Shown here piece after piece: positions 1 through 64,000 of a DNA stretch of 64,000 nucleotides. Numbering within the stretch: the first letter of the stretch is position 1; the number at the start of each line of letters is the position of its first letter. Origin of the DNA: Candidatus Pelagibacter sp. RS39 (GTDB taxonomy: Bacteria; Pseudomonadota; Alphaproteobacteria; Pelagibacterales; Pelagibacteraceae). The stretch lies in the NCBI RefSeq assembly GCF_002101315.1, contig NZ_CP020777.1, forward strand, positions 1-64,000, given 5' to 3'. Position numbers and translations under genes: made by a program. A model generated the notes under the pieces. That model was not told the origin of the DNA. It searched no databases and saw only the letters and a list, made by a program, of their open reading frames with translations.

Positions 1-77
1 CCTCTTTTTTAGCTTCTGCTTTTGGAGCTTCCTCTTTTTTAGCTTCTGCTTTTGGAGCTTCCTCTTTTTTAGCTTCT
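1..77 (-). repeat. 30-bp in-frame tandem repeat in the rpsP tail
   Basis: Positions 1-30 and 31-60 are identical, and 61-77 repeat the first 17 bases. The unit is 30 bp, a multiple of three. On the minus strand it encodes a ten-residue Lys/Glu/Ala/Pro unit of the type [10 protein letters not shown]. The array continues past the window edge, so the copy number is unknown. The perfect identity of two copies suggests recent expansion by slippage or unequal recombination. Confidence 0.9.
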
Positions 78-442
78 CCAACTGGAGCAGCATCTGCCTT
101 TGGAGACTCTTCCTTTTTAGTCTCTTCTGAACCTTCTTTTTTTCTATCTTTTTTTGGAATTGCTTTTTGTGGATTGTTTCCATTAGCAGGCATAGGCATC
201 AATTCATTCTCACCTAAGATTCTAGCTACTCTTGTTGTAGGTTGTGCACCTTGACCAAGCCAGTATTTTATTCTTTCAGCCTCTAATCCAATTCTTTCTT
301 TTTTTTCTTTTGGTAACAATGGATTAAAAAAACCAACTTTCTCTATAAATCTACCATCTCTAGCAAATCGACTGTCGGCTACAACAACCTTATAAACAGG
401 TCTCTTTTTTGTGCCACCTCTAGATAATCTTAATTTTAACAT
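1..442 (-). CDS. rpsP: 30S ribosomal protein bS16 (3' end outside the window)
   Basis: The minus-strand reading frame begins [20 protein letters not shown], a clear bS16 N-terminus. The core continues through the FNPL and [13 protein letters not shown] motifs to about residue 80. It binds 16S rRNA in the small subunit. A good Shine-Dalgarno (AAGGAG) lies 5-10 nt upstream of the ATG at 442. After the core there is a long Lys/Glu/Ala/Pro-rich tail, absent from short bacterial S16 proteins, that ends in a 10-residue repeat and runs off the window edge. Its start lies 12 nt after the ffh stop, so the two are probably cotranscribed in the order ffh-rpsP. Confidence 0.95.
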
Positions 443-454
443 TTACTCTCCTTT

Positions 455-1813
455 TTATTTTAATTGATTAAATAATTCTGGAGGTATTCCTTTATCAGAC
501 ATACCTTTCAGATTTCCTTTTGACATCTTTTTCATCATTTCAGACATCATTTTAAATTGTTTTAACAATTTATTGATAGTGGCTGGATCAGTTCCTGAAC
601 CATTAGCAATTCTTTTTTTTCTAGAACCATCAATTATTTTTGGGTTCTCTCTTTCTTTTTTGGTCATTGATAAAATTATAGCTTCGTTTTTTGTAATAAC
701 ACTCTCATCAATGCCCGCTGCATCCATTTGAGATTTAACCTTTGAAACTCCTGGCATGAAAGACATGATGCCTTCGATCCCCCCCATTTTTTTCATTTGT
801 CTCAGTTGAGTTAAATAATCCTGCATAGAGAATTGTCCTTTTTTTAAATTTTCTTCTGTTTTTTTTATATTTTCTTCCCCAAGATCTTGTGCTGCTTTTT
901 CAACAAGAGAAACAATATCTCCCATCCCAAGAATTCTATTTGCAATTCTGTCTGGATGAAAAACTTCAAGATTTTCAATCTTTTCACCAATACCTAAAAA
1001 TTTAATTGGAACCTGTGAAACAAATTTCATACTTACAGCAGCTCCACCTCTGGCATCACCATCTGCTCTCGTTAAAATAATTCCAGATAAATTTACCGTA
1101 TTAGTAAATTCTTTTGCTACTGATGCAGCTACTTGTCCAGTAAGCGAGTCAGCAACTAAAAACGTTTCTGCCGGTTTGATGGTATTTTCAATTTGTTTAA
1201 TTTCACTCATCATCTGCAAATCTATCTGTGTTCTACCAGCAGTATCGAATAAGATAATATCTGCGCCATTCAAGTTTGCTGCATTAATTGCTCTTTGACA
1301 AATATCACTGGGTTGTTGACCTTCAATTATTGGGAGAGTTAATATGTTATTTTGTTCACCCAAGGATTTTAACTGCTCTTGAGCAGCTGGTCTGTAAATA
1401 TCTAAACTGACCATCATTACTTTCTTTTTTTTTGTATTCTCTAAATATCTTGCAAGTTTAGCGGTTGTTGTTGTTTTACCTGAACCTTGTAACCCGACCA
1501 GCATCATTGGCACTGGTGGAACTGCATTTAAATTTACATCATTATTTTTTTCACCTAAAAGATTAACTAATTCATCATAAACAATCTTTACCACCATATC
1601 ACCAGGTGATGTTGATCTAATGATTTCTTGACCTAATGCTTTTGGTTTAACCTTTTCAATAAAATCTTTAGCAACTTCAAGAGATACATCAGCTTCTAAT
1701 AAAGCTTGTCTTATTCCTCTCAATCCTTCATCAACCTGATTTTCATCAAGTGATGGGGCTTTTTTTAGAGAGGAAAAAACTTCCTCAAATTTATTTGTTA
1801 AATTTTCAAACAT
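455..1813 (-). CDS. ffh: Signal recognition particle protein Ffh
   Basis: This is the SRP GTPase that binds signal sequences and 4.5S RNA and delivers ribosomes to FtsY. From the chosen start (MFENLTNKFEEV) it has the N domain, then the G domain with P-loop GLQGSGKTTTT near residue 107, DTAGR, and TRADGDARGG in place of TKLD. The C-terminal part is a Met-rich M domain (FMPG, MMSEMMKKM). The length of 452 residues is normal. A reading frame extends nine codons further upstream, but those residues do not look like Ffh and fall inside the predicted leader RNA, so the ATG at 1813 is preferred. No clear Shine-Dalgarno is visible. Confidence 0.96.
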   Translation of the reverse strand: MFENLTNKFEEVFSSLKKAPSLDENQVDEGLRGIRQALLEADVSLEVAKDFIEKVKPKALGQEIIRSTSPGDMVVKIVYDELVNLLGEKNNDVNLNAVPPVPMMLVGLQGSGKTTTTAKLARYLENTKKKKVMMVSLDIYRPAAQEQLKSLGEQNNILTLPIIEGQQPSDICQRAINAANLNGADIILFDTAGRTQIDLQMMSEIKQIENTIKPAETFLVADSLTGQVAASVAKEFTNTVNLSGIILTRADGDARGGAAVSMKFVSQVPIKFLGIGEKIENLEVFHPDRIANRILGMGDIVSLVEKAAQDLGEENIKKTEENLKKGQFSMQDYLTQLRQMKKMGGIEGIMSFMPGVSKVKSQMDAAGIDESVITKNEAIILSMTKKERENPKIIDGSRKKRIANGSGTDPATINKLLKQFKMMSEMMKKMSKGNLKGMSDKGIPPELFNQLK

Positions 1814-1816
1814 ATT

Positions 1817-1925
1817 TATTACACACAGCAGTAATCGCACTAGTGGGCGAACCCTCGCTGACTAGTGTCGATCTCTTTGTTTCCAAAGACACCGCAAATT
1901 TAATGTTTTTGCGGAAACTGCCACA
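1817..1925 (-). ncRNA. Structured leader RNA upstream of ffh (ffh-motif candidate)
   Basis: Read on the minus strand, this GC-richer segment folds well. Hairpin 1 pairs 1908-1914 with 1892-1898 (TTTGCGG/CCGCAAA), with a possible flanking or competing pairing of GGAAAC (1913-1918) and GTTTCC (1879-1884). Hairpin 2 pairs 1861-1867 with 1838-1844 (CACTAGT/ACTAGTG), encloses GGG-UUCG-CCC (1845-1854) and has a six-base bulge (1855-1860). A closing stem GCAGT/ACTGC joins 1917-1921 to 1828-1832. A published survey of Pelagibacter intergenic regions reported a candidate cis-regulatory RNA before the SRP protein gene. This position fits it, but the match is from memory and not computed. Confidence 0.72.
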
Positions 1926-1926
1926 A

Positions 1927-1952
1927 ATTATAATAGAGGTTCAAAAAGTCAA
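1927..1952 (-). promoter_or_regulatory. Putative promoter for the ffh leader
   Basis: On the minus strand there is TTGACT (1947-1952) and a perfect TATAAT (1927-1932). The spacer is only 14 nt, shorter than the usual 16-18, so the -35 assignment is doubtful. The -10 box is well placed to start transcription at the first bases of the folded leader. Confidence 0.45.
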
Positions 1953-1974
1953 TAAATAAGTTAAATAACTATAT

Positions 1975-2799
1975 ATGGACATCAAAGCTTTTAAAATGGA
2001 CGGATTGGGTAATGATTTTGTGATTATCGATAATAGAGAAAAAATTATCAATTTGACGAAAGATCAGATGGTTAAAATTTGTGACAGAAATTTTATTGGC
2101 TGTGATCAACTAATATTTATTGAACCAGATAGTTCTGCAGATGCAAGTTTAAGATTCTTTAATTCAGATGGAGGTGAGTCTGGGGCATGTGGAAATGGAA
2201 CTAGATGTGTTGCAAATTTGATTTCAAATGAAAAAAATAACAAATTAATAATTTTAAATACGCTATCTGGAAAATTAAAATCTGAAATTTTAGAAAAAAA
2301 AATTGTTACAACAGAAATTGGTAAAGCAAAGTTAAAATGGAACGAAATACCTTTATCAAAAGAAATAGATACAAAGAACTTAAATATCAAAATTATTGAT
2401 AAAAATAATAATGAGTACTCAGGTGGCACTGCAATTAATGTGGGTAACCCACATATAGTTTTTTTTGTTAAAACGATTGAAGATTTTGATATAGAAAAAA
2501 TTGGCCCTGAGATAGAAAATCACAAAATCTTCCCAGAGAAATGTAACGTAACAATTGCTCAAATTGTTAATAAAAATTTGATCAAAGTAAAAGTTTGGGA
2601 AAGAGGAGCTGGTCTTACTAAAGCTTGCGGAACTGCAGCGTGTGCTACAGCATATGCAGGTAAGTTAAATAATCTTACAGAAAATAAAACTGATATAGAG
2701 TTTGCATCTGGAAAATTATCAATTTCAATAGATGAAAATAATTCTATTCACATGAAAGGACCTGTTTCCGATATTAAAGAAATACAGATAAAATTGTAA
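1975..2799 (+). CDS. dapF: Diaminopimelate epimerase
   Basis: This cytoplasmic enzyme interconverts LL- and meso-diaminopimelate for lysine and peptidoglycan synthesis. It has the family N-terminus (KMDGLGNDFVI), the first catalytic cysteine in GACGNGTRC (Cys72) and the second in TKACGTAAC (Cys218), as a two-thiol epimerase needs. The length of 274 residues is normal. Its stop overlaps the ftsY start as TAATG, which implies translational coupling. It is divergent from ffh. In many alphaproteobacteria a tRNA methylthiotransferase gene sits between dapF and ftsY. None is present here. Confidence 0.96.
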   Translation: MDIKAFKMDGLGNDFVIIDNREKIINLTKDQMVKICDRNFIGCDQLIFIEPDSSADASLRFFNSDGGESGACGNGTRCVANLISNEKNNKLIILNTLSGKLKSEILEKKIVTTEIGKAKLKWNEIPLSKEIDTKNLNIKIIDKNNNEYSGGTAINVGNPHIVFFVKTIEDFDIEKIGPEIENHKIFPEKCNVTIAQIVNKNLIKVKVWERGAGLTKACGTAACATAYAGKLNNLTENKTDIEFASGKLSISIDENNSIHMKGPVSDIKEIQIKL

Positions 2800-3716
2800 T
2801 GGGAATCTTTGATAAATTTAAAAACGGATTTAAGAAAAGTGCATCAGCTTTAACATCTGGGCTTAAGGAAATAATTGTTAAAAAGGAAATTAATGATGAA
2901 AATTTAAATAAAATTGAGGAATTTTTAATTCGATCAGATGTGGGGGTTGAGGCTGCATCTGAGATAAAAGAAATAATTTCTAGAAAAAAAATTGATCCAA
3001 ATAAAGATTTAACTAAAGAAATAAACTCTGTTTTAAATGAATATATAGTTTCTTTGATGAAACCTCTTGAAAATAAATCTTTTTTTGAGAAAAAAGAAAA
3101 ACTTAATGCAACCTTAGTCTCTGGTGTGAATGGTGTTGGAAAAACAACGACTATAGGTAAAATAGGAAAAATATTGAAGACTAACGGAAGTAAAGTCATG
3201 TTTGCAGCTTCAGATACTTTTCGTGCCGCTGCGATTGAACAACTAGAAAATTGGGCAAGTAAAGTAGAAGTTCAAATAGTAAAATCATCTCAAGGAGCCG
3301 ATCCCGCTTCAGTTGCTTTTAAGGCTGTAGATGAAGCTATTAAAAATAATTTTGATCAAGTTTTGATAGATACCGCTGGAAGACTCCAAAATAAAAAAAA
3401 TTTAATGGAAGAATATAAAAAGATTGCAAATGTTACCAAAAAAATAGATCCCAACGCACCTCATAATGTTATTTTAGTTTTAGATGCAACCTCAGGACAA
3501 AATGTATTAAATCAAGTCGAAGAATTTAATAAAATCATCCCTATAACAGGTATCGTGATGACAAAATTAGACGGCACAGCGAAGGGAGGAATTTTGTTAG
3601 CGTTAGCAAAGAAATATGAAATTCCAATTATTGCACTTGGTTTAGGTGAAAAAGAGGACGACTTACAGTTATTCGAAGCAGAAAAATTTGCTGAGGCTTT
3701 TACGCAAATTAATTAA
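2799..3716 (+). CDS. ftsY: SRP receptor FtsY
   Basis: This membrane-associated GTPase pairs with Ffh during cotranslational targeting. The NG domain is complete: an N-domain helix bundle to about residue 90, P-loop GVNGVGKTTTIGKI near 109, DTFRAAA, DTAGRLQ, and TKLDGTAKGG. At 305 residues it is a short form without the acidic A domain of the E. coli protein. The N-terminus keeps a basic/aromatic FDKFKNGFKK segment that could touch the membrane. It starts on the last base of the dapF stop and overlaps the convergent next gene by 8 bp. Confidence 0.96.
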   Translation: MGIFDKFKNGFKKSASALTSGLKEIIVKKEINDENLNKIEEFLIRSDVGVEAASEIKEIISRKKIDPNKDLTKEINSVLNEYIVSLMKPLENKSFFEKKEKLNATLVSGVNGVGKTTTIGKIGKILKTNGSKVMFAASDTFRAAAIEQLENWASKVEVQIVKSSQGADPASVAFKAVDEAIKNNFDQVLIDTAGRLQNKKNLMEEYKKIANVTKKIDPNAPHNVILVLDATSGQNVLNQVEEFNKIIPITGIVMTKLDGTAKGGILLALAKKYEIPIIALGLGEKEDDLQLFEAEKFAEAFTQIN

Positions 3717-4272
3717 TCAAATTGCTTGAGATCAAAGGTTTGTAGATATTACATTTATAATTGTCATCAAATTTATAGTGACCACAATCTTTAGAAAACG
3801 AGGAAATTATAAAATCGAACTTACCGGTGGTAGGATAAAGTTCTAGTTTTTTACTGATGATATCATATTTAAAATTAGCATTTAAGCTTTTCACTGCACT
3901 AATCATTACTAATGTTTTGTCATCTCTTAACAAATAATATGCAAAATCATCAGGAAATACTGGGAAATCATATTCTCGTAAAAAATATTTAGCTTGCGAT
4001 GGAAACCACTCATAAGAAATTAAAGGTGAAGAAGACTTTGTTAAATGATTATAAATATAAAGATCTTTTGGATAATCATTTATATAATTATCATTTTCGC
4101 CTTTGGCTAAAATAGATTTTTCTCTACCTTTAAAATATAAGCTAAATTCTTTGTTGTGTGAATCCATATGATCTATATGAAATAAATCATCTGGTTGAAA
4201 AAATTCATCTTGTGAATAAACGTTGGTAATTAAAATAAAGAGTGAAATAAATAAAAAAGATAGTCTTTTCAT
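3709..4272 (-). CDS. Secreted protein of unknown function
   Basis: I do not recognise a family. The first 20 residues (MKRLSFLFISLFILITNVYS) form a typical Sec signal peptide with likely cleavage near Ser-Gln. The mature part is about 167 residues, mixed polar and aromatic, with two Cys near the C-terminus (CGHY and CNIY) that could form a disulfide in the periplasm. It overlaps the 3' end of ftsY by 8 bp on the opposite strand. Nothing in the context points to a function. Confidence 0.75.
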   Translation of the reverse strand: MKRLSFLFISLFILITNVYSQDEFFQPDDLFHIDHMDSHNKEFSLYFKGREKSILAKGENDNYINDYPKDLYIYNHLTKSSSPLISYEWFPSQAKYFLREYDFPVFPDDFAYYLLRDDKTLVMISAVKSLNANFKYDIISKKLELYPTTGKFDFIISSFSKDCGHYKFDDNYKCNIYKPLISSNLIN

Positions 4273-4321
4273 TATCTCATAATAAAACTAAAATCTGAGG
4301 TATATTTGTTAATATTGTGGC

Positions 4322-5140
4322 TTAATTTAAACTTTTTAAAAATGAGCTAAGGGCTTTAATAAGGTTTTCATCATACTCCATCATATGATTGTCATGTTTT
4401 GTAAAATAAGAATATTTTGGTTCATTTGCTTTTTCATACATTTTTTTTCCCATAAAAAATGGAACTATTTGATCAGCTTCTCCATGCATTATTAAAATTG
4501 GAACCTTTATATTCTTAATTTTGCTTTTATTATCAAATTTATCTTTTAACAATAAACTTACAGGTATGTAGGGATAAAATGTTTTGGCTGCATCAATCAT
4601 AGAAGTAAAAGGAGTTTCTAATACAATGCCAGCAAAATTTTTATTTTGTGACAAATGAGTTGCAACTCCAGTTCCTAATGACTCACCATAAATAACAATG
4701 TTTTCCTCTTTGACACCTTCTCTAACTAACCAATTTATTGCACTGCTTCCATCTTTATAAAGGCCTTTTTCAGATGGTTTTCCTTTATTGCCACTGAAAC
4801 CTCTCCAGGCAATTATTAAAAAATTGACATCCATTTTATGGAAATGATTTAATTTATGAATTCTGTTTTCAAGAGAGCCGGCATTTCCATGAAAATATAA
4901 AACTGTCTTATATTTTTGTAAGTCTTTTTTATGAAACCAGCCTAGTAATTCAATATTATCCTCTGTATTTATTTTTACTTTTTCTATGGGGACTGATATT
5001 TGATCGCCAGAATAATTATTTTCATTCGGATGATACAATAAATTTCTCTGATAAAAATATAAAAAAACTAAGATTAAAAGATAAACAAAAATAACTATTT
5101 GAAAAAATAACAACAATTTATTCCTAAACTTTTTTAACAT
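4322..5140 (-). CDS. Membrane-anchored alpha/beta hydrolase
   Basis: It belongs to the alpha/beta-hydrolase fold of the BEM46/ABHD13 type. One N-terminal membrane helix (residues about 9-29) is followed by HGNAGS (oxyanion loop, about 84-89), the nucleophile elbow GESLGTG (Ser154), an acid residue in HGEADQIVPF (Asp223) and a histidine in KHDNHMM (about 252). The triad is therefore complete. The substrate is unknown, with esters or lipids as the likely class. Its 5' end overlaps the preceding exporter gene by 17 bp, so it is probably the last gene of that transcript. Confidence 0.85.
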   Translation of the reverse strand: MLKKFRNKLLLFFQIVIFVYLLILVFLYFYQRNLLYHPNENNYSGDQISVPIEKVKINTEDNIELLGWFHKKDLQKYKTVLYFHGNAGSLENRIHKLNHFHKMDVNFLIIAWRGFSGNKGKPSEKGLYKDGSSAINWLVREGVKEENIVIYGESLGTGVATHLSQNKNFAGIVLETPFTSMIDAAKTFYPYIPVSLLLKDKFDNKSKIKNIKVPILIMHGEADQIVPFFMGKKMYEKANEPKYSYFTKHDNHMMEYDENLIKALSSFLKSLN

Positions 5141-6029
5141 TTTTTTTCTTTGCTAAATATATGCCAAAAAACACTAAGATCGTTCCAATGAAATGATAAT
5201 TTTCAAATTGTTCATCAAATAAAAAATACCCATAAATTGCACCATATACTGTAAAAACATAAAGAGTAAATCCCGTTAAAGATGCACCTAATTTTTTTTG
5301 AGCAACAGTATAAAGTGTAAAAGCTATTATTCCTGGTGAAATCGCAGCAAAAATTACCCAAAAATAAAATTCAGGTATAAAAACTGTTTCTTTATAAAAT
5401 ATTTCTTCACCGATATAGAATGGTAATAAACTTAAAGCACCAAAAAATGATATTAAAGTAAATCTCTCAAAAATTTTAAGTTCTGAATTCCAGTAAAACA
5501 AATAAATTGAATATAATGCCCATCCAATGGCGGCAGCCAACATCCATAGATCTCCAATAGTAAATTGTAGATTGATTAATAAATTTAAATTTCCTTTTAT
5601 AATGATTGTAAATACACCTATTAAACATGCAATTAATCCAATTATTTTTGTGAAATTTATTTTTTCATGAAAAAAAAAGTATGAAATCAAAATTATGAAC
5701 ACAGGTGAAGATGTATAAATTATTCCCATATTTGTTACAGTTGTAGTTTCACCTGCTAAAAATGGAAAGGCCCCACATACACCACATCCCATTGAGCCCA
5801 AAAAAAATAATTTTTTATATTCTTTTTTAATGATCTTAAAATTTTTTTTTAATGTTATGTAAGTAAAAGGCAATAATATAAAAAAAACTAGTGTCCATCT
5901 CCAAAAAGCTAATGATATTGGAGGGACAAACTCAACACCACCTCTTGCTACAACAAGATTACTGGCCATAAAAATTGGTTGAATAAATAATAATGAAAAT
6001 GAAAAAAAATTTTTTTTCGAATTATTCAA
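5124..6029 (-). CDS. EamA/DMT-family permease
   Basis: The protein has about ten hydrophobic helices in two repeats, as in the drug/metabolite transporter superfamily. Family-like sequence includes WRWTLVFFILLPF in repeat 1, and GASLTGFTLYVFTVYGAIYGYFLF plus a final helix with a Lys-rich tail in repeat 2. The length of 301 residues is typical. The substrate cannot be read from sequence; such exporters move amino acids or other small metabolites. The frame opens with TTG at 6029, and no in-frame ATG precedes residue 21. It follows the small membrane gene by 11 bp on the same strand. Confidence 0.85.
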   Translation of the reverse strand: MNNSKKNFFSFSLLFIQPIFMASNLVVARGGVEFVPPISLAFWRWTLVFFILLPFTYITLKKNFKIIKKEYKKLFFLGSMGCGVCGAFPFLAGETTTVTNMGIIYTSSPVFIILISYFFFHEKINFTKIIGLIACLIGVFTIIIKGNLNLLINLQFTIGDLWMLAAAIGWALYSIYLFYWNSELKIFERFTLISFFGALSLLPFYIGEEIFYKETVFIPEFYFWVIFAAISPGIIAFTLYTVAQKKLGASLTGFTLYVFTVYGAIYGYFLFDEQFENYHFIGTILVFFGIYLAKKKNVKKV

Positions 6030-6040
6030 TTTACGATTAA

Positions 6041-6217
6041 TTAACTTTTATCGAAGAAGGCTTCGTAAATCATCATTATGATAGCAGCACCCATTAACAG
6101 ATAAACAGGTAATACATCTAAAAATCCAATCATCATTGATCTGGTAAGAGTAGTTGCTAGACCAATTAAAAAGAAAACAGCAAATGATAAACCTATTATT
6201 GTTGTTATTTTATTCAT
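6041..6217 (-). CDS. Small membrane protein, 58 residues, unknown
   Basis: An ATG at 6217 opens a 58-codon frame (MNKITTIIGLSFAVFFLIGL...) that ends at TAA 6041. Two hydrophobic segments (about residues 5-22 and 34-52) are separated by a short polar stretch, and the tail is EAFFDKS. The start lies only 4 bp after the amidase stop and the stop 11 bp before the EamA gene, so it fills the operon gap neatly. I do not recognise a family. Its position downstream of the TRAP and amidase genes suggests shared expression, not necessarily shared function. Confidence 0.65.
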   Translation of the reverse strand: MNKITTIIGLSFAVFFLIGLATTLTRSMMIGFLDVLPVYLLMGAAIIMMIYEAFFDKS

Positions 6218-6221
6218 TAAG

Positions 6222-7550
6222 TTATTCTTGACACTCCTTTTCTAACCAATTGGCAACACCTAAAAATCTATGATCGTCATATTTGTTACCAATTAATTGT
6301 ACTCCTAATGGTAGATTATTTTCACCCTCAAGTAAAGGGAGCGAAATACATGGTGTGCCTAGATATGACCAGACTTTGTTAAATTCAGCTGTTCCAGTAC
6401 TCTTTAATCCTTTAGGTGCAACGCCAGGACTAGAAGGGGATAAAACTCCATGATAATCTTCAAACACTTCTTCATATGACTCGTAACTTCTTTTCATAAA
6501 ATCAATTGCTTCAGCATATTCTTTTGCGGTGTATTTATTTCCATTTGAAATAGCATCCTGCATATACTTAGAAAGCTTCTTTTTAAATTTTTTAAAATAA
6601 ACAGAAAAATTATTAGCCAAGTCTGTTTCGTGAATAATCTGGTGATATTTATGTATATCCTTAAAGTAGGAGGGAGTATCAAATATCTCAATATTTTTTT
6701 TAAAAGATTTGATGAAATATTCAAAAGACTCTCGTGATTTTTTATCAATTATTTTCCAATGATCAGTTTTATAAAAAATAAATTTAGGTTCAAAAATTGG
6801 ACCTTTCTTCGTTTCAGATAAAATGTTTTCCGTCGAATAATGAATCGTAGCTGCATCATATTTATCTTTCTTTATTAACACCTTTGCTAACATAGCCACA
6901 TCTTCAACTTTACGTCCAAACATACCAATTTGATCTAGGCTATATGAAGTTCTTAAAACCCCGTTTCTTGAAATAAGCCCATAACTTGGTTTATAACCGA
7001 CAACACCACAATAAGATGCTGGTCTAATTACTGATCCTCCTGTTTGAGAGCCAATAGAAGCTGGGGCCATAAAGGAAGCAACCGAAGCTGCAGATCCGCT
7101 AGATGAACCACCTGGTGTTCTATTTTTATCGTGAGGATTAGTTGTTGCTGGAGGCCCTAAATAGGCAAGTTCTGAGGTTGCTGTTTTGCCCATAACAATT
7201 GCTCCTGATGCATGAAGCAAATCTATTATTTCAGCGTTTTGAGAATATGATTTTCCTTTCCTAATTACAGTCCCGCATTCTGTGGGCATATCAACAGTAC
7301 CAATAATATCTTTTACTGCAATCGGCACGCCATGCAATAGTCCAACTGGTTTTCCTGATCTTCTATGATCATCAGCCTCAGTTGCTTTTTCTAATAAAAC
7401 CTTTTTATCAAAATGAGCCCAGGCTTTTACATCTTTTTCAAACATGTTAATTCTCTCTATATATTTTTCACAAACTTCAACTGATGTAAGTTCAGCGTCT
7501 TTAATTTTTTTTGCTAATTCCTCGAGACTTAAAGAAAATATATCTGTCAT
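6222..7550 (-). CDS. Amidase-signature family hydrolase
   Basis: The Ser-cisSer-Lys triad is intact: Lys80 in GVPIAVKDI, cis-Ser149 in GGSSSGSAAS, and nucleophile Ser173 in TGGSVIRPAS, 24 residues apart as in the family. At 442 residues it is slightly shorter than GatA. There is no gatB or gatC beside it, so it is more likely a catabolic amidase than the tRNA-Gln amidotransferase subunit. It lies 6 bp downstream of the TRAP large subunit. This suggests that an imported amide is hydrolysed to an acid and ammonia, but the substrate is not visible. Confidence 0.88.
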   Translation of the reverse strand: MTDIFSLSLEELAKKIKDAELTSVEVCEKYIERINMFEKDVKAWAHFDKKVLLEKATEADDHRRSGKPVGLLHGVPIAVKDIIGTVDMPTECGTVIRKGKSYSQNAEIIDLLHASGAIVMGKTATSELAYLGPPATTNPHDKNRTPGGSSSGSAASVASFMAPASIGSQTGGSVIRPASYCGVVGYKPSYGLISRNGVLRTSYSLDQIGMFGRKVEDVAMLAKVLIKKDKYDAATIHYSTENILSETKKGPIFEPKFIFYKTDHWKIIDKKSRESFEYFIKSFKKNIEIFDTPSYFKDIHKYHQIIHETDLANNFSVYFKKFKKKLSKYMQDAISNGNKYTAKEYAEAIDFMKRSYESYEEVFEDYHGVLSPSSPGVAPKGLKSTGTAEFNKVWSYLGTPCISLPLLEGENNLPLGVQLIGNKYDDHRFLGVANWLEKECQE

Positions 7551-7556
7551 TCAAAA

Positions 7557-8918
7557 TTAATTTGCAAATAATGTCTCTGGTAACCAAAGTGCTATTCCTG
7601 GGAACCAGTACATTAAAACCATCGCTAATATCACAATAGCTAAAAATGGCATTATGCCTCTAAATATATCCATCAATTCAACATTTCTAGACTGAACACC
7701 TTTCAAATAATAAGCAGACATTGCCATTGGAGGCGTTAAAAATGATGTTTGTAAATTTAAAGCAATCAACATTGCAAAGAAATATGGATTTACTCCAAAA
7801 AATTCTACTAATGGTAAGAAAATTGGTACAAAAATAATTAATATTTCAGTCCACTCTAACGGCCATCCCAATAAAAAAATAATTATTTGAGTAATAACTA
7901 AAAACTGCCAAGGTTGGAGATTTAAAGATTTAAAGAAATGTTCAAACACTTCATGACCACCTAAATATGAAAATACTGAAGCGAAGGTCCAAGAACCAAT
8001 GAATAACCACATTATCATTGCAGTTGTTTTAGCTGTTAAAAACACTGACTCTTTAAAATTCTTCCATTTCAATGTTTTATAAAAATAAGATAACACTAAT
8101 GCTCCAAATGCTCCTACAGCTGCTGCTTCTGCTGGAGTAGCAATACCTGCAAGTATCGTACCTAGAACTAAAATGATTAATGAAAACAAAGGTAAAAATG
8201 AAACTAAAACTTCTTTCATAATTACTGCGGTAGGGGGTATCTCCTCAGCTGCTGGTCTTGGAGCTATTGATGGATTTAACCAAGCTCTGAAAACTGCATA
8301 ACCAATGTAAAGTCCTGCCAACATTAATCCTGGAAATATAGCTGCTGCAAATAATCTTAATGGAGACAATTGTGCAATTACTGAATAAACAATCAACATA
8401 ATGCTAGGTGGTATCAAGATCCCTAAACATCCACCTGCACAAATAATTCCAGATGCAAATTTTTTATCATATCCTGCTTTAACCATTGCTGGCCAAGCTA
8501 AAAGTCCCATTAAAGTTACTACCGCACCAATAATACCAGTTGCTGTCGAAAATAATGTGCAAGTTATTAAGGCTGCAACTGCCATAGATGCAGGAAGCCT
8601 GTGTGAAGCTAATCGTATTGCAAAAAACAATTTTGCAACTATTCCTGCTCTCTCAACTAAATATCCCATAAATAAAAAGAGTGGGACGGCGGTCAAAACA
8701 TTATTATCCATTACTGTATAGGTATTCTGAACAAAAAGTTGAAAAATCCTATTATCAAATAGGTGTTCCATTTTTGTCGGATCAAAATAAGCGTAGTATC
8801 CAAAACCTAACCCCATTGCCATTAATGTGAATGCTATTGGGAAACCTAACAAGACTGCAAATAAAAATATTCCCATCATTAAAATTGCAACTTCGGGATT
8901 TGTTAAACTAAATAACAT
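7557..8918 (-). CDS. dctM: TRAP transporter large membrane subunit (DctM type)
   Basis: This is the 12-helix transport subunit of a sodium-driven tripartite ATP-independent periplasmic transporter. Family features are the repeated glycine/proline-rich helices (FPIAFTLMAMGLGFG, GIICAGGCLGILIPPSIMLIVYS, LLGWPLEW) and the C-terminal FLTPPMAMSAYYLKG. The length of 453 residues is usual for DctM. It overlaps the small subunit gene by 11 bp, which indicates translational coupling. Substrate range is set by the binding protein encoded upstream. Confidence 0.94.
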   Translation of the reverse strand: MLFSLTNPEVAILMMGIFLFAVLLGFPIAFTLMAMGLGFGYYAYFDPTKMEHLFDNRIFQLFVQNTYTVMDNNVLTAVPLFLFMGYLVERAGIVAKLFFAIRLASHRLPASMAVAALITCTLFSTATGIIGAVVTLMGLLAWPAMVKAGYDKKFASGIICAGGCLGILIPPSIMLIVYSVIAQLSPLRLFAAAIFPGLMLAGLYIGYAVFRAWLNPSIAPRPAAEEIPPTAVIMKEVLVSFLPLFSLIILVLGTILAGIATPAEAAAVGAFGALVLSYFYKTLKWKNFKESVFLTAKTTAMIMWLFIGSWTFASVFSYLGGHEVFEHFFKSLNLQPWQFLVITQIIIFLLGWPLEWTEILIIFVPIFLPLVEFFGVNPYFFAMLIALNLQTSFLTPPMAMSAYYLKGVQSRNVELMDIFRGIMPFLAIVILAMVLMYWFPGIALWLPETLFAN

Positions 8919-9498
8919 CGTCGGTATTACCTTTCTGTGCAGTTCTCATTAACAATTTTTCTGTTTCTTCTGCATCAGCAGAATCTCTAACTGGCCAACT
9001 GCCAGTTTGAATACAAATAATACATCTAAAAACTTCACTAACACCTTGAATAGTCAAGAGCGCCCCTGACAACGGTATTAAAGATTTTGCCATATAAATT
9101 TGAATTTGAGCTGGACTGTTCCAACTTGTCTCTTTTATTTTCCAAGCCAACGCTGCATACTCATAACCATAAAAAGCTAAAGCAATAACGCCAGGAAAAA
9201 AGAAAATAAAGTATAAAACTAAATCAATATACGCTTGTGTTTTTTGGGAGAATAATCTGTAAATTACATCTCCCCTAACATGTGCTTCAGTTGAAAGCGT
9301 ATAAGCACCAGCCATCATAAATATAGCACCATACATCTGAAGACTAAAATCAAAATTCCATAAAGTAGGAGCATTAAGTGCATACGCCATAAAAACTTCG
9401 TAGCATGTTCCTCCCATCAAGATCACTATGCACCATGAAAAGGCTTTACCCATCGAGATACTTAATCTATCTGAAAATTTTATAAATGATCTCATCAT
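8908..9498 (-). CDS. dctQ: TRAP transporter small membrane subunit (DctQ type)
   Basis: This is a four-helix protein of 196 residues that pairs with DctM. It contains the DctQ-like patterns EAHVRGDVIYRLFS and ESTW-type aromatic region KETSWNSPAQIQIYMAKSLI, followed by a helix with PLSGALLTIQGVSEVFRCI. It is encoded between the binding protein and DctM genes. A terminator-like hairpin separates it from the binding protein gene. The last 11 bp overlap dctM. Confidence 0.9.
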   Translation of the reverse strand: MMRSFIKFSDRLSISMGKAFSWCIVILMGGTCYEVFMAYALNAPTLWNFDFSLQMYGAIFMMAGAYTLSTEAHVRGDVIYRLFSQKTQAYIDLVLYFIFFFPGVIALAFYGYEYAALAWKIKETSWNSPAQIQIYMAKSLIPLSGALLTIQGVSEVFRCIICIQTGSWPVRDSADAEETEKLLMRTAQKGNTDDVI

Positions 9499-9535
9499 AA
9501 ATAAAGACTTTTATTGAATTGTCTTGAATTAATCA

Positions 9536-9560
9536 AATAAAAAGGGGGCCGAAGCCCCCT
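9536..9560 (-). terminator. Rho-independent terminator between dctP and dctQ
   Basis: On the minus strand GGGGGC (9554-9559) and GCCCCC (9544-9549) form a six-pair stem around a UUCG loop, followed by a U-rich tract. It lies inside the TRAP operon. It therefore probably acts as a partial terminator or 3' stabiliser that gives more binding protein than membrane subunits. Confidence 0.82.
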
Positions 9561-9582
9561 CATTAAAATTTATAAAAGTTAA

Positions 9583-10740
9583 TTATATCTTAACTTTTCC
9601 AATTGGACCAAACTCATTTTCATATGCAAGTTTGTAATTAGGCTGATTCATCAGCAAGTACTTCATTACTCTCTTCGCATAAGCTTTTTGAGAATCAACA
9701 ATTTTCTTAAAGAAAGGATCTTTCTTATTAAAATCGCCAATTACTTTGTCCCAACCTTTTAACTGTTGAGCCAAAATCTCATCTGAAGTTTGGTAAACAT
9801 TTACTTTATGCTCATTCATCAACTTAGCTAAGTCAGCTGAGTATCTTACTAAAGCTTTAAAGTAGTTATCACTGTTTGCAGCGTAAGCAGCATTTTTCAA
9901 TATTGCTTGGTGCGCAGGTGATAAACTATTATATGTTTTTTTGTTAACTGGTATCTCAAACATCTCTTGAGATTGGTGGAAGCTTCCTAAGTGATAGTGC
10001 TTAGAAACGTCTTGCATACCAAATTGAGAGTCTGAAGTTGGGTTGTTAAACTCAGCAGCTTCAATCAAACCAGTTTTCATAGCTGGCTGAATTTCACCAC
10101 CTGGTAATTGTCTAACTACCATTCCCATTGCAGTCAAAACGTTAGTCGCTAGACCAACTGTTCTGTACTTCATACCTTTAACATCAGACACTTTAGTTAC
10201 GTTCTTTTTGAACCAACCAAAAGGCTGTGCTGGCATAGGCATATGGAAAAAACCAATGTAATCGAAACCTACTTTTGCAAGTGTTTCATCATACAGTTTT
10301 CTTCCTCCACCATACTCCATCCATCCCATAACTTCTTGAGATGACATACCGTATGAAGGACCAGTTCCAAATAATGATGCAGCTGGATTTTTACCATACC
10401 AATATGCTGTCACCCAGTGACCCATATCTACTACACCAGAACTTACTGCTTGTCCGATTTCTGAAGTCTTTACGACTGCTCCAACTGGTTGAAGATCAAT
10501 CTTAAGTGTACCTCCAGACATCTCATCTACCATTTTGCAGTAGTCACCGGCCATTTCAAAAAAGATGTTTGCTCCACTTGGCCATGCAGCTTGCATCTTT
10601 AAAGTTTTATGACCTCCAGCAGTTGCTATGTTTGGCATTGCAACGGCAGCTGCAGCTACAGCGCTAGCTTTTGCAGCAGTTTTAAAGAACTTACGTCTTG
10701 AAGATGTTTTCACCTTCAATGATTTATTTTCTTTCGTCAT
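9583..10740 (-). CDS. dctP: TRAP transporter solute-binding protein (DctP/TakP type), Tat-exported
   Basis: This periplasmic binding protein feeds the adjacent DctQM permease. A twin-arginine signal (SRRKFFK, residues about 14-20) is followed by an Ala-rich hydrophobic stretch ending IATAGG. The mature protein has the family patterns GMKYRTVGLATNVLTAMG and PGGEIQPAMKTGLIEAAEF. The latter resembles TakP-type 2-oxoacid binders, so a 2-oxo or 2-hydroxy acid ligand is likely but not proven. A strong Shine-Dalgarno (AGGAG) lies just upstream of the ATG at 10740. The length of 385 residues is normal. Confidence 0.92.
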   Translation of the reverse strand: MTKENKSLKVKTSSRRKFFKTAAKASAVAAAAVAMPNIATAGGHKTLKMQAAWPSGANIFFEMAGDYCKMVDEMSGGTLKIDLQPVGAVVKTSEIGQAVSSGVVDMGHWVTAYWYGKNPAASLFGTGPSYGMSSQEVMGWMEYGGGRKLYDETLAKVGFDYIGFFHMPMPAQPFGWFKKNVTKVSDVKGMKYRTVGLATNVLTAMGMVVRQLPGGEIQPAMKTGLIEAAEFNNPTSDSQFGMQDVSKHYHLGSFHQSQEMFEIPVNKKTYNSLSPAHQAILKNAAYAANSDNYFKALVRYSADLAKLMNEHKVNVYQTSDEILAQQLKGWDKVIGDFNKKDPFFKKIVDSQKAYAKRVMKYLLMNQPNYKLAYENEFGPIGKVKI

Positions 10741-10858
10741 TTTTACTCCTATTAAAGTTAATTAACTCATCTAATTTAAGCACAGAATCTTTTTAGAGTC
10801 TTTCCAAAAAATGGGGTAGATGTCGCAGAATTTGAATTAATTTCAATCTGAAGTAGAA

Positions 10859-11812
10859 TTAGTTGACTTTATTTATGCAGTTTCCTGTCTTAAAAAACTC
10901 ATCAATGTTGTCTATCGCAAGGTTTGCCATTGCAATTCTAGTATCTTTAGTTGCGCTGCCTAAGTGAGGTAAAATAAAAGCTGATTTAATCTTTAAATAC
11001 CCTGGATTTAAATTTGGCTCATTTTTATAAACATCGAGTCCTACAGCATAAATTTTTCTTCTATTAAGTGCATCTATCAATGCATCATCATCAACGATAT
11101 CACCTCTTGCGACATTAGTTATGACTGCACCTTTGGGGAAATACTCAACTGTCTCTTTATTTATCATATTTTCTGTTTCTTTTGTTGCTGGACAACAAAT
11201 AGATAAAACATCAGAAACTGAAAAAAGACTTTTTAAATTGTCGTGGTAAATAGCACCTTGCTCTTTATCTTCGCTTAATTTTGATCGGTTATGGTAGTGA
11301 ATAATCATTCCTAATGATTTAGCAATCCTTGCAATTTTTTGACCAATTCTACCCATCCCTAAAACCCCAAGTCTTGTGCCTGTCAATTGTTTGCCGATTA
11401 AATAATCTGCAGACCATTTCCATCCACCCTCTCTAGCAGACTCAATTCCTTCTGCTGCTCTTCTGCAAGCTCCTAATATTAATAAAATACCAATCTCTGC
11501 TGTTGCATCTGATAAAACCTCAGGTGTATTAGTTACTGCAATTCCTCTTTTTTTGGCAGCTTCCAAGTCTATATTTCCGAAACCAACTGCAAAATTTGAA
11601 ATAATTTTTACTGTGTCTGGTAATTTGTTTATAGTTTCTTTATCCATCTTATCTGTAAGGGACGACAAAATACCATCACAACCTTGACTCATCTCTATAA
11701 CTTTTGATTGTGAATATAATTCATCATTAGAATTGAATATCGGATTAAATGTTTTAGAAGCTTTATCCTCACTTTCTTTGATTAGTTTTCTTGTAATCAA
11801 GATTTTTTTCAT
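10859..11812 (-). CDS. D-2-hydroxyacid dehydrogenase, NAD(P)-dependent
   Basis: The protein has 317 residues and the GyaR/hydroxypyruvate-reductase architecture. The nucleotide motif GVLGMGRIGQKIARIA lies near the middle, substrate-binding FAVGFGNIDLEAAKKRG in the N-terminal half, then NVARGDIVDDDAL (catalytic Arg), DVYKNEP (Glu) and LPHLGSATKDTR (catalytic His). It would reduce glyoxylate, hydroxypyruvate or a related 2-oxo acid, or run in reverse. It lies between the TRAP operon and the GlcD-type flavoprotein, which it follows by 12 bp on the same strand. Confidence 0.9.
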   Translation of the reverse strand: MKKILITRKLIKESEDKASKTFNPIFNSNDELYSQSKVIEMSQGCDGILSSLTDKMDKETINKLPDTVKIISNFAVGFGNIDLEAAKKRGIAVTNTPEVLSDATAEIGILLILGACRRAAEGIESAREGGWKWSADYLIGKQLTGTRLGVLGMGRIGQKIARIAKSLGMIIHYHNRSKLSEDKEQGAIYHDNLKSLFSVSDVLSICCPATKETENMINKETVEYFPKGAVITNVARGDIVDDDALIDALNRRKIYAVGLDVYKNEPNLNPGYLKIKSAFILPHLGSATKDTRIAMANLAIDNIDEFFKTGNCINKVN

Positions 11813-11824
11813 AAAATATTTTTG

Positions 11825-13198
11825 TTAATTGAGATCAAATATCTTACCTGGATTCATTATATTATTTTGATCAATACTTCTTTTGATCAATTTCATAACA
11901 GGGATGTTGTCTCCATGCTCCTTTAAAAGATATTCTTTTTTATGAAGGCCTACACCATGTTCTCCTGTAATCGTCCCTTTAAGCTCTAAGGCCTTTTTTA
12001 TTAATAAATCATTAAATTCTCTTATCTTTTTATACATTTCTTTTTTTTCAGGATCAAAAGGTAACAATACATGAAAGTTTCCATCCCCTAGGTGGCCTAC
12101 CATTGGAGCTCTAAGTCCAAACTTTTTTGCTTGTTCCTCTGCATAATTTACACATTCAGTTATATTTGAAATAGGTAAACACACATCTGTTGAATAAACT
12201 CTTCCATTATTTATTAAGGCTTTTACAGAATAGTAAACGTCCCATCTTGCTTGCCAGAGTTTATTTCTTTCCTCTAAATCTTTTGCCCATTTAAAAGAGC
12301 TTCCGTTATTATCTTTAGATATTTCCTCAACTATTTTGATATTTTCATTATTAGATAATTCAGATCCATGAAATTCAAAAAATAATGTCGGCGTTTCCTC
12401 AATATCTTTTAATTTTGAATAATTTATGCTTATTCCCATTTGATCTTTATTTAACATTTCAATTCTTGCGATTGGCACACCGTACTGAATAACTTGTTGT
12501 GCAGTTTGTACTGCTTTTTCTAAAGTTGGGAAGTGACAAACAGCTGACATTATACTCTCTGGTATGGGAGAAAGCCTCAATTGAACTTCCGTTATAACGC
12601 CTAAAGTTCCCTCAGAACCAATGAATAAATTAGTTAGATTATATCCTGCTGAGGTTTTTTTTGTTCTACCTCCTGTGTTGATAATATCTCCATTAGGCAA
12701 AACAACAGTCAGACCGGTAATTACAGTTTTCATTGTACCGTATTTTACAGCCATTGTTCCTGAAGCTGATGTCGAAGCCATGCCTCCGATTGCTGCATTA
12801 GCACCTGGATCAATTGGAAAAAAGACACCATCCTCTCTAAGATATTCATTTAATTGTTCTTTTGTAACACAGGCTTGCACTCGACAATCAAAGTCCTCAG
12901 CATTAACAGTTAAAATTTTATTCATTTTTTCAAGACTTATGGTTATCCCTTTTTCATTTCCAACCACATTACCCTCTAAAGAGGTACCTGTACCAAATGG
13001 CACCACAGGAATTTTATGTTCATTACATAATCTTAATATTTGAGAAACCTCCTGATTAGTTTCTGGGAATACTACAGCTTTTGATAAAATTGGATCATAA
13101 GTATCTTCACCTCTGGCATAATTTGTTCTCGTAGATACAGAAGTCGAAAATCTTCCATTAAAAATTTTTTTTAACTCAGCTTGTACTTGATCGTTCAT
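11825..13198 (-). CDS. FAD-linked 2-hydroxyacid dehydrogenase (GlcD / D-lactate dehydrogenase type)
   Basis: An N-terminal PCMH FAD-binding domain contains VPFGTGTSLEGNVVG and DPGANAAIGGMASTSASGT. The C-terminal FAD-oxidase domain ends with GHLGDGNFHVLL, GTITGEHGVGLHKKEYL and a final NPGKIFDLN. This is the GlcD/LDHD layout at normal length (457). It oxidises D-2-hydroxy acids such as glycolate or D-lactate to 2-oxo acids. No GlcE or GlcF subunit genes are next to it, so it may act alone like LDHD. Confidence 0.9.
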   Translation of the reverse strand: MNDQVQAELKKIFNGRFSTSVSTRTNYARGEDTYDPILSKAVVFPETNQEVSQILRLCNEHKIPVVPFGTGTSLEGNVVGNEKGITISLEKMNKILTVNAEDFDCRVQACVTKEQLNEYLREDGVFFPIDPGANAAIGGMASTSASGTMAVKYGTMKTVITGLTVVLPNGDIINTGGRTKKTSAGYNLTNLFIGSEGTLGVITEVQLRLSPIPESIMSAVCHFPTLEKAVQTAQQVIQYGVPIARIEMLNKDQMGISINYSKLKDIEETPTLFFEFHGSELSNNENIKIVEEISKDNNGSSFKWAKDLEERNKLWQARWDVYYSVKALINNGRVYSTDVCLPISNITECVNYAEEQAKKFGLRAPMVGHLGDGNFHVLLPFDPEKKEMYKKIREFNDLLIKKALELKGTITGEHGVGLHKKEYLLKEHGDNIPVMKLIKRSIDQNNIMNPGKIFDLN

Positions 13199-13237
13199 AA
13201 AAGTTGATATTAATAAATAATGCTAAAAAAATACACC

Positions 13238-14404
13238 TTATTTAGAAAGCATTTTCTTTATATTTTCCAATGCTTGTGAAATGTTATCTCTAGATGCGGC
13301 AAAACTAAATCTAACATAGTTTTGGCAAGTTTCACCAAAAGCCGATCCAGGAACTATTGCTACTCCTGCTTCATGCATAGCCTTTCTCGCGAACTCTGCA
13401 CCATTCATACCTGTGCCGATTACTTTAGGAAATGCATAAAAAGCCCCTCCAGGTAAACTACATTCTACACCTGGTAAATCGTTTAAACCTTTATAAATTA
13501 GGTCTCTCCTTTGAGTAAATTTTTCCATCATTGCATCAATTGAATCGTCTGGTCCATCCAATGCAGCAATACCAGCAAATTGAGCAGCAGCATTAACACA
13601 TGAAACACTGTTAATTAATAATTTATTAACATGTTCAACTAAGTGTTCTGGCCAAAAACTCCAACCAAGTCTCCATCCAGTCATTGAATAAGCCTTACTC
13701 CATCCTTCTAATACAATTAATCTTTCTCTTAACTCTGGATAATTAAAAAATGTTGGCATTTCTTTTCCATCAAAAATTTGTCTGCTATAAATTTCATCGC
13801 TAAGTATTGTTACATGAGGGTGCTTCTTCAGACCATCAGCTAAAACATCTACATCTTTTTTCTCTACAAAGCTTCCAGTTGGATTGTTTGGATTTATTAA
13901 AATTAATAATCGAGTTTTATCTGTTATCATGGATAATATTTTATCTGGATCAAATTTTAAGTCTTTATTTTCTGTTAGATCGTATGGAACTGAGGTTGAG
14001 CCTGTGTAATTTATCATCGACTCGTAAATTGGAAAAGCAGGTGTTGGATGTATAATCTCTGCTCCTGGTTCACCAAAACATTGAATAGCATAACTCATTG
14101 TTGGTTTTCCACCTGGCATGATTAGAATTCTCTCAAAATTGATATCAACATTGTAACGTTTTTTTATCCATCTTGTGACTGCTTGACGACATTCAGGAAT
14201 ACCATTTGACATTACATATCCATGATGTCCATCATCAAGTGCTTTTTTTGCTGCCTCAACAACATGTTTAGGAGTTTTAAAATCTGGCTGACCTAAACCT
14301 AAATGGATCATAGGTTTACCTTGGGCTTCTAATTTTTTTGCTTCCGCAAGAACAGTAAATGCAGACTCAGTGCCTAATCTTTCTAAACTTTTTGCTAACT
14401 TCAT
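13238..14404 (-). CDS. Class I/II pyridoxal-phosphate aminotransferase
   Basis: This is an aspartate-aminotransferase-superfamily protein of 388 residues. It shows NPNNPTG (171-177), SDEIY (about 202-206) for the PLP ring contacts, the Schiff-base lysine in GWSKAYSMTGWRLGW (Lys237), and a C-terminal RFSFA with the substrate carboxylate Arg. Amino donor and acceptor cannot be read. Between two kinds of 2-hydroxyacid oxidase, it may transaminate the 2-oxo products to amino acids. It follows the lldD-like pair by 16 bp on the same strand. Confidence 0.9.
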   Translation of the reverse strand: MKLAKSLERLGTESAFTVLAEAKKLEAQGKPMIHLGLGQPDFKTPKHVVEAAKKALDDGHHGYVMSNGIPECRQAVTRWIKKRYNVDINFERILIMPGGKPTMSYAIQCFGEPGAEIIHPTPAFPIYESMINYTGSTSVPYDLTENKDLKFDPDKILSMITDKTRLLILINPNNPTGSFVEKKDVDVLADGLKKHPHVTILSDEIYSRQIFDGKEMPTFFNYPELRERLIVLEGWSKAYSMTGWRLGWSFWPEHLVEHVNKLLINSVSCVNAAAQFAGIAALDGPDDSIDAMMEKFTQRRDLIYKGLNDLPGVECSLPGGAFYAFPKVIGTGMNGAEFARKAMHEAGVAIVPGSAFGETCQNYVRFSFAASRDNISQALENIKKMLSK

Positions 14405-14420
14405 AATTTTTAAATTTATG

Positions 14421-15572
14421 CTAATTTCTATAAATTAATTTTGAACTATTCAACTCTTTTAAGCTTTTACAACCCATTAATATCATATTTCTATTTATCT
14501 CATCGTGCATGTTTTTCAGTAGATGCTCAACACCTTGTTGTCCACCTGCGGCTAAAGAGAACAAAAATATTTTTCCAAAACTACAGGCTTTTGCCCCAGC
14601 TGCTAAGGCTTTTAGGACGTGTGTACCTCTCCTTACTCCACCATCTAAGATTATTTCTAGCTTGTCTCCTACCGCATCTGAAATTGCTTTTATCTGATCA
14701 AATGGCGATCGAGATCCATCCAGCTGTCGACCCCCATGATTTGAAACCATAATTGCAGTACAGCCAATATCAATTGCTCTTTTTGCATCATCAACACTCA
14801 TAACTCCTTTTAATGCAAAAGGACCGTTCCATCTTTTTATACAGTACTCTGCATCTTTCCAATTCATTGAGGGATCATATTGTTCGTTAATATATTCTAT
14901 GACTGATTTGGCAATATTAGTTCCTTTACCAGTTTTTGTTGCAACATTAGCTAATTTGAATTTTCCATGTGCAAGGTAATTAAAAACCCAACTAGGATGG
15001 CTCGCAAAGCTCATCAAACTTTGTAAAGTTAATTTAGGAGGTGTTGTAAATCCAGTTCTATGATCTCTTTCTCTATTTCCTGCAACTAATGTATCAACGG
15101 TTAAACACATTCCATTAAACCCTGATCTTTTACATCTATCTATCAAATCATCTGTTATTGATTGATCTTTATGGACATATAGTTGAAACAATTTTGGTCC
15201 ACCAGAAATATTTGAAATCTCTTCTATAGTATTATTTGCCATTGTAGACATGCTATAAAAAGTTCCAAATTTTTCAGCAGCTCTAGCTGAAGCTTTATCT
15301 CCATCATGGTGGTATAATCTTTGCATCGCACAAGGAGATAAAAAAATCGGCATATCAATTTTTTTTCCAAATATTGTAGTTGATAAATCTGGCTTACCAA
15401 CACTTGCCAGGATATTTGGAACTAAATCACATTGATTAAAAGCTTCAGTATTTCTTTTTAAAGTAGTCTCATCATCAGCTCCACCGTCAATATAATGAAA
15501 AATTGGTGAGGGAAGTTTTTTTTTTGCAAGATTTCTAAAATCATCAAAATTATGGCAATCTTTTAAACCCAC
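14421..15572 (-). CDS. FMN-dependent alpha-hydroxyacid oxidase/dehydrogenase (copy 2)
   Basis: It belongs to the L-lactate dehydrogenase/glycolate oxidase family (383 residues). It keeps the active-site Tyr in FHYIDGGADDE, the QLYVHKD strand, Lys in FALKGVMS, and the catalytic SNHGGRQLDGSR (His and Arg). It oxidises L-2-hydroxy acids with FMN. The start is GTG and overlaps the stop of the upstream paralogue as TAGTG, so translation is probably coupled. It is colinear with and clearly similar to the neighbouring copy, which points to a tandem duplication. Confidence 0.9.
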   Translation of the reverse strand: MGLKDCHNFDDFRNLAKKKLPSPIFHYIDGGADDETTLKRNTEAFNQCDLVPNILASVGKPDLSTTIFGKKIDMPIFLSPCAMQRLYHHDGDKASARAAEKFGTFYSMSTMANNTIEEISNISGGPKLFQLYVHKDQSITDDLIDRCKRSGFNGMCLTVDTLVAGNRERDHRTGFTTPPKLTLQSLMSFASHPSWVFNYLAHGKFKLANVATKTGKGTNIAKSVIEYINEQYDPSMNWKDAEYCIKRWNGPFALKGVMSVDDAKRAIDIGCTAIMVSNHGGRQLDGSRSPFDQIKAISDAVGDKLEIILDGGVRRGTHVLKALAAGAKACSFGKIFLFSLAAGGQQGVEHLLKNMHDEINRNMILMGCKSLKELNSSKLIYRN

Positions 15573-16723
15573 TATTTTCTGAATCTTAAATTACTTCTAT
15601 TTAAATCACTAATTTTAGTGCATCCCATAAGTTTCATATCACGCACTAATTCAGCTTTATATTTTTCTAAAGCTCTTTCAACACCTGCTTGACCTCCAGC
15701 TGCTAAAGCATAAAGATATAATCTTCCTCCTGAACAAGCCTTGGCTCCTAATGATAGTGCTTTTAGCATATGTGTGCCTCTATGAATTCCACCTTCACAA
15801 ATCACGTCTAATTTATCACCAACTGCATCAACAATTTCTGCAAGTTGATCAAAAGGCGCTCTAGATCCATCTAGCTGTCTTCCGCCATGATTTGATACCA
15901 TTATACCTGTGCATCCTATGTCTACTGCTCTTTTTGCATCTTCTACACTCATAACTCCTTTGAGAGCGAAATGACCTCCCCATTTAGAACAAAGATTTTC
16001 AGCATCTTTCCAATTCATAGATTGATCCAACATAGTTGAAAAATAATTTCCAATTGATGAGTTAACATCGGTACCTTCTTTTACAAAATCTTGTAAATGA
16101 GGTAATTCAAACTTACCTTTGGTTAGATAATTAATTCCCCACATCGGTTTAGTAGCAAAACTATATAAGCTTGCTAAAGTTAATTTTGGTGGAGAGGTAA
16201 ATCCTGTTCTTAAATCTCTCTCCCTATTTCCTCCAGTAATAGTATCAACTGTTAAAGCCATCACATCAAATTTTGCAGCCTTTGCTCTTTCCAAACAAGA
16301 GTCGTTTAAACCTCTATCTTTATGAAAATAAAACTGAAACATTTTAGGTGTATCAATCATTGAGGAAATTTCCTCAACACTGACTGTGGCTAAAGCAGAA
16401 ACACCAAACATAGTATTAAATTTTTTTGCAGCTTTTCCAACTGCTCTTTCTCCATCATAATGAAAAAGTCTCTGTAAAGCTGTTGGTGATAAATAAAAAG
16501 GTAAATCTAATTTTTTTCCAAATATCGTAGTAGACAAATCGACTTCTTCAACTCCACGCAAAACATTTGGAACTAGATCCACATCATCGAATGCACTGGT
16601 ATTCCTAGCATATGTAACTTCATCATCTGCTGCACCATCAATATAATGAAAGATTGGTGATGGTAACTTTTTTTGAGCTAATTTTCTAAAATCACTAAAA
16701 TTGTGACAATCCTTTAAATTCAT
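15572..16723 (-). CDS. FMN-dependent alpha-hydroxyacid oxidase/dehydrogenase (copy 1)
   Basis: The length is 383 residues, the same as its downstream paralogue. Family residues are present: Tyr27 in FHYIDGAADDE, LTVDT, Lys255 in FALKGVMS, and His279/Arg282 in SNHGGRQLDGSR. The two copies share the first 30 residues almost completely but differ in the substrate-lid region around 205-245, which suggests different chain-length preference. Spacing of only 8 bp from the PagL-like gene upstream suggests that the metabolic genes may be read from a longer minus-strand transcript. Confidence 0.9.
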   Translation of the reverse strand: MNLKDCHNFSDFRKLAQKKLPSPIFHYIDGAADDEVTYARNTSAFDDVDLVPNVLRGVEEVDLSTTIFGKKLDLPFYLSPTALQRLFHYDGERAVGKAAKKFNTMFGVSALATVSVEEISSMIDTPKMFQFYFHKDRGLNDSCLERAKAAKFDVMALTVDTITGGNRERDLRTGFTSPPKLTLASLYSFATKPMWGINYLTKGKFELPHLQDFVKEGTDVNSSIGNYFSTMLDQSMNWKDAENLCSKWGGHFALKGVMSVEDAKRAVDIGCTGIMVSNHGGRQLDGSRAPFDQLAEIVDAVGDKLDVICEGGIHRGTHMLKALSLGAKACSGGRLYLYALAAGGQAGVERALEKYKAELVRDMKLMGCTKISDLNRSNLRFRK

Positions 16724-16731
16724 AATTTTAC

Positions 16732-17241
16732 TTAAAACTTTTTGAGGAAATTAAACATATAACTATTTGCCCCAGGATTTTTATCCCCTAAACTTGCATT
16801 AGACACATGATTATATGATACGGCAAAATTAGTTGTATCTGTTGTTTTGTAAGAAAGCTGTAATTCTGACTTAAATTCGAGAACATGTCCAAGATCTTTT
16901 CCATCTCCTTCATGATAAAGCCCTGGTGTAAAGCTTGGTGTGAAAAAAAATGGTCCCATGTCCATATTCCATTCCACGCCTGTGTAAATGTATGCAGCAG
17001 AATTTTCAGTTATGAATCCTCCAGTAACTGGCGAAATATTTCCTAAAAATGTATTTCTATTTAAATTTTCATTTTGGTGCTGGAAACCTAGCAATGTTGC
17101 TTTTTGCTTATCATCACTAAAATCAAAATTTCCAAGGTATAAATTAAATTGATGGTTGTTATCATCGATATCAGTATCCCCGAACAATTTTGAGGGTAAA
17201 GTCAAAATTAACAAGATCAAAAAAAAATTTTTTAAAATCAT
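16732..17241 (-). CDS. PagL-like lipid A deacylase, outer-membrane barrel
   Basis: A signal peptide (MILKNFFLILLILTLPSKLFG) is followed by about 145 residues of alternating beta-strand pattern ending in Phe, as outer-membrane barrels do. The segment SYNHVSNASLGDKNPGAN matches the PagL/acyloxyacyl-hydrolase signature with the catalytic His-x-Ser-Asn. It would remove the 3-O acyl chain of lipid A at the outer membrane. The usual glutamate of the triad is not obvious, so activity is uncertain. It sits 15 bp after ccmH on the same strand, probably only as a transcript neighbour. Confidence 0.75.
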   Translation of the reverse strand: MILKNFFLILLILTLPSKLFGDTDIDDNNHQFNLYLGNFDFSDDKQKATLLGFQHQNENLNRNTFLGNISPVTGGFITENSAAYIYTGVEWNMDMGPFFFTPSFTPGLYHEGDGKDLGHVLEFKSELQLSYKTTDTTNFAVSYNHVSNASLGDKNPGANSYMFNFLKKF

Positions 17242-17256
17242 AATATTTAATTAAAA

Positions 17257-17619
17257 TTATTTTTTATAATAAAACTTTTTGATGATTATTGCACCACCTA
17301 CTAAGAATATCAAGATAGGCAACAGCCATAAAAAGTAGGTATTTTTATTAAAAACTGGATCATACAATATCCATTCTCCGTATTTCATTTTTAAAAAACT
17401 ATATATTTCTTCCTCACTCATTCCTTGTTGGATTTTATCTTTAATTACCAACTTAAGACTTATTGCAAATTCTGAATCTGAGTCATGCACTGATTGACCC
17501 TGACAAATTAAACATCTCAAATTTTTCGCTATTTCATTTTCAGTCTTAATTTCATCTGCTTTTAATAAATTAAAATTTAAAATATTAATTACAATCAAGA
17601 ATATATAAATAAATTTCAT
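17257..17619 (-). CDS. ccmH: Cytochrome c maturation protein CcmH (CycL)
   Basis: The signal peptide of about 21 residues precedes the hallmark RCLICQGQS thiol motif (Cys36, Cys39), then a helical domain, GEWILYDP, and a C-terminal membrane helix (about 95-114). It keeps the apocytochrome haem-binding thiols reduced for ligation. At 120 residues it is the short CcmH without the CcmI/TPR part. It overlaps ccmG by 4 bp and is the last ccm gene here. Confidence 0.92.
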   Translation of the reverse strand: MKFIYIFLIVINILNFNLLKADEIKTENEIAKNLRCLICQGQSVHDSDSEFAISLKLVIKDKIQQGMSEEEIYSFLKMKYGEWILYDPVFNKNTYFLWLLPILIFLVGGAIIIKKFYYKK

Positions 17620-18134
17620 CTAATTAATTTCTGGATTTCTAATAAATCTTCGTTGTTAATTGGTCCAATAAATCTTTTTATAATTTTACTTTGATATATT
17701 AAAAAACTTTCTGGAACCCCATAAGCTCCCCATTCTATTGACGCTGTACCATCCCCATCTGAAACAATTAAATCATAAGGGTTTCCCAAATCGTTTAAAA
17801 AACTTGAGGCATTTTTAAAATTATCTTTATAGTTTAATCCTATTAATTTAATTTTTTCATTATTTTTTAATTTCATCAAAAATTCATGTTCCACTTTACA
17901 GGGGATGCACCATGATGCCCAAATGTTCATAAAATAATAATCATTATTTTCAAAAATTTTTTCTGAGATGATATTAGAATCGTTCTCAAAAGATTTTAAT
18001 TCAAAAGATGGAACTTCTTTTTCTAGATTGGTGTTCGGAGTATAAATATTTGGATTTTTTAAACCTTTATAAAAAATTACAAAAGTTATTATAAAAATTA
18101 GAATTAAGATTAGTGGAATAAATTTAGATTTCAT
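17616..18134 (-). CDS. ccmG: Thiol:disulfide interchange protein CcmG (DsbE)
   Basis: This is a membrane-anchored periplasmic thioredoxin-fold protein of 172 residues. An N-terminal helix (5-22) is followed by VPSFELKSF and the active-site WASWCIPCK (Cys76, Cys79), then the cis-proline region WGAYGVPESFLI. It reduces CcmH or apocytochrome c. It overlaps ccmF by 11 bp and ccmH by 4 bp, in the usual F-G-H order. Confidence 0.92.
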   Translation of the reverse strand: MKSKFIPLILILIFIITFVIFYKGLKNPNIYTPNTNLEKEVPSFELKSFENDSNIISEKIFENNDYYFMNIWASWCIPCKVEHEFLMKLKNNEKIKLIGLNYKDNFKNASSFLNDLGNPYDLIVSDGDGTASIEWGAYGVPESFLIYQSKIIKRFIGPINNEDLLEIQKLIR

Positions 18135-20001
18135 ATCTTTTGTTGAAAAGACTTAAAGAACCTCCAAAAGTTATCAATAATACTGAAATCCATATCCAGA
18201 TCATAAAAGGTTTAACTTGATATCTGATATTAAAATATTCTTGATTCTGAACATAATTCATTGTTATGAATTTATCAGTGAATAAGTTCGTTTTAATATC
18301 AGCTTCACTCGTGATTATATTTGGTTGATTATATATTCTTAACTCAGGATTGAGGATATCTGATGATCCATCCAAATATTGGATATTAAATTTGCCTATG
18401 ATTGCTTTAAAATTTTTTTCATCCTCTTGATCAATATTTTCAAAATTAATTGTAAATTTTTCAGTCTTAAATGTTTCACCAATTTTTAAATTGGTAATTA
18501 CCTCATTAGAAAAAATATTGTTAAATAAAACACTTAAAATTAGTAAGCTGAAACCAAAATGAGCAATGTTCTGAGATAAATTTTTAAATCTTTTGACAAA
18601 AAATTCTCTCGAAGTAGAAAAAAATAAAAAAAAAGCAGATGTAACTAAAATGGTGTTAACTAGGAATTTTATATCAAATTGTTTAATTATTAATGCTGAT
18701 AATAAAAATGATATTGTCAAAAATACCATCATATAAAACTTATCTTTAAAATCTGATTTAACCCAATTAAGATTTGGCCCAATTGCCATAGCTATTAAAA
18801 ATGGAATTAAGAAAGGCAATATGAGTTTATTATAAAAAGGTGGTCCAACAGATATTTTATTTGCAGTTATAACTTCTAAAAATATTGGATAAATCGTTCC
18901 TATTAAAACTACTGATAAAAAATACATCATAAACCAATTATTAATCAAAATAGATGTCTCTTTACTCAGCCAAAAAAAATTATTTTCTATTTTTTCTTTT
19001 CCTGAATGAAAAAAAATGAAAATAAAAATAGATAAAAAGATAAGTGTAAAAAGAAAAATTAGAATAAACAATCCCCTCTCTGGATCATTGGCAAATGTGT
19101 GAACTGAATTCAAAATTCCAGATCTTACTAAAAAAGTACCACTCATACTTAAGGCAAAAGTTGCAATTGACAGTATCATGGCCCATGAAGTTAAAATTTT
19201 CTTCTTCTCTAAGACTAAGATACAGTGAAGTAGAGTTGTTAATGCAAACCATGGCATTAAAGATACATTTTCAACCGGATCCCAAAACCAAAAACCTCCC
19301 CAGCCTAACTCATAATATGCCCAAATAGATCCAAGCAAAATTCCTAGTGTTAGAAAAACCCAAGATGCTAAAACCCATTGTTTAATATGCTTTGCCCATT
19401 CTTTTGATACATGTGATGTAACCATGGCAGCAAGAGCAGATGAGAAAATTATCGAAGAACCGACATAACCCAAATATAAAATTGGTGGATGTATTGCTAA
19501 AGCAGGATCTTGTAAAATTGGGTTCAGACCTAAACCTTCATTTGGTGTTGGAAAAATATAATTAAATGGACTTGAAGTTTTAATTAAAAAAATAAAAAAA
19601 CCTATAATTATTATTTGTTGAAATAATAAAGTTAAAATTCTGTAATTTTTTGGCTGCTGACTAGATTTGATTAAAAAAATTGAAATAAACAAAGTTAATA
19701 CTAGCAACCATAACAACAAACTACCCTCATGATTACCCCAAGTTCCTGAGATTTTATAAAATAATGGCTTGGTCGTATGAGAGTGATTAAAAACAGTTTC
19801 GTTACTAAAATCTGAGTTAATAAAAGAAATAATTAATCCAAAAAAACTTAGGACTACAAAAAAAAATTGGGTAAATGTAAAAGATATTATTCTTTTATCT
19901 AAAATTTCAGTATTTCTTAAATTTCTAACTGAAAAAAAAATAATAAAAACTGATAAAAAAAGCCCAAAACTTAATGAATAAGAACCTATCAAACTCGCCA
20001 A
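18124..20001 (-). CDS. ccmF: Cytochrome c haem lyase subunit CcmF
   Basis: This large polytopic membrane protein of 625 residues carries the tryptophan-rich WGGFWFWDPVENVSLMPW motif that handles haem, along with GTWGNHEGSLLLW and conserved periplasmic His residues (DPALAIHPPILYLGY). With CcmH it attaches haem to apocytochrome c. The frame appears to start with TTG at 20001, two bases after the ccmE stop. No ATG lies near the expected N-terminus. The C-terminal periplasmic beta domain and final membrane helix are present. Confidence 0.93.
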   Translation of the reverse strand: MASLIGSYSLSFGLFLSVFIIFFSVRNLRNTEILDKRIISFTFTQFFFVVLSFFGLIISFINSDFSNETVFNHSHTTKPLFYKISGTWGNHEGSLLLWLLVLTLFISIFLIKSSQQPKNYRILTLLFQQIIIIGFFIFLIKTSSPFNYIFPTPNEGLGLNPILQDPALAIHPPILYLGYVGSSIIFSSALAAMVTSHVSKEWAKHIKQWVLASWVFLTLGILLGSIWAYYELGWGGFWFWDPVENVSLMPWFALTTLLHCILVLEKKKILTSWAMILSIATFALSMSGTFLVRSGILNSVHTFANDPERGLFILIFLFTLIFLSIFIFIFFHSGKEKIENNFFWLSKETSILINNWFMMYFLSVVLIGTIYPIFLEVITANKISVGPPFYNKLILPFLIPFLIAMAIGPNLNWVKSDFKDKFYMMVFLTISFLLSALIIKQFDIKFLVNTILVTSAFFLFFSTSREFFVKRFKNLSQNIAHFGFSLLILSVLFNNIFSNEVITNLKIGETFKTEKFTINFENIDQEDEKNFKAIIGKFNIQYLDGSSDILNPELRIYNQPNIITSEADIKTNLFTDKFITMNYVQNQEYFNIRYQVKPFMIWIWISVLLITFGGSLSLFNKRYEI

Positions 20002-20003
20002 AT

Positions 20004-20423
20004 TTATTTCTCCTCTAATGCAGCCTTAACTTCTGGTGGCATATAATTTTCATCATGTTTAGCCAAAATTTTTGTAGCTAAAAAAAAATTTTTATCTTTT
20101 AAATATCCCTCAGCAACAACACCTTTTTCCTCCGCAAAAAGATTTGGCACAACCCCAGAATAAATAACATTTATCTCGTTTTTAAAATCTGTCACAATAA
20201 ATTTTATTTCTTTTGAAATTATAGTTATAGAGTCTTTTTTAACCATCCCACCTATTCTAATTTTTTTTTTGCTAATTTCACTTAAAGTTTTAATTTCAGT
20301 TGGAGACTTAAAAAAAATAACATTTTCCTCTAGAGACTTAATTAATAAAAAAACTGATAACGCTAATGTTGCTAATATTAATAATACGAAAAAAAATCTT
20401 AATTTAACTTTTCGCCCATACAT
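20004..20423 (-). CDS. ccmE: Cytochrome c maturation haem chaperone CcmE
   Basis: An N-terminal membrane anchor (about 8-28) precedes an OB-fold domain with [11 protein letters not shown] and ending [13 protein letters not shown]. His123 is the residue that binds haem covalently, and Tyr127 is the conserved partner. At 139 residues it is normal. It carries haem from CcmC to CcmF in the periplasm. It lies 10 bp after ccmD. Confidence 0.94.
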
Positions 20424-20433
20424 GTTTCAAAAG

Positions 20434-20661
20434 TTAAATGTTTGAAGTGTTTGACAAAATTTCTTTATTTATACTTTGAGATTTTGCAAAAGCTGCCTTC
20501 TCAGAATTTAAAGACCCAAATTTTGCTATGAATTTATTTTTTTCTTTGTTGTATTGAATTTTGATGACCAAAAAAAGTGTCAAAAAACTTACTAGAGTAA
20601 ATGTGAATGCTAACCAAACATACAGTCCAAATCCATTCATAAAAAATAAACTTTCAATCAT
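20434..20661 (-). CDS. ccmD: Haem exporter protein CcmD
   Basis: This 75-residue protein begins with a short periplasmic NGFGLYVWLAF segment, has one membrane helix (about 13-34) and then a charged cytoplasmic tail. That is the CcmD pattern, and the position between ccmC and ccmE confirms it. CcmD helps release holo-CcmE. The tail is longer than in many CcmD proteins. It overlaps ccmC by 4 bp. Confidence 0.85.
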   Translation of the reverse strand: MIESLFFMNGFGLYVWLAFTFTLVSFLTLFLVIKIQYNKEKNKFIAKFGSLNSEKAAFAKSQSINKEILSNTSNI

Positions 20662-21365
20662 AATCTATCTAACCCTTTATTCTTAATTTTTATCAGTTCT
20701 GTATTATATTTCATTAAAAAAATCAGTAGAGAAAATAGGGCAAATGCCGCAGTCATTGTCAATAAAGGAAAGAGCATTGATATGTGAATTGACGACTTCG
20801 AAAGTATGTTGATTGAAGCTGGTTGATGCAATGTATTCCACCAATCTACAGAATACTTAATTATAGGAACATTAATTATTCCCAAAATCGTAATAATTGA
20901 TGTGACTTTAAATACTTTGTCATTATCTTCAAAAATTCTCCATGCAACAAGATACATTAAATAAAAAAGTGCTAATATTAACATTGAAGTTATTCTTGCA
21001 TCCCATGCCCACCATGTACCCCATGTAGGTTTACCCCATATCGAACCAGTCACCAGAGCTATTATATTAAATACTAATCCAGAAGGTGCCAAACTTTTTG
21101 CAATTAAAAAAAAATTTCTAAATTTAAAAATGTACCCAACTATGGACAAGAAAGTAATAGTGGAAAAAATTCCAAGCGAAATCCAAGCTGCTGGAACATG
21201 AACATACATAATTCTGACAGTGTCACTCTGCTTATAATCCTCAGGAGATAATATTAATGCCTCTGTTAATCCTATCGAGAGAATGACGATAAATAAAAAT
21301 AACACATATTTAGGTGCTTTCGACGTTATTGAAAAAATTTTATTTGGTTCAAAATATTTAAACAT
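20658..21365 (-). CDS. ccmC: Haem transporter CcmC
   Basis: This six-helix membrane protein of 235 residues has the tryptophan-rich WGKPTWGTWWAWDARITSML motif and the conserved histidines in MYVHVPAAW and HQPAS. It loads haem onto CcmE. It is the first ccm gene of this run. The 160-bp gap upstream contains a folded element that could pair with the first base of its start codon. Confidence 0.94.
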   Translation of the reverse strand: MFKYFEPNKIFSITSKAPKYVLFLFIVILSIGLTEALILSPEDYKQSDTVRIMYVHVPAAWISLGIFSTITFLSIVGYIFKFRNFFLIAKSLAPSGLVFNIIALVTGSIWGKPTWGTWWAWDARITSMLILALFYLMYLVAWRIFEDNDKVFKVTSIITILGIINVPIIKYSVDWWNTLHQPASINILSKSSIHISMLFPLLTMTAAFALFSLLIFLMKYNTELIKIKNKGLDRL

Positions 21366-21473
21366 TTATGAGATTATATTTATTATGAAAAAACTGCCTG
21401 ATCAAGAATGCCAGAGGGAGATAATAACGAAGGGTAAATAAGTAGCACCCTTGATCAGAATTAGCCTCATAAA
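21365..21473 (-). ncRNA. Unassigned structured leader or small RNA upstream of ccmC
   Basis: Nested inverted repeats occur here. TTTATGAG (21365-21372) matches CTCATAAA (21466-21473). CTGATCAAG (21398-21406) matches CTTGATCAG (21450-21458). AAGGGT (21430-21435) matches ACCCTT (21447-21452), which competes for three bases with the previous stem. On the minus strand the stem is followed by a run of six T (21388-21393), as in a terminator or attenuator, and the outer stem reaches the ccmC ATG. I could not assign it to a known riboswitch or SRP RNA. The strand is inferred. Confidence 0.45.
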
Positions 21474-21485
21474 AGCAAATTGCTG

Positions 21486-21491
21486 TGTCAA
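21486..21491 (-). promoter_or_regulatory. Consensus -35 box upstream of the ccmC leader
   Basis: TTGACA is present on the minus strand. No good -10 lies at 17 nt; the closest is TATGAG at a 14-nt spacer, so this is only a candidate promoter for the leader and the ccm genes. Confidence 0.3.
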
Positions 21492-21526
21492 AGGTTTGAA
21501 CTAAATGTGTTAAAAAAGTGGTTTAT

Positions 21527-21847
21527 TTAATTAGATAGCTTGAAATAGCTAGATCCCTTTTTCCCAGAAAAAATTTCTTCAATTAAAGGATGTTTTATTG
21601 GCTCATCTGAATCATCAACTAAAAGATTTTGCTCTGAAACGTATGCCTCGTATGTGATTTCATCATTTTCAGCTAACAGATGATAAAAAGGCTGATCTTT
21701 TCTTGGTCTTACATTTTTTGGAATCGATTGATACCATTCTTCTGAATTATTAAATTCAAAATCAACATCATAAATTACACCTCTAAAGTCGAAGTGTTTA
21801 TGTTTTACTATATCTCCAATTGAAAATTTAGCTTTTTGAATTGCCAT
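21527..21847 (-). CDS. hspQ: Heat shock protein HspQ (YccV-like)
   Basis: The sequence KFSIGDIVKHKHFDFRGVIYDVD, followed by EEWYQ and RPRKDQPFYHLLAENDE plus AYVSEQNL, is the HspQ/hemimethylated-DNA-binding YccV domain. At 106 residues it is normal. HspQ modulates Lon-type proteolysis in enterics. A sigma32-like promoter lies directly upstream of its ATG, in agreement with stress regulation. It is convergent with nothing and stands alone between the ccm leader and yciB. Confidence 0.88.
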   Translation of the reverse strand: MAIQKAKFSIGDIVKHKHFDFRGVIYDVDFEFNNSEEWYQSIPKNVRPRKDQPFYHLLAENDEITYEAYVSEQNLLVDDSDEPIKHPLIEEIFSGKKGSSYFKLSN

Positions 21848-21855
21848 CGTGTTTA

Positions 21856-21882
21856 GTATGGGTATTTAAAAACAAAAATCAA
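21856..21882 (-). promoter_or_regulatory. Sigma32-like promoter of hspQ
   Basis: On the minus strand TTGATT (21877-21882), a 13-nt spacer and ACCCATAC (21856-21863) resemble TTGAAA / CCCCATNT. Only 8 nt separate the -10 element from the ATG at 21847, so the mRNA would be leaderless or nearly so. The same geometry is found at hslV. Confidence 0.5.
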
Positions 21883-21935
21883 TAAGAAAAATTAAAAGTT
21901 TTTATGAAAATATTATTTATGTTAATATCTCGTTT

Positions 21936-22487
21936 GTGAACAAATCTTTTTTAAAGTTTTTAACAGATTTTGGACCTCTAGTAATTTTTTTTTACTACTA
22001 CTACGATAGTGGAAAAGACTTAAAAATTGCAATTCCTCCATTTATTATTGCGACAATAATTGCATTAGCTATTGTTTGGTTTTTAGAAAAAAAAATACCA
22101 AAAATTCCTTTGTTAAGTGGAGTTTTAATCACTTTATTTGGTGGCTTAACAATTTACTTTGATAATCCAGTTTTTATTTATGTCAAACCAACAATTATAA
22201 ATATTCTTTTTGCATTCGCTTTGATATTTGGGAGGTACTTCACAAATGAACCTGTTTTAAAAAAATTAATGGGAAACTCTGTCTCGCTCACTGATGAAGG
22301 ATGGGAAATATTAAATAAAAGATGGATATATTTCTTTTTTGGTCTTGCGATTCTTAACGAAATAGTTTGGCGAACTCAATCTGAAGAATTTTGGGTAAAT
22401 TTTAAAGTATGGGGACTATTACCAATTACATTTATATTCACTGCTTTTCAAATAGGTTTAATAAATAAGTATAAAACAAATGAATAA
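21936..22487 (+). CDS. yciB: Inner membrane septation protein A family (YciB)
   Basis: The N-terminus FLKFLTDFGPLVIFFYYYY and the later LLSGVLITLFGGLTIYF, IKPTIINILFA-type segment and LTDEGWEILNKRW are characteristic of YciB/IspZ. There are about five membrane helices in 183 residues. It acts at the inner membrane in envelope and septum function. The start is GTG at 21936; the next Met would remove conserved residues. It overlaps the DUF2794-like gene by 8 bp. Confidence 0.9.
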   Translation: MNKSFLKFLTDFGPLVIFFYYYYDSGKDLKIAIPPFIIATIIALAIVWFLEKKIPKIPLLSGVLITLFGGLTIYFDNPVFIYVKPTIINILFAFALIFGRYFTNEPVLKKLMGNSVSLTDEGWEILNKRWIYFFFGLAILNEIVWRTQSEEFWVNFKVWGLLPITFIFTAFQIGLINKYKTNE

Positions 22488-22821
22488 TAATTTACGTCTA
22501 ATAATTGATAATGTTAATAAAAAGAATATTGAAGAAAAACATTTTTTTGAAAAAAATGAACTTAAAATTATTTTAGACTTATACGCTAAAATGGTCTCTG
22601 AAGGATCATGGAAAGACTATGGACTTAATATCTCAAGCAAACAAGTTGGTTTTAGTGTTTTTAAAAATACTACAGAAAATGCTCTGTATAAGATTTGCAA
22701 AAATTTTAAGCCAAAAAATAAAAATCTTAAATACTTAATTACCGATGCTAATGGAAAAATATTTAGAAATTCGTCTGATTTAAATAATCTATTGAAAAAT
22801 ATTAATTGGAAAAAACTTTAA
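22480..22821 (+). CDS. DUF2794-like small protein
   Basis: This soluble 113-residue protein contains FFEKNELKIILDLYAKMVSEGSWKDYGL, a pattern I associate with the alphaproteobacterial DUF2794 family. The function of that family is unknown. It starts 8 bp inside yciB, so the two are cotranscribed and translationally coupled. No signal peptide or membrane segment is visible. The C-terminus ends NINWKKL, next to the convergent BI-1 gene. Confidence 0.72.
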   Translation: MNNNLRLIIDNVNKKNIEEKHFFEKNELKIILDLYAKMVSEGSWKDYGLNISSKQVGFSVFKNTTENALYKICKNFKPKNKNLKYLITDANGKIFRNSSDLNNLLKNINWKKL

Positions 22822-22822
22822 A

Positions 22823-23587
22823 TTATCTTCTTTGACCAAAAAGTCTAAGCAACATGATAAATAAATTAATAAAGTCTAAATAAAGCGTTAATGCACCCAT
22901 TACAGCTTTTTTACCCATTAACTCTCCTGTGTCGCTGGCAGCATACATGTTTTTAATTTTTTGAGTGTCGTAAGCTGTTAGTCCTACAAAAATTAAAACT
23001 CCTAAAATAGAAATTACGAAATACATCATCGAAGACTTCATAAATATGTTAACAATAGATGCGATTATAATTCCAATTAAACCCATCATTAAAAAAGATC
23101 CTAATTTTGTTAAATCTCTTTTAGTTGTGTATCCATATATACTCATCGCTCCAAATGTAGCAGAGCAAATGAAAAATACTCTTGTGATACTCATCCCAGT
23201 ATAAACTAATAAAATCGATGAAAGAGACAGACCCATCAATGCTGCAAAAATCCAAAAAGTTGTTTGTGCTTTAGCTGCACTCATTTTATTTATGCCAAAG
23301 CTCATGTAAAACACGATCCCAAGCGGAGCTAACATTACCAGCCATTTTAACCCTGACATATAAATTGCGTTACCCACTTGAGTTAGTCCAACTATAGATC
23401 CTGAGCTATCAGTCACAACTGACATTTTGAAAGTTATAAGAGCAATTATCCCTGTCATAAGAATTCCTGTTGCCATGTAGTTATAGACTTTTAACATGTA
23501 GGCTCTTAAGCCTTCATCTGTTACTGCTGTTGATTGTTGGGCAGCTTCTTTCGCTCTACCTAAAATACCTTTTTTATTAAATTCCAT
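22823..23587 (-). CDS. Bax inhibitor-1 / YccA family membrane protein
   Basis: Seven hydrophobic helices are preceded by a short N-terminal cytoplasmic stretch. Family patterns include LRAYMLKVYNYMATGILMTG near residue 27, YDTQKIKNMY and the C-terminal LYLDFINLFIMLLRLFGQRR. The length of 254 residues is usual. BI-1 homologues such as YbhL and YccA act in membrane calcium or pH leak and FtsH regulation. The role here is not established. It is convergent with the DUF2794-like gene, with a 1-bp gap. Confidence 0.92.
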   Translation of the reverse strand: MEFNKKGILGRAKEAAQQSTAVTDEGLRAYMLKVYNYMATGILMTGIIALITFKMSVVTDSSGSIVGLTQVGNAIYMSGLKWLVMLAPLGIVFYMSFGINKMSAAKAQTTFWIFAALMGLSLSSILLVYTGMSITRVFFICSATFGAMSIYGYTTKRDLTKLGSFLMMGLIGIIIASIVNIFMKSSMMYFVISILGVLIFVGLTAYDTQKIKNMYAASDTGELMGKKAVMGALTLYLDFINLFIMLLRLFGQRR

Positions 23588-23664
23588 GAGATAACATATA
23601 TAATCTTTTGTTAATTATTCAAGATATCAAAAAAACAATAAATGACTAATGTTGTGAAACACTG

Positions 23665-24705
23665 ATGAATTACAAAAAATTAGGAAATACTGATCTAGAT
23701 GTAAGTACAATTTGTCTCGGTACAATGACCTGGGGTGAACAAAATACAGAGAGAGAAGGTTTTGAACAAATGGATTTTGCTTTGAACCAAGGAGTAAATT
23801 TTTGGGATACAGCTGAAATATATTCAATTCCAATGAGAGAAGAAACCTATGGGGAAACTGAAAAAATAATTGGTAATTGGTTTCAAAAAACAAAAAAAAG
23901 AAATGATGTTGTTCTTGCTACTAAAGTTTGTGGAAATACGTCGAACAAATATATTAGAGGTGGTGGAAATAGTTTTGGTAAAAAAAAAATTACAGAAGCA
24001 TTAGATGAAAGCTTAAGAAGATTAAAAACAGACTATATTGATTTATATCAACTTCATTGGCCTGAAAGAAGTACAAATTTTTTTGGTGATTACGGTTATG
24101 AACATGACGAAAATGATAAAGACTGGACACCTTTTGAAGAAATTTTAGAAAGTTTAAAAAAATTTATTGAACAAGGTAAAATTAGATATGTAGGTTTGTC
24201 TAATGAAACTGCTTGGGGTTTATCAAAATTTCTTGAACTCTCAAAAATAAAAGGGCTTCCAAAAATGATGTCTGTTCAAAATCCTTACAACTTACTAAAT
24301 CGAACGTATGAGATTGGTTTAGCGGAAATTTCCATAAGAGAACAAAGTGGATTATTAGCTTACTCTCCATTGGCGTTTGGATATCTAACAGGAAAATATA
24401 GAAATAATAAATTACCAGCAAAATCTAGAATGCAATTGTTTAAAGATTTTAACAGATATAAAAATGAAAATGGTCAAAAAGCCATTGATGAATACTACAA
24501 AATTTCAAAAAAATATAATTTAGATTTTACTCAAATGTCTTTAAAATTCTGTGAAATTCAACATTTCACAACAAGTGTTATAATAGGAGCAACGACAATG
24601 GAACAGTTGAAAACAAATATAGAAAGTGTAAATGTAAATTTAAACAGCGATATAATAAATGATATTAATAAAATTCAACAGAAATATCCTAATCCATGTC
24701 CATAA
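23665..24705 (+). CDS. Aldo/keto reductase (Tas-like)
   Basis: The frame opens MNYKKLGNTDLDVSTICLGT. It contains the catalytic Asp and Tyr in NFWDTAEIYS, Lys in VVLATKVCG, His in LYQLHWPER, and the NADPH-binding IIGATTMEQLKTN near the end. At 346 residues it matches the longer Tas/YghZ-type reductases. It reduces aldehydes or ketones with NADPH in the cytoplasm, and the substrate is unknown. It overlaps the next gene by 10 bp. Confidence 0.92.
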   Translation: MNYKKLGNTDLDVSTICLGTMTWGEQNTEREGFEQMDFALNQGVNFWDTAEIYSIPMREETYGETEKIIGNWFQKTKKRNDVVLATKVCGNTSNKYIRGGGNSFGKKKITEALDESLRRLKTDYIDLYQLHWPERSTNFFGDYGYEHDENDKDWTPFEEILESLKKFIEQGKIRYVGLSNETAWGLSKFLELSKIKGLPKMMSVQNPYNLLNRTYEIGLAEISIREQSGLLAYSPLAFGYLTGKYRNNKLPAKSRMQLFKDFNRYKNENGQKAIDEYYKISKKYNLDFTQMSLKFCEIQHFTTSVIIGATTMEQLKTNIESVNVNLNSDIINDINKIQQKYPNPCP

Positions 24706-25202
24706 TTAAAAAATTTATCTTCACTTTTTTATTTTTAATCATTCCAACTACAATTAGTTTAGCTGATATAAAAAAAGTTGGTAAATTCAAAGATTGGGAA
24801 ACATTAGTATTACAAGAAAGTTCTGGTAAAGTTTGTTTTGCTCAGTCTACCCCTGTTTTACAAGCACCAAAAACAAATAAGAGAGATGCTAGATTATTTG
24901 TTACTTTCAGACCGAGTGAAAAAATTTCTAATGAGATAAGTGCGACTGCTGGATATGAATTTAACAAAAATAATACTGTTTTAGCAACTTCAGGAAATAA
25001 CAAATTTAAATTTGATATTAAACAACAGGGTTTTGCTTGGATGACAAGTAATAAAAAAGAAAACATAATGGTTAAAGTTATGAAAAAAGGATCAAGAATT
25101 ATGGTTACTGGTTATAATGAAAAAGGTTCACAAACCATAGATCATTATTCATTATTAGGATTCACAAAGGCCTATAATTCTGCAAAAAAAGCTTGCAGTT
25201 AA
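24696..25202 (+). CDS. IalB-like invasion-associated family protein, secreted
   Basis: A signal peptide (MSIIKKFIFTFLFLIIPTTISLA) precedes KKVGKFKDWETLVLQESSGKVCF, which is like the start of the IalB family (invasion associated locus B, common in free-living alphaproteobacteria). One Cys lies near the N-terminus and one at the C-terminal end (KKACS), so a disulfide is likely. The role in non-pathogens is unknown; the mature domain is periplasmic. It overlaps the aldo/keto reductase by 10 bp and ends 3 bp before argG. Confidence 0.78.
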   Translation: MSIIKKFIFTFLFLIIPTTISLADIKKVGKFKDWETLVLQESSGKVCFAQSTPVLQAPKTNKRDARLFVTFRPSEKISNEISATAGYEFNKNNTVLATSGNNKFKFDIKQQGFAWMTSNKKENIMVKVMKKGSRIMVTGYNEKGSQTIDHYSLLGFTKAYNSAKKACS

Positions 25203-25205
25203 TTA

Positions 25206-26393
25206 ATGAAATCAAAAAAAAGAATTGTCTTAGCTTATTCAGGTGGCTTAGATACATCTATAATTCTAAAATGGCTTCAAGAAAATTATAATGCAGAAGT
25301 CATTTGTTACACTGCTGATATAGGCCAAGAGATTAATCGAAAAAAAATAATCAATAATGCTAAAAAATTTGGTGTTAAAAAGATCATAATTAAAGATTTA
25401 AAAAATCTTTTTGTAAAAGATTACGTTTTTCCCATGATACGAGGTAATGCGATTTATGAGGGAGTTTATTTATTAGGAACTTCCATAGCAAGACCATTAA
25501 TCGCTAAAGACCAGATAAGAGTAGCAAAAAAATTTAAAGCATACGCAGTATCTCATGGAGCGACTGGAAAAGGTAATGATCAGGTAAGATTTGAGTTAGG
25601 CTATCATTATTTTGGCCCAAAGATAAAAATTGTTGCTCCTTGGAGAATTTGGAAATTAAAATCCAGAAGAGATTTAATAAATTATGCAAAAAAACATGGA
25701 ATACCCATTCCAAAAGATAAGAAAGGTGCACCGCCTTTTTCTGTTGATGATAATTTATTTCATACCTCAACTGAAGGTAAAATTTTAGAAAATCCAAAAA
25801 ATTCAGCTCCAGAATTTATTTTCCAAAGAACAACTGCTCCTGAAAAAGCACCCAATAAACCAACTTTTATTTCAATCAATTTTAAAAATGGTGATCCTGT
25901 TGGAATTAATGGAAAAAAATTAAATCCTGAAAAAATTCTTACTAAATTAAATTTAATTGCTGGAAAAAATGGTGTAGGGAGAGTTGACCTAGTTGAAAAC
26001 AGATTTCTTGGAATAAAATCTAGAGGAGTTTATGAAACGCCAGGCGGTACACTTTTAATTCACGCCCATAGAGCTATTGAGTCAGTAACTTTAGATAAAG
26101 ACACAATGCACAAAAAAGACTCCATCATGCCTAGATACGCTGAATTAATTTACAATGGTTATTGGTACTCTAAAGAAAGATTTAAATTACAAAAAATAAT
26201 TGACCAGAAAAGAAATAAAGTAAATGGGTCAATAAAACTTAAACTATATAAAGGGAATATTACTATTCAATCTAGAATTACAAAAAGTAATGCATACTCA
26301 ATGAAAAAAGTTTCTTTTGAAGAAAATAAAACATTTAATAAATCTAATGTTGAAAGATTTATTAATTATCATAAGAAAAAACTGCAATATTGA
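25206..26393 (+). CDS. argG: Argininosuccinate synthase
   Basis: The P-loop of the ATP-pyrophosphatase type, AYSGGLDTSIILKWL, lies at residues 10-24. SHGATGKGNDQVRFE, IVAPWR and the citrulline/aspartate-binding VDDNLFHTSTEGKILE follow, so the enzyme is complete at 395 residues. It joins citrulline and aspartate with ATP in arginine synthesis. argH is not adjacent. The start lies 3 bp after the previous stop. Confidence 0.96.
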   Translation: MKSKKRIVLAYSGGLDTSIILKWLQENYNAEVICYTADIGQEINRKKIINNAKKFGVKKIIIKDLKNLFVKDYVFPMIRGNAIYEGVYLLGTSIARPLIAKDQIRVAKKFKAYAVSHGATGKGNDQVRFELGYHYFGPKIKIVAPWRIWKLKSRRDLINYAKKHGIPIPKDKKGAPPFSVDDNLFHTSTEGKILENPKNSAPEFIFQRTTAPEKAPNKPTFISINFKNGDPVGINGKKLNPEKILTKLNLIAGKNGVGRVDLVENRFLGIKSRGVYETPGGTLLIHAHRAIESVTLDKDTMHKKDSIMPRYAELIYNGYWYSKERFKLQKIIDQKRNKVNGSIKLKLYKGNITIQSRITKSNAYSMKKVSFEENKTFNKSNVERFINYHKKKLQY

Positions 26394-26450
26394 TAAGTTT
26401 TAGGACAATTTATAGTTTGTTAAAATTATTTTTAGTTATATCTTAGAATC

Positions 26451-26909
26451 ATGGAATCACTTAAAAATTGGATGAGAGACACCGCAAATATTTTGTTTGA
26501 TGATAGCAAAAACGATCTACGTTCTCTTCCTAAAACTGTAAGGTTACAAATCTTATTAGTTTTAAGCTTTATTTGGACCACAGTTTTTAGTTTATATGTT
26601 TTCTCATACACAACTTTTGTTTTTGGTTGGACTGGACTTTTTTTAGCTCATATTGGTTTAATCTTTGCCGTGTATATGACTTTTAAGCATTTTCATAGAG
26701 CGGAAGAAAACTCAGCTAGTGTTTTTAAAACAAAAAATTTTGACCCTTTTAAAATAATGGTGCTTGTTTTTGTAATCGTATTTATATTTGTTTTTTCAAA
26801 AGGAATTGAGGTACTAACAAGTCCAAATCCGTATTCTTATTCAATTCCATATGATGGCTCTTCAAAATCAGTATTTGAAAAATGGTTGCCTTTTAGTAAA
26901 GATAAATAA
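26451..26909 (+). CDS. Membrane protein of unknown function, 152 residues
   Basis: I do not recognise a family with certainty. A polar N-terminal helix (MRDTANILFDDSKNDLRSLPKTVRLQ) is followed by three hydrophobic segments (about 32-54, 58-77, 99-121), then a polar tail. The segment between helices has FKHFHRAEENS, which resembles 2TM-type cores. It overlaps the PsiE-like gene by 1 bp, so the two are very likely expressed together. Confidence 0.75.
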   Translation: MESLKNWMRDTANILFDDSKNDLRSLPKTVRLQILLVLSFIWTTVFSLYVFSYTTFVFGWTGLFLAHIGLIFAVYMTFKHFHRAEENSASVFKTKNFDPFKIMVLVFVIVFIFVFSKGIEVLTSPNPYSYSIPYDGSSKSVFEKWLPFSKDK

Positions 26910-27289
26910 TGGAAAAAATAGCAAAAAATTTACAACTTGTTTTAATGGTTATCATATTGATAAGTACCGTTATTGCAGTTGGTATAGAAATGTACAAAAT
27001 GTTTCAAAATAGATCTGTTACTCTAGCAGATTTATTGTTGATGTTTCTTTACCTAGAAGTACTGGCAATGGTAAGAGTTTTTTGGAATCAACAATCAATA
27101 AGTATTACACTTCCGTTATTGATTGCAATTACTGCTTTAGCACGATTTATTATTCTTCAAGGTAAGGAAATGGATCCAACAGCATTAGTTTATGAAGCTA
27201 TTGCTATAGTTCTAATTGCCGGTGCAATTGTTATTTTAAGATTAAGACATAGCGACAAACTCGGTCTAAAGAAAAAAAAATCAAAATAA
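26909..27289 (+). CDS. psiE: PsiE-like phosphate-starvation-inducible membrane protein
   Basis: Four hydrophobic helices in 126 residues with LLLMFLYLEVLAMVRVFW and ITALARFIILQGKEMDP match the PsiE family. E. coli psiE is under PhoB and cAMP-CRP control; the molecular function is unknown. The tail is basic (RLRHSDKLGLKKKKSK). It shares 1 bp with the upstream membrane gene and lies 6 bp before the photolyase-domain gene. Confidence 0.75.
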   Translation: MEKIAKNLQLVLMVIILISTVIAVGIEMYKMFQNRSVTLADLLLMFLYLEVLAMVRVFWNQQSISITLPLLIAITALARFIILQGKEMDPTALVYEAIAIVLIAGAIVILRLRHSDKLGLKKKKSK

Positions 27290-27295
27290 ATCGAA

Positions 27296-28435
27296 ATGAA
27301 ATTTGAAGCCTCTAAGGCTGCGGCCTTAAATAAATTAAATAATTTTGTAGAAAAAAATCTTTCTGAATATTCCAAATTAAGAAATTTTGATTTTGGTCCA
27401 GAAAACAGAACAAATATATCTGGTTTATCTCCATATATCACCCATGGGGTAATCAACGAAAAAGAGGTAATTGAAAAATCACTTAGCAAATTTTCTTTTT
27501 CAAAAAATGAAAAATTTATACAAGAAGTTTTGTGGCGAACATATTGGAAGGGTTGGTTAGAATTACGACCTAACGTTTGGACAGATTACTTGGTAGAGTT
27601 AGATAAAATTCGAGAAGAGTATAAGGATAACCAAAATTACAAAAGTGCAATTAATGGAAAAACTGATATTGAATGCTTTAATTACTGGATAAAAGAACTT
27701 AGAGAAAATAATTATTTACATAATCATACTAGAATGTGGTTTGCTAGTATTTGGATTTTCACTTTAGAATTACCTTGGCAATTAGGAGCGGAACTTTTTA
27801 TGCAGCATCTTTATGATGGTGACTCTGCATCTAATACTCTCGGCTGGAGGTGGGTGGCTGGAATTCAAACACAGGGAAAACACTATTTAGCAAGTGAGTG
27901 GAATATTAAAAAATTCACTAACAACAGGTTTAATAATATTAAATTAAACGAAAACGCTCCTCCAAAAGTTTCTGAAAAATCTTACTCTATAGTTAAAAAT
28001 GATTTTAGTAGTAAAAATATAGAAGATAAAAATCTTTTGATTTTTGAAAATAATCTATCGTTTGAAACTACTGATTTTCAAAATAACAAATTTGAAAAAA
28101 TTTATATAATCACAAATAAAAATGAAAATAGATCTATCAAACTAAGCGAAAAAGTTATCAAATTTAAATCTCTTTTAATTATGGATCAAAAACAAAGGTT
28201 AGAAAATAATTCTATTAATTGTGAAATAGTAGATATAAGTGAAATTAAAAATATAAATGAAAAAGTTATTGCCTTATATCCAACTGTTGGTGAAAACCTG
28301 GATTATTTAAATTCAAATAATTTAGAATTAGATTTTTTATATAGAAAACTCGACCAATATTCTTGGCAATATTGTAATAAAGGTTTTTTTAATTTTAAAA
28401 ATTTTATTCCTAAAATAATTACAACTTTTAATTAA
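27296..28435 (+). CDS. Photolyase FAD-domain protein with an unusual C-terminal domain
   Basis: Residues about 35-215 match the helical FAD-binding domain of DNA photolyases: NISGLSPYITHGVI, WRTYWKGWLELRP, NHTRMWFASIWIFTLELPW, and DGDSASNTLGWRWVAGIQTQGKHY. The N-terminal antenna-binding alpha/beta domain of photolyases is missing. Instead residues about 225-379 form an alpha/beta-looking region (KIYIITNK, KSLLIMDQ, KVIALYPT, GFFNFKNFIPKII). It could be a circular permutation or a different partner domain. A photoreceptor or repair role is inferred. The start is 6 bp after the PsiE-like gene. Confidence 0.82.
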   Translation: MKFEASKAAALNKLNNFVEKNLSEYSKLRNFDFGPENRTNISGLSPYITHGVINEKEVIEKSLSKFSFSKNEKFIQEVLWRTYWKGWLELRPNVWTDYLVELDKIREEYKDNQNYKSAINGKTDIECFNYWIKELRENNYLHNHTRMWFASIWIFTLELPWQLGAELFMQHLYDGDSASNTLGWRWVAGIQTQGKHYLASEWNIKKFTNNRFNNIKLNENAPPKVSEKSYSIVKNDFSSKNIEDKNLLIFENNLSFETTDFQNNKFEKIYIITNKNENRSIKLSEKVIKFKSLLIMDQKQRLENNSINCEIVDISEIKNINEKVIALYPTVGENLDYLNSNNLELDFLYRKLDQYSWQYCNKGFFNFKNFIPKIITTFN

Positions 28436-28653
28436 AACCACCTAAACATTCCAATAATTCCAGCTGTCGCATAAAAAAATTGTAAAAATAATATTCCTCT
28501 ATGACCACCTCTATAAGCCCAAATTCCAATTAAAATTGCAGATATAAGTAATAAACAAAAACCAAAAAACTCTATTCCGATATTCATAGCTACAAATAAT
28601 GAATATAAGATTGCGGTTATAACTCCCGCCCATTCAAAAATTTTATTATTCAT
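28432..28653 (-). CDS. Small membrane protein, 73 residues, unknown
   Basis: Three hydrophobic stretches (about 7-23, 26-46, 53-71) with a YRGGHRG loop between the second and third. I do not recognise the family. It starts 5 bp after the stop of the ArfA-like gene and is the last gene of the minus-strand run that begins with the photolyase-related gene. It overlaps the 3' end of the FAD-domain gene by 4 bp on the other strand. Confidence 0.65.
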   Translation of the reverse strand: MNNKIFEWAGVITAILYSLFVAMNIGIEFFGFCLLLISAILIGIWAYRGGHRGILFLQFFYATAGIIGMFRWF

Positions 28654-28658
28654 ACTTT

Positions 28659-28796
28659 TTATTCATTCCCTAGCTTGAATTTTTTTCTATTATAAATTTT
28701 TTTTTTATTTTTTACTATTTTATTTCTTAACATTGGTGAACTTAATAGTTTGGCCATTGGATTTTTCTTTTTCACTTTTTTTCTTTTTTTGCTCAT
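28659..28796 (-). CDS. ArfA-like ribosome-rescue factor, 45 residues
   Basis: An ATG at 28796 opens a 45-codon, very basic frame. After MSKKRKKVKKK comes NPMAKLLSSPMLRNKIVKNK and then KKIYNRKKF. This resembles the E. coli ArfA core ([25 protein letters not shown]) in the LL..P..R..V.KNKK...Y.RK spacing. ArfA recruits RF2 to ribosomes stalled on mRNAs without a stop codon. The start overlaps the amidotransferase stop as ATGA. The similarity was judged by eye, and a generic basic peptide is the alternative. Confidence 0.6.
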   Translation of the reverse strand: MSKKRKKVKKKNPMAKLLSSPMLRNKIVKNKKKIYNRKKFKLGNE

Positions 28797-29512
28797 AAGA
28801 GTGTCTTAAAATTGTTGTATAAAATTTTTGAATAATTATTCATATCTCTCATATTATTTTTAGCGGATTGATCAAATTTCTCTAATGCATCATTACCAAG
28901 TTGATCCTCAAGTGCCTTTTTATATTCTGGTACACAGCCCCATTCATTAACTGTTGTATCTTTTATCTCTATATGAAATTGGATGCCATAAGCATGATGT
29001 TGATATTTGAAGATTTGATACTTGGTTACTGGAGATGATGCTAGTAAAGTAATATCAGGATCTTTATCAATTCCTTGGACCTCATAAGAATGCCATTGTA
29101 AACTTTTGATATTATCTGGAAATTTAGAAAATAGACTGTCTTCTTTTTTATTATCAGTAAAATTTATATCCATTATTCCAATCTCGGCTGGATTGGATTT
29201 TACTACTTTGCCGCCAACTACTTCTCCTAATAACTGACAGCCTAGACAGAAACCTAAATAAGGTTTTTTTAGATTTATTACAAATTCTTTAATTCTTTTT
29301 TTTTCTTCAACTAGCCAAGGATACTCTTTTTCCATGTAAGTATCCATAGGTCCACCCATGCAAAACATTCCATCAAACTTTGTTAAATCATTTGGAATTT
29401 TTTCACCTTCATCAAGTTCGATTGTTGTAAGATTTAAACCATCATCCAACATAAGATCCTTAATATAACCTGGATCTTCAATTTTGATATGTTGTAAAAT
29501 AATAATATTCAA
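28793..29512 (-). CDS. Class I glutamine amidotransferase-like protein
   Basis: This 239-residue single-domain GATase1 has GMFCMGGPMDTY, the nucleophile elbow YLGFCLGCQLLGE (Cys89), WHSYEV and the catalytic His-x-Glu in GIQFHIEI. It is of the stand-alone type often annotated as GMP-synthase-like, so glutamine or gamma-glutamyl hydrolysis is likely and the partner is unknown. The start is TTG at 29512, 5 bp after the DUF2256 gene. It overlaps the ArfA-like gene by 4 bp. Confidence 0.88.
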   Translation of the reverse strand: MNIIILQHIKIEDPGYIKDLMLDDGLNLTTIELDEGEKIPNDLTKFDGMFCMGGPMDTYMEKEYPWLVEEKKRIKEFVINLKKPYLGFCLGCQLLGEVVGGKVVKSNPAEIGIMDINFTDNKKEDSLFSKFPDNIKSLQWHSYEVQGIDKDPDITLLASSPVTKYQIFKYQHHAYGIQFHIEIKDTTVNEWGCVPEYKKALEDQLGNDALEKFDQSAKNNMRDMNNYSKILYNNFKTLL

Positions 29513-29517
29513 TTAAA

Positions 29518-29646
29518 TTAACTTAACTTAGAACACTTCTTAGAACAATATTTAACTCTATCCCAATTCAATCTCCATTTTTTTCTCCAAACAAAAGGTC
29601 TTTTACAAACAGGACAAATTTTAGAAGGAAGATTCTCTTTTTTCAC
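29518..29646 (-). CDS. DUF2256 zinc-ribbon micro-protein, 42 residues
   Basis: A GTG at 29646 opens a 42-codon frame. It contains LPSKICPVCKRPFVWRKKW, then LNWDRVKYCSKKC, the signature of DUF2256, with two CxxC-like pairs (CPVC and CSKKC) for zinc. The GTG overlaps the stop of the photolyase-related gene as TAGTG, so translation is coupled. From memory, DUF2256 often neighbours or is fused to cryptochrome/photolyase genes, which fits this location. Its function is unknown, and nucleic acid binding is a guess. Confidence 0.85.
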   Translation of the reverse strand: MKKENLPSKICPVCKRPFVWRKKWRLNWDRVKYCSKKCSKLS

Positions 29647-31136
29647 TAAATTGTATTTTGTTTAATAAATTTATTAGCTGCAGTTAAAATCATTTTTTTT
29701 CTTTCAACTTTCATTTTATCAAAAATTCTAACCATCATTGAAAGTCTTGGATTTTTTAAAAAAAACTTTCTATTACGATCAATAAATCTCCAGTAAAGTC
29801 CATCCATCGTGTTACACCACTCTCCTTTTTTAAAATCCATCATTTTCATAAAATAACTTGATCCACAAATATATGGTTTGGTTGCAAAAATTCCACCATC
29901 ACTAAATAATCCCATGCCATAGACATTTGGAACCATAACCCAATCAGAGGAGTCTACAAACATCTCCATAAACCATTTGTAAACAATCACAGGTTTGATC
30001 TCACAAAGATTCATTATGTTTGATAAAATCATTAATCTTTCGATGTGATGGGACCATCCATAATTTAATGCATTATTGATTGCGTAATCTAATGGGGGTA
30101 AACCTGTTGTTCCCTCGTACCACGACTTTTTCATTTTACGATTTTGTCTAAAAAAGTTTCCAGTTTCCATTTCATTTGAGTAACTTTGGTAAATTCCTCT
30201 CATAAATTCTCTCCATCCTATAACCTGACGAACATAGCCTTCTAAAGAATTTAATCTGATTTTTTTACTCTTATGGAAATCTAAAACTTTTTTGATTATA
30301 AATTCAGGTGTAATTAGACCAAGGTTAATATATGGACTTAAAGCGCTGTGAAACAAAATATTATCTTTTTGATCAACTGCGTCTTCGTAATCGCCAAATA
30401 AATTAGATTTTTCTCTAATGAAAAAATTCAATAATTTGACTACATCATCATACTCTGTAGCAAACCAAAAATTTTTGGTTGTTCCTGGATGATCTTTAAA
30501 TAATTTTTCAATAATAGGTTTCAATTTTTTTGTATGATTTGTTTCATTAATTTTAGGAAACTTTGGAATAGAAATATCTTTTGGTAACTTATTTCTATTA
30601 TCTTCATCAAAACTCCATTTACCTCCAACTGGGTTTCCATCTGAACCCATTAATATCCCTGATTTTTTTCTGACATCTTTATAAAAAGTTGCCATGAAAG
30701 GTTTTTTTGATTTAGATAAATATTGTTTGAATTCTTCTCTTGAATTTAAAAACATTGGAGTTTGAACAACATTCCATTTTATTTTTTCTTTTTTAAGAAA
30801 TTGATTAATTTTTTTTTCAAAAAATTTGTCCTCAATCTCAAAACTTGAAATTTCTTTTATTTTTTTTGAAGTAATTACTTTTTTTAATTTCTTTAAATAG
30901 TCGTCTTTAAATTCTTTATCCTCAATTCTAAAGTACTCTAATTTAAACTTATCTTTTTTAAGAGTTTCTGCATGCGAACGCATTGATGATAAGAAAAGAA
31001 GTATTTTATTTTTATGATGTTTTTCATAAGTGCATAACTGGTAGTCTTCAGCCATAAAAAATAGGTGGTCTTTTTTGAAGCGGTCCAAGTATTTTGATGG
31101 AAATAATTGATTACCCAGTATAAAAAATAACTTCAT
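29646..31136 (-). CDS. Cryptochrome/photolyase-related protein (DPRP / PhrB-like)
   Basis: This is the PF04244-type deoxyribodipyrimidine photolyase-related family at 496 residues. The N-terminal alpha/beta domain begins FFILGNQLFPSKYL with MAEDYQLCTYEKHHK. The helical FAD region contains HSALSPYINLGLITP, GYVRQVIGWREFMRG, FVDSSDWVMVPNVYGMG and KGEWCNTMDGLYWRFI. Related proteins are (6-4) photolyases with a 4Fe-4S cluster. Here Cys occurs in LCEIKP, YICGSS and EWCNTM, and I could not place a fourth with confidence. It is followed by DUF2256 with a 1-bp overlap. Confidence 0.9.
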   Translation of the reverse strand: MKLFFILGNQLFPSKYLDRFKKDHLFFMAEDYQLCTYEKHHKNKILLFLSSMRSHAETLKKDKFKLEYFRIEDKEFKDDYLKKLKKVITSKKIKEISSFEIEDKFFEKKINQFLKKEKIKWNVVQTPMFLNSREEFKQYLSKSKKPFMATFYKDVRKKSGILMGSDGNPVGGKWSFDEDNRNKLPKDISIPKFPKINETNHTKKLKPIIEKLFKDHPGTTKNFWFATEYDDVVKLLNFFIREKSNLFGDYEDAVDQKDNILFHSALSPYINLGLITPEFIIKKVLDFHKSKKIRLNSLEGYVRQVIGWREFMRGIYQSYSNEMETGNFFRQNRKMKKSWYEGTTGLPPLDYAINNALNYGWSHHIERLMILSNIMNLCEIKPVIVYKWFMEMFVDSSDWVMVPNVYGMGLFSDGGIFATKPYICGSSYFMKMMDFKKGEWCNTMDGLYWRFIDRNRKFFLKNPRLSMMVRIFDKMKVERKKMILTAANKFIKQNTI

Positions 31137-31163
31137 ATTTAAATATAACTAATAAAATTTTTT

Positions 31164-31874
31164 ATGTCAGAAAAATATCTTATTTTTGGTGCGACAGGAT
31201 CAATCGGTTCTAGTTTGGCTGAACAATTAGTAAACTCAGGAAATTTAGTTCATTTAGTTGGTAGAAGTGAAAGTGAAACTAAAAATGTTTCTGAAAAATT
31301 AGGTTGTGCATTTACAATAGCTGACGTTTTGCAAGATGGATTTGTAGATAAGGTTAAAAATGATATTTCTGATGTAAAAGGCATCGCATATTGTGTGGGT
31401 TCAATTGATTTGAAACCTTTAAGAATGGTTAGTGAACAAGATTTTAATAAGTGTATGAAACTAAATCTATATTCAGCAGTTGAGGTTATAAAAGGCTACC
31501 AAGATAATTTAAAAAAAAATAAAGGTTCGGTAGTTTTATTTTCCACAGTTGCCGCTCAAAGAGGTTTTACAAATCATGCAATAATAGCATCTACAAAAGC
31601 TGCTGTTGAGGGTCTAACAGTTTCTTTAGCTGCAGAATTTGCTCCTAATATAAGAGTAAACTGTATTGCGCCTAGTTTGACTAACTCAAAAATCGCTGAG
31701 CCAATGTTAAAAAATAAAGCACTAGCAGATGGAATAGCCAAAGCTCATCCTTTAAAAAGATTAGGTGAAGGTAAAGACTCTGCCTCGCTTGCAAAATTTC
31801 TTATTACTGATGACAGTTCTTGGGTTACAGGTCAAATCATTGCTGTAGATGGTGGTAGATCAAAACTTTCTTAA
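31164..31874 (+). CDS. Short-chain dehydrogenase/reductase lacking the usual catalytic Tyr
   Basis: A Rossmann SDR of 236 residues: cofactor loop GATGSIGSSLA near the start, Asn-type AYCVGS in place of NNAG, catalytic-strand Ser in VVLFSTVAA, and the C-terminal VTGQIIAVDGG. The YxxxK pair is not conserved: the segment reads IASTKAAVEGL, so Lys is kept but the Tyr position is Ile. Either another residue serves as acid or the protein is not a standard reductase. It is divergent from the photolyase-related gene, 27 bp away. Confidence 0.85.
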   Translation: MSEKYLIFGATGSIGSSLAEQLVNSGNLVHLVGRSESETKNVSEKLGCAFTIADVLQDGFVDKVKNDISDVKGIAYCVGSIDLKPLRMVSEQDFNKCMKLNLYSAVEVIKGYQDNLKKNKGSVVLFSTVAAQRGFTNHAIIASTKAAVEGLTVSLAAEFAPNIRVNCIAPSLTNSKIAEPMLKNKALADGIAKAHPLKRLGEGKDSASLAKFLITDDSSWVTGQIIAVDGGRSKLS

Positions 31875-31875
31875 G

Positions 31876-32940
31876 GTGAAAAGATCACTTGTTACAATTT
31901 TTTTGTTTATATTTTGTATAAGTTATTCATTCGCAGAAAATTTAAACTTTAAAAAGATTGTAAATTTAAAAGGTCCATGGGGGTCTACTTTTATTAGTGA
32001 CACAGAATTATTAATCACTGAAAAAAGTGGGGAAATTAAATTAATAGATCTAAATACAAATAAAATTTCTTCATTAAATCACAATCTTAATTATTTAGAG
32101 CATGGACAGGGTGGTTTATTGGATATTCTTTTTAAAGATGATTTTGTCTATATTGCTTATACCGAAAATAGAGGAAATTGGAAAACTAGTACCTCAATAG
32201 CAAAATCAAAATTTAATAAAAAAGATTTAATATTTAAAAATATTTTTCAAGCGGACCCGCCTATTGATTCAGGATATCACTTTGGGTCAAGATTAGCGAT
32301 CAAAGGTAATTATCTATTTGCCTCTGCTGGTGAAAGAGGCCAAGGAATGATTGCTCAAGATCCCACAAAACATCCTGGCAGTGTAATCAGAATAAATGTT
32401 GATGGAAGTATTCCGAGAGATAATCCAAAATTTCAGGGTAAATCAGATTGGTTGCCTGAAATTTATCAAATAGGTATTAGAAATCCTCAAGGTCTTACTT
32501 TATCTCCGTTTGATGGAAAAATTTATATGAGTAATCATGGAGCAAGAGGTGGGGATTGGTTTGGTGAAGCAAAAAAAGGCGAAAATTATGGATGGAAAAT
32601 TTTAGGTTGGGGAGGAACAAACTATTCAGGTATTCCTATCGGCCCCAAATGGAAACCTGGATTTACAAAAGCGATACAATATTGGGTTCCATCCATAGCA
32701 ACAAGTGCAATAACTATTTATAAGGGTGAAGAGTTTAGTGAATGGAATGGACATGCTTTGATTACCTCACTTAAAGACAAATCTTTGAGAAAATTAATAT
32801 TTGATGACTTATCAAATGTAAAAGAGGATATCATATTTAAAAATAAAATTGGAAGAATAAGAGATATACAAGTACATCCAAATAATGGAAAAATTTACTT
32901 TTTAGGGGAAGACGCTCTCTGGCTAATGGAGAAAAATTAA
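31876..32940 (+). CDS. PQQ-dependent sugar dehydrogenase-like protein (YliI/Asd type), secreted
   Basis: From the GTG at 31876 the protein begins VKRSLVTIFLFIFCISYSFA, a signal peptide. An in-frame ATG nine codons earlier would add hydrophilic residues and overlap the SDR gene. The mature beta-propeller has LKGPWGSTFISDTELLITEK, YHFGSRLAIKGNYLFASAGERG and YQIGIRNPQGLTLSP, as in soluble aldose sugar dehydrogenases. It would oxidise aldoses in the periplasm if PQQ is available. The length is about 355 residues. Confidence 0.85.
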   Translation: MKRSLVTIFLFIFCISYSFAENLNFKKIVNLKGPWGSTFISDTELLITEKSGEIKLIDLNTNKISSLNHNLNYLEHGQGGLLDILFKDDFVYIAYTENRGNWKTSTSIAKSKFNKKDLIFKNIFQADPPIDSGYHFGSRLAIKGNYLFASAGERGQGMIAQDPTKHPGSVIRINVDGSIPRDNPKFQGKSDWLPEIYQIGIRNPQGLTLSPFDGKIYMSNHGARGGDWFGEAKKGENYGWKILGWGGTNYSGIPIGPKWKPGFTKAIQYWVPSIATSAITIYKGEEFSEWNGHALITSLKDKSLRKLIFDDLSNVKEDIIFKNKIGRIRDIQVHPNNGKIYFLGEDALWLMEKN

Positions 32941-32998
32941 TTTTTTTAGATATAAGTAATCACTTAATTAGACTAAAAGATTATATCTAGACAAAATT

Positions 32999-33898
32999 AT
33001 GAATTGGGTCGTATTTACAATTTTAGCAGCTTTTTTTCAAAATCTAAGAACCTCTTTACAAAAAAAATTAAATAAGAATTTATCATTGATTGCCTCAGCA
33101 TATGTAAGATTTGCTTTTGCTTTACCTTTTGCGTGTATATTATTTTTTCTTTTTCATGATTTAAATGTTGTTTCAGATATTTTAAATCAAACTAACTTCA
33201 TTTTTTTTACTTTTTTAGGTTCTATTTTACAAGTTACATTTACAATTACGCTATTATATCTTTTTAGATTTTCAAATTTTGTTGTCGGTACTTCGCTTAG
33301 TAAAACTGAAGTTATTCAAATTGCTATTTTTGAATATATCATATTGAAAGATAAACTAAATTTACTTGGTGTTTTTGGGATAATAATTGCAACACTTGGG
33401 GTAATTATTATTTCCTTAAAAGATTATAAATTATTTTTTAAAAATTTTTTTTCAAAAGTAACTCTTATTGGATTAGGTGCAGGTCTTTTATTGGGTCTGA
33501 GTGTTGTCTATTTTAGGGCTGCAGCACTAACACTTGAAAATTTTTCCTCTAATTTTGATAAAGCGCTCACAACCGTTTTCTTTGCTTTAGTAATTCAAAC
33601 ATTAATTGTCAGTGCTTATCTTATTATTTTTGAAAAGGCAGAATTCAAAAAATTTTATGATAATAAATTTGAAATCTGCTTAACAGGATTAGCTGGATTT
33701 CTAGCTACATTATCCTGGTTTTTTGCTTTCACTTTAATTCAAGCATCTTTTGTCAGAGCTGTCGGTCAAATCGAAATATTCTTTAGTTACATATCCTCAA
33801 AATATTTTTTTAAAGAGAAGATAACTTTTGTAGAGATTCTAGGAATTCTAATATTTATAATTGGGGCAACTTTATTACTTTTAACAAGATCAACTTAA
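32999..33898 (+). CDS. EamA/DMT-family permease
   Basis: Ten hydrophobic helices in 299 residues. The N-terminal motif NWVVFTILAAFFQNLRTSLQKKLNK and the second-half GLAGFLATLSWFFAFTLIQASFVRAVGQIE followed by ILIFIIGATLLLL give the DMT two-repeat pattern. It is distant from the other EamA protein at 5124-6029. The substrate is unknown. It is convergent with the SHOCT gene (1-bp gap). Confidence 0.85.
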   Translation: MNWVVFTILAAFFQNLRTSLQKKLNKNLSLIASAYVRFAFALPFACILFFLFHDLNVVSDILNQTNFIFFTFLGSILQVTFTITLLYLFRFSNFVVGTSLSKTEVIQIAIFEYIILKDKLNLLGVFGIIIATLGVIIISLKDYKLFFKNFFSKVTLIGLGAGLLLGLSVVYFRAAALTLENFSSNFDKALTTVFFALVIQTLIVSAYLIIFEKAEFKKFYDNKFEICLTGLAGFLATLSWFFAFTLIQASFVRAVGQIEIFFSYISSKYFFKEKITFVEILGILIFIIGATLLLLTRST

Positions 33899-33899
33899 T

Positions 33900-34166
33900 T
33901 TAATTGTTTAATAATTTATTTTTTGCTTTTTCAAATTCCTCTTGAGTTAATACACCACTTTCTCTTAACGCATTAAGTTTTTCTAACTCCTCACTTAAAG
34001 ATTTATCAGTGTTTGACTCTTCAACATTTTCGTCTATTTCTTTCCCATCTTTGTTGTCTCGATTGGCTTGTTTTGCACTAACGCCACTCATGACAGCTCT
34101 TGTGCCTAAGTACAAAACAAAAAATAAAATAGGGATTACTAGTCCAAAGAAAATTAATTTTTCCAT
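33900..34166 (-). CDS. SHOCT-domain small membrane protein
   Basis: An N-terminal membrane helix (about 2-25) is followed by an acidic linker (EIDENVEESNTDKS). The C-terminal SHOCT motif is LEKLNALRESGVLTQEEFEK plus AKNKLL, common in short tails on bacterial membrane proteins. The function is unknown; SHOCT is thought to mediate oligomerisation or protein contacts. It follows the next gene by 3 bp on the same strand. Confidence 0.82.
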   Translation of the reverse strand: MEKLIFFGLVIPILFFVLYLGTRAVMSGVSAKQANRDNKDGKEIDENVEESNTDKSLSEELEKLNALRESGVLTQEEFEKAKNKLLNN

Positions 34167-34169
34167 TAC

Positions 34170-34373
34170 TTAATCATCATCCTCTTCTCTCCAATTTTTT
34201 TCATACATAAGCCACGCTGCATATATTACTGAAAATGTACCTACTATCATACCATAATCAAACCCTGTTTGTTGATCATGTAAATACCAGCCTAATTGAG
34301 TGGCTCCTATTGGAGGAACTGTTAAGATTAATAATAGAATGGCAATTCTATATGGATACTTTGGTTTTTTCAC
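34170..34373 (-). CDS. Small two-helix membrane protein, 67 residues, unknown
   Basis: GTG start at 34373 (KKPKYPYRIAILLLILTV). Two hydrophobic helices (about 9-28, 41-58) are joined by GWYLHDQQTGFDYG, and the tail is acidic (EEDDD). I do not recognise a family. The 3-bp spacing to the SHOCT gene suggests a two-gene unit. Confidence 0.68.
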   Translation of the reverse strand: MKKPKYPYRIAILLLILTVPPIGATQLGWYLHDQQTGFDYGMIVGTFSVIYAAWLMYEKNWREEDDD

Positions 34374-34410
34374 AACCTAAACTAACAAAAAAATTATGTG
34401 GATTATAATG

Positions 34411-35256
34411 TTAAAGTTGCGATCTTTTGAAACACTCTACAGTATTTTTTAATAAACAAGCGATTGTCATTGGACCTACTCCACCTGGAACAGGTGTTAA
34501 AGCTTTGGCATTTTTTGAAACTTCATCAAAAGCAACATCACCAACAATACCTTTATCGGTTTTATTAATTCCAACATCAATTACAATTGTATCTTTTTTA
34601 ACCCAATCTCCTTTTACAAGCTCAGGAATACCGACTGCTGCAATAATAATATCTGCTTCTAAACATTCGGCCTTGAGATCTTTTGTTTTTGAATGGGTAA
34701 TTGTTACCGTGCAATTTTCTTTCAAAAGAAGTTGTGTCATTGGTTTTCCATTTAGATTAGATCTTCCAACTACAACAGCTTTTTTTCCACTTAGGTTTGG
34801 CTCAATTTTTTTAATTAAAAGATAACATCCTAAAGGAGTGCACGGCACAGAACTTTCATAACCTGAAGAAAGGTTTCCAACATTCATAGGATGAAATCCA
34901 TCAACGTCTTTGGATGGATGGATTGCCTCAATAATTTTTTGTTTATCTATATGTTTTGGCAGAGGTAGCTGAACTAAAATTCCTGAAACGCTCTTATCTT
35001 TATTTAGATCATTAATCTTGTCCAAAATAACTTTTTCTTCCACAGAGTCTGGATATTTAATAACCTCTGACTTTAGACCAACCTCTTTTGCTGATTTTTC
35101 TTTATTTCTTACATATATTTGACTAGGTGTAAGATCTCCTATCAAAATAACTGTTAAACCTGGCACTTTATTAAATTTGTTTTTTAACTCAGTCACTTCT
35201 TGCTTGAGTTCTTCTCTTAATTCAGCTGCTGCTTTTTTTCCGTCGATTAAAATCAT
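34411..35256 (-). CDS. folD: Bifunctional methylenetetrahydrofolate dehydrogenase/cyclohydrolase
   Basis: From the ATG at 35256 the protein starts MILIDGKKAAAELREEL, as FolD should. An open frame extends 19 codons further but those residues are unrelated to FolD and overlap yggT. Motifs are PSQIYVRNKEKSAKEVG (catalytic Lys), VQLPLPKHI, VDGFHP, VVGRSNLNGKPM and PVPGGVGPMT. It interconverts methylene-, methenyl- and formyl-tetrahydrofolate with NADP. The length is 281 residues. Confidence 0.95.
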   Translation of the reverse strand: MILIDGKKAAAELREELKQEVTELKNKFNKVPGLTVILIGDLTPSQIYVRNKEKSAKEVGLKSEVIKYPDSVEEKVILDKINDLNKDKSVSGILVQLPLPKHIDKQKIIEAIHPSKDVDGFHPMNVGNLSSGYESSVPCTPLGCYLLIKKIEPNLSGKKAVVVGRSNLNGKPMTQLLLKENCTVTITHSKTKDLKAECLEADIIIAAVGIPELVKGDWVKKDTIVIDVGINKTDKGIVGDVAFDEVSKNAKALTPVPGGVGPMTIACLLKNTVECFKRSQL

Positions 35257-35261
35257 AAGTT

Positions 35262-35552
35262 TTAAAATATCAATGGTGCGATGTAGAGCTTCATACACAT
35301 TTCTATAAACCAAATCAATAGAAGTAATATAATGGGTGAGATATCTAAGGATCCTAAATTAGGTAAAAAACGTCTAATTTTATTAAGTATAGGATCTGTT
35401 AGACGATATGTTAATTCTAAAATTGAATAAACAAGTCTATTTTGTGTGTTTAAAACATTAAAGGCAACTAACCAGCTTACAATTACATTCGCTATTACTA
35501 CGTAAGAATAAAGCTTTAATATTTGTAAAGCTAAATAAAAAATAGCTATCAT
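35262..35552 (-). CDS. yggT: YggT family membrane protein
   Basis: Two to three helices in 96 residues with VIANVIVSWLVAFNVLNTQN, LTYRLTDPILNKIRRFLP and LDISPIILLLLI, the YggT consensus. The family is linked to envelope and osmotic homeostasis and to cell division factors in some bacteria. It overlaps the MscS gene by 4 bp and lies 5 bp before folD. Confidence 0.9.
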   Translation of the reverse strand: MIAIFYLALQILKLYSYVVIANVIVSWLVAFNVLNTQNRLVYSILELTYRLTDPILNKIRRFLPNLGSLDISPIILLLLIWFIEMCMKLYIAPLIF

Positions 35553-36634
35553 TTTTTTTCTATGTAAATAGAAGAACTAGGGAATGCAAAAGATGCCTTA
35601 TTTTTTTCAACAATCTTTTTTATTTCAATTGCCAATTTCTCTTTTACTGATAACCACTCATTCCAACTATCTGATTTAGTAAAACAACGAACATACATAT
35701 CAATTGAACTATCTGAAAATTTATCAACTCTCACAGCAATTCCTATGCTTGTGTTAAAGTCTTCACTTTTTTGAATGTGATCCTCGATTTCATTTCTTAT
35801 AGTTTTTAATTGATCAACCGTTGTGTCATATTGAAGAGTTATAATCCAACTTATTAGCCAATTTGAAGTTTCGCTTACATTTACAACTGCATTTTCAGCA
35901 AATTGAAAGTTAGGAATAATTGCTAGTGATTTATCAAACTTTCTGATTGTTGTTGATCTAAACCCAATTTTTTCAACAATGCCCTCTATAATCCCTTCTA
36001 CTAGTATCCAATCACCGATTTTAAATCTTTTTTCAACTAAAACTAAAATACCTGAAATCAAATTTTTAAATAAATCTTGAGCACCTAAAGCTACTGCAAC
36101 ACCAAATAAACCAAGACCTGCAATAATTGGTCCTATCTTTATTCCCCACAATTCTAAAACTGCAGCTAAACCTAAAATAAAAATAAGTATTTTTAAGGAT
36201 TTAATGATCCACCCAATCAACTCTCTTGTTAAAAGCTTATCAAGTCCACTTAAAATATAAGACACAGGTTCGATAATTTGATGTATCACCCAAAAAATTA
36301 AAATTGTTATCAAAGTTCTATTTATTGTGTCGACAACTTCTCTACCTTCTATTGAAAAAGTCATGTAATAACTTGCTATAAAAAAACCCAAGACAATTGG
36401 TAAAAATCTTGCAGGTCCTATTAATGCAGAAACAAAAGTGTCGTCTAATTTATTAGTTGTTCTTTTGGAAATTATTTCTAATTTTTTAATAATAAGTTTA
36501 CTAATCAATCCTCTAAATATTAAAAATATCAAAAATATTCCAATACCAATTAGTATTTGAAAAATATCTACACCTAATATCCCTCTATTCCATACTGATA
36601 AAAAGACTTCAGAAAAATTATTTATTATTTCCAT
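35549..36634 (-). CDS. mscS: Small-conductance mechanosensitive channel family (MscS)
   Basis: Several N-terminal helices lead to the pore helix GLGLFGVAVALGAQDLFKNLISG and the beta domain beginning EKRFKIGDWILVEGIIEGIVEKIGFRSTTIR, then IPNFQFAENAVVNVSE. This is the canonical MscS core in 361 residues, slightly longer than E. coli MscS because of extra N-terminal helices. It releases solutes under hypo-osmotic stress. It starts 2 bp after hemD and overlaps yggT by 4 bp. Confidence 0.93.
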   Translation of the reverse strand: MEIINNFSEVFLSVWNRGILGVDIFQILIGIGIFLIFLIFRGLISKLIIKKLEIISKRTTNKLDDTFVSALIGPARFLPIVLGFFIASYYMTFSIEGREVVDTINRTLITILIFWVIHQIIEPVSYILSGLDKLLTRELIGWIIKSLKILIFILGLAAVLELWGIKIGPIIAGLGLFGVAVALGAQDLFKNLISGILVLVEKRFKIGDWILVEGIIEGIVEKIGFRSTTIRKFDKSLAIIPNFQFAENAVVNVSETSNWLISWIITLQYDTTVDQLKTIRNEIEDHIQKSEDFNTSIGIAVRVDKFSDSSIDMYVRCFTKSDSWNEWLSVKEKLAIEIKKIVEKNKASFAFPSSSIYIEKK

Positions 36635-36636
36635 AG

Positions 36637-37335
36637 TTAAATTTTATATAACAAAAATTCCTCTTCTCCAGGATTAAAAAGAAATATCTTTTTCCACTTA
36701 ATTTCATTTAATTTAGCTGATGTTTTTTCACCTATACACATCAAATTAGTACTCATCCAAAGACCCTCAAGTTGATTAAGTTTTATAAACTTTAAAAGAC
36801 TAGATGCACTATTTTGAGAATAAACATAAACCATATCAGGCATATCAAGTTTTAACCTATTGATAAAATCATCATCAAATTTTTCATTATGTACAGTTTC
36901 ATAATTTATTAATCTTTTAATATCATATCCCTCATTTTGAAGTTGATTATCAAGATCTACTGAAATGTTTTCTCCACTTACATAAATTAATTTACCTTCT
37001 GTCTTATCAAAATTCTGTAATATTAATTCTTTTAAATTAAGAACATTTCCTTCTGCAGCAATTGTATTAGAGAAACCTTGACCTCTTGCTTCTTTTTCTG
37101 TTGCATTTCCTACACAAAAACATTTTATGTTTTTATCTAACCCATTTAAATTTAAAAATCTTACTGCATTAGAGCTTGTAAAAATAATACCTTTAAATTC
37201 TGAAAGATTTATTTTTTCATGAAGAATTTTTTTAATAGATAATAAAGGTAGATGTGAAACTTTATGACCAAGAGACTGAAACTTAATGATCATTTCAGAA
37301 CAATCTTCTAGAGGTCTAGTTAATAAAATATGCAT
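36637..37335 (-). CDS. hemD: Uroporphyrinogen-III synthase
   Basis: The sequence is divergent as usual for HemD, but MHILLTRPLEDCSEM at the start, GIIFTSSNAVRFL, FCVGNATEKEARGQGF, and VYVYSQNSASSLLKFI with CIGEKTSAKLNE mark the two-lobed synthase. The length of 232 residues is normal. It closes hydroxymethylbilane to uroporphyrinogen III. The gene lies 1 bp after hemC, which supports the call. Confidence 0.9.
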   Translation of the reverse strand: MHILLTRPLEDCSEMIIKFQSLGHKVSHLPLLSIKKILHEKINLSEFKGIIFTSSNAVRFLNLNGLDKNIKCFCVGNATEKEARGQGFSNTIAAEGNVLNLKELILQNFDKTEGKLIYVSGENISVDLDNQLQNEGYDIKRLINYETVHNEKFDDDFINRLKLDMPDMVYVYSQNSASSLLKFIKLNQLEGLWMSTNLMCIGEKTSAKLNEIKWKKIFLFNPGEEEFLLYKI

Positions 37336-37336
37336 T

Positions 37337-38254
37337 TTATTTCTTATAAGAGTTATTCGATTTTATTTTTAAAATTTGACCTATTTCGTTTCCAAGTTCT
37401 CTAAAATTTTCTGAACTGTCAGATTTTTTTTCATAAAATCTTTGTGAGCCATCTAATGAAAAAAGCTCTGCTTCGACTGTAATTCTATTTTCATCTATTT
37501 TAGAATGAATACCGATGGCCGTTTCGCAATCTCCTTCTAAAATTTTTAGAATATTTCTCTCAGCATGAGCTCTTTTATAAGTCTCTTGATGATTAATTTT
37601 TTTTAACATTCTAATTATATCTTTATCATTTTCTCTACACTGTATAGCAATTATACCTTGACCTGCACTTGGAATTATTTCCTCAACAGAAAAGATTTCA
37701 GAAATTTTATCTTCTAATTTTAAATATTTTACTCCAGCATAAGATAAAATTATTGCATCGTACTCACCATCCATTAATTTTTTAATTCTAGTATCAACGT
37801 TCCCTCTTATAAGTTTACAAGTAACATCTGGTCTAATTTTTTTAATTTGAAATTGACGTCTATAAGAAGATGTTCCAATAACAGCATTTTGTTTTAAGTC
37901 TTTGAATTTTTTCTTCCCATTAATTATTATAATTTCTCTTGCATCTGTTCTTTCAAGAAATGTATCTGTTAAAAGACCCTTGGTCTCAATTGCTGGCATG
38001 TCTTTAAGCGCGTGAACAGCTATATCAATATTATTGTTTTGAAGTTCCTGTTCAATGCTACTTGAAAACAAACCTTTGCCACCAACATCAGATAATCTTA
38101 TATCTTGTATCTCATCACCTTTAGTAGAAATTTTTTCAATATTTATATCTTGATCGATCAAATCAGTTATCTCAATAATTCTCTCTTTTACTTTTTGAGC
38201 ATATAACAATGCTAGTTTACTTCCTCGAGATCCAATTCTTATTTTCTTTTTCAT
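37337..38254 (-). CDS. hemC: Porphobilinogen deaminase
   Basis: The start is RIGSRGSKLALLYAQKVK. Other motifs are STKGD, GLFSSSIEQELQ, HALKDMP (catalytic Asp85), GTSSYRRQ, RGNVDTRIKKL and LEGDCETAIG with the dipyrromethane-cofactor Cys243. At 305 residues it is complete. It polymerises four porphobilinogens for haem. The gene is divergent from tsaD, a frequent alphaproteobacterial arrangement, with a 55-bp intergenic space. Confidence 0.96.
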   Translation of the reverse strand: MKKKIRIGSRGSKLALLYAQKVKERIIEITDLIDQDINIEKISTKGDEIQDIRLSDVGGKGLFSSSIEQELQNNNIDIAVHALKDMPAIETKGLLTDTFLERTDAREIIIINGKKKFKDLKQNAVIGTSSYRRQFQIKKIRPDVTCKLIRGNVDTRIKKLMDGEYDAIILSYAGVKYLKLEDKISEIFSVEEIIPSAGQGIIAIQCRENDKDIIRMLKKINHQETYKRAHAERNILKILEGDCETAIGIHSKIDENRITVEAELFSLDGSQRFYEKKSDSSENFRELGNEIGQILKIKSNNSYKK

Positions 38255-38309
38255 AAAAAAATCATTTCTTACTTGTATTGGGATTGTACAATTATTAAAA
38301 ACTATTTGA

Positions 38310-39383
38310 ATGAATAAAAAACCCCTAATTCTTGGAATAGAAACCAGCTGTGATGAAACTGCAGCATCTTTAATTTCGGAAAATGACCAAGGAATACCAA
38401 TAATTCTCTCTAATGTTATTTCTAGCCAAACGGAAGTGCATAAAAATTTTGGTGGAGTGGTTCCTGAACTTGCTGCAAGATCCCATTTAGAAAAAATTGA
38501 TTGGATCGTTCAAAAGGCTTTAGATGAAAGTGGAAAAAAAATAGAAGAAATAGATGCAGTTGCTGCAACTGCCGGACCAGGACTGGTCGTTTGTTTATCA
38601 GTTGGATTAAGTTTTGGTAAAACTTTTGCAAATTTAATTAAGAAACCATTTATTGCTGTAAATCATTTAGAAGGTCATGCTTTAAGTCCTAGATTAAATT
38701 CAGGATTAGATTATCCGTATTTATTTTTGTTAATTTCAGGTGGACATTCTCAATTTTTAAATGTTCAAGGGCTCGGAGATTACAAAAGATTGGGCACTAC
38801 TATAGATGATGCTTTAGGAGAAGCATTTGATAAAACTGCAAAATTATTAGGAATAGAATTTCCGGGAGGACCCAAAATTGAAGTTTTTGCTGATAAAGGA
38901 AATCCTGAAAGATATGAGCTGCCAAAGCCAATTATTAACAGAGGGGGTTGTAACTTATCATTTGCAGGCTTGAAGACAGCAGTTTTAAAAATATCAAAAA
39001 AAATAAAAACACAACAAGAGAAATTTGATTTAGCAGCCTCTTTTCAAAAAACTATAATAGAAATCCTCTATAAGAAAACAAAAACTGCTTTTTTAGAGTT
39101 CGAAAAACAAAATAACTTGAAAAAAAAAATTTTTGTTGTCGCTGGTGGTGTTGCAGCTAACAAAGAAATTAGATCAATGTTAATTAATCTATGTAAAGAA
39201 AAAAGTTATGAAAGCATATTTCCTCCAATAGAACTCTGTGGTGATAATGCAGCAATGATAGGAATGGTAGGTTTAGAAAAATTTAAATTAAAACAATTCA
39301 ATCATTTAGATTATCCAGCAAAACCAAGATGGCCATTGGATGAAAACGCTAATTTTTTAAAGGGAGCAGGAGTAAAATTATAA
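38310..39383 (+). CDS. tsaD: tRNA N6-adenosine threonylcarbamoyltransferase TsaD
   Basis: Kae1/TsaD hallmarks are present: GIETSCDETAAS, ATAGPGLVVCLSVG, the metal ligands in NHLEGHALSPRL, LISGGHSQF, DDALGEAFDK, PGGPKIE and VVAGGVAANKEIR with CGDNAAMIGMVG. It adds threonylcarbamoyl to A37 of ANN-decoding tRNAs. The length of 357 residues is normal. The next gene begins on the last base of its stop. Confidence 0.97.
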   Translation: MNKKPLILGIETSCDETAASLISENDQGIPIILSNVISSQTEVHKNFGGVVPELAARSHLEKIDWIVQKALDESGKKIEEIDAVAATAGPGLVVCLSVGLSFGKTFANLIKKPFIAVNHLEGHALSPRLNSGLDYPYLFLLISGGHSQFLNVQGLGDYKRLGTTIDDALGEAFDKTAKLLGIEFPGGPKIEVFADKGNPERYELPKPIINRGGCNLSFAGLKTAVLKISKKIKTQQEKFDLAASFQKTIIEILYKKTKTAFLEFEKQNNLKKKIFVVAGGVAANKEIRSMLINLCKEKSYESIFPPIELCGDNAAMIGMVGLEKFKLKQFNHLDYPAKPRWPLDENANFLKGAGVKL

Positions 39384-39796
39384 TGCAATATTGGTTACTT
39401 AAATCAGAACCTGATGTTTGGTCAATTGATCAGCAAAGAAAAGCTGGTGTAAAAGGTGCGCCTTGGGATGGTGTAAGAAACTATCAAGCAGCTAAGAATT
39501 TAAAAACTATGAAAAAGGGTGATCAATGTTTTTTTTATCACTCAAATATTGGTAAAGAAATAGTTGGAATTGTAGAAGTTGTTAAAGAGCATTACATTGA
39601 TAAAACAGACAAATCAGGAAGATTTGTTGCAGTGACTGTTAAATTTTTAAAAAAACTTGATAATCCTGTATCTTTAGATGAGATTAAAAAAAACAAGGAT
39701 TTAAGCCATTTATCTTTAATTAAACAAAGTAGATTATCTGTAATGCCTATTGACTCTAAAAGCTGGAAGCTTTTAAATAAAATGAGTAAATATTAA
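39383..39796 (+). CDS. EVE-domain protein
   Basis: The whole 137-residue protein is an EVE (PUA-like) domain: [41 protein letters not shown] and [15 protein letters not shown] domains are proposed to bind modified bases in RNA or DNA. In alphaproteobacteria it commonly lies near tsaD, as here; the usual gpsA and YciI-like genes are missing between them. It overlaps tsaD by 1 bp and lies 8 bp upstream of acs. Confidence 0.92.
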
Positions 39797-39804
39797 AAAA
39801 AAAT

Positions 39805-41892
39805 ATGCCAAAAAAAAAGAAATCAAAAAAGAAAAAAGCTAAAAAGGTAAAGAAAAAAAAATATTCTAAAAAAAGAAGAAAAATAAAAAGAGTTTCAAAA
39901 ACAAAAAGAGCTTCTGTCAAAAGATCTAAAAAGAAAAATATTGATAAAATATCATCTAATGAGCAAATTATTAAAACTAAACCTGAATGGGTGAAAAGAA
40001 GTTTAGCGAATAAAGCTCAGTATCAAAAAAAATATTCTGATTCTATTAAAAATAATAATTCATTTTGGAAAAAGGAAGGAAAGAGAATTACTTGGATAAA
40101 ACCTTACAAAAAAATTAAAGATGTTAAATATAGTAAAGACGAAGTTAGAATTAAATGGTTTGAAGATGGCACTTTAAATGCATCTGCTAATTGCATTGAT
40201 CGTCATTTAAAAGATAAAAAAGACAAAACTGCAATTATTTGGGTAGGAGATGATCCTAAAGACACTCAAAAAATTTCTTATAAACAATTACATCAAAAGG
40301 TTTCAAAGGCTGCAAATGGTCTTAAAAAACTTGGAATACAAAAAGGTGATCGTGTTACTATTTATCTGACGATGATACCTGAATTAGCGATCTTGATGTT
40401 GGCTTGTGCAAGGATAGGTGCCGTACACTCAATAATTTTTGGTGGTTTCTCTGCAGAATCAATTTCAGGAAGAGTTAATGATTGTAAATCCGAATACATA
40501 ATTACAGCTGATGAAGGAGTAAGAGGGGGTAAAACTATTCCTTTAAAAGCGACAACAGATGAAGCTTTATCTAATTGTCCAGATGTTAAAAAATGTATTG
40601 TAGTAAAGAGAACTGGTAATTACGTGTACTGGGATCAAGGTCGAGATGTTTGGTATCACGACTTAATTAAAGATGTTCCAAATCATTGTGAACCTGAAGA
40701 AATGAGTGCGGAAGATCCTTTGTTTATTCTTTACACATCTGGTTCAACTGGAAAACCGAAAGGAGTTTTGCATACTACTGGTGGATATATGGTTTATGCT
40801 TCCATGACTCATCAATATATTTTTAATTATAAACCAAATGATATTTATTGGTGCACAGCAGATATTGGGTGGGTCACAGGTCATAGTTATATAATTTATG
40901 GGCCGTTAGCAAATGGTGCTACTACTATTATGTTTGAAGGTGTTCCAAATTATCCAGATAGCTCGAGATGGTGGCAGATAGTAGATAAATACAAAGTAAA
41001 TACTTTTTATACGGCACCAACAGCCATAAGGGCCTTAATGAGAGAGGGTGATGGCCCAGTTAATAAAACTTCAAGAAAATCTTTAAAACTACTAGGAACT
41101 GTTGGTGAACCCATAAATCCAGAGGCATGGATGTGGTATTACAAAACTGTTGGTAATTCAAAATGTCCAATAGTAGATACATGGTGGCAAACAGAGACAG
41201 GAGGAATTCTTATAGCACCACAAACTGGAGCTATTCCGCTTAAACCTGGATCAGCAACAAAACCTTTTTACGGAATTAAACCAGTGCTAGTGAATAAAGA
41301 CGGTAAAGAAATAAAAGGTGAGGGTGAAGGTAGACTTTGTATAGCTCAATCTTGGCCTGGTCAGATGAGAACGGTATACGGTGACCATCAAAGATTTATT
41401 GATACATATTTTTCTCAATTTGATGGAAAATATTTCACTGGAGATGGATGTAAAAGAGATAAAGATGGTTACTATTGGATAACTGGTAGAGTTGATGATG
41501 TAATTATCGTTTCGGGGCACAATCTTGGTACTGCTGAGATTGAAAGTGCATTCGTTGCACATCCTAAAGTAGCTGAAGCTGCAGTGGTTGGATATCCTCA
41601 TGATATCAAAGGAAATGGATTGTACTGTTATGTAACTTTAAACGCTGGAGAAAGTGAAACAGGTGATTTGGATAGAGAATTAAAACTTTGGGTAAGAAAA
41701 CAAATAGGACCTTTGGCAACACCAGATCTAATTCATTTTACCCCGGGGCTTCCAAAAACAAGATCTGGAAAAATCATGAGAAGAATTTTAAGAAAAATTG
41801 CAGCAAATGAACATGGACAATTAGGTGATACAACTACTCTTGCTGATCCTGGTGTGGTCGATAGTTTAGTTGAAAATAGAAAAAATATCTAA
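39805..41892 (+). CDS. acs: Acetyl-CoA synthetase with a Lys/Arg-rich N-terminal extension
   Basis: The body is AMP-forming acetyl-CoA synthetase: [86 protein letters not shown] and acetylation-site region [17 protein letters not shown]. Ahead of the normal start region ([18 protein letters not shown], near residue 63) lie about 50 residues made mostly of Lys and Arg, encoded by A-rich DNA with runs up to nine A. There is no alternative ATG before the conserved body. The total length is 695, against roughly 650 usual. Confidence 0.95.
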
Positions 41893-42512
41893 AATTTTAT
41901 TCTTTCATTAAATTCTTTTTTTACAACATCCCATTTTAAAATAACTGAGTTTAGAACTATTTTGCGATCTAAAGTTTTTAAATCTTCTGCGATTGGGGCC
42001 CACTTGTATAATGATAAAGCGCTAGGATTGAATGGTAAATCATTATGATGATCATCCCAATTAATATTTTGTATTCTTTCATCAAAACTTTTTTTTGCAT
42101 TTTCTATAATATCAATTGGCATCTTATTAGAAGTTTCATCATCTAAAATTTTTAAAAAAATTTCCTTTGCTTTCTCTGTATCTTGGTAATTAAAATTCGC
42201 TTTCAATTTTGAAAATGTAAACAATGTAAGATCTTGAAGAGCAACTGAATAAATATTCCACTTAGCCAAGTTTACTGAGTCCATAAAAGTATCATTTTCG
42301 AAATGAAGAACGTACCTAGTTCCCATCCTCGTTTTAAGATAACCGTAAAGAGTAACCTGACTCACCCAGGCAGATTTTGTTTGAATAAAAATTTCAAGTT
42401 CATCCAAATTGCTAATTTTTCCCTTTGGAATGAAAGCTTTGAACATGGCGAAAAGATAAGTCTTGAAATCATGCCAAGTTAAGTCTCTCCATGTTAATTT
42501 GTATTTCCCCAT
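41889..42512 (-). CDS. Conserved-looking protein of unknown function next to acs and a symporter
   Basis: The protein has about 207 residues from the ATG at 42512 ([20 protein letters not shown]); a GTG seven codons earlier is also possible but would overlap the symporter promoter. There is no membrane segment or signal peptide. It is aromatic-rich ([21 protein letters not shown]). I do not recognise a named family, though I recall similar unnamed proteins near Na+ symporter genes in alphaproteobacteria. It overlaps the 3' end of acs by 4 bp and is divergent from the symporter pair. Confidence 0.75.
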
Positions 42513-42526
42513 AAAAAGCCCTATTT

Positions 42527-42556
42527 TTGACACTTATAACTAGAAAAGGCTAGTAA
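42527..42556 (+). promoter_or_regulatory. Putative sigma70 promoter for the symporter operon
   Basis: TTGACA (42527-42532) with an 18-nt spacer to TAGTAA (42551-42556). The -35 is perfect and the -10 is weak. It would give a leader of about 75 nt with the Shine-Dalgarno-like GAGAGAGG before the ATG at 42638. Confidence 0.4.
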
Positions 42557-42620
42557 ATTTACCAATTTTAACACTTTAAATCTATTTCATAATGGTTATG
42601 GTTTTGGCCAGTTATAACTA
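42534..42620 (+). repeat. Pair of direct repeats in the symporter promoter region
   Basis: TTATAACTA occurs at 42534-42542 and again at 42612-42620, each followed by an A/G-rich stretch (GAAAAGG and AAAAGAG). The first copy sits in the spacer of the candidate promoter and the second just before the Shine-Dalgarno. They could be regulator sites, or chance in AT-rich DNA. Confidence 0.35.
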
Positions 42621-42637
42621 AAAAGAGAGAGGTATAA

Positions 42638-42898
42638 ATGTCAAAACAAGAACAACACTGGGAAAAATCCAAGGGTTTGCTAATGATGACGTTAGCAATT
42701 TGGTTTGTTTTCTCAATTGGCATCTTCCTATTCGGGGCTGAAATGAACGAAGTTACGGGACCATTTGGTTATCCGTTAACTTATTGGTTCACATGTCAAG
42801 GTTCTCTTGGAATTTTCGTATTACTGATTTTCTGGTTTGCGAACAGGCAAGAAAAAATTGATGAAGAGTTCGGCTTCAGTGAAAGAGGAGATGACTAA
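42638..42898 (+). CDS. Symporter small subunit, DUF4212 family
   Basis: This 86-residue protein has two membrane helices and the family patterns EQHWEKSKGLLMMTLAIWFVFSIG, FGYPLTYWFTCQGSLG and FWFANRQEKIDEEFG. DUF4212 proteins are always found next to VC_2705-type sodium:solute symporters. A Shine-Dalgarno (GAGAGAGG) precedes the ATG. It ends on the first base of the next start (TAATG). Confidence 0.92.
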   Translation: MSKQEQHWEKSKGLLMMTLAIWFVFSIGIFLFGAEMNEVTGPFGYPLTYWFTCQGSLGIFVLLIFWFANRQEKIDEEFGFSERGDD

Positions 42899-44712
42899 TG
42901 ATAAAAGGTAATTTTATAGACAATTTACCTAAGGTTTATGGAATCTATACAGGTGGTTTTTTAGCTTTCATAATCATTATGTCAATTGCCGAGCAGATGG
43001 GTATGACAGCGAAAACAATTGGTATTTGTTTCGTTGCCTTCACGGTAGCCATCTATGCTATAATTGGTTATCTATCACGTACAGCTCAAGCTGATGCGTA
43101 TTACGTAGCTGGAAGACAAGTACCAACCGTGTTCAACGGAATGGCGACAGCAGCAGACTGGATGTCTGGTGCATCATTCGTTGCAATGGCAGGTGGTATT
43201 TACTTTAAAGGTTACGGTTATATGGCACTACTTGTAGGTTGGACTGGTGGATATGTATTAGTTGCATCACTATTAGCACCATACCTAAGAAAATTTGGCT
43301 GTTACACAGTTCCAGATTTTATAGGAACAAGATACGGTGGTAATTTAAGTAGATTTATGGCGGTAGTGGTATTAACTGTTGCTTCATTTACTTACGTGAC
43401 TGCACAAATTAACGCCACAGGTACAATTGCATCTGTTGCACTTGATATTCCATTCCAATACGCTGTATACGTTGGACTTGTAAGTATCTTACTTTGTTCA
43501 ATGCTTGGTGGTATGAGAGGGGTAACTTGGACACAGGTAGCTCAGTATATCGTACTAATCATAGCTTACTTATTACCAGTATTCTGGATCAGTAACAAAA
43601 TGGGTGCGGGTTTCTTCCCTCACTTCATGTTAGCTGATGAAGTTTCTAGAATAGCTGAATTAGAGGCTCAGTTTGGTTTTGTTAAAAACTCTGCTGAAAA
43701 TCTAAAAGAAGTGCCAAAAGGTTTGGCTGGAATAACTAAAGCTCACTCAGCGGTGAACGCAACACCTTGGGCATTTATTTCATTAGCGTTAGCGATGATG
43801 ATGGGAACAGCTTCATTGCCTCACGTTATGATGAGATATTTTACTACTCCAAGTGTAAAAGCAGCTAGAAAATCAGTAGGTTGGTCATTATTCTTTATCT
43901 TCCTACTTTATTCTTCTGCTCCAATGTTAGCGACACTATCTAAGTTGTCATTGATTGATCCGTCACTACCAACAGGTATTATCGGTAAATCAATAGCTGA
44001 AGTTCAATCGATAGATTGGTATCAAAACTGGAACCAAGCAAACTTAATGTTTGTAAGCGACTTTAACGGAAATGGAACTCTTGAATTAAACGAGTTTTTC
44101 ATGGGTGGTAAAGCCGTTGTGTTAGCAACTCCAGAAATAGCTGGATTACCATATGTAATCTCAGGTCTGGTTGCTGCTGGAGGTATGGCTGCTGCCATGT
44201 CAACAGCCGATGGTTTGATTTTAGCAATTGCAAACGCAATCTCACACGATGTTTACTATAAGATCATCGATCCAAAAGCTGAGACTGCGAAGAGACTAGT
44301 TGTTGCAAGGGTATTACTTGTAGTAATTGGTTTTGCAGGAGCAACAATCGCAGCTCTTGAGATCCAAGGTATCTTAGGTTCAGTAATCTGGGCTTTTGAC
44401 TTTGCGATGTCAGGACTATTCTTCCCACTTGTACTTGGTGTATGGTGGAAGAGAGCTAACAAAGAGGGTGCTATTGCTGGTATGTTCTTAGGATTAGTTT
44501 CTGGTGCTGCTTACCTAATTTGGGTAAGAACAGGCGGAAGTGGATTCTTAGGTATTACTCAGTTAACGTTTGGTATCTTCGGTTCAGCTGTCAGCTTAGT
44601 AGCAATGGTTGTAGTGAGTTTAATGACTCAAGCACCAAACGCTGCAACGCAGAAAATGGTTGATGAGGTTCGTGTACCAGCTGGTAAATCGATCCTTGGC
44701 AAACAACACTAA
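42898..44712 (+). CDS. Sodium:solute symporter large subunit (ActP/VC_2705-like) with an EF-hand loop
   Basis: This SSS-family permease of 604 residues has QADAYYVAGRQVPTVFNGMA, ADWMSGASFVAMAGGIYF, PYLRKFGCYTVPDFIGTRYGG, and ISGLVAAGGMAAAMSTADGL. An insertion before the last motif holds a complete 12-residue EF-hand-type loop, DFNGNGTLELNE (residues 388-399). Codon usage is less AT-biased than in neighbours (many C-ending codons), which fits high expression. Acetate or other short carboxylates are the likely substrates because acs is nearby. Confidence 0.93.
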   Translation: MIKGNFIDNLPKVYGIYTGGFLAFIIIMSIAEQMGMTAKTIGICFVAFTVAIYAIIGYLSRTAQADAYYVAGRQVPTVFNGMATAADWMSGASFVAMAGGIYFKGYGYMALLVGWTGGYVLVASLLAPYLRKFGCYTVPDFIGTRYGGNLSRFMAVVVLTVASFTYVTAQINATGTIASVALDIPFQYAVYVGLVSILLCSMLGGMRGVTWTQVAQYIVLIIAYLLPVFWISNKMGAGFFPHFMLADEVSRIAELEAQFGFVKNSAENLKEVPKGLAGITKAHSAVNATPWAFISLALAMMMGTASLPHVMMRYFTTPSVKAARKSVGWSLFFIFLLYSSAPMLATLSKLSLIDPSLPTGIIGKSIAEVQSIDWYQNWNQANLMFVSDFNGNGTLELNEFFMGGKAVVLATPEIAGLPYVISGLVAAGGMAAAMSTADGLILAIANAISHDVYYKIIDPKAETAKRLVVARVLLVVIGFAGATIAALEIQGILGSVIWAFDFAMSGLFFPLVLGVWWKRANKEGAIAGMFLGLVSGAAYLIWVRTGGSGFLGITQLTFGIFGSAVSLVAMVVVSLMTQAPNAATQKMVDEVRVPAGKSILGKQH

Positions 44713-44721
44713 ATAATCTTT

Positions 44722-44752
44722 TTAAGGGGCGATTAATTTCGCCCCTTTTAAT
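44722..44752 (+). terminator. Rho-independent terminator after the symporter operon
   Basis: GGGGCGA (44726-44732) pairs with TCGCCCC (44739-44745) around a six-base loop and is followed by TTTTAATTTC. It closes the DUF4212-symporter transcript. A-residues upstream may make it partly bidirectional. Confidence 0.88.
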
Positions 44753-44781
44753 TTCGATCTTTTTCCAATATAAATTTCTTA

Positions 44782-45126
44782 ATGTCGGCTAACTTTCATC
44801 CTTTAGTATATATAATTGACTATATTCTTGGGGTAATCATGTGGACTTTGATTGGAAGGGTTGCAATGAATATTTTTCAAAGGGAGGATTCTCAATTTTT
44901 TTTCATGAGGGTCTTTGTTAAATTTACCAATCCTTTGATCAACTTATTCAAACCCATAACTCCATCTTTTATCATACAACCAATCGTACCTCTTTATGTC
45001 GCTTGGTTTTTCTTCATGATAAGGTTTTACTTTATGCCTTGGGTTTTAGGATACTCAGTGATGGGTATGTTATCATTTCCATTAGAAAGTGAGATTTCAA
45101 GACAAATTTATCAATTTTTTAATTAA
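44782..45126 (+). CDS. Small membrane protein, possibly YggT-like
   Basis: This 114-residue protein has two to three helices: YIIDYILGVIMWTLIGRVAMNIF, FTNPLINLFKPITPSFI, and PLYVAWFFFMIRFYFMPWV. The NPLINLFKPITP loop resembles the DPIL..IR..LP loop of YggT, so it may be a distant relative. The role is unknown. It sits between the symporter terminator and rpe with its own short upstream space. Confidence 0.7.
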   Translation: MSANFHPLVYIIDYILGVIMWTLIGRVAMNIFQREDSQFFFMRVFVKFTNPLINLFKPITPSFIIQPIVPLYVAWFFFMIRFYFMPWVLGYSVMGMLSFPLESEISRQIYQFFN

Positions 45127-45166
45127 ATTAGATTTTAAAATTTGGTACTAGTTAATTTGATAACCA

Positions 45167-45826
45167 ATGAAAAAAATACAAATTTCTCCTTCGATATTAT
45201 CTGCTGACTTTAGTCAATTAGGAAATGAAATTAAGAGACTCGAGGATGCGGGAGCCGATATGATACATGTTGATGTAATGGATGGTCATTTCGTTCCCAA
45301 TTTAACTATTGGACCTCCAGTCATTAAGGCTCTTAGAAAATATTCAGAATTAACTTTTGATGTGCATTTAATGATTTCACCTGTTCACAAATATATAAAG
45401 GATTTTGCAGATGCAGGAGCTGATATAATTACTATACACCCGGAAGCTACTGATAATTTGGCAGAGTCAATAAAACATATTAAAAGTTTTAAAAAAAAGG
45501 TTGGTATTTCTCTAAATCCAAATACTGAGGTCAACATAATAGAAAATGAATTAGAAAATGTAGATTTGATTTTAGTCATGAGTGTACATCCAGGTTTTGG
45601 AGGTCAGAAATTTATTCCTGAAGTTATTAAAAAAATTGAATTATTAAAAAAACTTAAAGATGATAAAAATTATAAATACGATATTGAAGTGGATGGTGGG
45701 ATAAATTTTTCTAATTCAAAGGATGTAATAAATGCAGGTGCAAATATTCTTGTATCAGGAACTACAATATTTAAAGAAAACAACGGAAACATTAAAAAAA
45801 ATATAGAAACACTTAAAGAAGTGTAG
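45167..45826 (+). CDS. rpe: Ribulose-phosphate 3-epimerase
   Basis: A TIM-barrel enzyme of 219 residues with ISPSILSADFSQLG, DMIHVDVMDGHFVPN (metal His/Asp), LTFDVHLMI, VMSVHPGFGGQKF and IEVDGGINFSN. It interconverts ribulose-5-phosphate and xylulose-5-phosphate in the pentose-phosphate pathway. It lies 1 bp before the heparinase-like gene, which starts a three-gene run with purH. Confidence 0.96.
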   Translation: MKKIQISPSILSADFSQLGNEIKRLEDAGADMIHVDVMDGHFVPNLTIGPPVIKALRKYSELTFDVHLMISPVHKYIKDFADAGADIITIHPEATDNLAESIKHIKSFKKKVGISLNPNTEVNIIENELENVDLILVMSVHPGFGGQKFIPEVIKKIELLKKLKDDKNYKYDIEVDGGINFSNSKDVINAGANILVSGTTIFKENNGNIKKNIETLKEV

Positions 45827-45827
45827 A

Positions 45828-47453
45828 ATGCTGTTAGATGGATTTTTTGAAACCTTAAGTGAGTTTACAGACATAATAAAAAAAAAATTCAGAAATATTT
45901 ACCAAAATTCGAGTTTCTACGAAAAGAAAATCTCTAAAACTTTTGATAATGAGTTCATATACAAACCAAGTCCTCACTTACTTTCATCAATAATCAAATA
46001 CCAAAACAAAAAATATAAAATTGAGGATTTTGAACTAGAGACAGTTTGGAATAATCAAATTAAATCTAGAGATTTTAAAAAATTGAATAATTTTTTTTGG
46101 TTGTTTAGTCTTGACCTTAAATCCTCAAAAAATTCTGTGAAAAAAGTTATAACTAATTGGATAAACAATAATAGTCACTTCAAAAAAGAAAGTTGGGAAT
46201 TTGATATGACTGCTAAACGTATTATCTCTTGTCTATCTAATCACCAGCTTACTTATGACGATAATGATAAAGAATATAGATCAATATTTGATCACATGAT
46301 TCAAAAACAAACTAATCATTTATTAAATGAGATAAAAAACTCTAAAGATTTAGAAAATAAAGTAATTGGTTGCACAGCAATAATTCTAACAGGACTATGT
46401 TACAAAATTAATAAAAACTATTTAGAGATTGGATTAAGTTTTCTAAAGAAAATTACTGTCTCCTCAATAGATAATCAAGGTTTTACAAGATCAAGAAATA
46501 TAAAACAGTTAATTTTTTTTTTAAAATATTTTGTTCTTATAAGAGAATGGTTTAAAGAAGCTCAAGTTGAAGTTCCAGATCACATAGAAGAAAATATTTA
46601 TTACTTTGGACAAGGTTATGCTTTTATAAGACAAAATATAGCTACAGATCTTTTGTTTAATGGGAATAATAATTCTAATACTTATGATTTAGATAATTAT
46701 CTTAAGAGGCTTGGTTATAAATTTAAAAATGAAAACAAAGATTATGGTGGATATATTATCTTAAAAAACAAAAAAATTTGTTTAGCAATGGATGCAGGAT
46801 CTTCACCGAATTCCAAGTATACTCACGATTATCAATCGGGTGCTCTTTCATTTGAAATAATTTCAAATGGAAGAAAGCTTATAACTAATTGTGGTTATTA
46901 CAAAAAAAATAATCAAAACCTTAATGAGATATCAAAATCTTCTGCCGTACACAGTACATTAATAATTGACGATAATTCCTCATGCAAATTTACAAAAAAG
47001 AAAGATGAGTTGATTTTAAAAACAGGTTTAAAAATTACTCAAAGAAATTCTGTGTGTGAGAAAAATTATTGGAAAATCAATGCTGCTCATGATGGATATT
47101 TGAAAAAATTTAAATCAATTCATGAGAGAAATATTGAATTTTTTCCTGAGCAAATGAAATTTGTTGGAAATGATAAGATTATTAGAAAAAAAAATAATCA
47201 TAATTTAAAGTTTGATATTCGATTTCATTTAGAACCAAATATTAAATTAATGAAAACTCAAGATAATAAATCCATTTTAATAGAATTGGAAGATGAGGGT
47301 TGGAAATTTACTTGTGATAATTATGAAATTAATATTGATAATGGATTATACTTCGGTAATAAAAATTCATATATTGAGAACCAAAATATTTTTATATCTG
47401 GAATATTAAATAATAATGAAGAGAACGTTAGATGGGAAATTAAAAAGATATAA
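45828..47453 (+). CDS. Heparinase II/III-like protein
   Basis: The 541-residue protein has an N-terminal alpha-helical part and a C-terminal beta-sandwich with CLAMDAGSSPNSKYTHDYQSGALSFEI, GRKLITNCGYY, and AVHSTLIIDDNSS, as in the heparinase II/III family. I see no clear signal peptide, so it may not be secreted as a classical lyase. The order rpe-heparinase-purH is common in alphaproteobacteria, and its real role there is unclear. Its stop overlaps the purH start by 1 bp. Confidence 0.85.
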   Translation: MLLDGFFETLSEFTDIIKKKFRNIYQNSSFYEKKISKTFDNEFIYKPSPHLLSSIIKYQNKKYKIEDFELETVWNNQIKSRDFKKLNNFFWLFSLDLKSSKNSVKKVITNWINNNSHFKKESWEFDMTAKRIISCLSNHQLTYDDNDKEYRSIFDHMIQKQTNHLLNEIKNSKDLENKVIGCTAIILTGLCYKINKNYLEIGLSFLKKITVSSIDNQGFTRSRNIKQLIFFLKYFVLIREWFKEAQVEVPDHIEENIYYFGQGYAFIRQNIATDLLFNGNNNSNTYDLDNYLKRLGYKFKNENKDYGGYIILKNKKICLAMDAGSSPNSKYTHDYQSGALSFEIISNGRKLITNCGYYKKNNQNLNEISKSSAVHSTLIIDDNSSCKFTKKKDELILKTGLKITQRNSVCEKNYWKINAAHDGYLKKFKSIHERNIEFFPEQMKFVGNDKIIRKKNNHNLKFDIRFHLEPNIKLMKTQDNKSILIELEDEGWKFTCDNYEINIDNGLYFGNKNSYIENQNIFISGILNNNEENVRWEIKKI

Positions 47454-48988
47454 TGAAAAAAATTAGATCAGCTTTAATATCATTATCTGATAAATCTAAT
47501 CTTAAGCCTTTATTACAAGAATTGAGTAGAAATAATATCAAAATGATTAGTTCTGGTGGAACATTTAAAGCAATTAAGAAACTTAAATTCAAATGTTTAG
47601 ATGTTTCAGATTTTACAGGATTTAAGGAAATACTTAATGGAAGAGTCAAAACTTTACACCCAAAAATACATGCTGGAATTTTAAACAAAAGGAGTAACAA
47701 ATCTCACTCTAGTGATATTAAAAAAAATAATTTTGAGAATATTGATTTAGTAATAGTTAATTTCTATCCATTTGAAAAAACAATTGAACAAACTAAGAAT
47801 CATTCAAAAATAATAGAAAATATTGATGTTGGCGGGCCAACTATGGTTAGAGCTGCTGCAAAAAATTATAATGATGTGACTGTAATAACATCTGTTGATC
47901 ATTATTCAGAACTTATAAATGAATTAAAGAAAAACAAAGGTAGCACTTCACTTAAATTTAGAGAAAAAATGTCTAGATTAGCATTTGGTGAGACTGCGTA
48001 TTATGATGCTGTAATTTCTAATTATTTTAATAAGTTTTACAATATTAATTTCCCTAAAAGAAAAATTCTTTATACTAATTTAGTAGAAAAACTTAGATAT
48101 GGAGAAAATCCCCACCAATTAGGTGCCTTTTATTCTCAAAACATAAAAAATAAATTAGAACAAATACATGGAAAAACTTTAAGTTATAATAATTACAGTG
48201 ATATTTTTGCTGCACTTACCATTTCAAAATCACTACCAAAAAATACTGGTACAGTTATTGTCAAACACGGAAACCCTTGTGGCGTCTCGGCTTTAAAAAA
48301 TAATTTAGAAAGTTATAAATCTGCCTTAGAAACCGATCCAATAAGTGCATTTGGTGGTATCGTTTCATGTAACTATAAGGTCACTCAAAAACTCGCTTTT
48401 ATGCTAAATAAAATTTTTCTTGAAGTAATTGTGGCCAATGGTTTTGATAAAAAGGCTCTTAAAATATTAAAATCAAAAAAAAATCTTAGGCTGATAGATT
48501 CCTCAAAAATTTCATTCAGTGAAGTATGGAAATTCAACTCTTTAGATAATTTTACACTTATGCAATCAGAAGATAAAAAGATTTTTTCAAAAAAAGATTT
48601 TAGAATTGTTTCAAAAAAACAACCAAGTAAATCTCAGCTTGATAATTTAATGTTTGCATTTAATGTTTGTCGATATACAAAATCAAATGCAATCGTTCTT
48701 GCTAGTAATAAATCTACTATTGGCATTGGATCAGGACAACCCAGTAGATTGGACAGCTGTAAGATTGCAGTAGACAAAATGAACAAGTTTTCAAAAATCA
48801 AAAATGATATTGTAGCTGCATCAGATGCTTTTTTTCCATTTGTTGATGGGGTAGAAAAACTAGTTCAGTCAGGAGTTAGTGCAATAGTTCAGCCTGCTGG
48901 ATCAATAAGAGATAAGGAAATTATAAAATTTGCTAACGAAACAAATACTGTTTTGATTTTTTCGAAAACTCGTCATTTTAGACATTAA
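47453..48988 (+). CDS. purH: Bifunctional AICAR transformylase/IMP cyclohydrolase
   Basis: The N-terminal cyclohydrolase domain has ALISLSDKS, ISSGGTFKAIK, FKEILNGRVKTLHPKIHAG and IDVGGPTMVRAAAKN. The C-terminal transformylase has LRYGENPHQLGAFY, VKHGNPCGVS (catalytic Lys-His), DPISAFGGIVSCN and the ending FSKTRHFRH. At 511 residues both domains are present. It carries out the last two steps of IMP synthesis. It overlaps the convergent pterin dehydratase gene by 11 bp. Confidence 0.96.
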   Translation: MKKIRSALISLSDKSNLKPLLQELSRNNIKMISSGGTFKAIKKLKFKCLDVSDFTGFKEILNGRVKTLHPKIHAGILNKRSNKSHSSDIKKNNFENIDLVIVNFYPFEKTIEQTKNHSKIIENIDVGGPTMVRAAAKNYNDVTVITSVDHYSELINELKKNKGSTSLKFREKMSRLAFGETAYYDAVISNYFNKFYNINFPKRKILYTNLVEKLRYGENPHQLGAFYSQNIKNKLEQIHGKTLSYNNYSDIFAALTISKSLPKNTGTVIVKHGNPCGVSALKNNLESYKSALETDPISAFGGIVSCNYKVTQKLAFMLNKIFLEVIVANGFDKKALKILKSKKNLRLIDSSKISFSEVWKFNSLDNFTLMQSEDKKIFSKKDFRIVSKKQPSKSQLDNLMFAFNVCRYTKSNAIVLASNKSTIGIGSGQPSRLDSCKIAVDKMNKFSKIKNDIVAASDAFFPFVDGVEKLVQSGVSAIVQPAGSIRDKEIIKFANETNTVLIFSKTRHFRH

Positions 48989-49322
48989 TAATTTTATCAA
49001 TTTTAGCAGCTAATATAAAATCGTTTTCAGATAAACCTTCGATAGCATGAGTTGTAATATTAATCCTAGCATATCCCCATCCAAACATAATATCTGGATG
49101 ATGCCCCTCGTTCTCTGAGACTCTTCCTACCTCATTTACAAATTTTTGACTTTCTATAAAATTTTTAAACTCAAATTTTTTTTCCAAAAGATAAACTTTT
49201 TTATCATTTTGAACAATTTCCCAGCCATCTACTTTTTTTTGATATTTATGAATTTCAGAAATATCAAAAGCCTTAACACCACCCTCACAAGGAACACATT
49301 TTTTTTCTAATAAATCACTCAT
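48978..49322 (-). CDS. phhB: 4a-hydroxytetrahydrobiopterin dehydratase
   Basis: A 114-residue pterin-4a-carbinolamine dehydratase with KYQKKVDGWEIVQ, FKNFIESQKFVNEVG, the catalytic ENEGHHPDIMFGWGYARINITTHAIEGLSENDF, and a C-terminal AAKIDKI. The His-His-Pro and His pair of the active site are kept. It recycles pterin cofactor, or serves a moonlighting role when no aromatic hydroxylase is present. It lies 9 bp after the methyltransferase gene on the same strand. Confidence 0.93.
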   Translation of the reverse strand: MSDLLEKKCVPCEGGVKAFDISEIHKYQKKVDGWEIVQNDKKVYLLEKKFEFKNFIESQKFVNEVGRVSENEGHHPDIMFGWGYARINITTHAIEGLSENDFILAAKIDKIINV

Positions 49323-49331
49323 AAATAAAAA

Positions 49332-50066
49332 TTATACTTTTTTTAATATCATTATTCCATTCCAAAAACTTGGGTGACAATGGTTATTAGCAGTTTTTAT
49401 CTCTTTTATGATTTTAAAGTTAGATTTAGTTTTGTTTATAAAGTCTAATGTACCCTCATAGACTTCATCAAAGTTTATGTCATCAATTAATACTACAGAA
49501 CCAATATTTAAGAATTTGTCAGCTATTTCTAAATTTTTAAATTGATTATTATAAGAATGTTCTCCGTCATAAAAATAAAAATCAAATTTATCTTTGGTAT
49601 GGTCTAAAGACTCAAAATATTTTTCATAATCTTGCTCAAAAAAAAAATGATTACTTTTTTTTGAATTTTCAAAATTTTTAATGAAATCATTTTTTGGTCC
49701 TGTAAATTGAGAAAAATTATCAACACCAATTACTTTACATTGGGTATTAATCATCCCTGCAACTAAGGAAAAGCCTTTCCAACATCCAATATTTAAGTAA
49801 ACCTGATTTTTAGATAAATTTTTACATATTCTGTTTATCAAGTATCCAATAGCGTATGTTGACATGCTATCTATCTTAATTAATTCTTTTCTTAAATCTA
49901 AATCAATCTTTTCTTTGTTTATAATACAATTATCAAAAACGTAATTTTTTTCTTTTTTAAAAATTTTATAAAAAGATTTCATAAATCTAAATTTATAAGA
50001 AGATCTATAATCATCTTTTGGACTAACTTTGAAACTTATGTCATTAAATATATTTTCAATATTCAT
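49332..50066 (-). CDS. Class I SAM-dependent methyltransferase (Methyltransf_24 / CmcI-TylF type)
   Basis: The Rossmann SAM-binding motif is VYLNIGCWKGFSLVAGM (around residue 94), followed by CKVIGVDNFSQFTGPKNDF, then FDFYFYDGEHSYNNQFKNLE, and VVLIDDINFDEVYEGTLDFI. The DGEHSY and IDD acidic cluster is typical of metal-dependent sugar O-methyltransferases. The length of 244 residues includes a longer N-terminal part. It is adjacent to tRNA-Gly and a sulfotransferase, which suggests surface-polymer modification. Confidence 0.82.
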   Translation of the reverse strand: MNIENIFNDISFKVSPKDDYRSSYKFRFMKSFYKIFKKEKNYVFDNCIINKEKIDLDLRKELIKIDSMSTYAIGYLINRICKNLSKNQVYLNIGCWKGFSLVAGMINTQCKVIGVDNFSQFTGPKNDFIKNFENSKKSNHFFFEQDYEKYFESLDHTKDKFDFYFYDGEHSYNNQFKNLEIADKFLNIGSVVLIDDINFDEVYEGTLDFINKTKSNFKIIKEIKTANNHCHPSFWNGIMILKKV

Positions 50067-50085
50067 TTACAGACAATTTAAATTT

Positions 50086-50160
50086 TGGAGCGGGCAAAGG
50101 GGGTCGAACCCTCGACCTTCTCGTTGGCAACGAGACGCTCTACCACTGAGCTATGCCCGC
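50086..50160 (-). tRNA. tRNA-Gly (anticodon GCC)
   Basis: On the minus strand the acceptor stem GCGGGCA/TGCCCGC, D-arm TAGCTCAGTGGTAGAGC, anticodon arm CTCGTTGCCAACGAG (GCC at 50126-50128), and T-arm with GGTTCGACCC are all present. CCA is encoded (50086-50088). It decodes GGC and GGU. Confidence 0.97.
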
Positions 50161-50170
50161 AATATAATTT

Positions 50171-50199
50171 AATATAGAGAAAGTAAATTATTATTTCAA
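50171..50199 (-). promoter_or_regulatory. Sigma70 promoter of tRNA-Gly
   Basis: TTGAAA (50194-50199), a 17-nt spacer and TATATT (50171-50176) on the minus strand, 10 nt before the tRNA 5' end. Position and spacing fit well. Confidence 0.62.
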
Positions 50200-50208
50200 G
50201 AAATTAAG

Positions 50209-51060
50209 TTATTTATAATCTAATTCAATTAAATTCTTTTTAAAAATATTATTTAATTTCTTAACAAATTCTTTATCAAAGTTTTCTTGCCAATTATTCT
50301 TTGGACCTAAATGGAAAAAAGGTATCTTTTTTTTTTCTTCTCGTGAGATAATAGACTCACTAAACCCATTTGTTTCTTCTATTTTTTTTAAGTTTTCAAA
50401 AGAAGTAGTGTTAACAGCGTTTTTAGCTTTTTCCCTACTGAATCCACTTTTATCATTTGTTAGTTTATTTATGAATTCTATTATCTCTTTAAATACAAAA
50501 AAAGTTTCTGACAATAAATCTTCATATTTTAAAAATTTTGTTGGTAATAAGTTGTTATTTTTCCAAGATTGATAATTTAATTCCCAAGAACTTATAAATT
50601 GATAATCACTATAATCCTTTTTCTTCTTAAAATCATAAGTAAAGTTTTTTTTATCTTGCATCACTTCTAAAGCTTTATCGTGATCGATTTGAAAATGTCT
50701 GGACATGGAGTCTAAAACATTTCTAGGATCTCTTACTATATAAATTCCACCAAGTGAATTAGCTCGATTTGTAAAATCATAATTTCCCAATTTCACTAAA
50801 GCATTATGTGTCTTGAAAAATTTTATCCTTCGGTCTTCATTAATTTTTTCTTGCGCTAAGACCCATAATCTCGAAGTATCTCCTGGTATTGATAAATCAT
50901 AATCAAAACTTTCTAAATATTTTTTTACAGGAAACTGTTGAATATTCTTTAAATGATTATCACCAAGAAAAATGCCGTCTTTTGTATAATAATAAGCACT
51001 TATCAACGATCTTAACCATGTGTTTCCATTTTTAGGATAAGAAGCGAGCCAAATTATCAT
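50209..51060 (-). CDS. Sulfotransferase-domain protein
   Basis: The PAPS 5'-phosphosulfate loop is at the N-terminus (WLASYPKNGNTWLRSLISAY) and the 3'-phosphate loop later (YIVRDPRNVLDSMSRHF). GPKNNWQENFD near the C-terminus matches the GxxGxWK-like end motif. At 283 residues it is the usual size of a cytosolic sulfotransferase. The acceptor is unknown; a glycan or lipid is possible in view of the neighbouring methyltransferase. It is divergent from the LON-domain gene. Confidence 0.88.
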   Translation of the reverse strand: MIIWLASYPKNGNTWLRSLISAYYYTKDGIFLGDNHLKNIQQFPVKKYLESFDYDLSIPGDTSRLWVLAQEKINEDRRIKFFKTHNALVKLGNYDFTNRANSLGGIYIVRDPRNVLDSMSRHFQIDHDKALEVMQDKKNFTYDFKKKKDYSDYQFISSWELNYQSWKNNNLLPTKFLKYEDLLSETFFVFKEIIEFINKLTNDKSGFSREKAKNAVNTTSFENLKKIEETNGFSESIISREEKKKIPFFHLGPKNNWQENFDKEFVKKLNNIFKKNLIELDYK

Positions 51061-51110
51061 ATTTTTATCTTTTAATTATTTTTATATTATTAATATATAT
51101 TTAATAAATT

Positions 51111-51752
51111 ATGAAACTTCCAAAAACTATACCTGTTTTTCCGCTCAGTAATTTTATAATTTTTCCTAAAACTACAGTGCCTTTAAACATTTTTGAACCA
51201 AGATATATAGATATGGTCAATGATAGTATGAAAGCAGATAAGTTTATAGGCATGGTTCAACCAAAAATCACAAAGAATTTCGATGATAATAAATTACCTT
51301 CACTTCATAAAGTTGGTTGTTTAGGTAAAATTACAAGCTTCAAAGAAGCTGATGATGGAAGATATTTAATTGACCTAAAGGGTGTAATTAGATTTGAAAT
51401 CAAAAAAGAAATAGATTCAAATAAAAAGTATAGAGAATTTGAGATAAATTTTGAGAATTTTTTAGATGATTTAGAAGAAAAAAAAGAAAACTTAAAATTT
51501 TCTGATTTGGAACTTATTTTCAAAGATTTAAAAACTTTATTTGAAAAAAGAGGATTTATCATTAATTGGAAAGCTCTAGAAAAACAAAGTTTAGACGAAA
51601 CAATAAACGCTCTAGCGATGACATCACCATTTAGTCTGGAGGAAAAACAAGTTTTATTAGAAGCTAAAAATCTAGAAATTAGAAAAACAAAAATTTCTGA
51701 AATTTTAAACACTTATACTTACGATCAATTTGATAATACCACTCTTCAATAA
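51111..51752 (+). CDS. LON substrate-binding-domain protein
   Basis: A stand-alone N-terminal LON (PUA-like) domain of 213 residues: IPVFPLSNFIIFPKTTVPLNIFEPRYI, FIGMVQP, VGCLGKITSFKEADDGRYLIDLKG, and a helical C-terminal part with MTSPFSLEEKQVLLEA. There is no AAA or protease domain. The function of such short proteins is not settled; a proteolysis accessory role is a guess. It is convergent with the UbiH-like gene (1-bp gap). Confidence 0.9.
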   Translation: MKLPKTIPVFPLSNFIIFPKTTVPLNIFEPRYIDMVNDSMKADKFIGMVQPKITKNFDDNKLPSLHKVGCLGKITSFKEADDGRYLIDLKGVIRFEIKKEIDSNKKYREFEINFENFLDDLEEKKENLKFSDLELIFKDLKTLFEKRGFIINWKALEKQSLDETINALAMTSPFSLEEKQVLLEAKNLEIRKTKISEILNTYTYDQFDNTTLQ

Positions 51753-51753
51753 A

Positions 51754-52836
51754 TTAATTTTGTAAACCCATATCAGCGATATTTTTAAAATATTTGTTTA
51801 ATATTTTATTCTGTCCAATTAATCTAGCTGTTGAGTCAATTAAATCCTCTCCGATCTTATTTTCAGAATTAAAATATTCATAGATAAAATTAATTCCTTC
51901 CGAAAAAACAAAATTTTTACTTTTTACATTATTCTGAAATTCAACACATACACTTTGATCTATAGGTAAACCAAGCTTTATTTTATAATCAACTATTTTT
52001 AAAAATTCCTTAATATCTCTAATTGACATATTAAAACCTTGACCAGCTAAAGGATGAAGTTTATGTAACAAATCTCCAAAAGCTAAAATGTTATCTTTAT
52101 AATATTCCCTCAAATTTATTGATTTTAATTCAAATTTTGAAATCTTATGAATTTTCTTAATTTCATATTTTGGATTAAACTTATTAATTATTTTGTTAAT
52201 TTCTAATTCAGTTTTATTTTTTTTTATTCTTGCAGAATAAACAATTGAAGTCTTGTCTTTCGATATTGGCAAAAATGCTATCGGGCCATCATTTGTAAAA
52301 ATCTGTGTTGCTTCATTATTAAATGATAATTTTTTATGATCTATAATTGTTGTGAATGCAATACTATTGTATTTTTTTTCAAATTTTTTTGAAAAATATT
52401 TTTTTGTTATTTCATTTCCGGTGTCACAATTGATTATCAAATTGTAACCTAAATTAACAGATTTTTTATATTTTACATATTTTTTGGATTTAAAAAATTT
52501 ATTCTTTTTAAGTTCAATAGTTAGTTGATTAAATATTTTTTGATTCTGTAAGATTGAAAAGAGATTGTTCTTTTGATCCTCGAATTTTAAAATTTCTTTA
52601 TTGTTAGAGTTTTCTGTAAAAATTTTTATTTTTTTAATTGGCCACAACATTTTTTTAATATTTGATATTTCCCTATTAAAATAATCAATATTTGATTTTG
52701 AAATTCCAATTGTACGATTAGTATCTATTTTAGTGTTTTTTTTCTTATTAAATAAATCAACAAATATCTCTTTTTTAACTAAGGCTTTTGCCACAGCTAA
52801 GCTAGTAAGGTTATCACCCAATATACAGACTTTCAT
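51754..52836 (-). CDS. Divergent UbiH/VisC-family flavoprotein monooxygenase
   Basis: From the ATG at 52836 it starts MKVCILGDNLTSLAVAKALV. An upstream extension of 13 codons is open but unlike the family. The second FAD motif is recognisable as AFGDLLHKLHPLAGQGFNMSIRDI, typical of ubiquinone-biosynthesis hydroxylases. The N-terminal dinucleotide motif is degenerate: only the first Gly of GxGxxG is present. At 360 residues it is slightly short. It probably hydroxylates a ubiquinone precursor, but activity is uncertain. Confidence 0.78.
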   Translation of the reverse strand: MKVCILGDNLTSLAVAKALVKKEIFVDLFNKKKNTKIDTNRTIGISKSNIDYFNREISNIKKMLWPIKKIKIFTENSNNKEILKFEDQKNNLFSILQNQKIFNQLTIELKKNKFFKSKKYVKYKKSVNLGYNLIINCDTGNEITKKYFSKKFEKKYNSIAFTTIIDHKKLSFNNEATQIFTNDGPIAFLPISKDKTSIVYSARIKKNKTELEINKIINKFNPKYEIKKIHKISKFELKSINLREYYKDNILAFGDLLHKLHPLAGQGFNMSIRDIKEFLKIVDYKIKLGLPIDQSVCVEFQNNVKSKNFVFSEGINFIYEYFNSENKIGEDLIDSTARLIGQNKILNKYFKNIADMGLQN

Positions 52837-52866
52837 AATAAATTTAATTTTAACAAGAAAAATTAG

Positions 52867-54987
52867 ATGATACAAAGTGATAAATTTGATTCACTTAATA
52901 TGAACGTAAAAAAAATTGTTAATATAACTCTTATTTTTATTGCTAAAAGGCTAACAGAAATATTTGGTTTCCTGATATTATCTGCTGGTATCTTTTTATT
53001 TGTCTCATTAGTTTCATATTCTCCGGATGACCCAAATTTTATATTTCCTGAGAATACAGAAATCAGAAATCTTTTGGGTTTTAGGGGAAGTTATATTTCT
53101 GATATTTTTTTTCAATCAATTGGCTTGATCTCTTATTTAGTCTCATTAACTCTAATTTTTACTGGTATAAATATCATTTTAAGAAAGGATTTTTTTTTAA
53201 TAATTGAAAACATTTTTTATTCAATTTTATATTCAATTTTTGGAACAATATTTTTAAACCATTTTTATAATACTGCTTTTGCCCTTTTTATTAACGGAAA
53301 CGGGGGTTTTATAGGAAACTATTTAAATGAAAATTTTTTCAAAAATTTATTAAGTTTAAACGAAAATATATCCTATTATTTTTTAATCATCTTAATAGTC
53401 AGCCTTTTTTTTCTTAGTGTAAATTTTAGTCCAAAGAAACTTTTTAATGTTCTTAAAAAAATTAATTTTCTCAATCCTAAAAGTAACAAAAATTATACAG
53501 ACAAAAGTGAGGTTATTAATGAATATATTCCACAAGAAGAAATTAAAAATTTAATCCAAGAAGATCTACCTTTTATAAAAGCTGACGAAATAAAAAAAAC
53601 TGAAATACAAAAATTTAAATTGCCTAGCCTAGATTTACTTAAAATTCCGTCTAAAAAGGAAAGAGAGAATTCTGAAAAAAACCAATCAAGCGATCCTGAA
53701 TTTTTAGAAAAAATATTATTAGATTTTGGTGTTAATGGAAAAATCAAAAAAATAAGTCATGGACCAGTTGTTACATTGAATGAATTTGAACCTGCTGCTG
53801 GTGTAAAGGTTTCGAAGATTATAAATCTATCTGACGATATCGCGAGAAATACTAGTTCTGAGTCAGCAAGAATTTCAACCATTCCAGGAAGTAACACTGT
53901 TGGAATTGAACTACCTAATTCATCAAGAGAAAATGTTTACTTAAGTGAGATTTTAAATAACTCCGACTTTAAGAAAAAAGAAATTAAATTACCGATCGCT
54001 TTAGGTAAAAGTATTTCTGGAAATCCAATAGTTGGTGATTTATCCTCAATGCCTCATTTATTAATAGCTGGAACAACTGGATCTGGAAAATCGGTTTGCA
54101 TCAACACAATAATATTATCACTGCTTTACCGACATACTCCTGAGAGATGTAAATTTATTTTAATTGATCCTAAAATGCTTGAACTATCAACATATGAAGG
54201 TGTGCCTCATCTTTTGTGTCCGGTGATAACTGAAGCGAAAAAAGCTGCCTCAGTTTTAGGATGGGTGGTTAAAGAGATGGAAAGTAGATACAGACTTATG
54301 ACTAAAGAAGGAGTTAGAAATATAGATGGTTACAATTCAAAACATAAACTTCCAATGCCCTATATAGTCGTAGTAGTCGATGAAATGTCAGATTTGATGT
54401 TGGTTGCAGGAAAAGAAATTGAAAACTATATTCAAAAATTATCTCAAATGGCAAGGGCAGCTGGCATACACATTATCATGGCTACTCAAAGACCGAGTGT
54501 TGACGTAATTACAGGAACGATTAAGGCAAACTTTCCTACAAGAATATCTTTCCAAGTGACATCTAAAATAGACAGTAGAACCATATTAGGAGAACAAGGT
54601 GCTGAACAATTATTAGGTAAAGGAGATATGTTATACATGTCATCTGCTAATAGAGTTGTGAGAATACATGCCCCATTTGTATCTGACAATGAGATTGAAA
54701 ATATAAACAATTCTTTAAGATCTCAAGCAGAACCAGATTATGTGGACGAAATTCTTAATTTTGCGGATGAAAAAGAAATAGGCGATGGATCCAAAAATAT
54801 GGGTGATAAAGATGAACTTTATCAAACAGCTGTAGAAATAATAAAATCTGAAGGGAAAGCATCAACGTCTTTTTTACAGAGAAAACTACAAATTGGATAT
54901 AATCGAGCAGCAAGAATAATTGATATGATGGAAGAAGAGGGAATTGTGAGTAAAGCCAATCATGTAGGAAAACGTGATGTTCTTTAA
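52867..54987 (+). CDS. ftsK: DNA translocase FtsK
   Basis: Four N-terminal membrane helices (to about residue 185) and a linker lead to the motor. It has PAAGVKVSKIINLSDDIAR, Walker A LLIAGTTGSGKSVCIN, Walker B PYIVVVVDEMSDLM, and RAAGIHIIMATQRPSVDVITG. The C-terminal gamma winged helix is ASTSFLQRKLQIGYNRAARI. The linker is short, so the protein is 706 residues. It segregates chromosome dimers at the septum. A start at the Met 12 codons later is also possible. Confidence 0.94.
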   Translation: MIQSDKFDSLNMNVKKIVNITLIFIAKRLTEIFGFLILSAGIFLFVSLVSYSPDDPNFIFPENTEIRNLLGFRGSYISDIFFQSIGLISYLVSLTLIFTGINIILRKDFFLIIENIFYSILYSIFGTIFLNHFYNTAFALFINGNGGFIGNYLNENFFKNLLSLNENISYYFLIILIVSLFFLSVNFSPKKLFNVLKKINFLNPKSNKNYTDKSEVINEYIPQEEIKNLIQEDLPFIKADEIKKTEIQKFKLPSLDLLKIPSKKERENSEKNQSSDPEFLEKILLDFGVNGKIKKISHGPVVTLNEFEPAAGVKVSKIINLSDDIARNTSSESARISTIPGSNTVGIELPNSSRENVYLSEILNNSDFKKKEIKLPIALGKSISGNPIVGDLSSMPHLLIAGTTGSGKSVCINTIILSLLYRHTPERCKFILIDPKMLELSTYEGVPHLLCPVITEAKKAASVLGWVVKEMESRYRLMTKEGVRNIDGYNSKHKLPMPYIVVVVDEMSDLMLVAGKEIENYIQKLSQMARAAGIHIIMATQRPSVDVITGTIKANFPTRISFQVTSKIDSRTILGEQGAEQLLGKGDMLYMSSANRVVRIHAPFVSDNEIENINNSLRSQAEPDYVDEILNFADEKEIGDGSKNMGDKDELYQTAVEIIKSEGKASTSFLQRKLQIGYNRAARIIDMMEEEGIVSKANHVGKRDVL

Positions 54988-55535
54988 TGATGAATAGGTT
55001 TATTTTTTTATTTCTTTTATTTTCAATTGTTGAAGCTTCAGCGAACATTAAAGAAAAGATTATTCAAAACTTAGAAACCACTAATAACTTAACATTTAAC
55101 TTTGAGCAAAACGTTAACGGTAAAACAGAAAATGGTCATTGTGCTCTTTCATACCCTCAAAAGATATTTTGCAAATATAATTTAAAAAATAACAAAATTT
55201 TAGTTTCCAATGGAAAATCCATAGTCATAAAAACTAATAGTAGCTATTACTTATATCCCCTTAAACGAACACCATTAAATTTAATATTAAATAAAAAATT
55301 TTTAATTAATAAAATCAAAAATTTAGATGAAAGAATCTTGGATAAAAAATTTATAAATTTTAAGTTTTTTGAAGAAGATTTTGAAGTGAATATTTTCTTT
55401 GATTATAACACTCTTGATTTGATTGGTTGGCAAACTACAGATATTTATCAAAATCTTAGTATCACTTTTTTAGATTCGGTTAAAAGAAATCAAAAATTAA
55501 ATAGTAATTTATTTAATTTACCTCAACAAAATTAA
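54987..55535 (+). CDS. lolA: Outer membrane lipoprotein carrier protein LolA
   Basis: Signal peptide (MMNRFIFLFLLFSIVEASA), then NNLTFNFEQNVNGKTENGHCALSYPQKIFCKY, the typical LolA strand pattern, and a later LIGWQTTDIYQNLSITFLDS. The length of 182 residues is a little below usual. It shuttles lipoproteins across the periplasm. It begins on the last base of the ftsK stop (TAATG), and the order ftsK-lolA is common in proteobacteria. Confidence 0.9.
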   Translation: MMNRFIFLFLLFSIVEASANIKEKIIQNLETTNNLTFNFEQNVNGKTENGHCALSYPQKIFCKYNLKNNKILVSNGKSIVIKTNSSYYLYPLKRTPLNLILNKKFLINKIKNLDERILDKKFINFKFFEEDFEVNIFFDYNTLDLIGWQTTDIYQNLSITFLDSVKRNQKLNSNLFNLPQQN

Positions 55536-56035
55536 ATCGAAATAGACTCCGTTTTATAAATTCTCATGCCCCTTGAAATATAATTATTTAATGCATTTTT
55601 ATGGTCTAAAGAGCAAGTGTGTACCCAAACTCTATTAGTATTTTCAGAAAAAGAATTTTTTATAGCTGATGTTAAAAGGAAAGAGCCTAATTTTTTATTT
55701 TGATATTCTTTGAGTAAACCAAGATAAGCAATTTCTGTCTCTTTTTTTTCCTCATGGAAAATAAGTTCAAAATACCCAGCCATATCGTTAGCTTTTTTAA
55801 GAATATAAGTTTTTACCTTTTGATCAGAAATATATTCGATCCATTGTTTATCTGTCCAAACTAACCGATCTGTCCATCGATGTTCTTTGCCAATACTTTT
55901 ATAGAAAAACTTATTTATTTGAAAATCTGCTGGATCACTAAGATCAATTAAACAGTCTTCTGGAGAGAATTTAGATTTTTTTAAGTCTTTAAGTGAATTG
56001 ATTTCTAAGTAATTTCTTTCAACTTTAGTGCTCAC
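55532..56035 (-). CDS. GNAT-family N-acetyltransferase
   Basis: A 167-residue GNAT fold. The acetyl-CoA-binding stretch is AYLGLLKEYQNKKLGSFLLTSAIKNSF, with a preceding beta strand (MAGYFELIFHEEKKETEI) and a terminal VWVHTCSLDHKNALNNYISRGM with the family bulge. The substrate is unknown. The start is GTG at 56035 and overlaps the HIT gene stop as GTGA. It is the last gene of the his-operon transcript and is convergent with lolA. Confidence 0.88.
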   Translation of the reverse strand: MSTKVERNYLEINSLKDLKKSKFSPEDCLIDLSDPADFQINKFFYKSIGKEHRWTDRLVWTDKQWIEYISDQKVKTYILKKANDMAGYFELIFHEEKKETEIAYLGLLKEYQNKKLGSFLLTSAIKNSFSENTNRVWVHTCSLDHKNALNNYISRGMRIYKTESISI

Positions 56036-56397
56036 TCCACCATCTTTCCAACTTTTTCACCTCCAAAAAGGTGAAAATGTAAATGAGGTACTTCTTGACC
56101 ACCGTGTTCAGATATATTAGCTAAAGCGCGATAACCTTTTCCGGTGTCAACTGATATACCAAGTTTTTTTGCAACAAGACTAATACCCTTTAATAAACCC
56201 ACCATTTCCTCTGGAGAAGCTTTTTGACTAAAATCATCAAAGTCAATATATTTTCCTTTAGGTATGACCAGCGCATGGATCTTTTTTTGTGGGTTAATAT
56301 CATGAAATGATAAAACGTGATCATCCTCGTAAATCTTTTTACAGGGAATTTCCCCTCTTAAGATTTTAGCAAATATATTATTATCATCGTAACTCAT
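56032..56397 (-). CDS. HIT-family nucleotide hydrolase/phosphoramidase (HinT-like)
   Basis: The 121-residue protein has NIFAKILRGEIPCKKIYEDD, FHDINPQKKIHALVIPK and the histidine triad EVPHLHFHLFGG. Such enzymes hydrolyse AMP-phosphoramidates. The position right after hisE (4-bp overlap) is common in alphaproteobacteria. It overlaps the GNAT gene by 4 bp. Confidence 0.94.
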   Translation of the reverse strand: MSYDDNNIFAKILRGEIPCKKIYEDDHVLSFHDINPQKKIHALVIPKGKYIDFDDFSQKASPEEMVGLLKGISLVAKKLGISVDTGKGYRALANISEHGGQEVPHLHFHLFGGEKVGKMVE

Positions 56398-56666
56398 TTT
56401 TTTCTTTTATTGAGTTCTTCCATTACATCCTCAATTTTCACATCATTTGCTTCTAGATACATTATCAAATGATAAAAAACATCAGCTGCTTCATGAATTT
56501 TATTTGAATTTTTTTCTACTGCCTCAATAAGTTCATTGATTTCCTCTAGGATCTTTTCTTTGCTCAATGATTTATCGCTAAGTAATTTATTAGTGTAAGA
56601 ACCATCTACTGGAGTTTTTTTCCGCTCTCTTGCAAGATTAAATAAGCTTTCTAAAGTATTAAGCAT
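56394..56666 (-). CDS. hisE: Phosphoribosyl-ATP pyrophosphatase
   Basis: A 90-residue all-helical MazG-like enzyme: DGSYTNKLLSDKSLSKEKILEEINELIEAV with the metal-binding EE, and KIHEAADVFYHLIMYLEAN. It hydrolyses PR-ATP to PR-AMP in histidine synthesis. It lies 1 bp after hisF and 4 bp into the HIT gene. hisI is not fused and not nearby. Confidence 0.93.
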   Translation of the reverse strand: MLNTLESLFNLARERKKTPVDGSYTNKLLSDKSLSKEKILEEINELIEAVEKNSNKIHEAADVFYHLIMYLEANDVKIEDVMEELNKRKK

Positions 56667-56667
56667 A

Positions 56668-57423
56668 TTAAATTCTAACAGGTATTCCTTTTGAGTCCAA
56701 ATAATCCTTGGCTTCTTTTACCGAGTATTTTCCATAGTGAAATATTGAAGCTGCCAAAACTGCACTCGCTTTACCTAATTTAATTCCATCCACTAGGTGA
56801 TCTAAATTTCCCACGCCGCCAGATGCAATAACTGGAATATTTACTTTAGATGAAATTTTTGACATTAGATCAATATCATAACCTACTTGAGTTCCATCTC
56901 TGTCCATAGAAGTTACTAATAATTCCCCTGCACCATTTTTTTCCATTTGCTCAGCATACTCCAATGCATCAATACCACTATTATTTCTTCCTCCGTGAGT
57001 AAACACTTCCCACTTATCTCCATTTTTTTTAGCATCGATTGCAACTACAATACATTGAGACCCAAATTTTTTTGAACTATCTACAACTACTTTTGAATTT
57101 TCAACTGCCGCAGTGTTAATGGAAACTTTATCAGCCCCACAATTAAGTAATTTGTTAATATCTTCAACAGTTCTAACACCACCTCCTACAGTTAGTGGTA
57201 CAAAACATTTTTTTGAAGTTTTCTCGACTACATCATAAATAGTATTTCTATTTTCATTTGAGGCAGTAATATCTAAAAAGCAAATTTCGTCTGCTCCACC
57301 ATCGCTATAAATTTTGGCTTGTTCTACAGGATCACCCGCATCTTTTAGATCAACAAAGTTAATACCCTTAACAACACGACCATTTTTTACATCTAAACAA
57401 GGTATTATTCTATTTTTAAGCAT
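56668..57423 (-). CDS. hisF: Imidazole glycerol phosphate synthase cyclase subunit
   Basis: The TIM barrel starts [22 protein letters not shown], continues with [58 protein letters not shown] and [17 protein letters not shown]. Both catalytic Asp residues (CLDV, SMDRDG) are present. The length of 251 residues is normal. It works with HisH. It overlaps hisA by 8 bp. Confidence 0.96.
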
Positions 57424-58132
57424 CTTCTTTTACTAATTCTTTTAATCCTATATCACCATCATAAATAGCTTTACCAACGATTATACCCTCAACATTTTCT
57501 AACTTCTTTGCTTTCTTGATATCATCTATTGATGAAACTCCGCCAGATATAATCACTGGACATTTCGACATTTCTGCAACTTTTGATGTTTCCTCAAAAT
57601 TTGGGCTTTGTTTCATACCATCTCTATCTATATCAGTATAAATCAATCTACTAACACCATAGTCGTTGACTTCTTTTAAAAACTCTAAAGTCAGTTGGTT
57701 AGAATTTTCTTTCCATCCAGATACTGACAAATATCCATCTTTGGCATCTAAACCTAAGGCAATATGATCTTGAAATTTTTCACATGATTCTTTTAAAAAA
57801 TTTTTGTCTTTAATAGCAGCGCTCCCCAAAATTACTTTCTCAACACCAACATCAATATATTTTTGAATACTATCAATACTTCTAATACCACCACCTACTT
57901 CAACTTTTAAATTATATTTACCAACTATATCCTGAATAATATCTAAATTTACTGTTTCACCATTTAAAGCACCATCTAAATCAACTATGTGTAAATTTTT
58001 AAATCCATGATCTTTAAATTTTCCTGCTTGATCAACTGGAGACATTTCATATTCAGTTTTATTATCAAAATCTCCTTTAACTAATCTTACACACTTTTTG
58101 TCTTTAATATCTATAGCTGGAAATATTTTCAT
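57416..58132 (-). CDS. hisA: Phosphoribosylformimino-AICAR ribotide isomerase
   Basis: The 238-residue (beta/alpha)8 enzyme contains [19 protein letters not shown] (catalytic Asp), [46 protein letters not shown] (second Asp) and [13 protein letters not shown]. It carries out the Amadori isomerisation in histidine synthesis. It overlaps hisF by 8 bp and the 64-residue ORF by 4 bp. Confidence 0.96.
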
Positions 58133-58323
58133 TTTGAATATTCCTTATAAATTTCTTCTCTTTCTATTTTATTCATACCTTTGGTTTTTTCTATAAACTC
58201 ATTTCTTAGATCTCGCGATTTAAATATATAAAAACAAACAGTATCCTTGCTATGATAAATTGCTTTTAATTCATCATCTATTTCATTTAATTCACTCGGA
58301 ATATCTGTTTTAATACAAATCAT
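58129..58323 (-). CDS. Small protein of unknown function inside the his operon
   Basis: A 64-residue soluble frame (MICIKTDIPSELNEIDDELK...) lies between hisH and hisA, overlapping hisA by 4 bp and 1 bp after hisH. It is highly charged, with a central VCFYIFKSRDLRNEFIEK. I do not recognise a family. Tight packing argues that it is translated. It could be a small accessory of histidine synthesis, but no evidence shows this. Confidence 0.72.
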   Translation of the reverse strand: MICIKTDIPSELNEIDDELKAIYHSKDTVCFYIFKSRDLRNEFIEKTKGMNKIEREEIYKEYSK

Positions 58324-58324
58324 T

Positions 58325-58951
58325 TTATAAGTTTATAAAATTACTAATTATTTTAAGTCCTATCTTATCGCTCTTTTCGGGGTGAAATTGGGTTCCAAAG
58401 ATATTTTCTTTTTCAACAGAACAAACAATATTTGATGAATAATCTGTTGTAGCTGAAATCACTTTTTTATCATTTGGTACAAATTCATAACTATGAACAA
58501 AATACATATGAGAATTATTTTCTATATCTTTAAAAATTTTACTATCTTTGACAATATTGATTTGATTCCAACCGATATGAGGAAGTTTAAATATTCCATT
58601 TTGATTATCTATTTTTGAAACTTTTCCTGAAATCCATCCTAAGCCTTTAGTTTCAGTTTCTTCATAACCAACATCTGCAAACATCTGCAAACCAACACAA
58701 ATTCCAAGTAGAGGTTTTTTATTAGTTATTGCAAATTCATTTAAAGTATCTGTGAGACCTTTAATTTTATTCAAGGCATCTACACAACTTTTAAATGAGC
58801 CCTGCCCTGGTAAAACTACTTTGTCACTTGATTTTATCTTATTCAAATCTGAGGTAACCTCGATAGTTACTTTATCTTTTGCAACTTCTTTAAAAGAGTT
58901 TATTACCGAGCTTATATTGCCCGATTTATAATCAACAATTGTGACGTTCAT
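58325..58951 (-). CDS. hisH: Imidazole glycerol phosphate synthase glutaminase subunit
   Basis: Class I glutaminase of 208 residues. It has VTIVDYKSGNISSV, VVLPGQGSFKSC (oxyanion loop), LLGICVGLQMFA (Cys85), PHIGWNQI, YFVHSYEF and FGTQFHPEKSDKIG with the His-x-Glu. It supplies ammonia to HisF. It lies 5 bp after hisB. Confidence 0.95.
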   Translation of the reverse strand: MNVTIVDYKSGNISSVINSFKEVAKDKVTIEVTSDLNKIKSSDKVVLPGQGSFKSCVDALNKIKGLTDTLNEFAITNKKPLLGICVGLQMFADVGYEETETKGLGWISGKVSKIDNQNGIFKLPHIGWNQINIVKDSKIFKDIENNSHMYFVHSYEFVPNDKKVISATTDYSSNIVCSVEKENIFGTQFHPEKSDKIGLKIISNFINL

Positions 58952-58956
58952 TAAAC

Positions 58957-59547
58957 TTATAAAGAACCTTTTGTAGAGGGAATAGTTTTTTTATTCCGTG
59001 GATCTATTTCTAATGCAGTTCTTAGAGACCTTGCTAATCCTTTATAGCAAGACTCAATAATGTGGTGACTATTGTCCCCATAAATATTTTCAACGTGTAG
59101 AGTAATACCAGCAGCTTGAGAAAACGCTTGAAACCATTCTTTAAAAAGTTCTGTATCCATCTCTCCGAGCTTTTCTACTTTTAAATTAACTTTCCAAATT
59201 AAATAAGGTCTATTTGAAATATCAATTGCAACACGTGATAGAGTTTCATCCATTGGGATCATCGCATGAGCATACCTTCTGATTCCAACAGATTTTTTCA
59301 AAGCTTTTTTTAAAGCTTCACCAATAGCAATTCCTGTATCTTCAGTTGTGTGGTGTAAATCAATATGTGTATCTCCTTTAGCTTTTATACTCATGTCTAT
59401 TGAGGAATGCTTAGATAGTTGTTCAAGCATGTGGTTTAAAAAACCTATTCCTGTGTCAATTTTGTATTTACCTTTACCGTCAATATTTAAATCAACACTA
59501 ATGCTTGTTTCTTTTGTTTTCCGGCTTATTTTGCCTTTACGCTTCAT
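58957..59547 (-). CDS. hisB: Imidazoleglycerol-phosphate dehydratase
   Basis: A 196-residue single-function enzyme: [41 protein letters not shown] with the first metal-binding triad, [23 protein letters not shown], and the second [15 protein letters not shown]. No phosphatase domain is fused. It is the first gene of the minus-strand his run, with a good sigma70 promoter upstream and divergent from hslV. Confidence 0.96.
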
Positions 59548-59558
59548 AATTAAAAACA

Positions 59559-59587
59559 GGTATACATATATTATTCAATTATGGCAA
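59559..59587 (-). promoter_or_regulatory. Sigma70-like promoter of the his operon
   Basis: On the minus strand TTGCCA (59582-59587), a 17-nt spacer and TATACC (59559-59564) lie 11 nt before the hisB ATG at 59547. It is close to and divergent from the hslV promoter. Confidence 0.55.
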
Positions 59588-59604
59588 TAATACTAAACCT
59601 GGGC

Positions 59605-59631
59605 TTGAAGTATCAAATTTAGTATCCATTT
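59605..59631 (+). promoter_or_regulatory. Sigma32-like promoter of hslVU
   Basis: TTGAAG (59605-59610, preceded by C as in CTTGAA), a 13-nt spacer and ATCCATTT (59624-59631) resemble the heat-shock consensus TTGAAA / CCCCATNT. Only 7 nt separate the -10 from the hslV ATG at 59639, so a leaderless transcript is expected. The geometry matches the hspQ promoter in this window. Confidence 0.55.
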
Positions 59632-59638
59632 ATAAGCT

Positions 59639-60154
59639 ATGACAACGATTGTGTTAGTTAGAAAAAACAACGAAGTGGTAGTAGCTGGTGACGGGCAAGT
59701 AAGTATGGGCAATACTGTAGTAAAAAGCACTGCCTCAAAAGTCAGAAAAATTGAAAAGAGAGATGTTGTAGCTGGTTTTGCTGGATCAACAGCTGATGCT
59801 TTAACATTGTTTGAGAGATTAGAGGGAAAATTAGAAAAGCATGCAGGTAATTTATCTAGAGCTGCTGTCGAATTAGCTAAAGATTGGAGAACTGATAAAT
59901 ATCTAAGAAGATTAGAAGCACTAATGGCTGTAGGTGACAAGAACAATAGTTATATAATTTCAGGTACTGGTGACGTTCTAGAGCCTGAAGGAGATGTTAT
60001 TGGTATTGGCTCTGGTGGTAATTATGCTTTAGCTGCAGGAAAAGTCTTAATGGAAAGTAATATTTCAGCAGAAGAAGTTGCAAAAAAAGCTATAAAAGTT
60101 GCAGCCGATATCTGCGTATTTACAAATGAAAATGTCAAAGTTGAAAAAATATAA
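59639..60154 (+). CDS. hslV: HslV peptidase (ClpQ)
   Basis: The proteasome-like N-terminal nucleophile is Thr2 after Met removal ([20 protein letters not shown]), followed by [38 protein letters not shown] and [14 protein letters not shown]. The length of 171 residues is normal. It forms the ATP-dependent HslUV protease. Its stop overlaps the hslU start by 1 bp. A sigma32-like promoter lies upstream. Confidence 0.96.
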
Positions 60155-61527
60155 TGGATAAATCAAACGTAACTCAATTACATCCTAAAGGAGATCAACA
60201 AAAAGAGGAAGCTTCATTGGTTAGCTCCTTGTCACCAAGAGAAATTGTTTCCGAATTAGACAGGTTTGTTGTCGGTCAAAATAAAGCTAAAAGAGCAGTT
60301 GCTGTTGCTTTGCGAAACAGATGGAGAAGACAAGCTTTAAAAGGTGAAATGAGAAATGAAGTTTTACCTAAAAATATTTTAATGATTGGTCCAACGGGTG
60401 TTGGAAAAACAGAGATTTCAAGAAGACTTTCAAAACTAGCAGAAGCTCCTTTTGTAAAAGTTGAAGCAACTAGATTTACTGAGGTGGGTTATGTTGGAAG
60501 AGATGTAGAACAAATTGTCAGGGATTTAATTGAAATAGCAATTTCAATGGAAAAAGTTAAAAAAAGAAAAGAGGTCTACGCAAAAGCTCAAAAATTAGCT
60601 GAGGAAAAAGTATTAGACGCTTTAGTTGGTAAAAAAGCAAGTACGGCTACAAGAGAAAGTTTTAGAAAAAGACTTAGAGATGGTGATCTAGATAATAACG
60701 AGATAGAAATAGCTGTTAGTGGAAGTGGTGGTAATAGTACATCATTTGAAATTCCTGGAATGCCTGGTGCTAATGTAGGAATGATTAATATTGGAGAGAT
60801 GCTTGGAAAGTCTATGGGCAAGCAGGAAAAAAAGAAAAAAATGACAGTAAAAGAATCTCATGAAATTTTGATAAATGACGAGTCTGATAAATTAATTGAA
60901 CAAGATAAAATAATTAAAGCTGCAAAAATCTCCACAGAAAACAATGGGATAGTTTTCTTAGATGAAATAGACAAAATTTCTGGAAGAACAGACAGGGTTG
61001 GTGGAGATGTATCTAGAGAAGGTGTGCAGAGAGATTTATTACCTTTAATTGAGGGAACAACGGTTAATACAAAATATGGACCTATTAAAACTGACCATAT
61101 ATTATTTATAGCATCTGGTGCTTTTCAATTAGCCAAGCCTTCTGATTTACTTCCTGAGTTACAAGGTAGACTACCAATCAGAGTTGAGCTAGAGGCTTTA
61201 TCAAGTGAGGATTTCAAAAGAATTCTTAAAGAACCAGATTTTAGTTTAATTAAACAGTATGTGGCTTTATTAAAAACTGAAAATGTTGAACTCGAGTTTA
61301 CTGAAGATGGAATTGATGCAATCGCTAATATTGCTTCCGAGGTAAATGCAACTGTTGAGAATATAGGTGCTAGAAGATTACATACAATAATAGAGAAAAT
61401 TCTTGATGAAATTAGTTTCACTGCAACTGACAGATCTGGTGAAAAAATCTCAATAAATAAAGAATATATAAACAAAAATCTTGATAATCTTGTCAAAGAT
61501 ACAGATCTATCAAAATTTATTTTATAA
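60154..61527 (+). CDS. hslU: HslU ATPase (ClpY)
   Basis: This AAA+ unfoldase of 457 residues has [34 protein letters not shown], Walker [28 protein letters not shown] (pore loop), an I domain of about 130 residues, Walker [12 protein letters not shown], and sensor/arginine regions [14 protein letters not shown] and [20 protein letters not shown]. It ends [10 protein letters not shown], the HslV-binding tail. It overlaps the convergent Smr gene by 6 bp. Confidence 0.96.
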
Positions 61528-61935
61528 TTTCTTTTTTAAAAAAATATAAAAAGCCCCACTGCCACCATCTTCAATTTCGGCATCAGTTATAGTTTTTATT
61601 TTTTTCATTAAGCTAGAATTATTTTTAATAAAATCAGGAACAGAATTTTTTAAAATACCAAATTTCTTTGAAATATATGGGTCTTTATCATTTTGAGAAT
61701 GTAGTCCTTTACCTGTAACTATTATAACTTTAGATACCTTTTGATCAAAACAATCAGTTATAAAACTTTCAACTTTTTTGTTTGCTTCATCAAGTGTGTA
61801 ACCATGAAGATCTAATGATTTAGTAATATGAAATTTATTCTCTTTTTTTTCTAAATCTTTATTTGGTAATCTCTCTTTCTTTTCTAGAAAGTCTTTCCAA
61901 TCTTTTTTGTCTTTATCTGAAATATTACTGTTCAA
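61522..61935 (-). CDS. Smr-domain protein
   Basis: The Smr domain occupies the C-terminal two thirds: [35 protein letters not shown] and a final [12 protein letters not shown]. The N-terminal part is charged. Smr domains act as nucleases or bind nucleic acids. The start is TTG at 61935, immediately adjacent to the Tim44 stop with no spacer. In many alphaproteobacteria an MltA gene separates Tim44 and Smr genes; here it is missing. Confidence 0.9.
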
Positions 61936-62532
61936 TTAGGAAAGAGTATCTACTAACTGCCAATTTGGATTATTAGTACTTGTATCTCTTGAAAATACCC
62001 AAGTATCATAAATCTTCTTAATTTTTTCTGGGTCTCCAGAAACAATTTTTTTATCTTTATCCCTGATACAAGTTATTACTTCACCTACAAATTCTACGGT
62101 TACCTGTAAAATTTTTCCTAAAAACTTATGCTCTTTAATGTTTGCAGAATTTACTCCAATAAAAGTAATTTCTGCAAGATGGCCTCTTTTACCTCTTTCT
62201 TTAAGCGCCGTGTTAAATTGATCATAAATTTTATTGCTTAACAAAGGTTTGCTTGTAGTCAGTTTGTTGTCACTATCACCAAAGTCTGTAATGATCGTTT
62301 CGTATGCTATTTTAGCACCCTTTAAGAAGTCTTTTTTGGCATTTTCATCGAAATCATTTTTTTTGTTTATCTTCATTTCAGGATTTATATTTTTCATAAT
62401 TTCCTCAAACTGAGGTGAAGCTTTTCCCTCAAAACCTGTTCTTTTTCCTAGGATTCCTCTGAGTCTTAAAAAGATGAAACCAGCAATCATTGCCAATAAA
62501 ATAATATCTATATATTCAAAACTATAATTCAT
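61936..62532 (-). CDS. Tim44-domain protein (TimA-like)
   Basis: One N-terminal membrane helix (about 6-23) with LRLRGILGKRTGFEGK next to it, a linker, and a Tim44-like domain (FLKGAKIAYETIITDFGDSDNKLTTSKPLL, AEITFIGVNSANIKEH, DTWVFSRDTSTNNPNWQLVDT). It is the bacterial relative of the mitochondrial import factor, thought to be an inner-membrane protein. The length of 198 residues is normal. It is divergent from fxsA. Confidence 0.92.
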   Translation of the reverse strand: MNYSFEYIDIILLAMIAGFIFLRLRGILGKRTGFEGKASPQFEEIMKNINPEMKINKKNDFDENAKKDFLKGAKIAYETIITDFGDSDNKLTTSKPLLSNKIYDQFNTALKERGKRGHLAEITFIGVNSANIKEHKFLGKILQVTVEFVGEVITCIRDKDKKIVSGDPEKIKKIYDTWVFSRDTSTNNPNWQLVDTLS

Positions 62533-62589
62533 AATTTGAACTTAATTACTATGTTGATTAATTTCAACTAACAATTACATTAAAGACAA

Positions 62590-63015
62590 ATGAACACAGT
62601 ACTTTTAGCTGTTATTTTAATCCCAATTGTAGAGATTTACCTTTTTATAAAAATCGGGTCTCAAATAGGTGCTTTTACTACTATATTTCTGGTATTTTTT
62701 ACTGCAGTTGTGGGAGTGTACTATGCCAGATACGAAGGAATTAACACTCTAAGGTCTGGAATGACACAAATAATTAAAAATCAAATTCCCGCCCACGAAT
62801 TAATTTCTGGTGCAGCGATAGCATTTGCAGCTGTTCTGTTGATCATACCAGGATTTGCAACTGACTTGGTTGGCTTTCTTTTAATCATCCCAATAACACG
62901 AAGGTTAATATTAGGAAGATTAAACAAAAAATTTGAAAATAAAGAGACGAAAAAAAGTAATTTTATTGAGGGAGAATTTGAAGATATAGAAGATGACAAT
63001 GACAGAAAAATTTAA
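62590..63015 (+). CDS. fxsA: FxsA-family membrane protein
   Basis: Two to three helices with LIPIVEIYLFIKIGSQIGAF, GISTL-type EGINTLRSGMTQ, and ALLIIPGFATDLVGFLLIIP, all FxsA features. At 141 residues it is normal and has a charged C-terminal tail (EGEFEDIEDDNDRKI). The family is linked to phage exclusion in E. coli; its housekeeping role is unknown. It overlaps secB by 23 bp. Confidence 0.92.
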   Translation: MNTVLLAVILIPIVEIYLFIKIGSQIGAFTTIFLVFFTAVVGVYYARYEGINTLRSGMTQIIKNQIPAHELISGAAIAFAAVLLIIPGFATDLVGFLLIIPITRRLILGRLNKKFENKETKKSNFIEGEFEDIEDDNDRKI

Positions 63016-63421
63016 AATTTTAGCAAAATACATAAAAGATATGTCTAGTGAAACACCAGATGTTGAAACTTACATATCCGCAGGAAATAACATGGGTAAA
63101 TATCAATTAGATATCGATATCAAATCAATAGCCCTTAAAAATAAAATGATCGAGGTAAATATAACATTAAAATTTCAACACAAAGATACACAAGTTAAAA
63201 AATCTCATTTTGAGATTGTTTACGCAGCAGCGGTAAAAATTGATGAAACCATTAAAGAAAAAAAAGATCTAGAAAAAATTGTTCTATGTGATGTTCCTAA
63301 TTCAGTTTATCCAGATTTAGAAAAATCATTTTTAGATATGATGCATAATTCTGGATATCCTAACATCAAATTAGAAAAAAAGATTGATTTTACAAAACTT
63401 TATTTAGAAAGATTTAATTAA
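62993..63421 (+). CDS. secB: Protein-export chaperone SecB
   Basis: A 142-residue protein with a diverged SecB core: FKILAKYIKDMSSETPD at the start, YQLDIDIKSIALKNKMIEVNITLKFQH strand pattern, and a conserved location (Tim44/FxsA/SecB/DnaQ) in alphaproteobacteria. SecB keeps preproteins unfolded for SecA. It starts 23 bp inside fxsA and overlaps dnaQ by 4 bp on the other strand. A start two codons later (second Met) is also possible. Confidence 0.85.
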   Translation: MTMTEKFKILAKYIKDMSSETPDVETYISAGNNMGKYQLDIDIKSIALKNKMIEVNITLKFQHKDTQVKKSHFEIVYAAAVKIDETIKEKKDLEKIVLCDVPNSVYPDLEKSFLDMMHNSGYPNIKLEKKIDFTKLYLERFN

Positions 63422-64000
63422 TAAAAGTTTTTTTTAAGAGAAGTCTTAAGATAAATTTGATGATTTTTAAGCTCTTCAGGCGACGGTTTAATAACCTTTT
63501 TAGAGTAGATAACTTTTTCAGTATTTAATTTTGAAACCTCTTCCTCTTTATTTTTAAAATCTAAAGTTGGTTCTTTTTGGTCTATCAAATTTATATAAAC
63601 TTTAGCTAGCAAATCACAGTCGATAAGCGCAGTATGTTGGACCCTTTTGGAATTATCTATCCTATATCTTTTACATAAAGCATCCAAACTAATTTGGGAG
63701 CCTGGAAATTTATTTCTAGCTAACAATAGCGTGTCTACTATCTCATTATCAATTTTTTCTTTTCCAAGAATTTTAAGTTCATTATTTAAATGAGATAAAT
63801 CAAATTCTGCGTTATGAATTATCAATCTTTTATCTTTAATAAATTTAAGAAAATCATCAGCTACTTCTTTAAATTTCATTTTATCAGATAAAAAACTATC
63901 TGAGTATCCATGTACTTCAAAAGCTTTTTCAGAAACTTTTCTTTCTGGATTTAAGTAGCAGTGAAACTTATTTTTTGTTGGTATTAAATTATCTAATTCA
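63418..64000 (-). CDS. dnaQ: DNA polymerase III epsilon subunit (5' end outside the window)
   Basis: The frame is open to the window edge. Its visible part includes FHCYLNPERKVSEKAFEVHG, HNAEFDLSHLN (Exo II Asp) and VQHTALIDCDLLAKVY (Exo III His/Asp). The first Exo motif (DxE) lies outside. It proofreads DNA synthesis with DnaE. The C-terminal part after about LIDQKEPTL is a clamp/alpha-binding tail. An ATG at 63879 is internal, not the start. It is convergent with secB. Confidence 0.93.
   Translation of the reverse strand, partial: ELDNLIPTKNKFHCYLNPERKVSEKAFEVHGYSDSFLSDKMKFKEVADDFLKFIKDKRLIIHNAEFDLSHLNNELKILGKEKIDNEIVDTLLLARNKFPGSQISLDALCKRYRIDNSKRVQHTALIDCDLLAKVYINLIDQKEPTLDFKNKEEEVSKLNTEKVIYSKKVIKPSPEELKNHQIYLKTSLKKNFY

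Follow-up and report, generated by a model that had tools for sequence, protein, structure and literature searches.

The ffh locus and its leader

The window, that is, the whole stretch of 64,000 nucleotides that was analyzed, contains ffh near its left end on the minus strand (Table 1). Its product has the domains SRP54_N, SRP54, and SRP_SPB. The gene starts at the ATG at 1813 to 1811 (−) and not at the GTG at 1840. The latter gives the longest open reading frame and is inside hairpin P3 of the leader, while the homologs start at the equivalent of the ATG. On the plus strand, dapF begins at 1975, divergent from ffh, and ftsY, the SRP receptor gene, follows at 2799; the two overlap by one base and together occupy 1975–3716. 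One intergenic region of 161 bp is here common to both SRP protein genes, ffh and ftsY. At the very start of the window, positions 1–77 (−) are a perfect 30-base tandem repeat of 2.6 copies, which encodes a 10-residue repeat at the C-terminus of ribosomal protein S16 (rpsP, 2–442).

The first-pass annotation, made from the letters of the window, had proposed a structured RNA along the ffh leader on the minus strand, and the folding agrees with it: the 201-nt leader region had a z-score of −3.74, and only 1 of 200 shuffled sequences folded as well. In Pelagibacterales and many other alphaproteobacteria the leader has the same order, namely a TTGAC promoter, hairpins P1 and P2, one spacer base, hairpin P3, and a tail. 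In 85 of 88 leaders from Pelagibacterales, TTGAC precedes P1 by 38–41 nt; in 24 of the 41 parsed leaders from other alphaproteobacteria, the distance is 38–42 nt. This is the sole conserved promoter of the leader, and a generic promoter scan did not list its −35 box TTGACT. Judged from the promoter spacing, transcription of the leader should begin 3–5 nt before P1, and the leader here is about 105 nt long.

Table 1. Positions of ffh and of the parts of its leader in the window
Feature	Position	Strand	Basis
−35 box TTGACT of the leader promoter	1947–1952	−	Sequence; TTGAC conserved at a fixed distance
Putative −10 box TAATTT, 16-nt spacer	1925–1930	−	Sequence; fixed TTGAC-to-P1 distance
Predicted transcription start, 3–5 nt before P1	1917–1919	−	Promoter spacing
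Hairpin P1: CCGCAAA (1914–1908) with UUUGCGG (1898–1892)	1892–1914	−	Covariation
Hairpin P2: core UCUUUG/CAAAGA (1889–1884/1879–1874), base CGGU/AUCG (1894–1891/1872–1869), G.G mismatch 1890/1873	1869–1894	−	Covariation; blind RNAalifold consensus
One-base spacer (A or C) between P2 and P3	1868	−	Comparison of loci
Hairpin P3 (published ffh motif): CACUAGU/ACUAGUG, C.C 1860/1845, A.C 1859/1846, GCGA/UCGC, loop GGGU	1838–1867	−	RF01793, 54.4 bits; covariation
Tail with positionally conserved bases C1, U4, U8, G9, U11, and G12 in Pelagibacterales	1825–1837	−	Comparison of leaders
ffh (SRP54 protein)	455–1813	−	Pfam SRP54 9.8e-69, SRP_SPB 4.8e-31

No terminator was found between the leader and ffh in 60 of 62 loci, nor at the site in the window, and the median gap between P3 and ffh was 52 nt among the matches listed. 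Three observations, namely the position of the sole conserved promoter upstream of the leader, the missing terminator in 60 of the 62 loci, and the short distance to ffh, make it very probable that the ffh mRNA begins with the leader. Outside SAR11 the distance from the leader to the start codon ranges from about 20 to almost 300 nt. In one distant relative (L034), a stretch of 292 nt separates P3 from ffh and possibly contains a small open reading frame.

Relation to the published ffh motif

The Rfam covariance model RF01793 ("ffh") matches the window at 1829–1882 (−) with 54.4 bits (E = 1.4e-7; gathering cut-off 35 bits), and a search with this model was what the first-pass annotation had proposed. 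The match is on the same strand as ffh and upstream of it, and it contains the bulged hairpin with two conserved cytosines (C.C 1860/1845). Meyer et al. described the ffh motif in Pelagibacter in 2009 (PMC2704228). They presented it as one bulged hairpin upstream of ffh in which two cytosines are almost invariant, and assigned it no function. Hairpin P3, the gene, and the bacterial lineage are all the same, and the RNA family itself, including the P3 hairpin, is already known since that year. The candidate cis-regulatory RNA that the annotation mentioned for Pelagibacter is this motif, and it is very probably a cis-acting leader. Two differences in structure were found. The published motif is one bulged hairpin, whereas here P3 comes third among the hairpins of a leader next to the promoter; and the Rfam model has a 2 × 2 loop, whereas here we see one fixed C.C mismatch and a variable pair. 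As far as the literature shows, the size of the element, its alternative pairings, the corrected loop, and the wider range appear to be new.

According to the 2009 paper, no transcriptional or translational control of ffh had been described till then, the motif was absent from Rhodospirillales, and the ffh leader had been seen in marine small-RNA metatranscriptomes cited there (PMC2704228). Transcripts from the same leader have also been reported from Sinorhizobium and Bartonella. Sinorhizobium sm5 was predicted as an sRNA of about 108–120 nt with a putative terminator and a promoter directly upstream, and it gave array signals (PMC2573895); the Bartonella ffH leader RNA was expressed by RNA-seq (PMC7717549). 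Both were treated as sRNA or leader candidates, and the portions of these two papers available to us gave no function. A plasmid of Mesorhizobium huakuii carries an RF01793 match (MH_s5) between two same-strand genes, possibly a copy away from ffh (PMC5596092). The phrase "ffh motif" was found in the 2009 paper alone, a search for RF01793, ffh leader, or ffh sRNA returned nothing on function, and the accessible portions of the literature contained no regulation experiments on the leader.

Covariation of the three hairpins

About 340 related loci were compared overall. Covariation was judged against a tree null, a simplified variant of the R-scape approach that we built ourselves: the substitutions of each column were re-dropped at random on an Ffh-protein tree of 84 distinct Pelagibacterales leaders. 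P1, P2, and P3 covary beyond this null and beyond column slides. The outer helix of P3 had a G of 153 against 10 in the null (p < 0.001), with 588 of 588 outer pairs canonical. For the core of P2, G was 326 against 51, and for its base 68 against 4 (both p < 0.001); the canonical and Watson–Crick counts of the P2 base were less reproducible (p from 0.003 to 0.17 in different runs), while the G statistic was stable. P1 departed from the null in both the Watson–Crick count (p = 0.015) and G (p = 0.014). When all column pairs were scanned blindly, the top ranks were taken by pairs of P3 and P2 and by the triple 1912/1894/1869, and one pair of neighboring flank columns was also high. The helices at 1838–1867 and 1892–1914 that had been read from the single sequence are present and covary, and the proposed check across SAR11 homologs came out in favor of these two.

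A structure-blind MAFFT alignment of 36 sequences (31 from Pelagibacterales and five others) gave a similar picture. RNAalifold picked P2 with its base and P3, with changes on both sides in 15 of 21 pairs. On this alignment P2 was paired in 96.3% of cells and P1 in 93.6%, the latter with both-side changes in four pairs. The two alternative structures were paired in 92.7% and 93.1% of cells, compared with 38–44% in slid controls. In loci outside Pelagibacterales P1 and P2 were placed by pairing, and the covariation claims rest on Pelagibacterales and the structure-blind alignment. In 62 loci of other alphaproteobacteria, the hairpin ending 1–3 nt before P3 had a mean energy of −11.7 kcal/mol, compared with −4.8 kcal/mol in shuffled upstream sequence.

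The internal loop of P3

The C.C mismatch of P3 (1860/1845 here) was present in 148 of 150 loci. The position beside it is A.C in 121 loci, and it is C-G, U-A, G.U, or G-C in 24 of the 62 loci outside Pelagibacterales. Named genomes were also scanned with a pattern that accepted any of the four Y/R combinations at this variable position. Upstream of ffh, it found at least 113 C-G and at least one U-A, and none of the matches listed there had a mismatched Y/R combination. The top pair of the GCGA/UCGC register covaries, with A-U 33 times and C-G three times in one alignment, and A-U 111, C-G 10, and U-A once in another set. Judged by this comparison of loci, the sole constant feature in P3 is the C.C mismatch, and the 2 × 2 loop of the Rfam model is better read as one C.C mismatch and a variable position.

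Structures that were rejected

The UUCG-capped stem with a six-base bulge that had been suggested for P3 (GGG-UUCG-CCC here) can form in no more than 45 of 150 loci. It loses to the GCGA/UCGC register, in which two loop positions face each other and which has covarying pairs. An extension of P3 (AUCG/CGAU) in the single-sequence fold showed no covariation (G = 1 against 8 in the null). P3 is not an intrinsic terminator in SAR11: there is no U tract, and the Pelagibacterales tails scored 0.55 compared with 0.94 when shuffled. The tails of Rhodospirillales-type loci are U-rich (1.82 compared with 1.21).

The first-pass annotation had counted three helices including a closing stem, GCAGU/ACUGC (1917–1921/1828–1832). 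This closing stem had to be given up. All five of its pairs occur in only 7 of 84 distinct leaders, of which five carry the identical GCAGT/ACTGC. Its covariation did not exceed the tree null (p = 0.06–0.12), and its 5′ strand coincides with the predicted transcription start or precedes it. A third hairpin that is real is P2, which has the clearest covariation. A different closing stem, P0, joins the 5′ end (NNUUCC) to GGAANN before ffh. In SAR11 clades with GG in the tail, P0 has modest support (Watson–Crick p = 0.008) that its slid registers do not have; in other clades, pairing between the tail and the 5′ end is weak. The window's own clade lacks P0, and outside Pelagibacterales no pairing between the ribosome site and the 5′ end of the leader was seen (p = 0.57).

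A base shared by P1 and P2

Base 1894 (C) has two partners: in P1 it pairs with 1912 (G), and in the basal helix of P2 with 1869 (G). Because this one base is common to both, P1 and the base of P2 cannot form together. Both pairings are canonical in all 36 aligned sequences, in which the shared base is C in 28 and U in eight. G-C-G changed to A-U-A at 1912/1894/1869 on the same two branches, one Pelagibacter lineage (L081) and one clade of 13. L087, a further lineage, took the C-to-U step alone and keeps G.U on both sides. The median energy gap between the two states was 0.7 kcal/mol, and it was within 2 kcal/mol in 32 of 86 leaders, a few of which (such as L055) were mis-parsed. The joint change of the three bases on two branches suggests that selection maintains P1 and the base of P2 as alternatives. 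The leader has two mutually exclusive helices, each with covariation support. Bistable riboswitches in general also have mutually exclusive helices; unlike in these, regulation by a ligand is here a proposal. The main alternative reading is a static base triple 1912-1894-1869, which could mimic a switch.

Distribution and a model of the whole element

RF01793 has matches in 212 of 247 genomes of the family, which cover all 14 genera, in 102 of 117 genomes of the order, and in 106 of 385 genomes of the class, with one copy per genome. In 176 of 179 fetched loci, a recognizable ffh follows the RNA on its strand. The three exceptions (L143, L160, and L180) have no recognized ffh, and two of them are short at a contig end. 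In the pattern scan, ffh was directly downstream in 114 of 120 loci among the matches listed. We also used a covariance model of the whole element, R1, which matches the window genome once, at 1825–1920, with 102 bits. R1 matches 133 of the 385 class genomes, compared with 106 for RF01793. Forty fetched loci were found by R1 and missed by RF01793, and every one of the 40 precedes ffh on its strand. A draw from the whole phylum gave 43 matches, all of them in Alphaproteobacteria. The motif is present in Azospirillum, Skermanella, Niveispirillum, Magnetovibrio, and Kiloniella, and therefore the 2009 statement that it is absent from Rhodospirillales no longer holds.

Comparison with 4.5S RNA

The 4.5S RNA (small SRP RNA, RF00169) is the partner of the Ffh protein, but the true 4.5S gene is elsewhere in the genome. 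RF00169 had no match in window 1500–2400, even at E ≤ 5. The symmetric loop of SRP RNA (3′ strand AGCA) is absent from the leader, and a 4.5S-like Ffh site was not found. The genome's own 4.5S RNA is at bases 229884–229976 (L001 1501–1593). It scores 34.3 bits, below the RF00169 cut-off of 40, and therefore automatic annotation may miss it.

Possible functions of the leader

The most likely function of the element is that of a cis-acting 5′ leader that regulates ffh, to which we give a probability of roughly 0.55. How it would do so is more tentative. The alphaproteobacterial ffh leader may be a two-state RNA switch that sets the level of Ffh, with P1 and the base of P2 as the alternatives and the hairpin with the C.C mismatch as the sensor. 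In one state the full P1 would form with a short P2. In the other, P2 would be extended to its base, and the 5′-terminal (N)UUCC would be freed. In many SAR11 clades, though not in the window's clade, the freed end could base-pair with a GGAA-N that immediately precedes the ffh start codon, and the pairing would complete a four-way junction covering the ribosome entry site. A factor bound to the P2–P3 stack, which contains the C.C mismatch, would favor one state over the other and thereby adjust translation of ffh or stability of its mRNA. Ffh itself would be the most economical candidate for the bound factor; no Ffh-binding signature was found in the leader. The lack of P0 in the window's own clade and of pairing with the ribosome site outside Pelagibacterales would argue against this switch. 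Moreover, one ribosome-site mechanism cannot serve all loci, because the leader-to-start distance outside SAR11 varies so widely.

Four other explanations were weighed. The RNA might also act, or act instead, as a free trans-acting sRNA released by processing or termination after P3, and the Rfam type of RF01793 is sRNA. The prediction of sm5 as an sRNA of about 108 nt with a putative terminator, its array signals (PMC2573895), and the U-rich tails of Rhodospirillales-type loci point the same way. However, the Pelagibacterales tails are less U-rich than shuffled ones, nearly all loci lack a terminator before ffh, and the gap between P3 and ffh is too small for a separate ffh promoter in most loci (by the median of the matches listed). 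A single copy per genome, always at ffh, would also be unusual for a trans-acting sRNA. We consider this explanation unlikely, and the sequence favors a leader over a free-standing sRNA. It is similarly doubtful that P3 mimics the 4.5S site and titrates free Ffh, as in the autoregulatory leaders of ribosomal proteins. The ffh leader resembles those leaders in being the structured 5′ leader of a gene for an RNA-binding protein, and the gene for the SRP receptor FtsY lies on the far side of the intergenic region. In its 5′ strand, P3 has GUCAG, which we take to be a word from the Ffh site of Escherichia coli 4.5S RNA; it is a lead only. Against this, the symmetric loop of 4.5S RNA and any RF00169 match are missing, and the A of the presumed loop is replaced by C-G, U-A, or G.U types in other orders. 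Meyer et al. likewise argued against a likeness of the ffh motif to SRP RNA (PMC2704228).

The hairpins could simply protect or localize the mRNA without regulating it, as a constitutive stabilizer or tag, and P1 is indeed only 3–5 nt from the predicted 5′ end. This is quite improbable, as it leaves unexplained the constant C.C mismatch, the one-base spacer between P2 and P3, the conserved tail, and the three-base covariation. It is hardly credible that the element belongs to dapF on the plus strand. That gene is divergent across the same intergenic region in Pelagibacterales loci, but the upstream neighbor of the leader varies (dapF, acyltransferase, DUF3108, or HTH genes), and dapF is swapped for unrelated genes in other clades while ffh stays. 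Moreover, the pair 1892-1871 is G.U in all 36 aligned sequences and would be a C.A clash on the other strand. Therefore, the strand of the element is that of ffh.

Ffh is a core protein of the cell's protein-export machinery, and how bacteria set its amount against 4.5S RNA is an old question. With a conserved leader across much of Alphaproteobacteria that has predicted ends, three helices, named alternative pairings, and an invariant mismatch, the question of the Ffh level becomes directly testable, and the whole-element model detects the RNA where Rfam misses it. We found no described case of such control in the literature; if true, the two-state switch would be a widespread class of SRP control.
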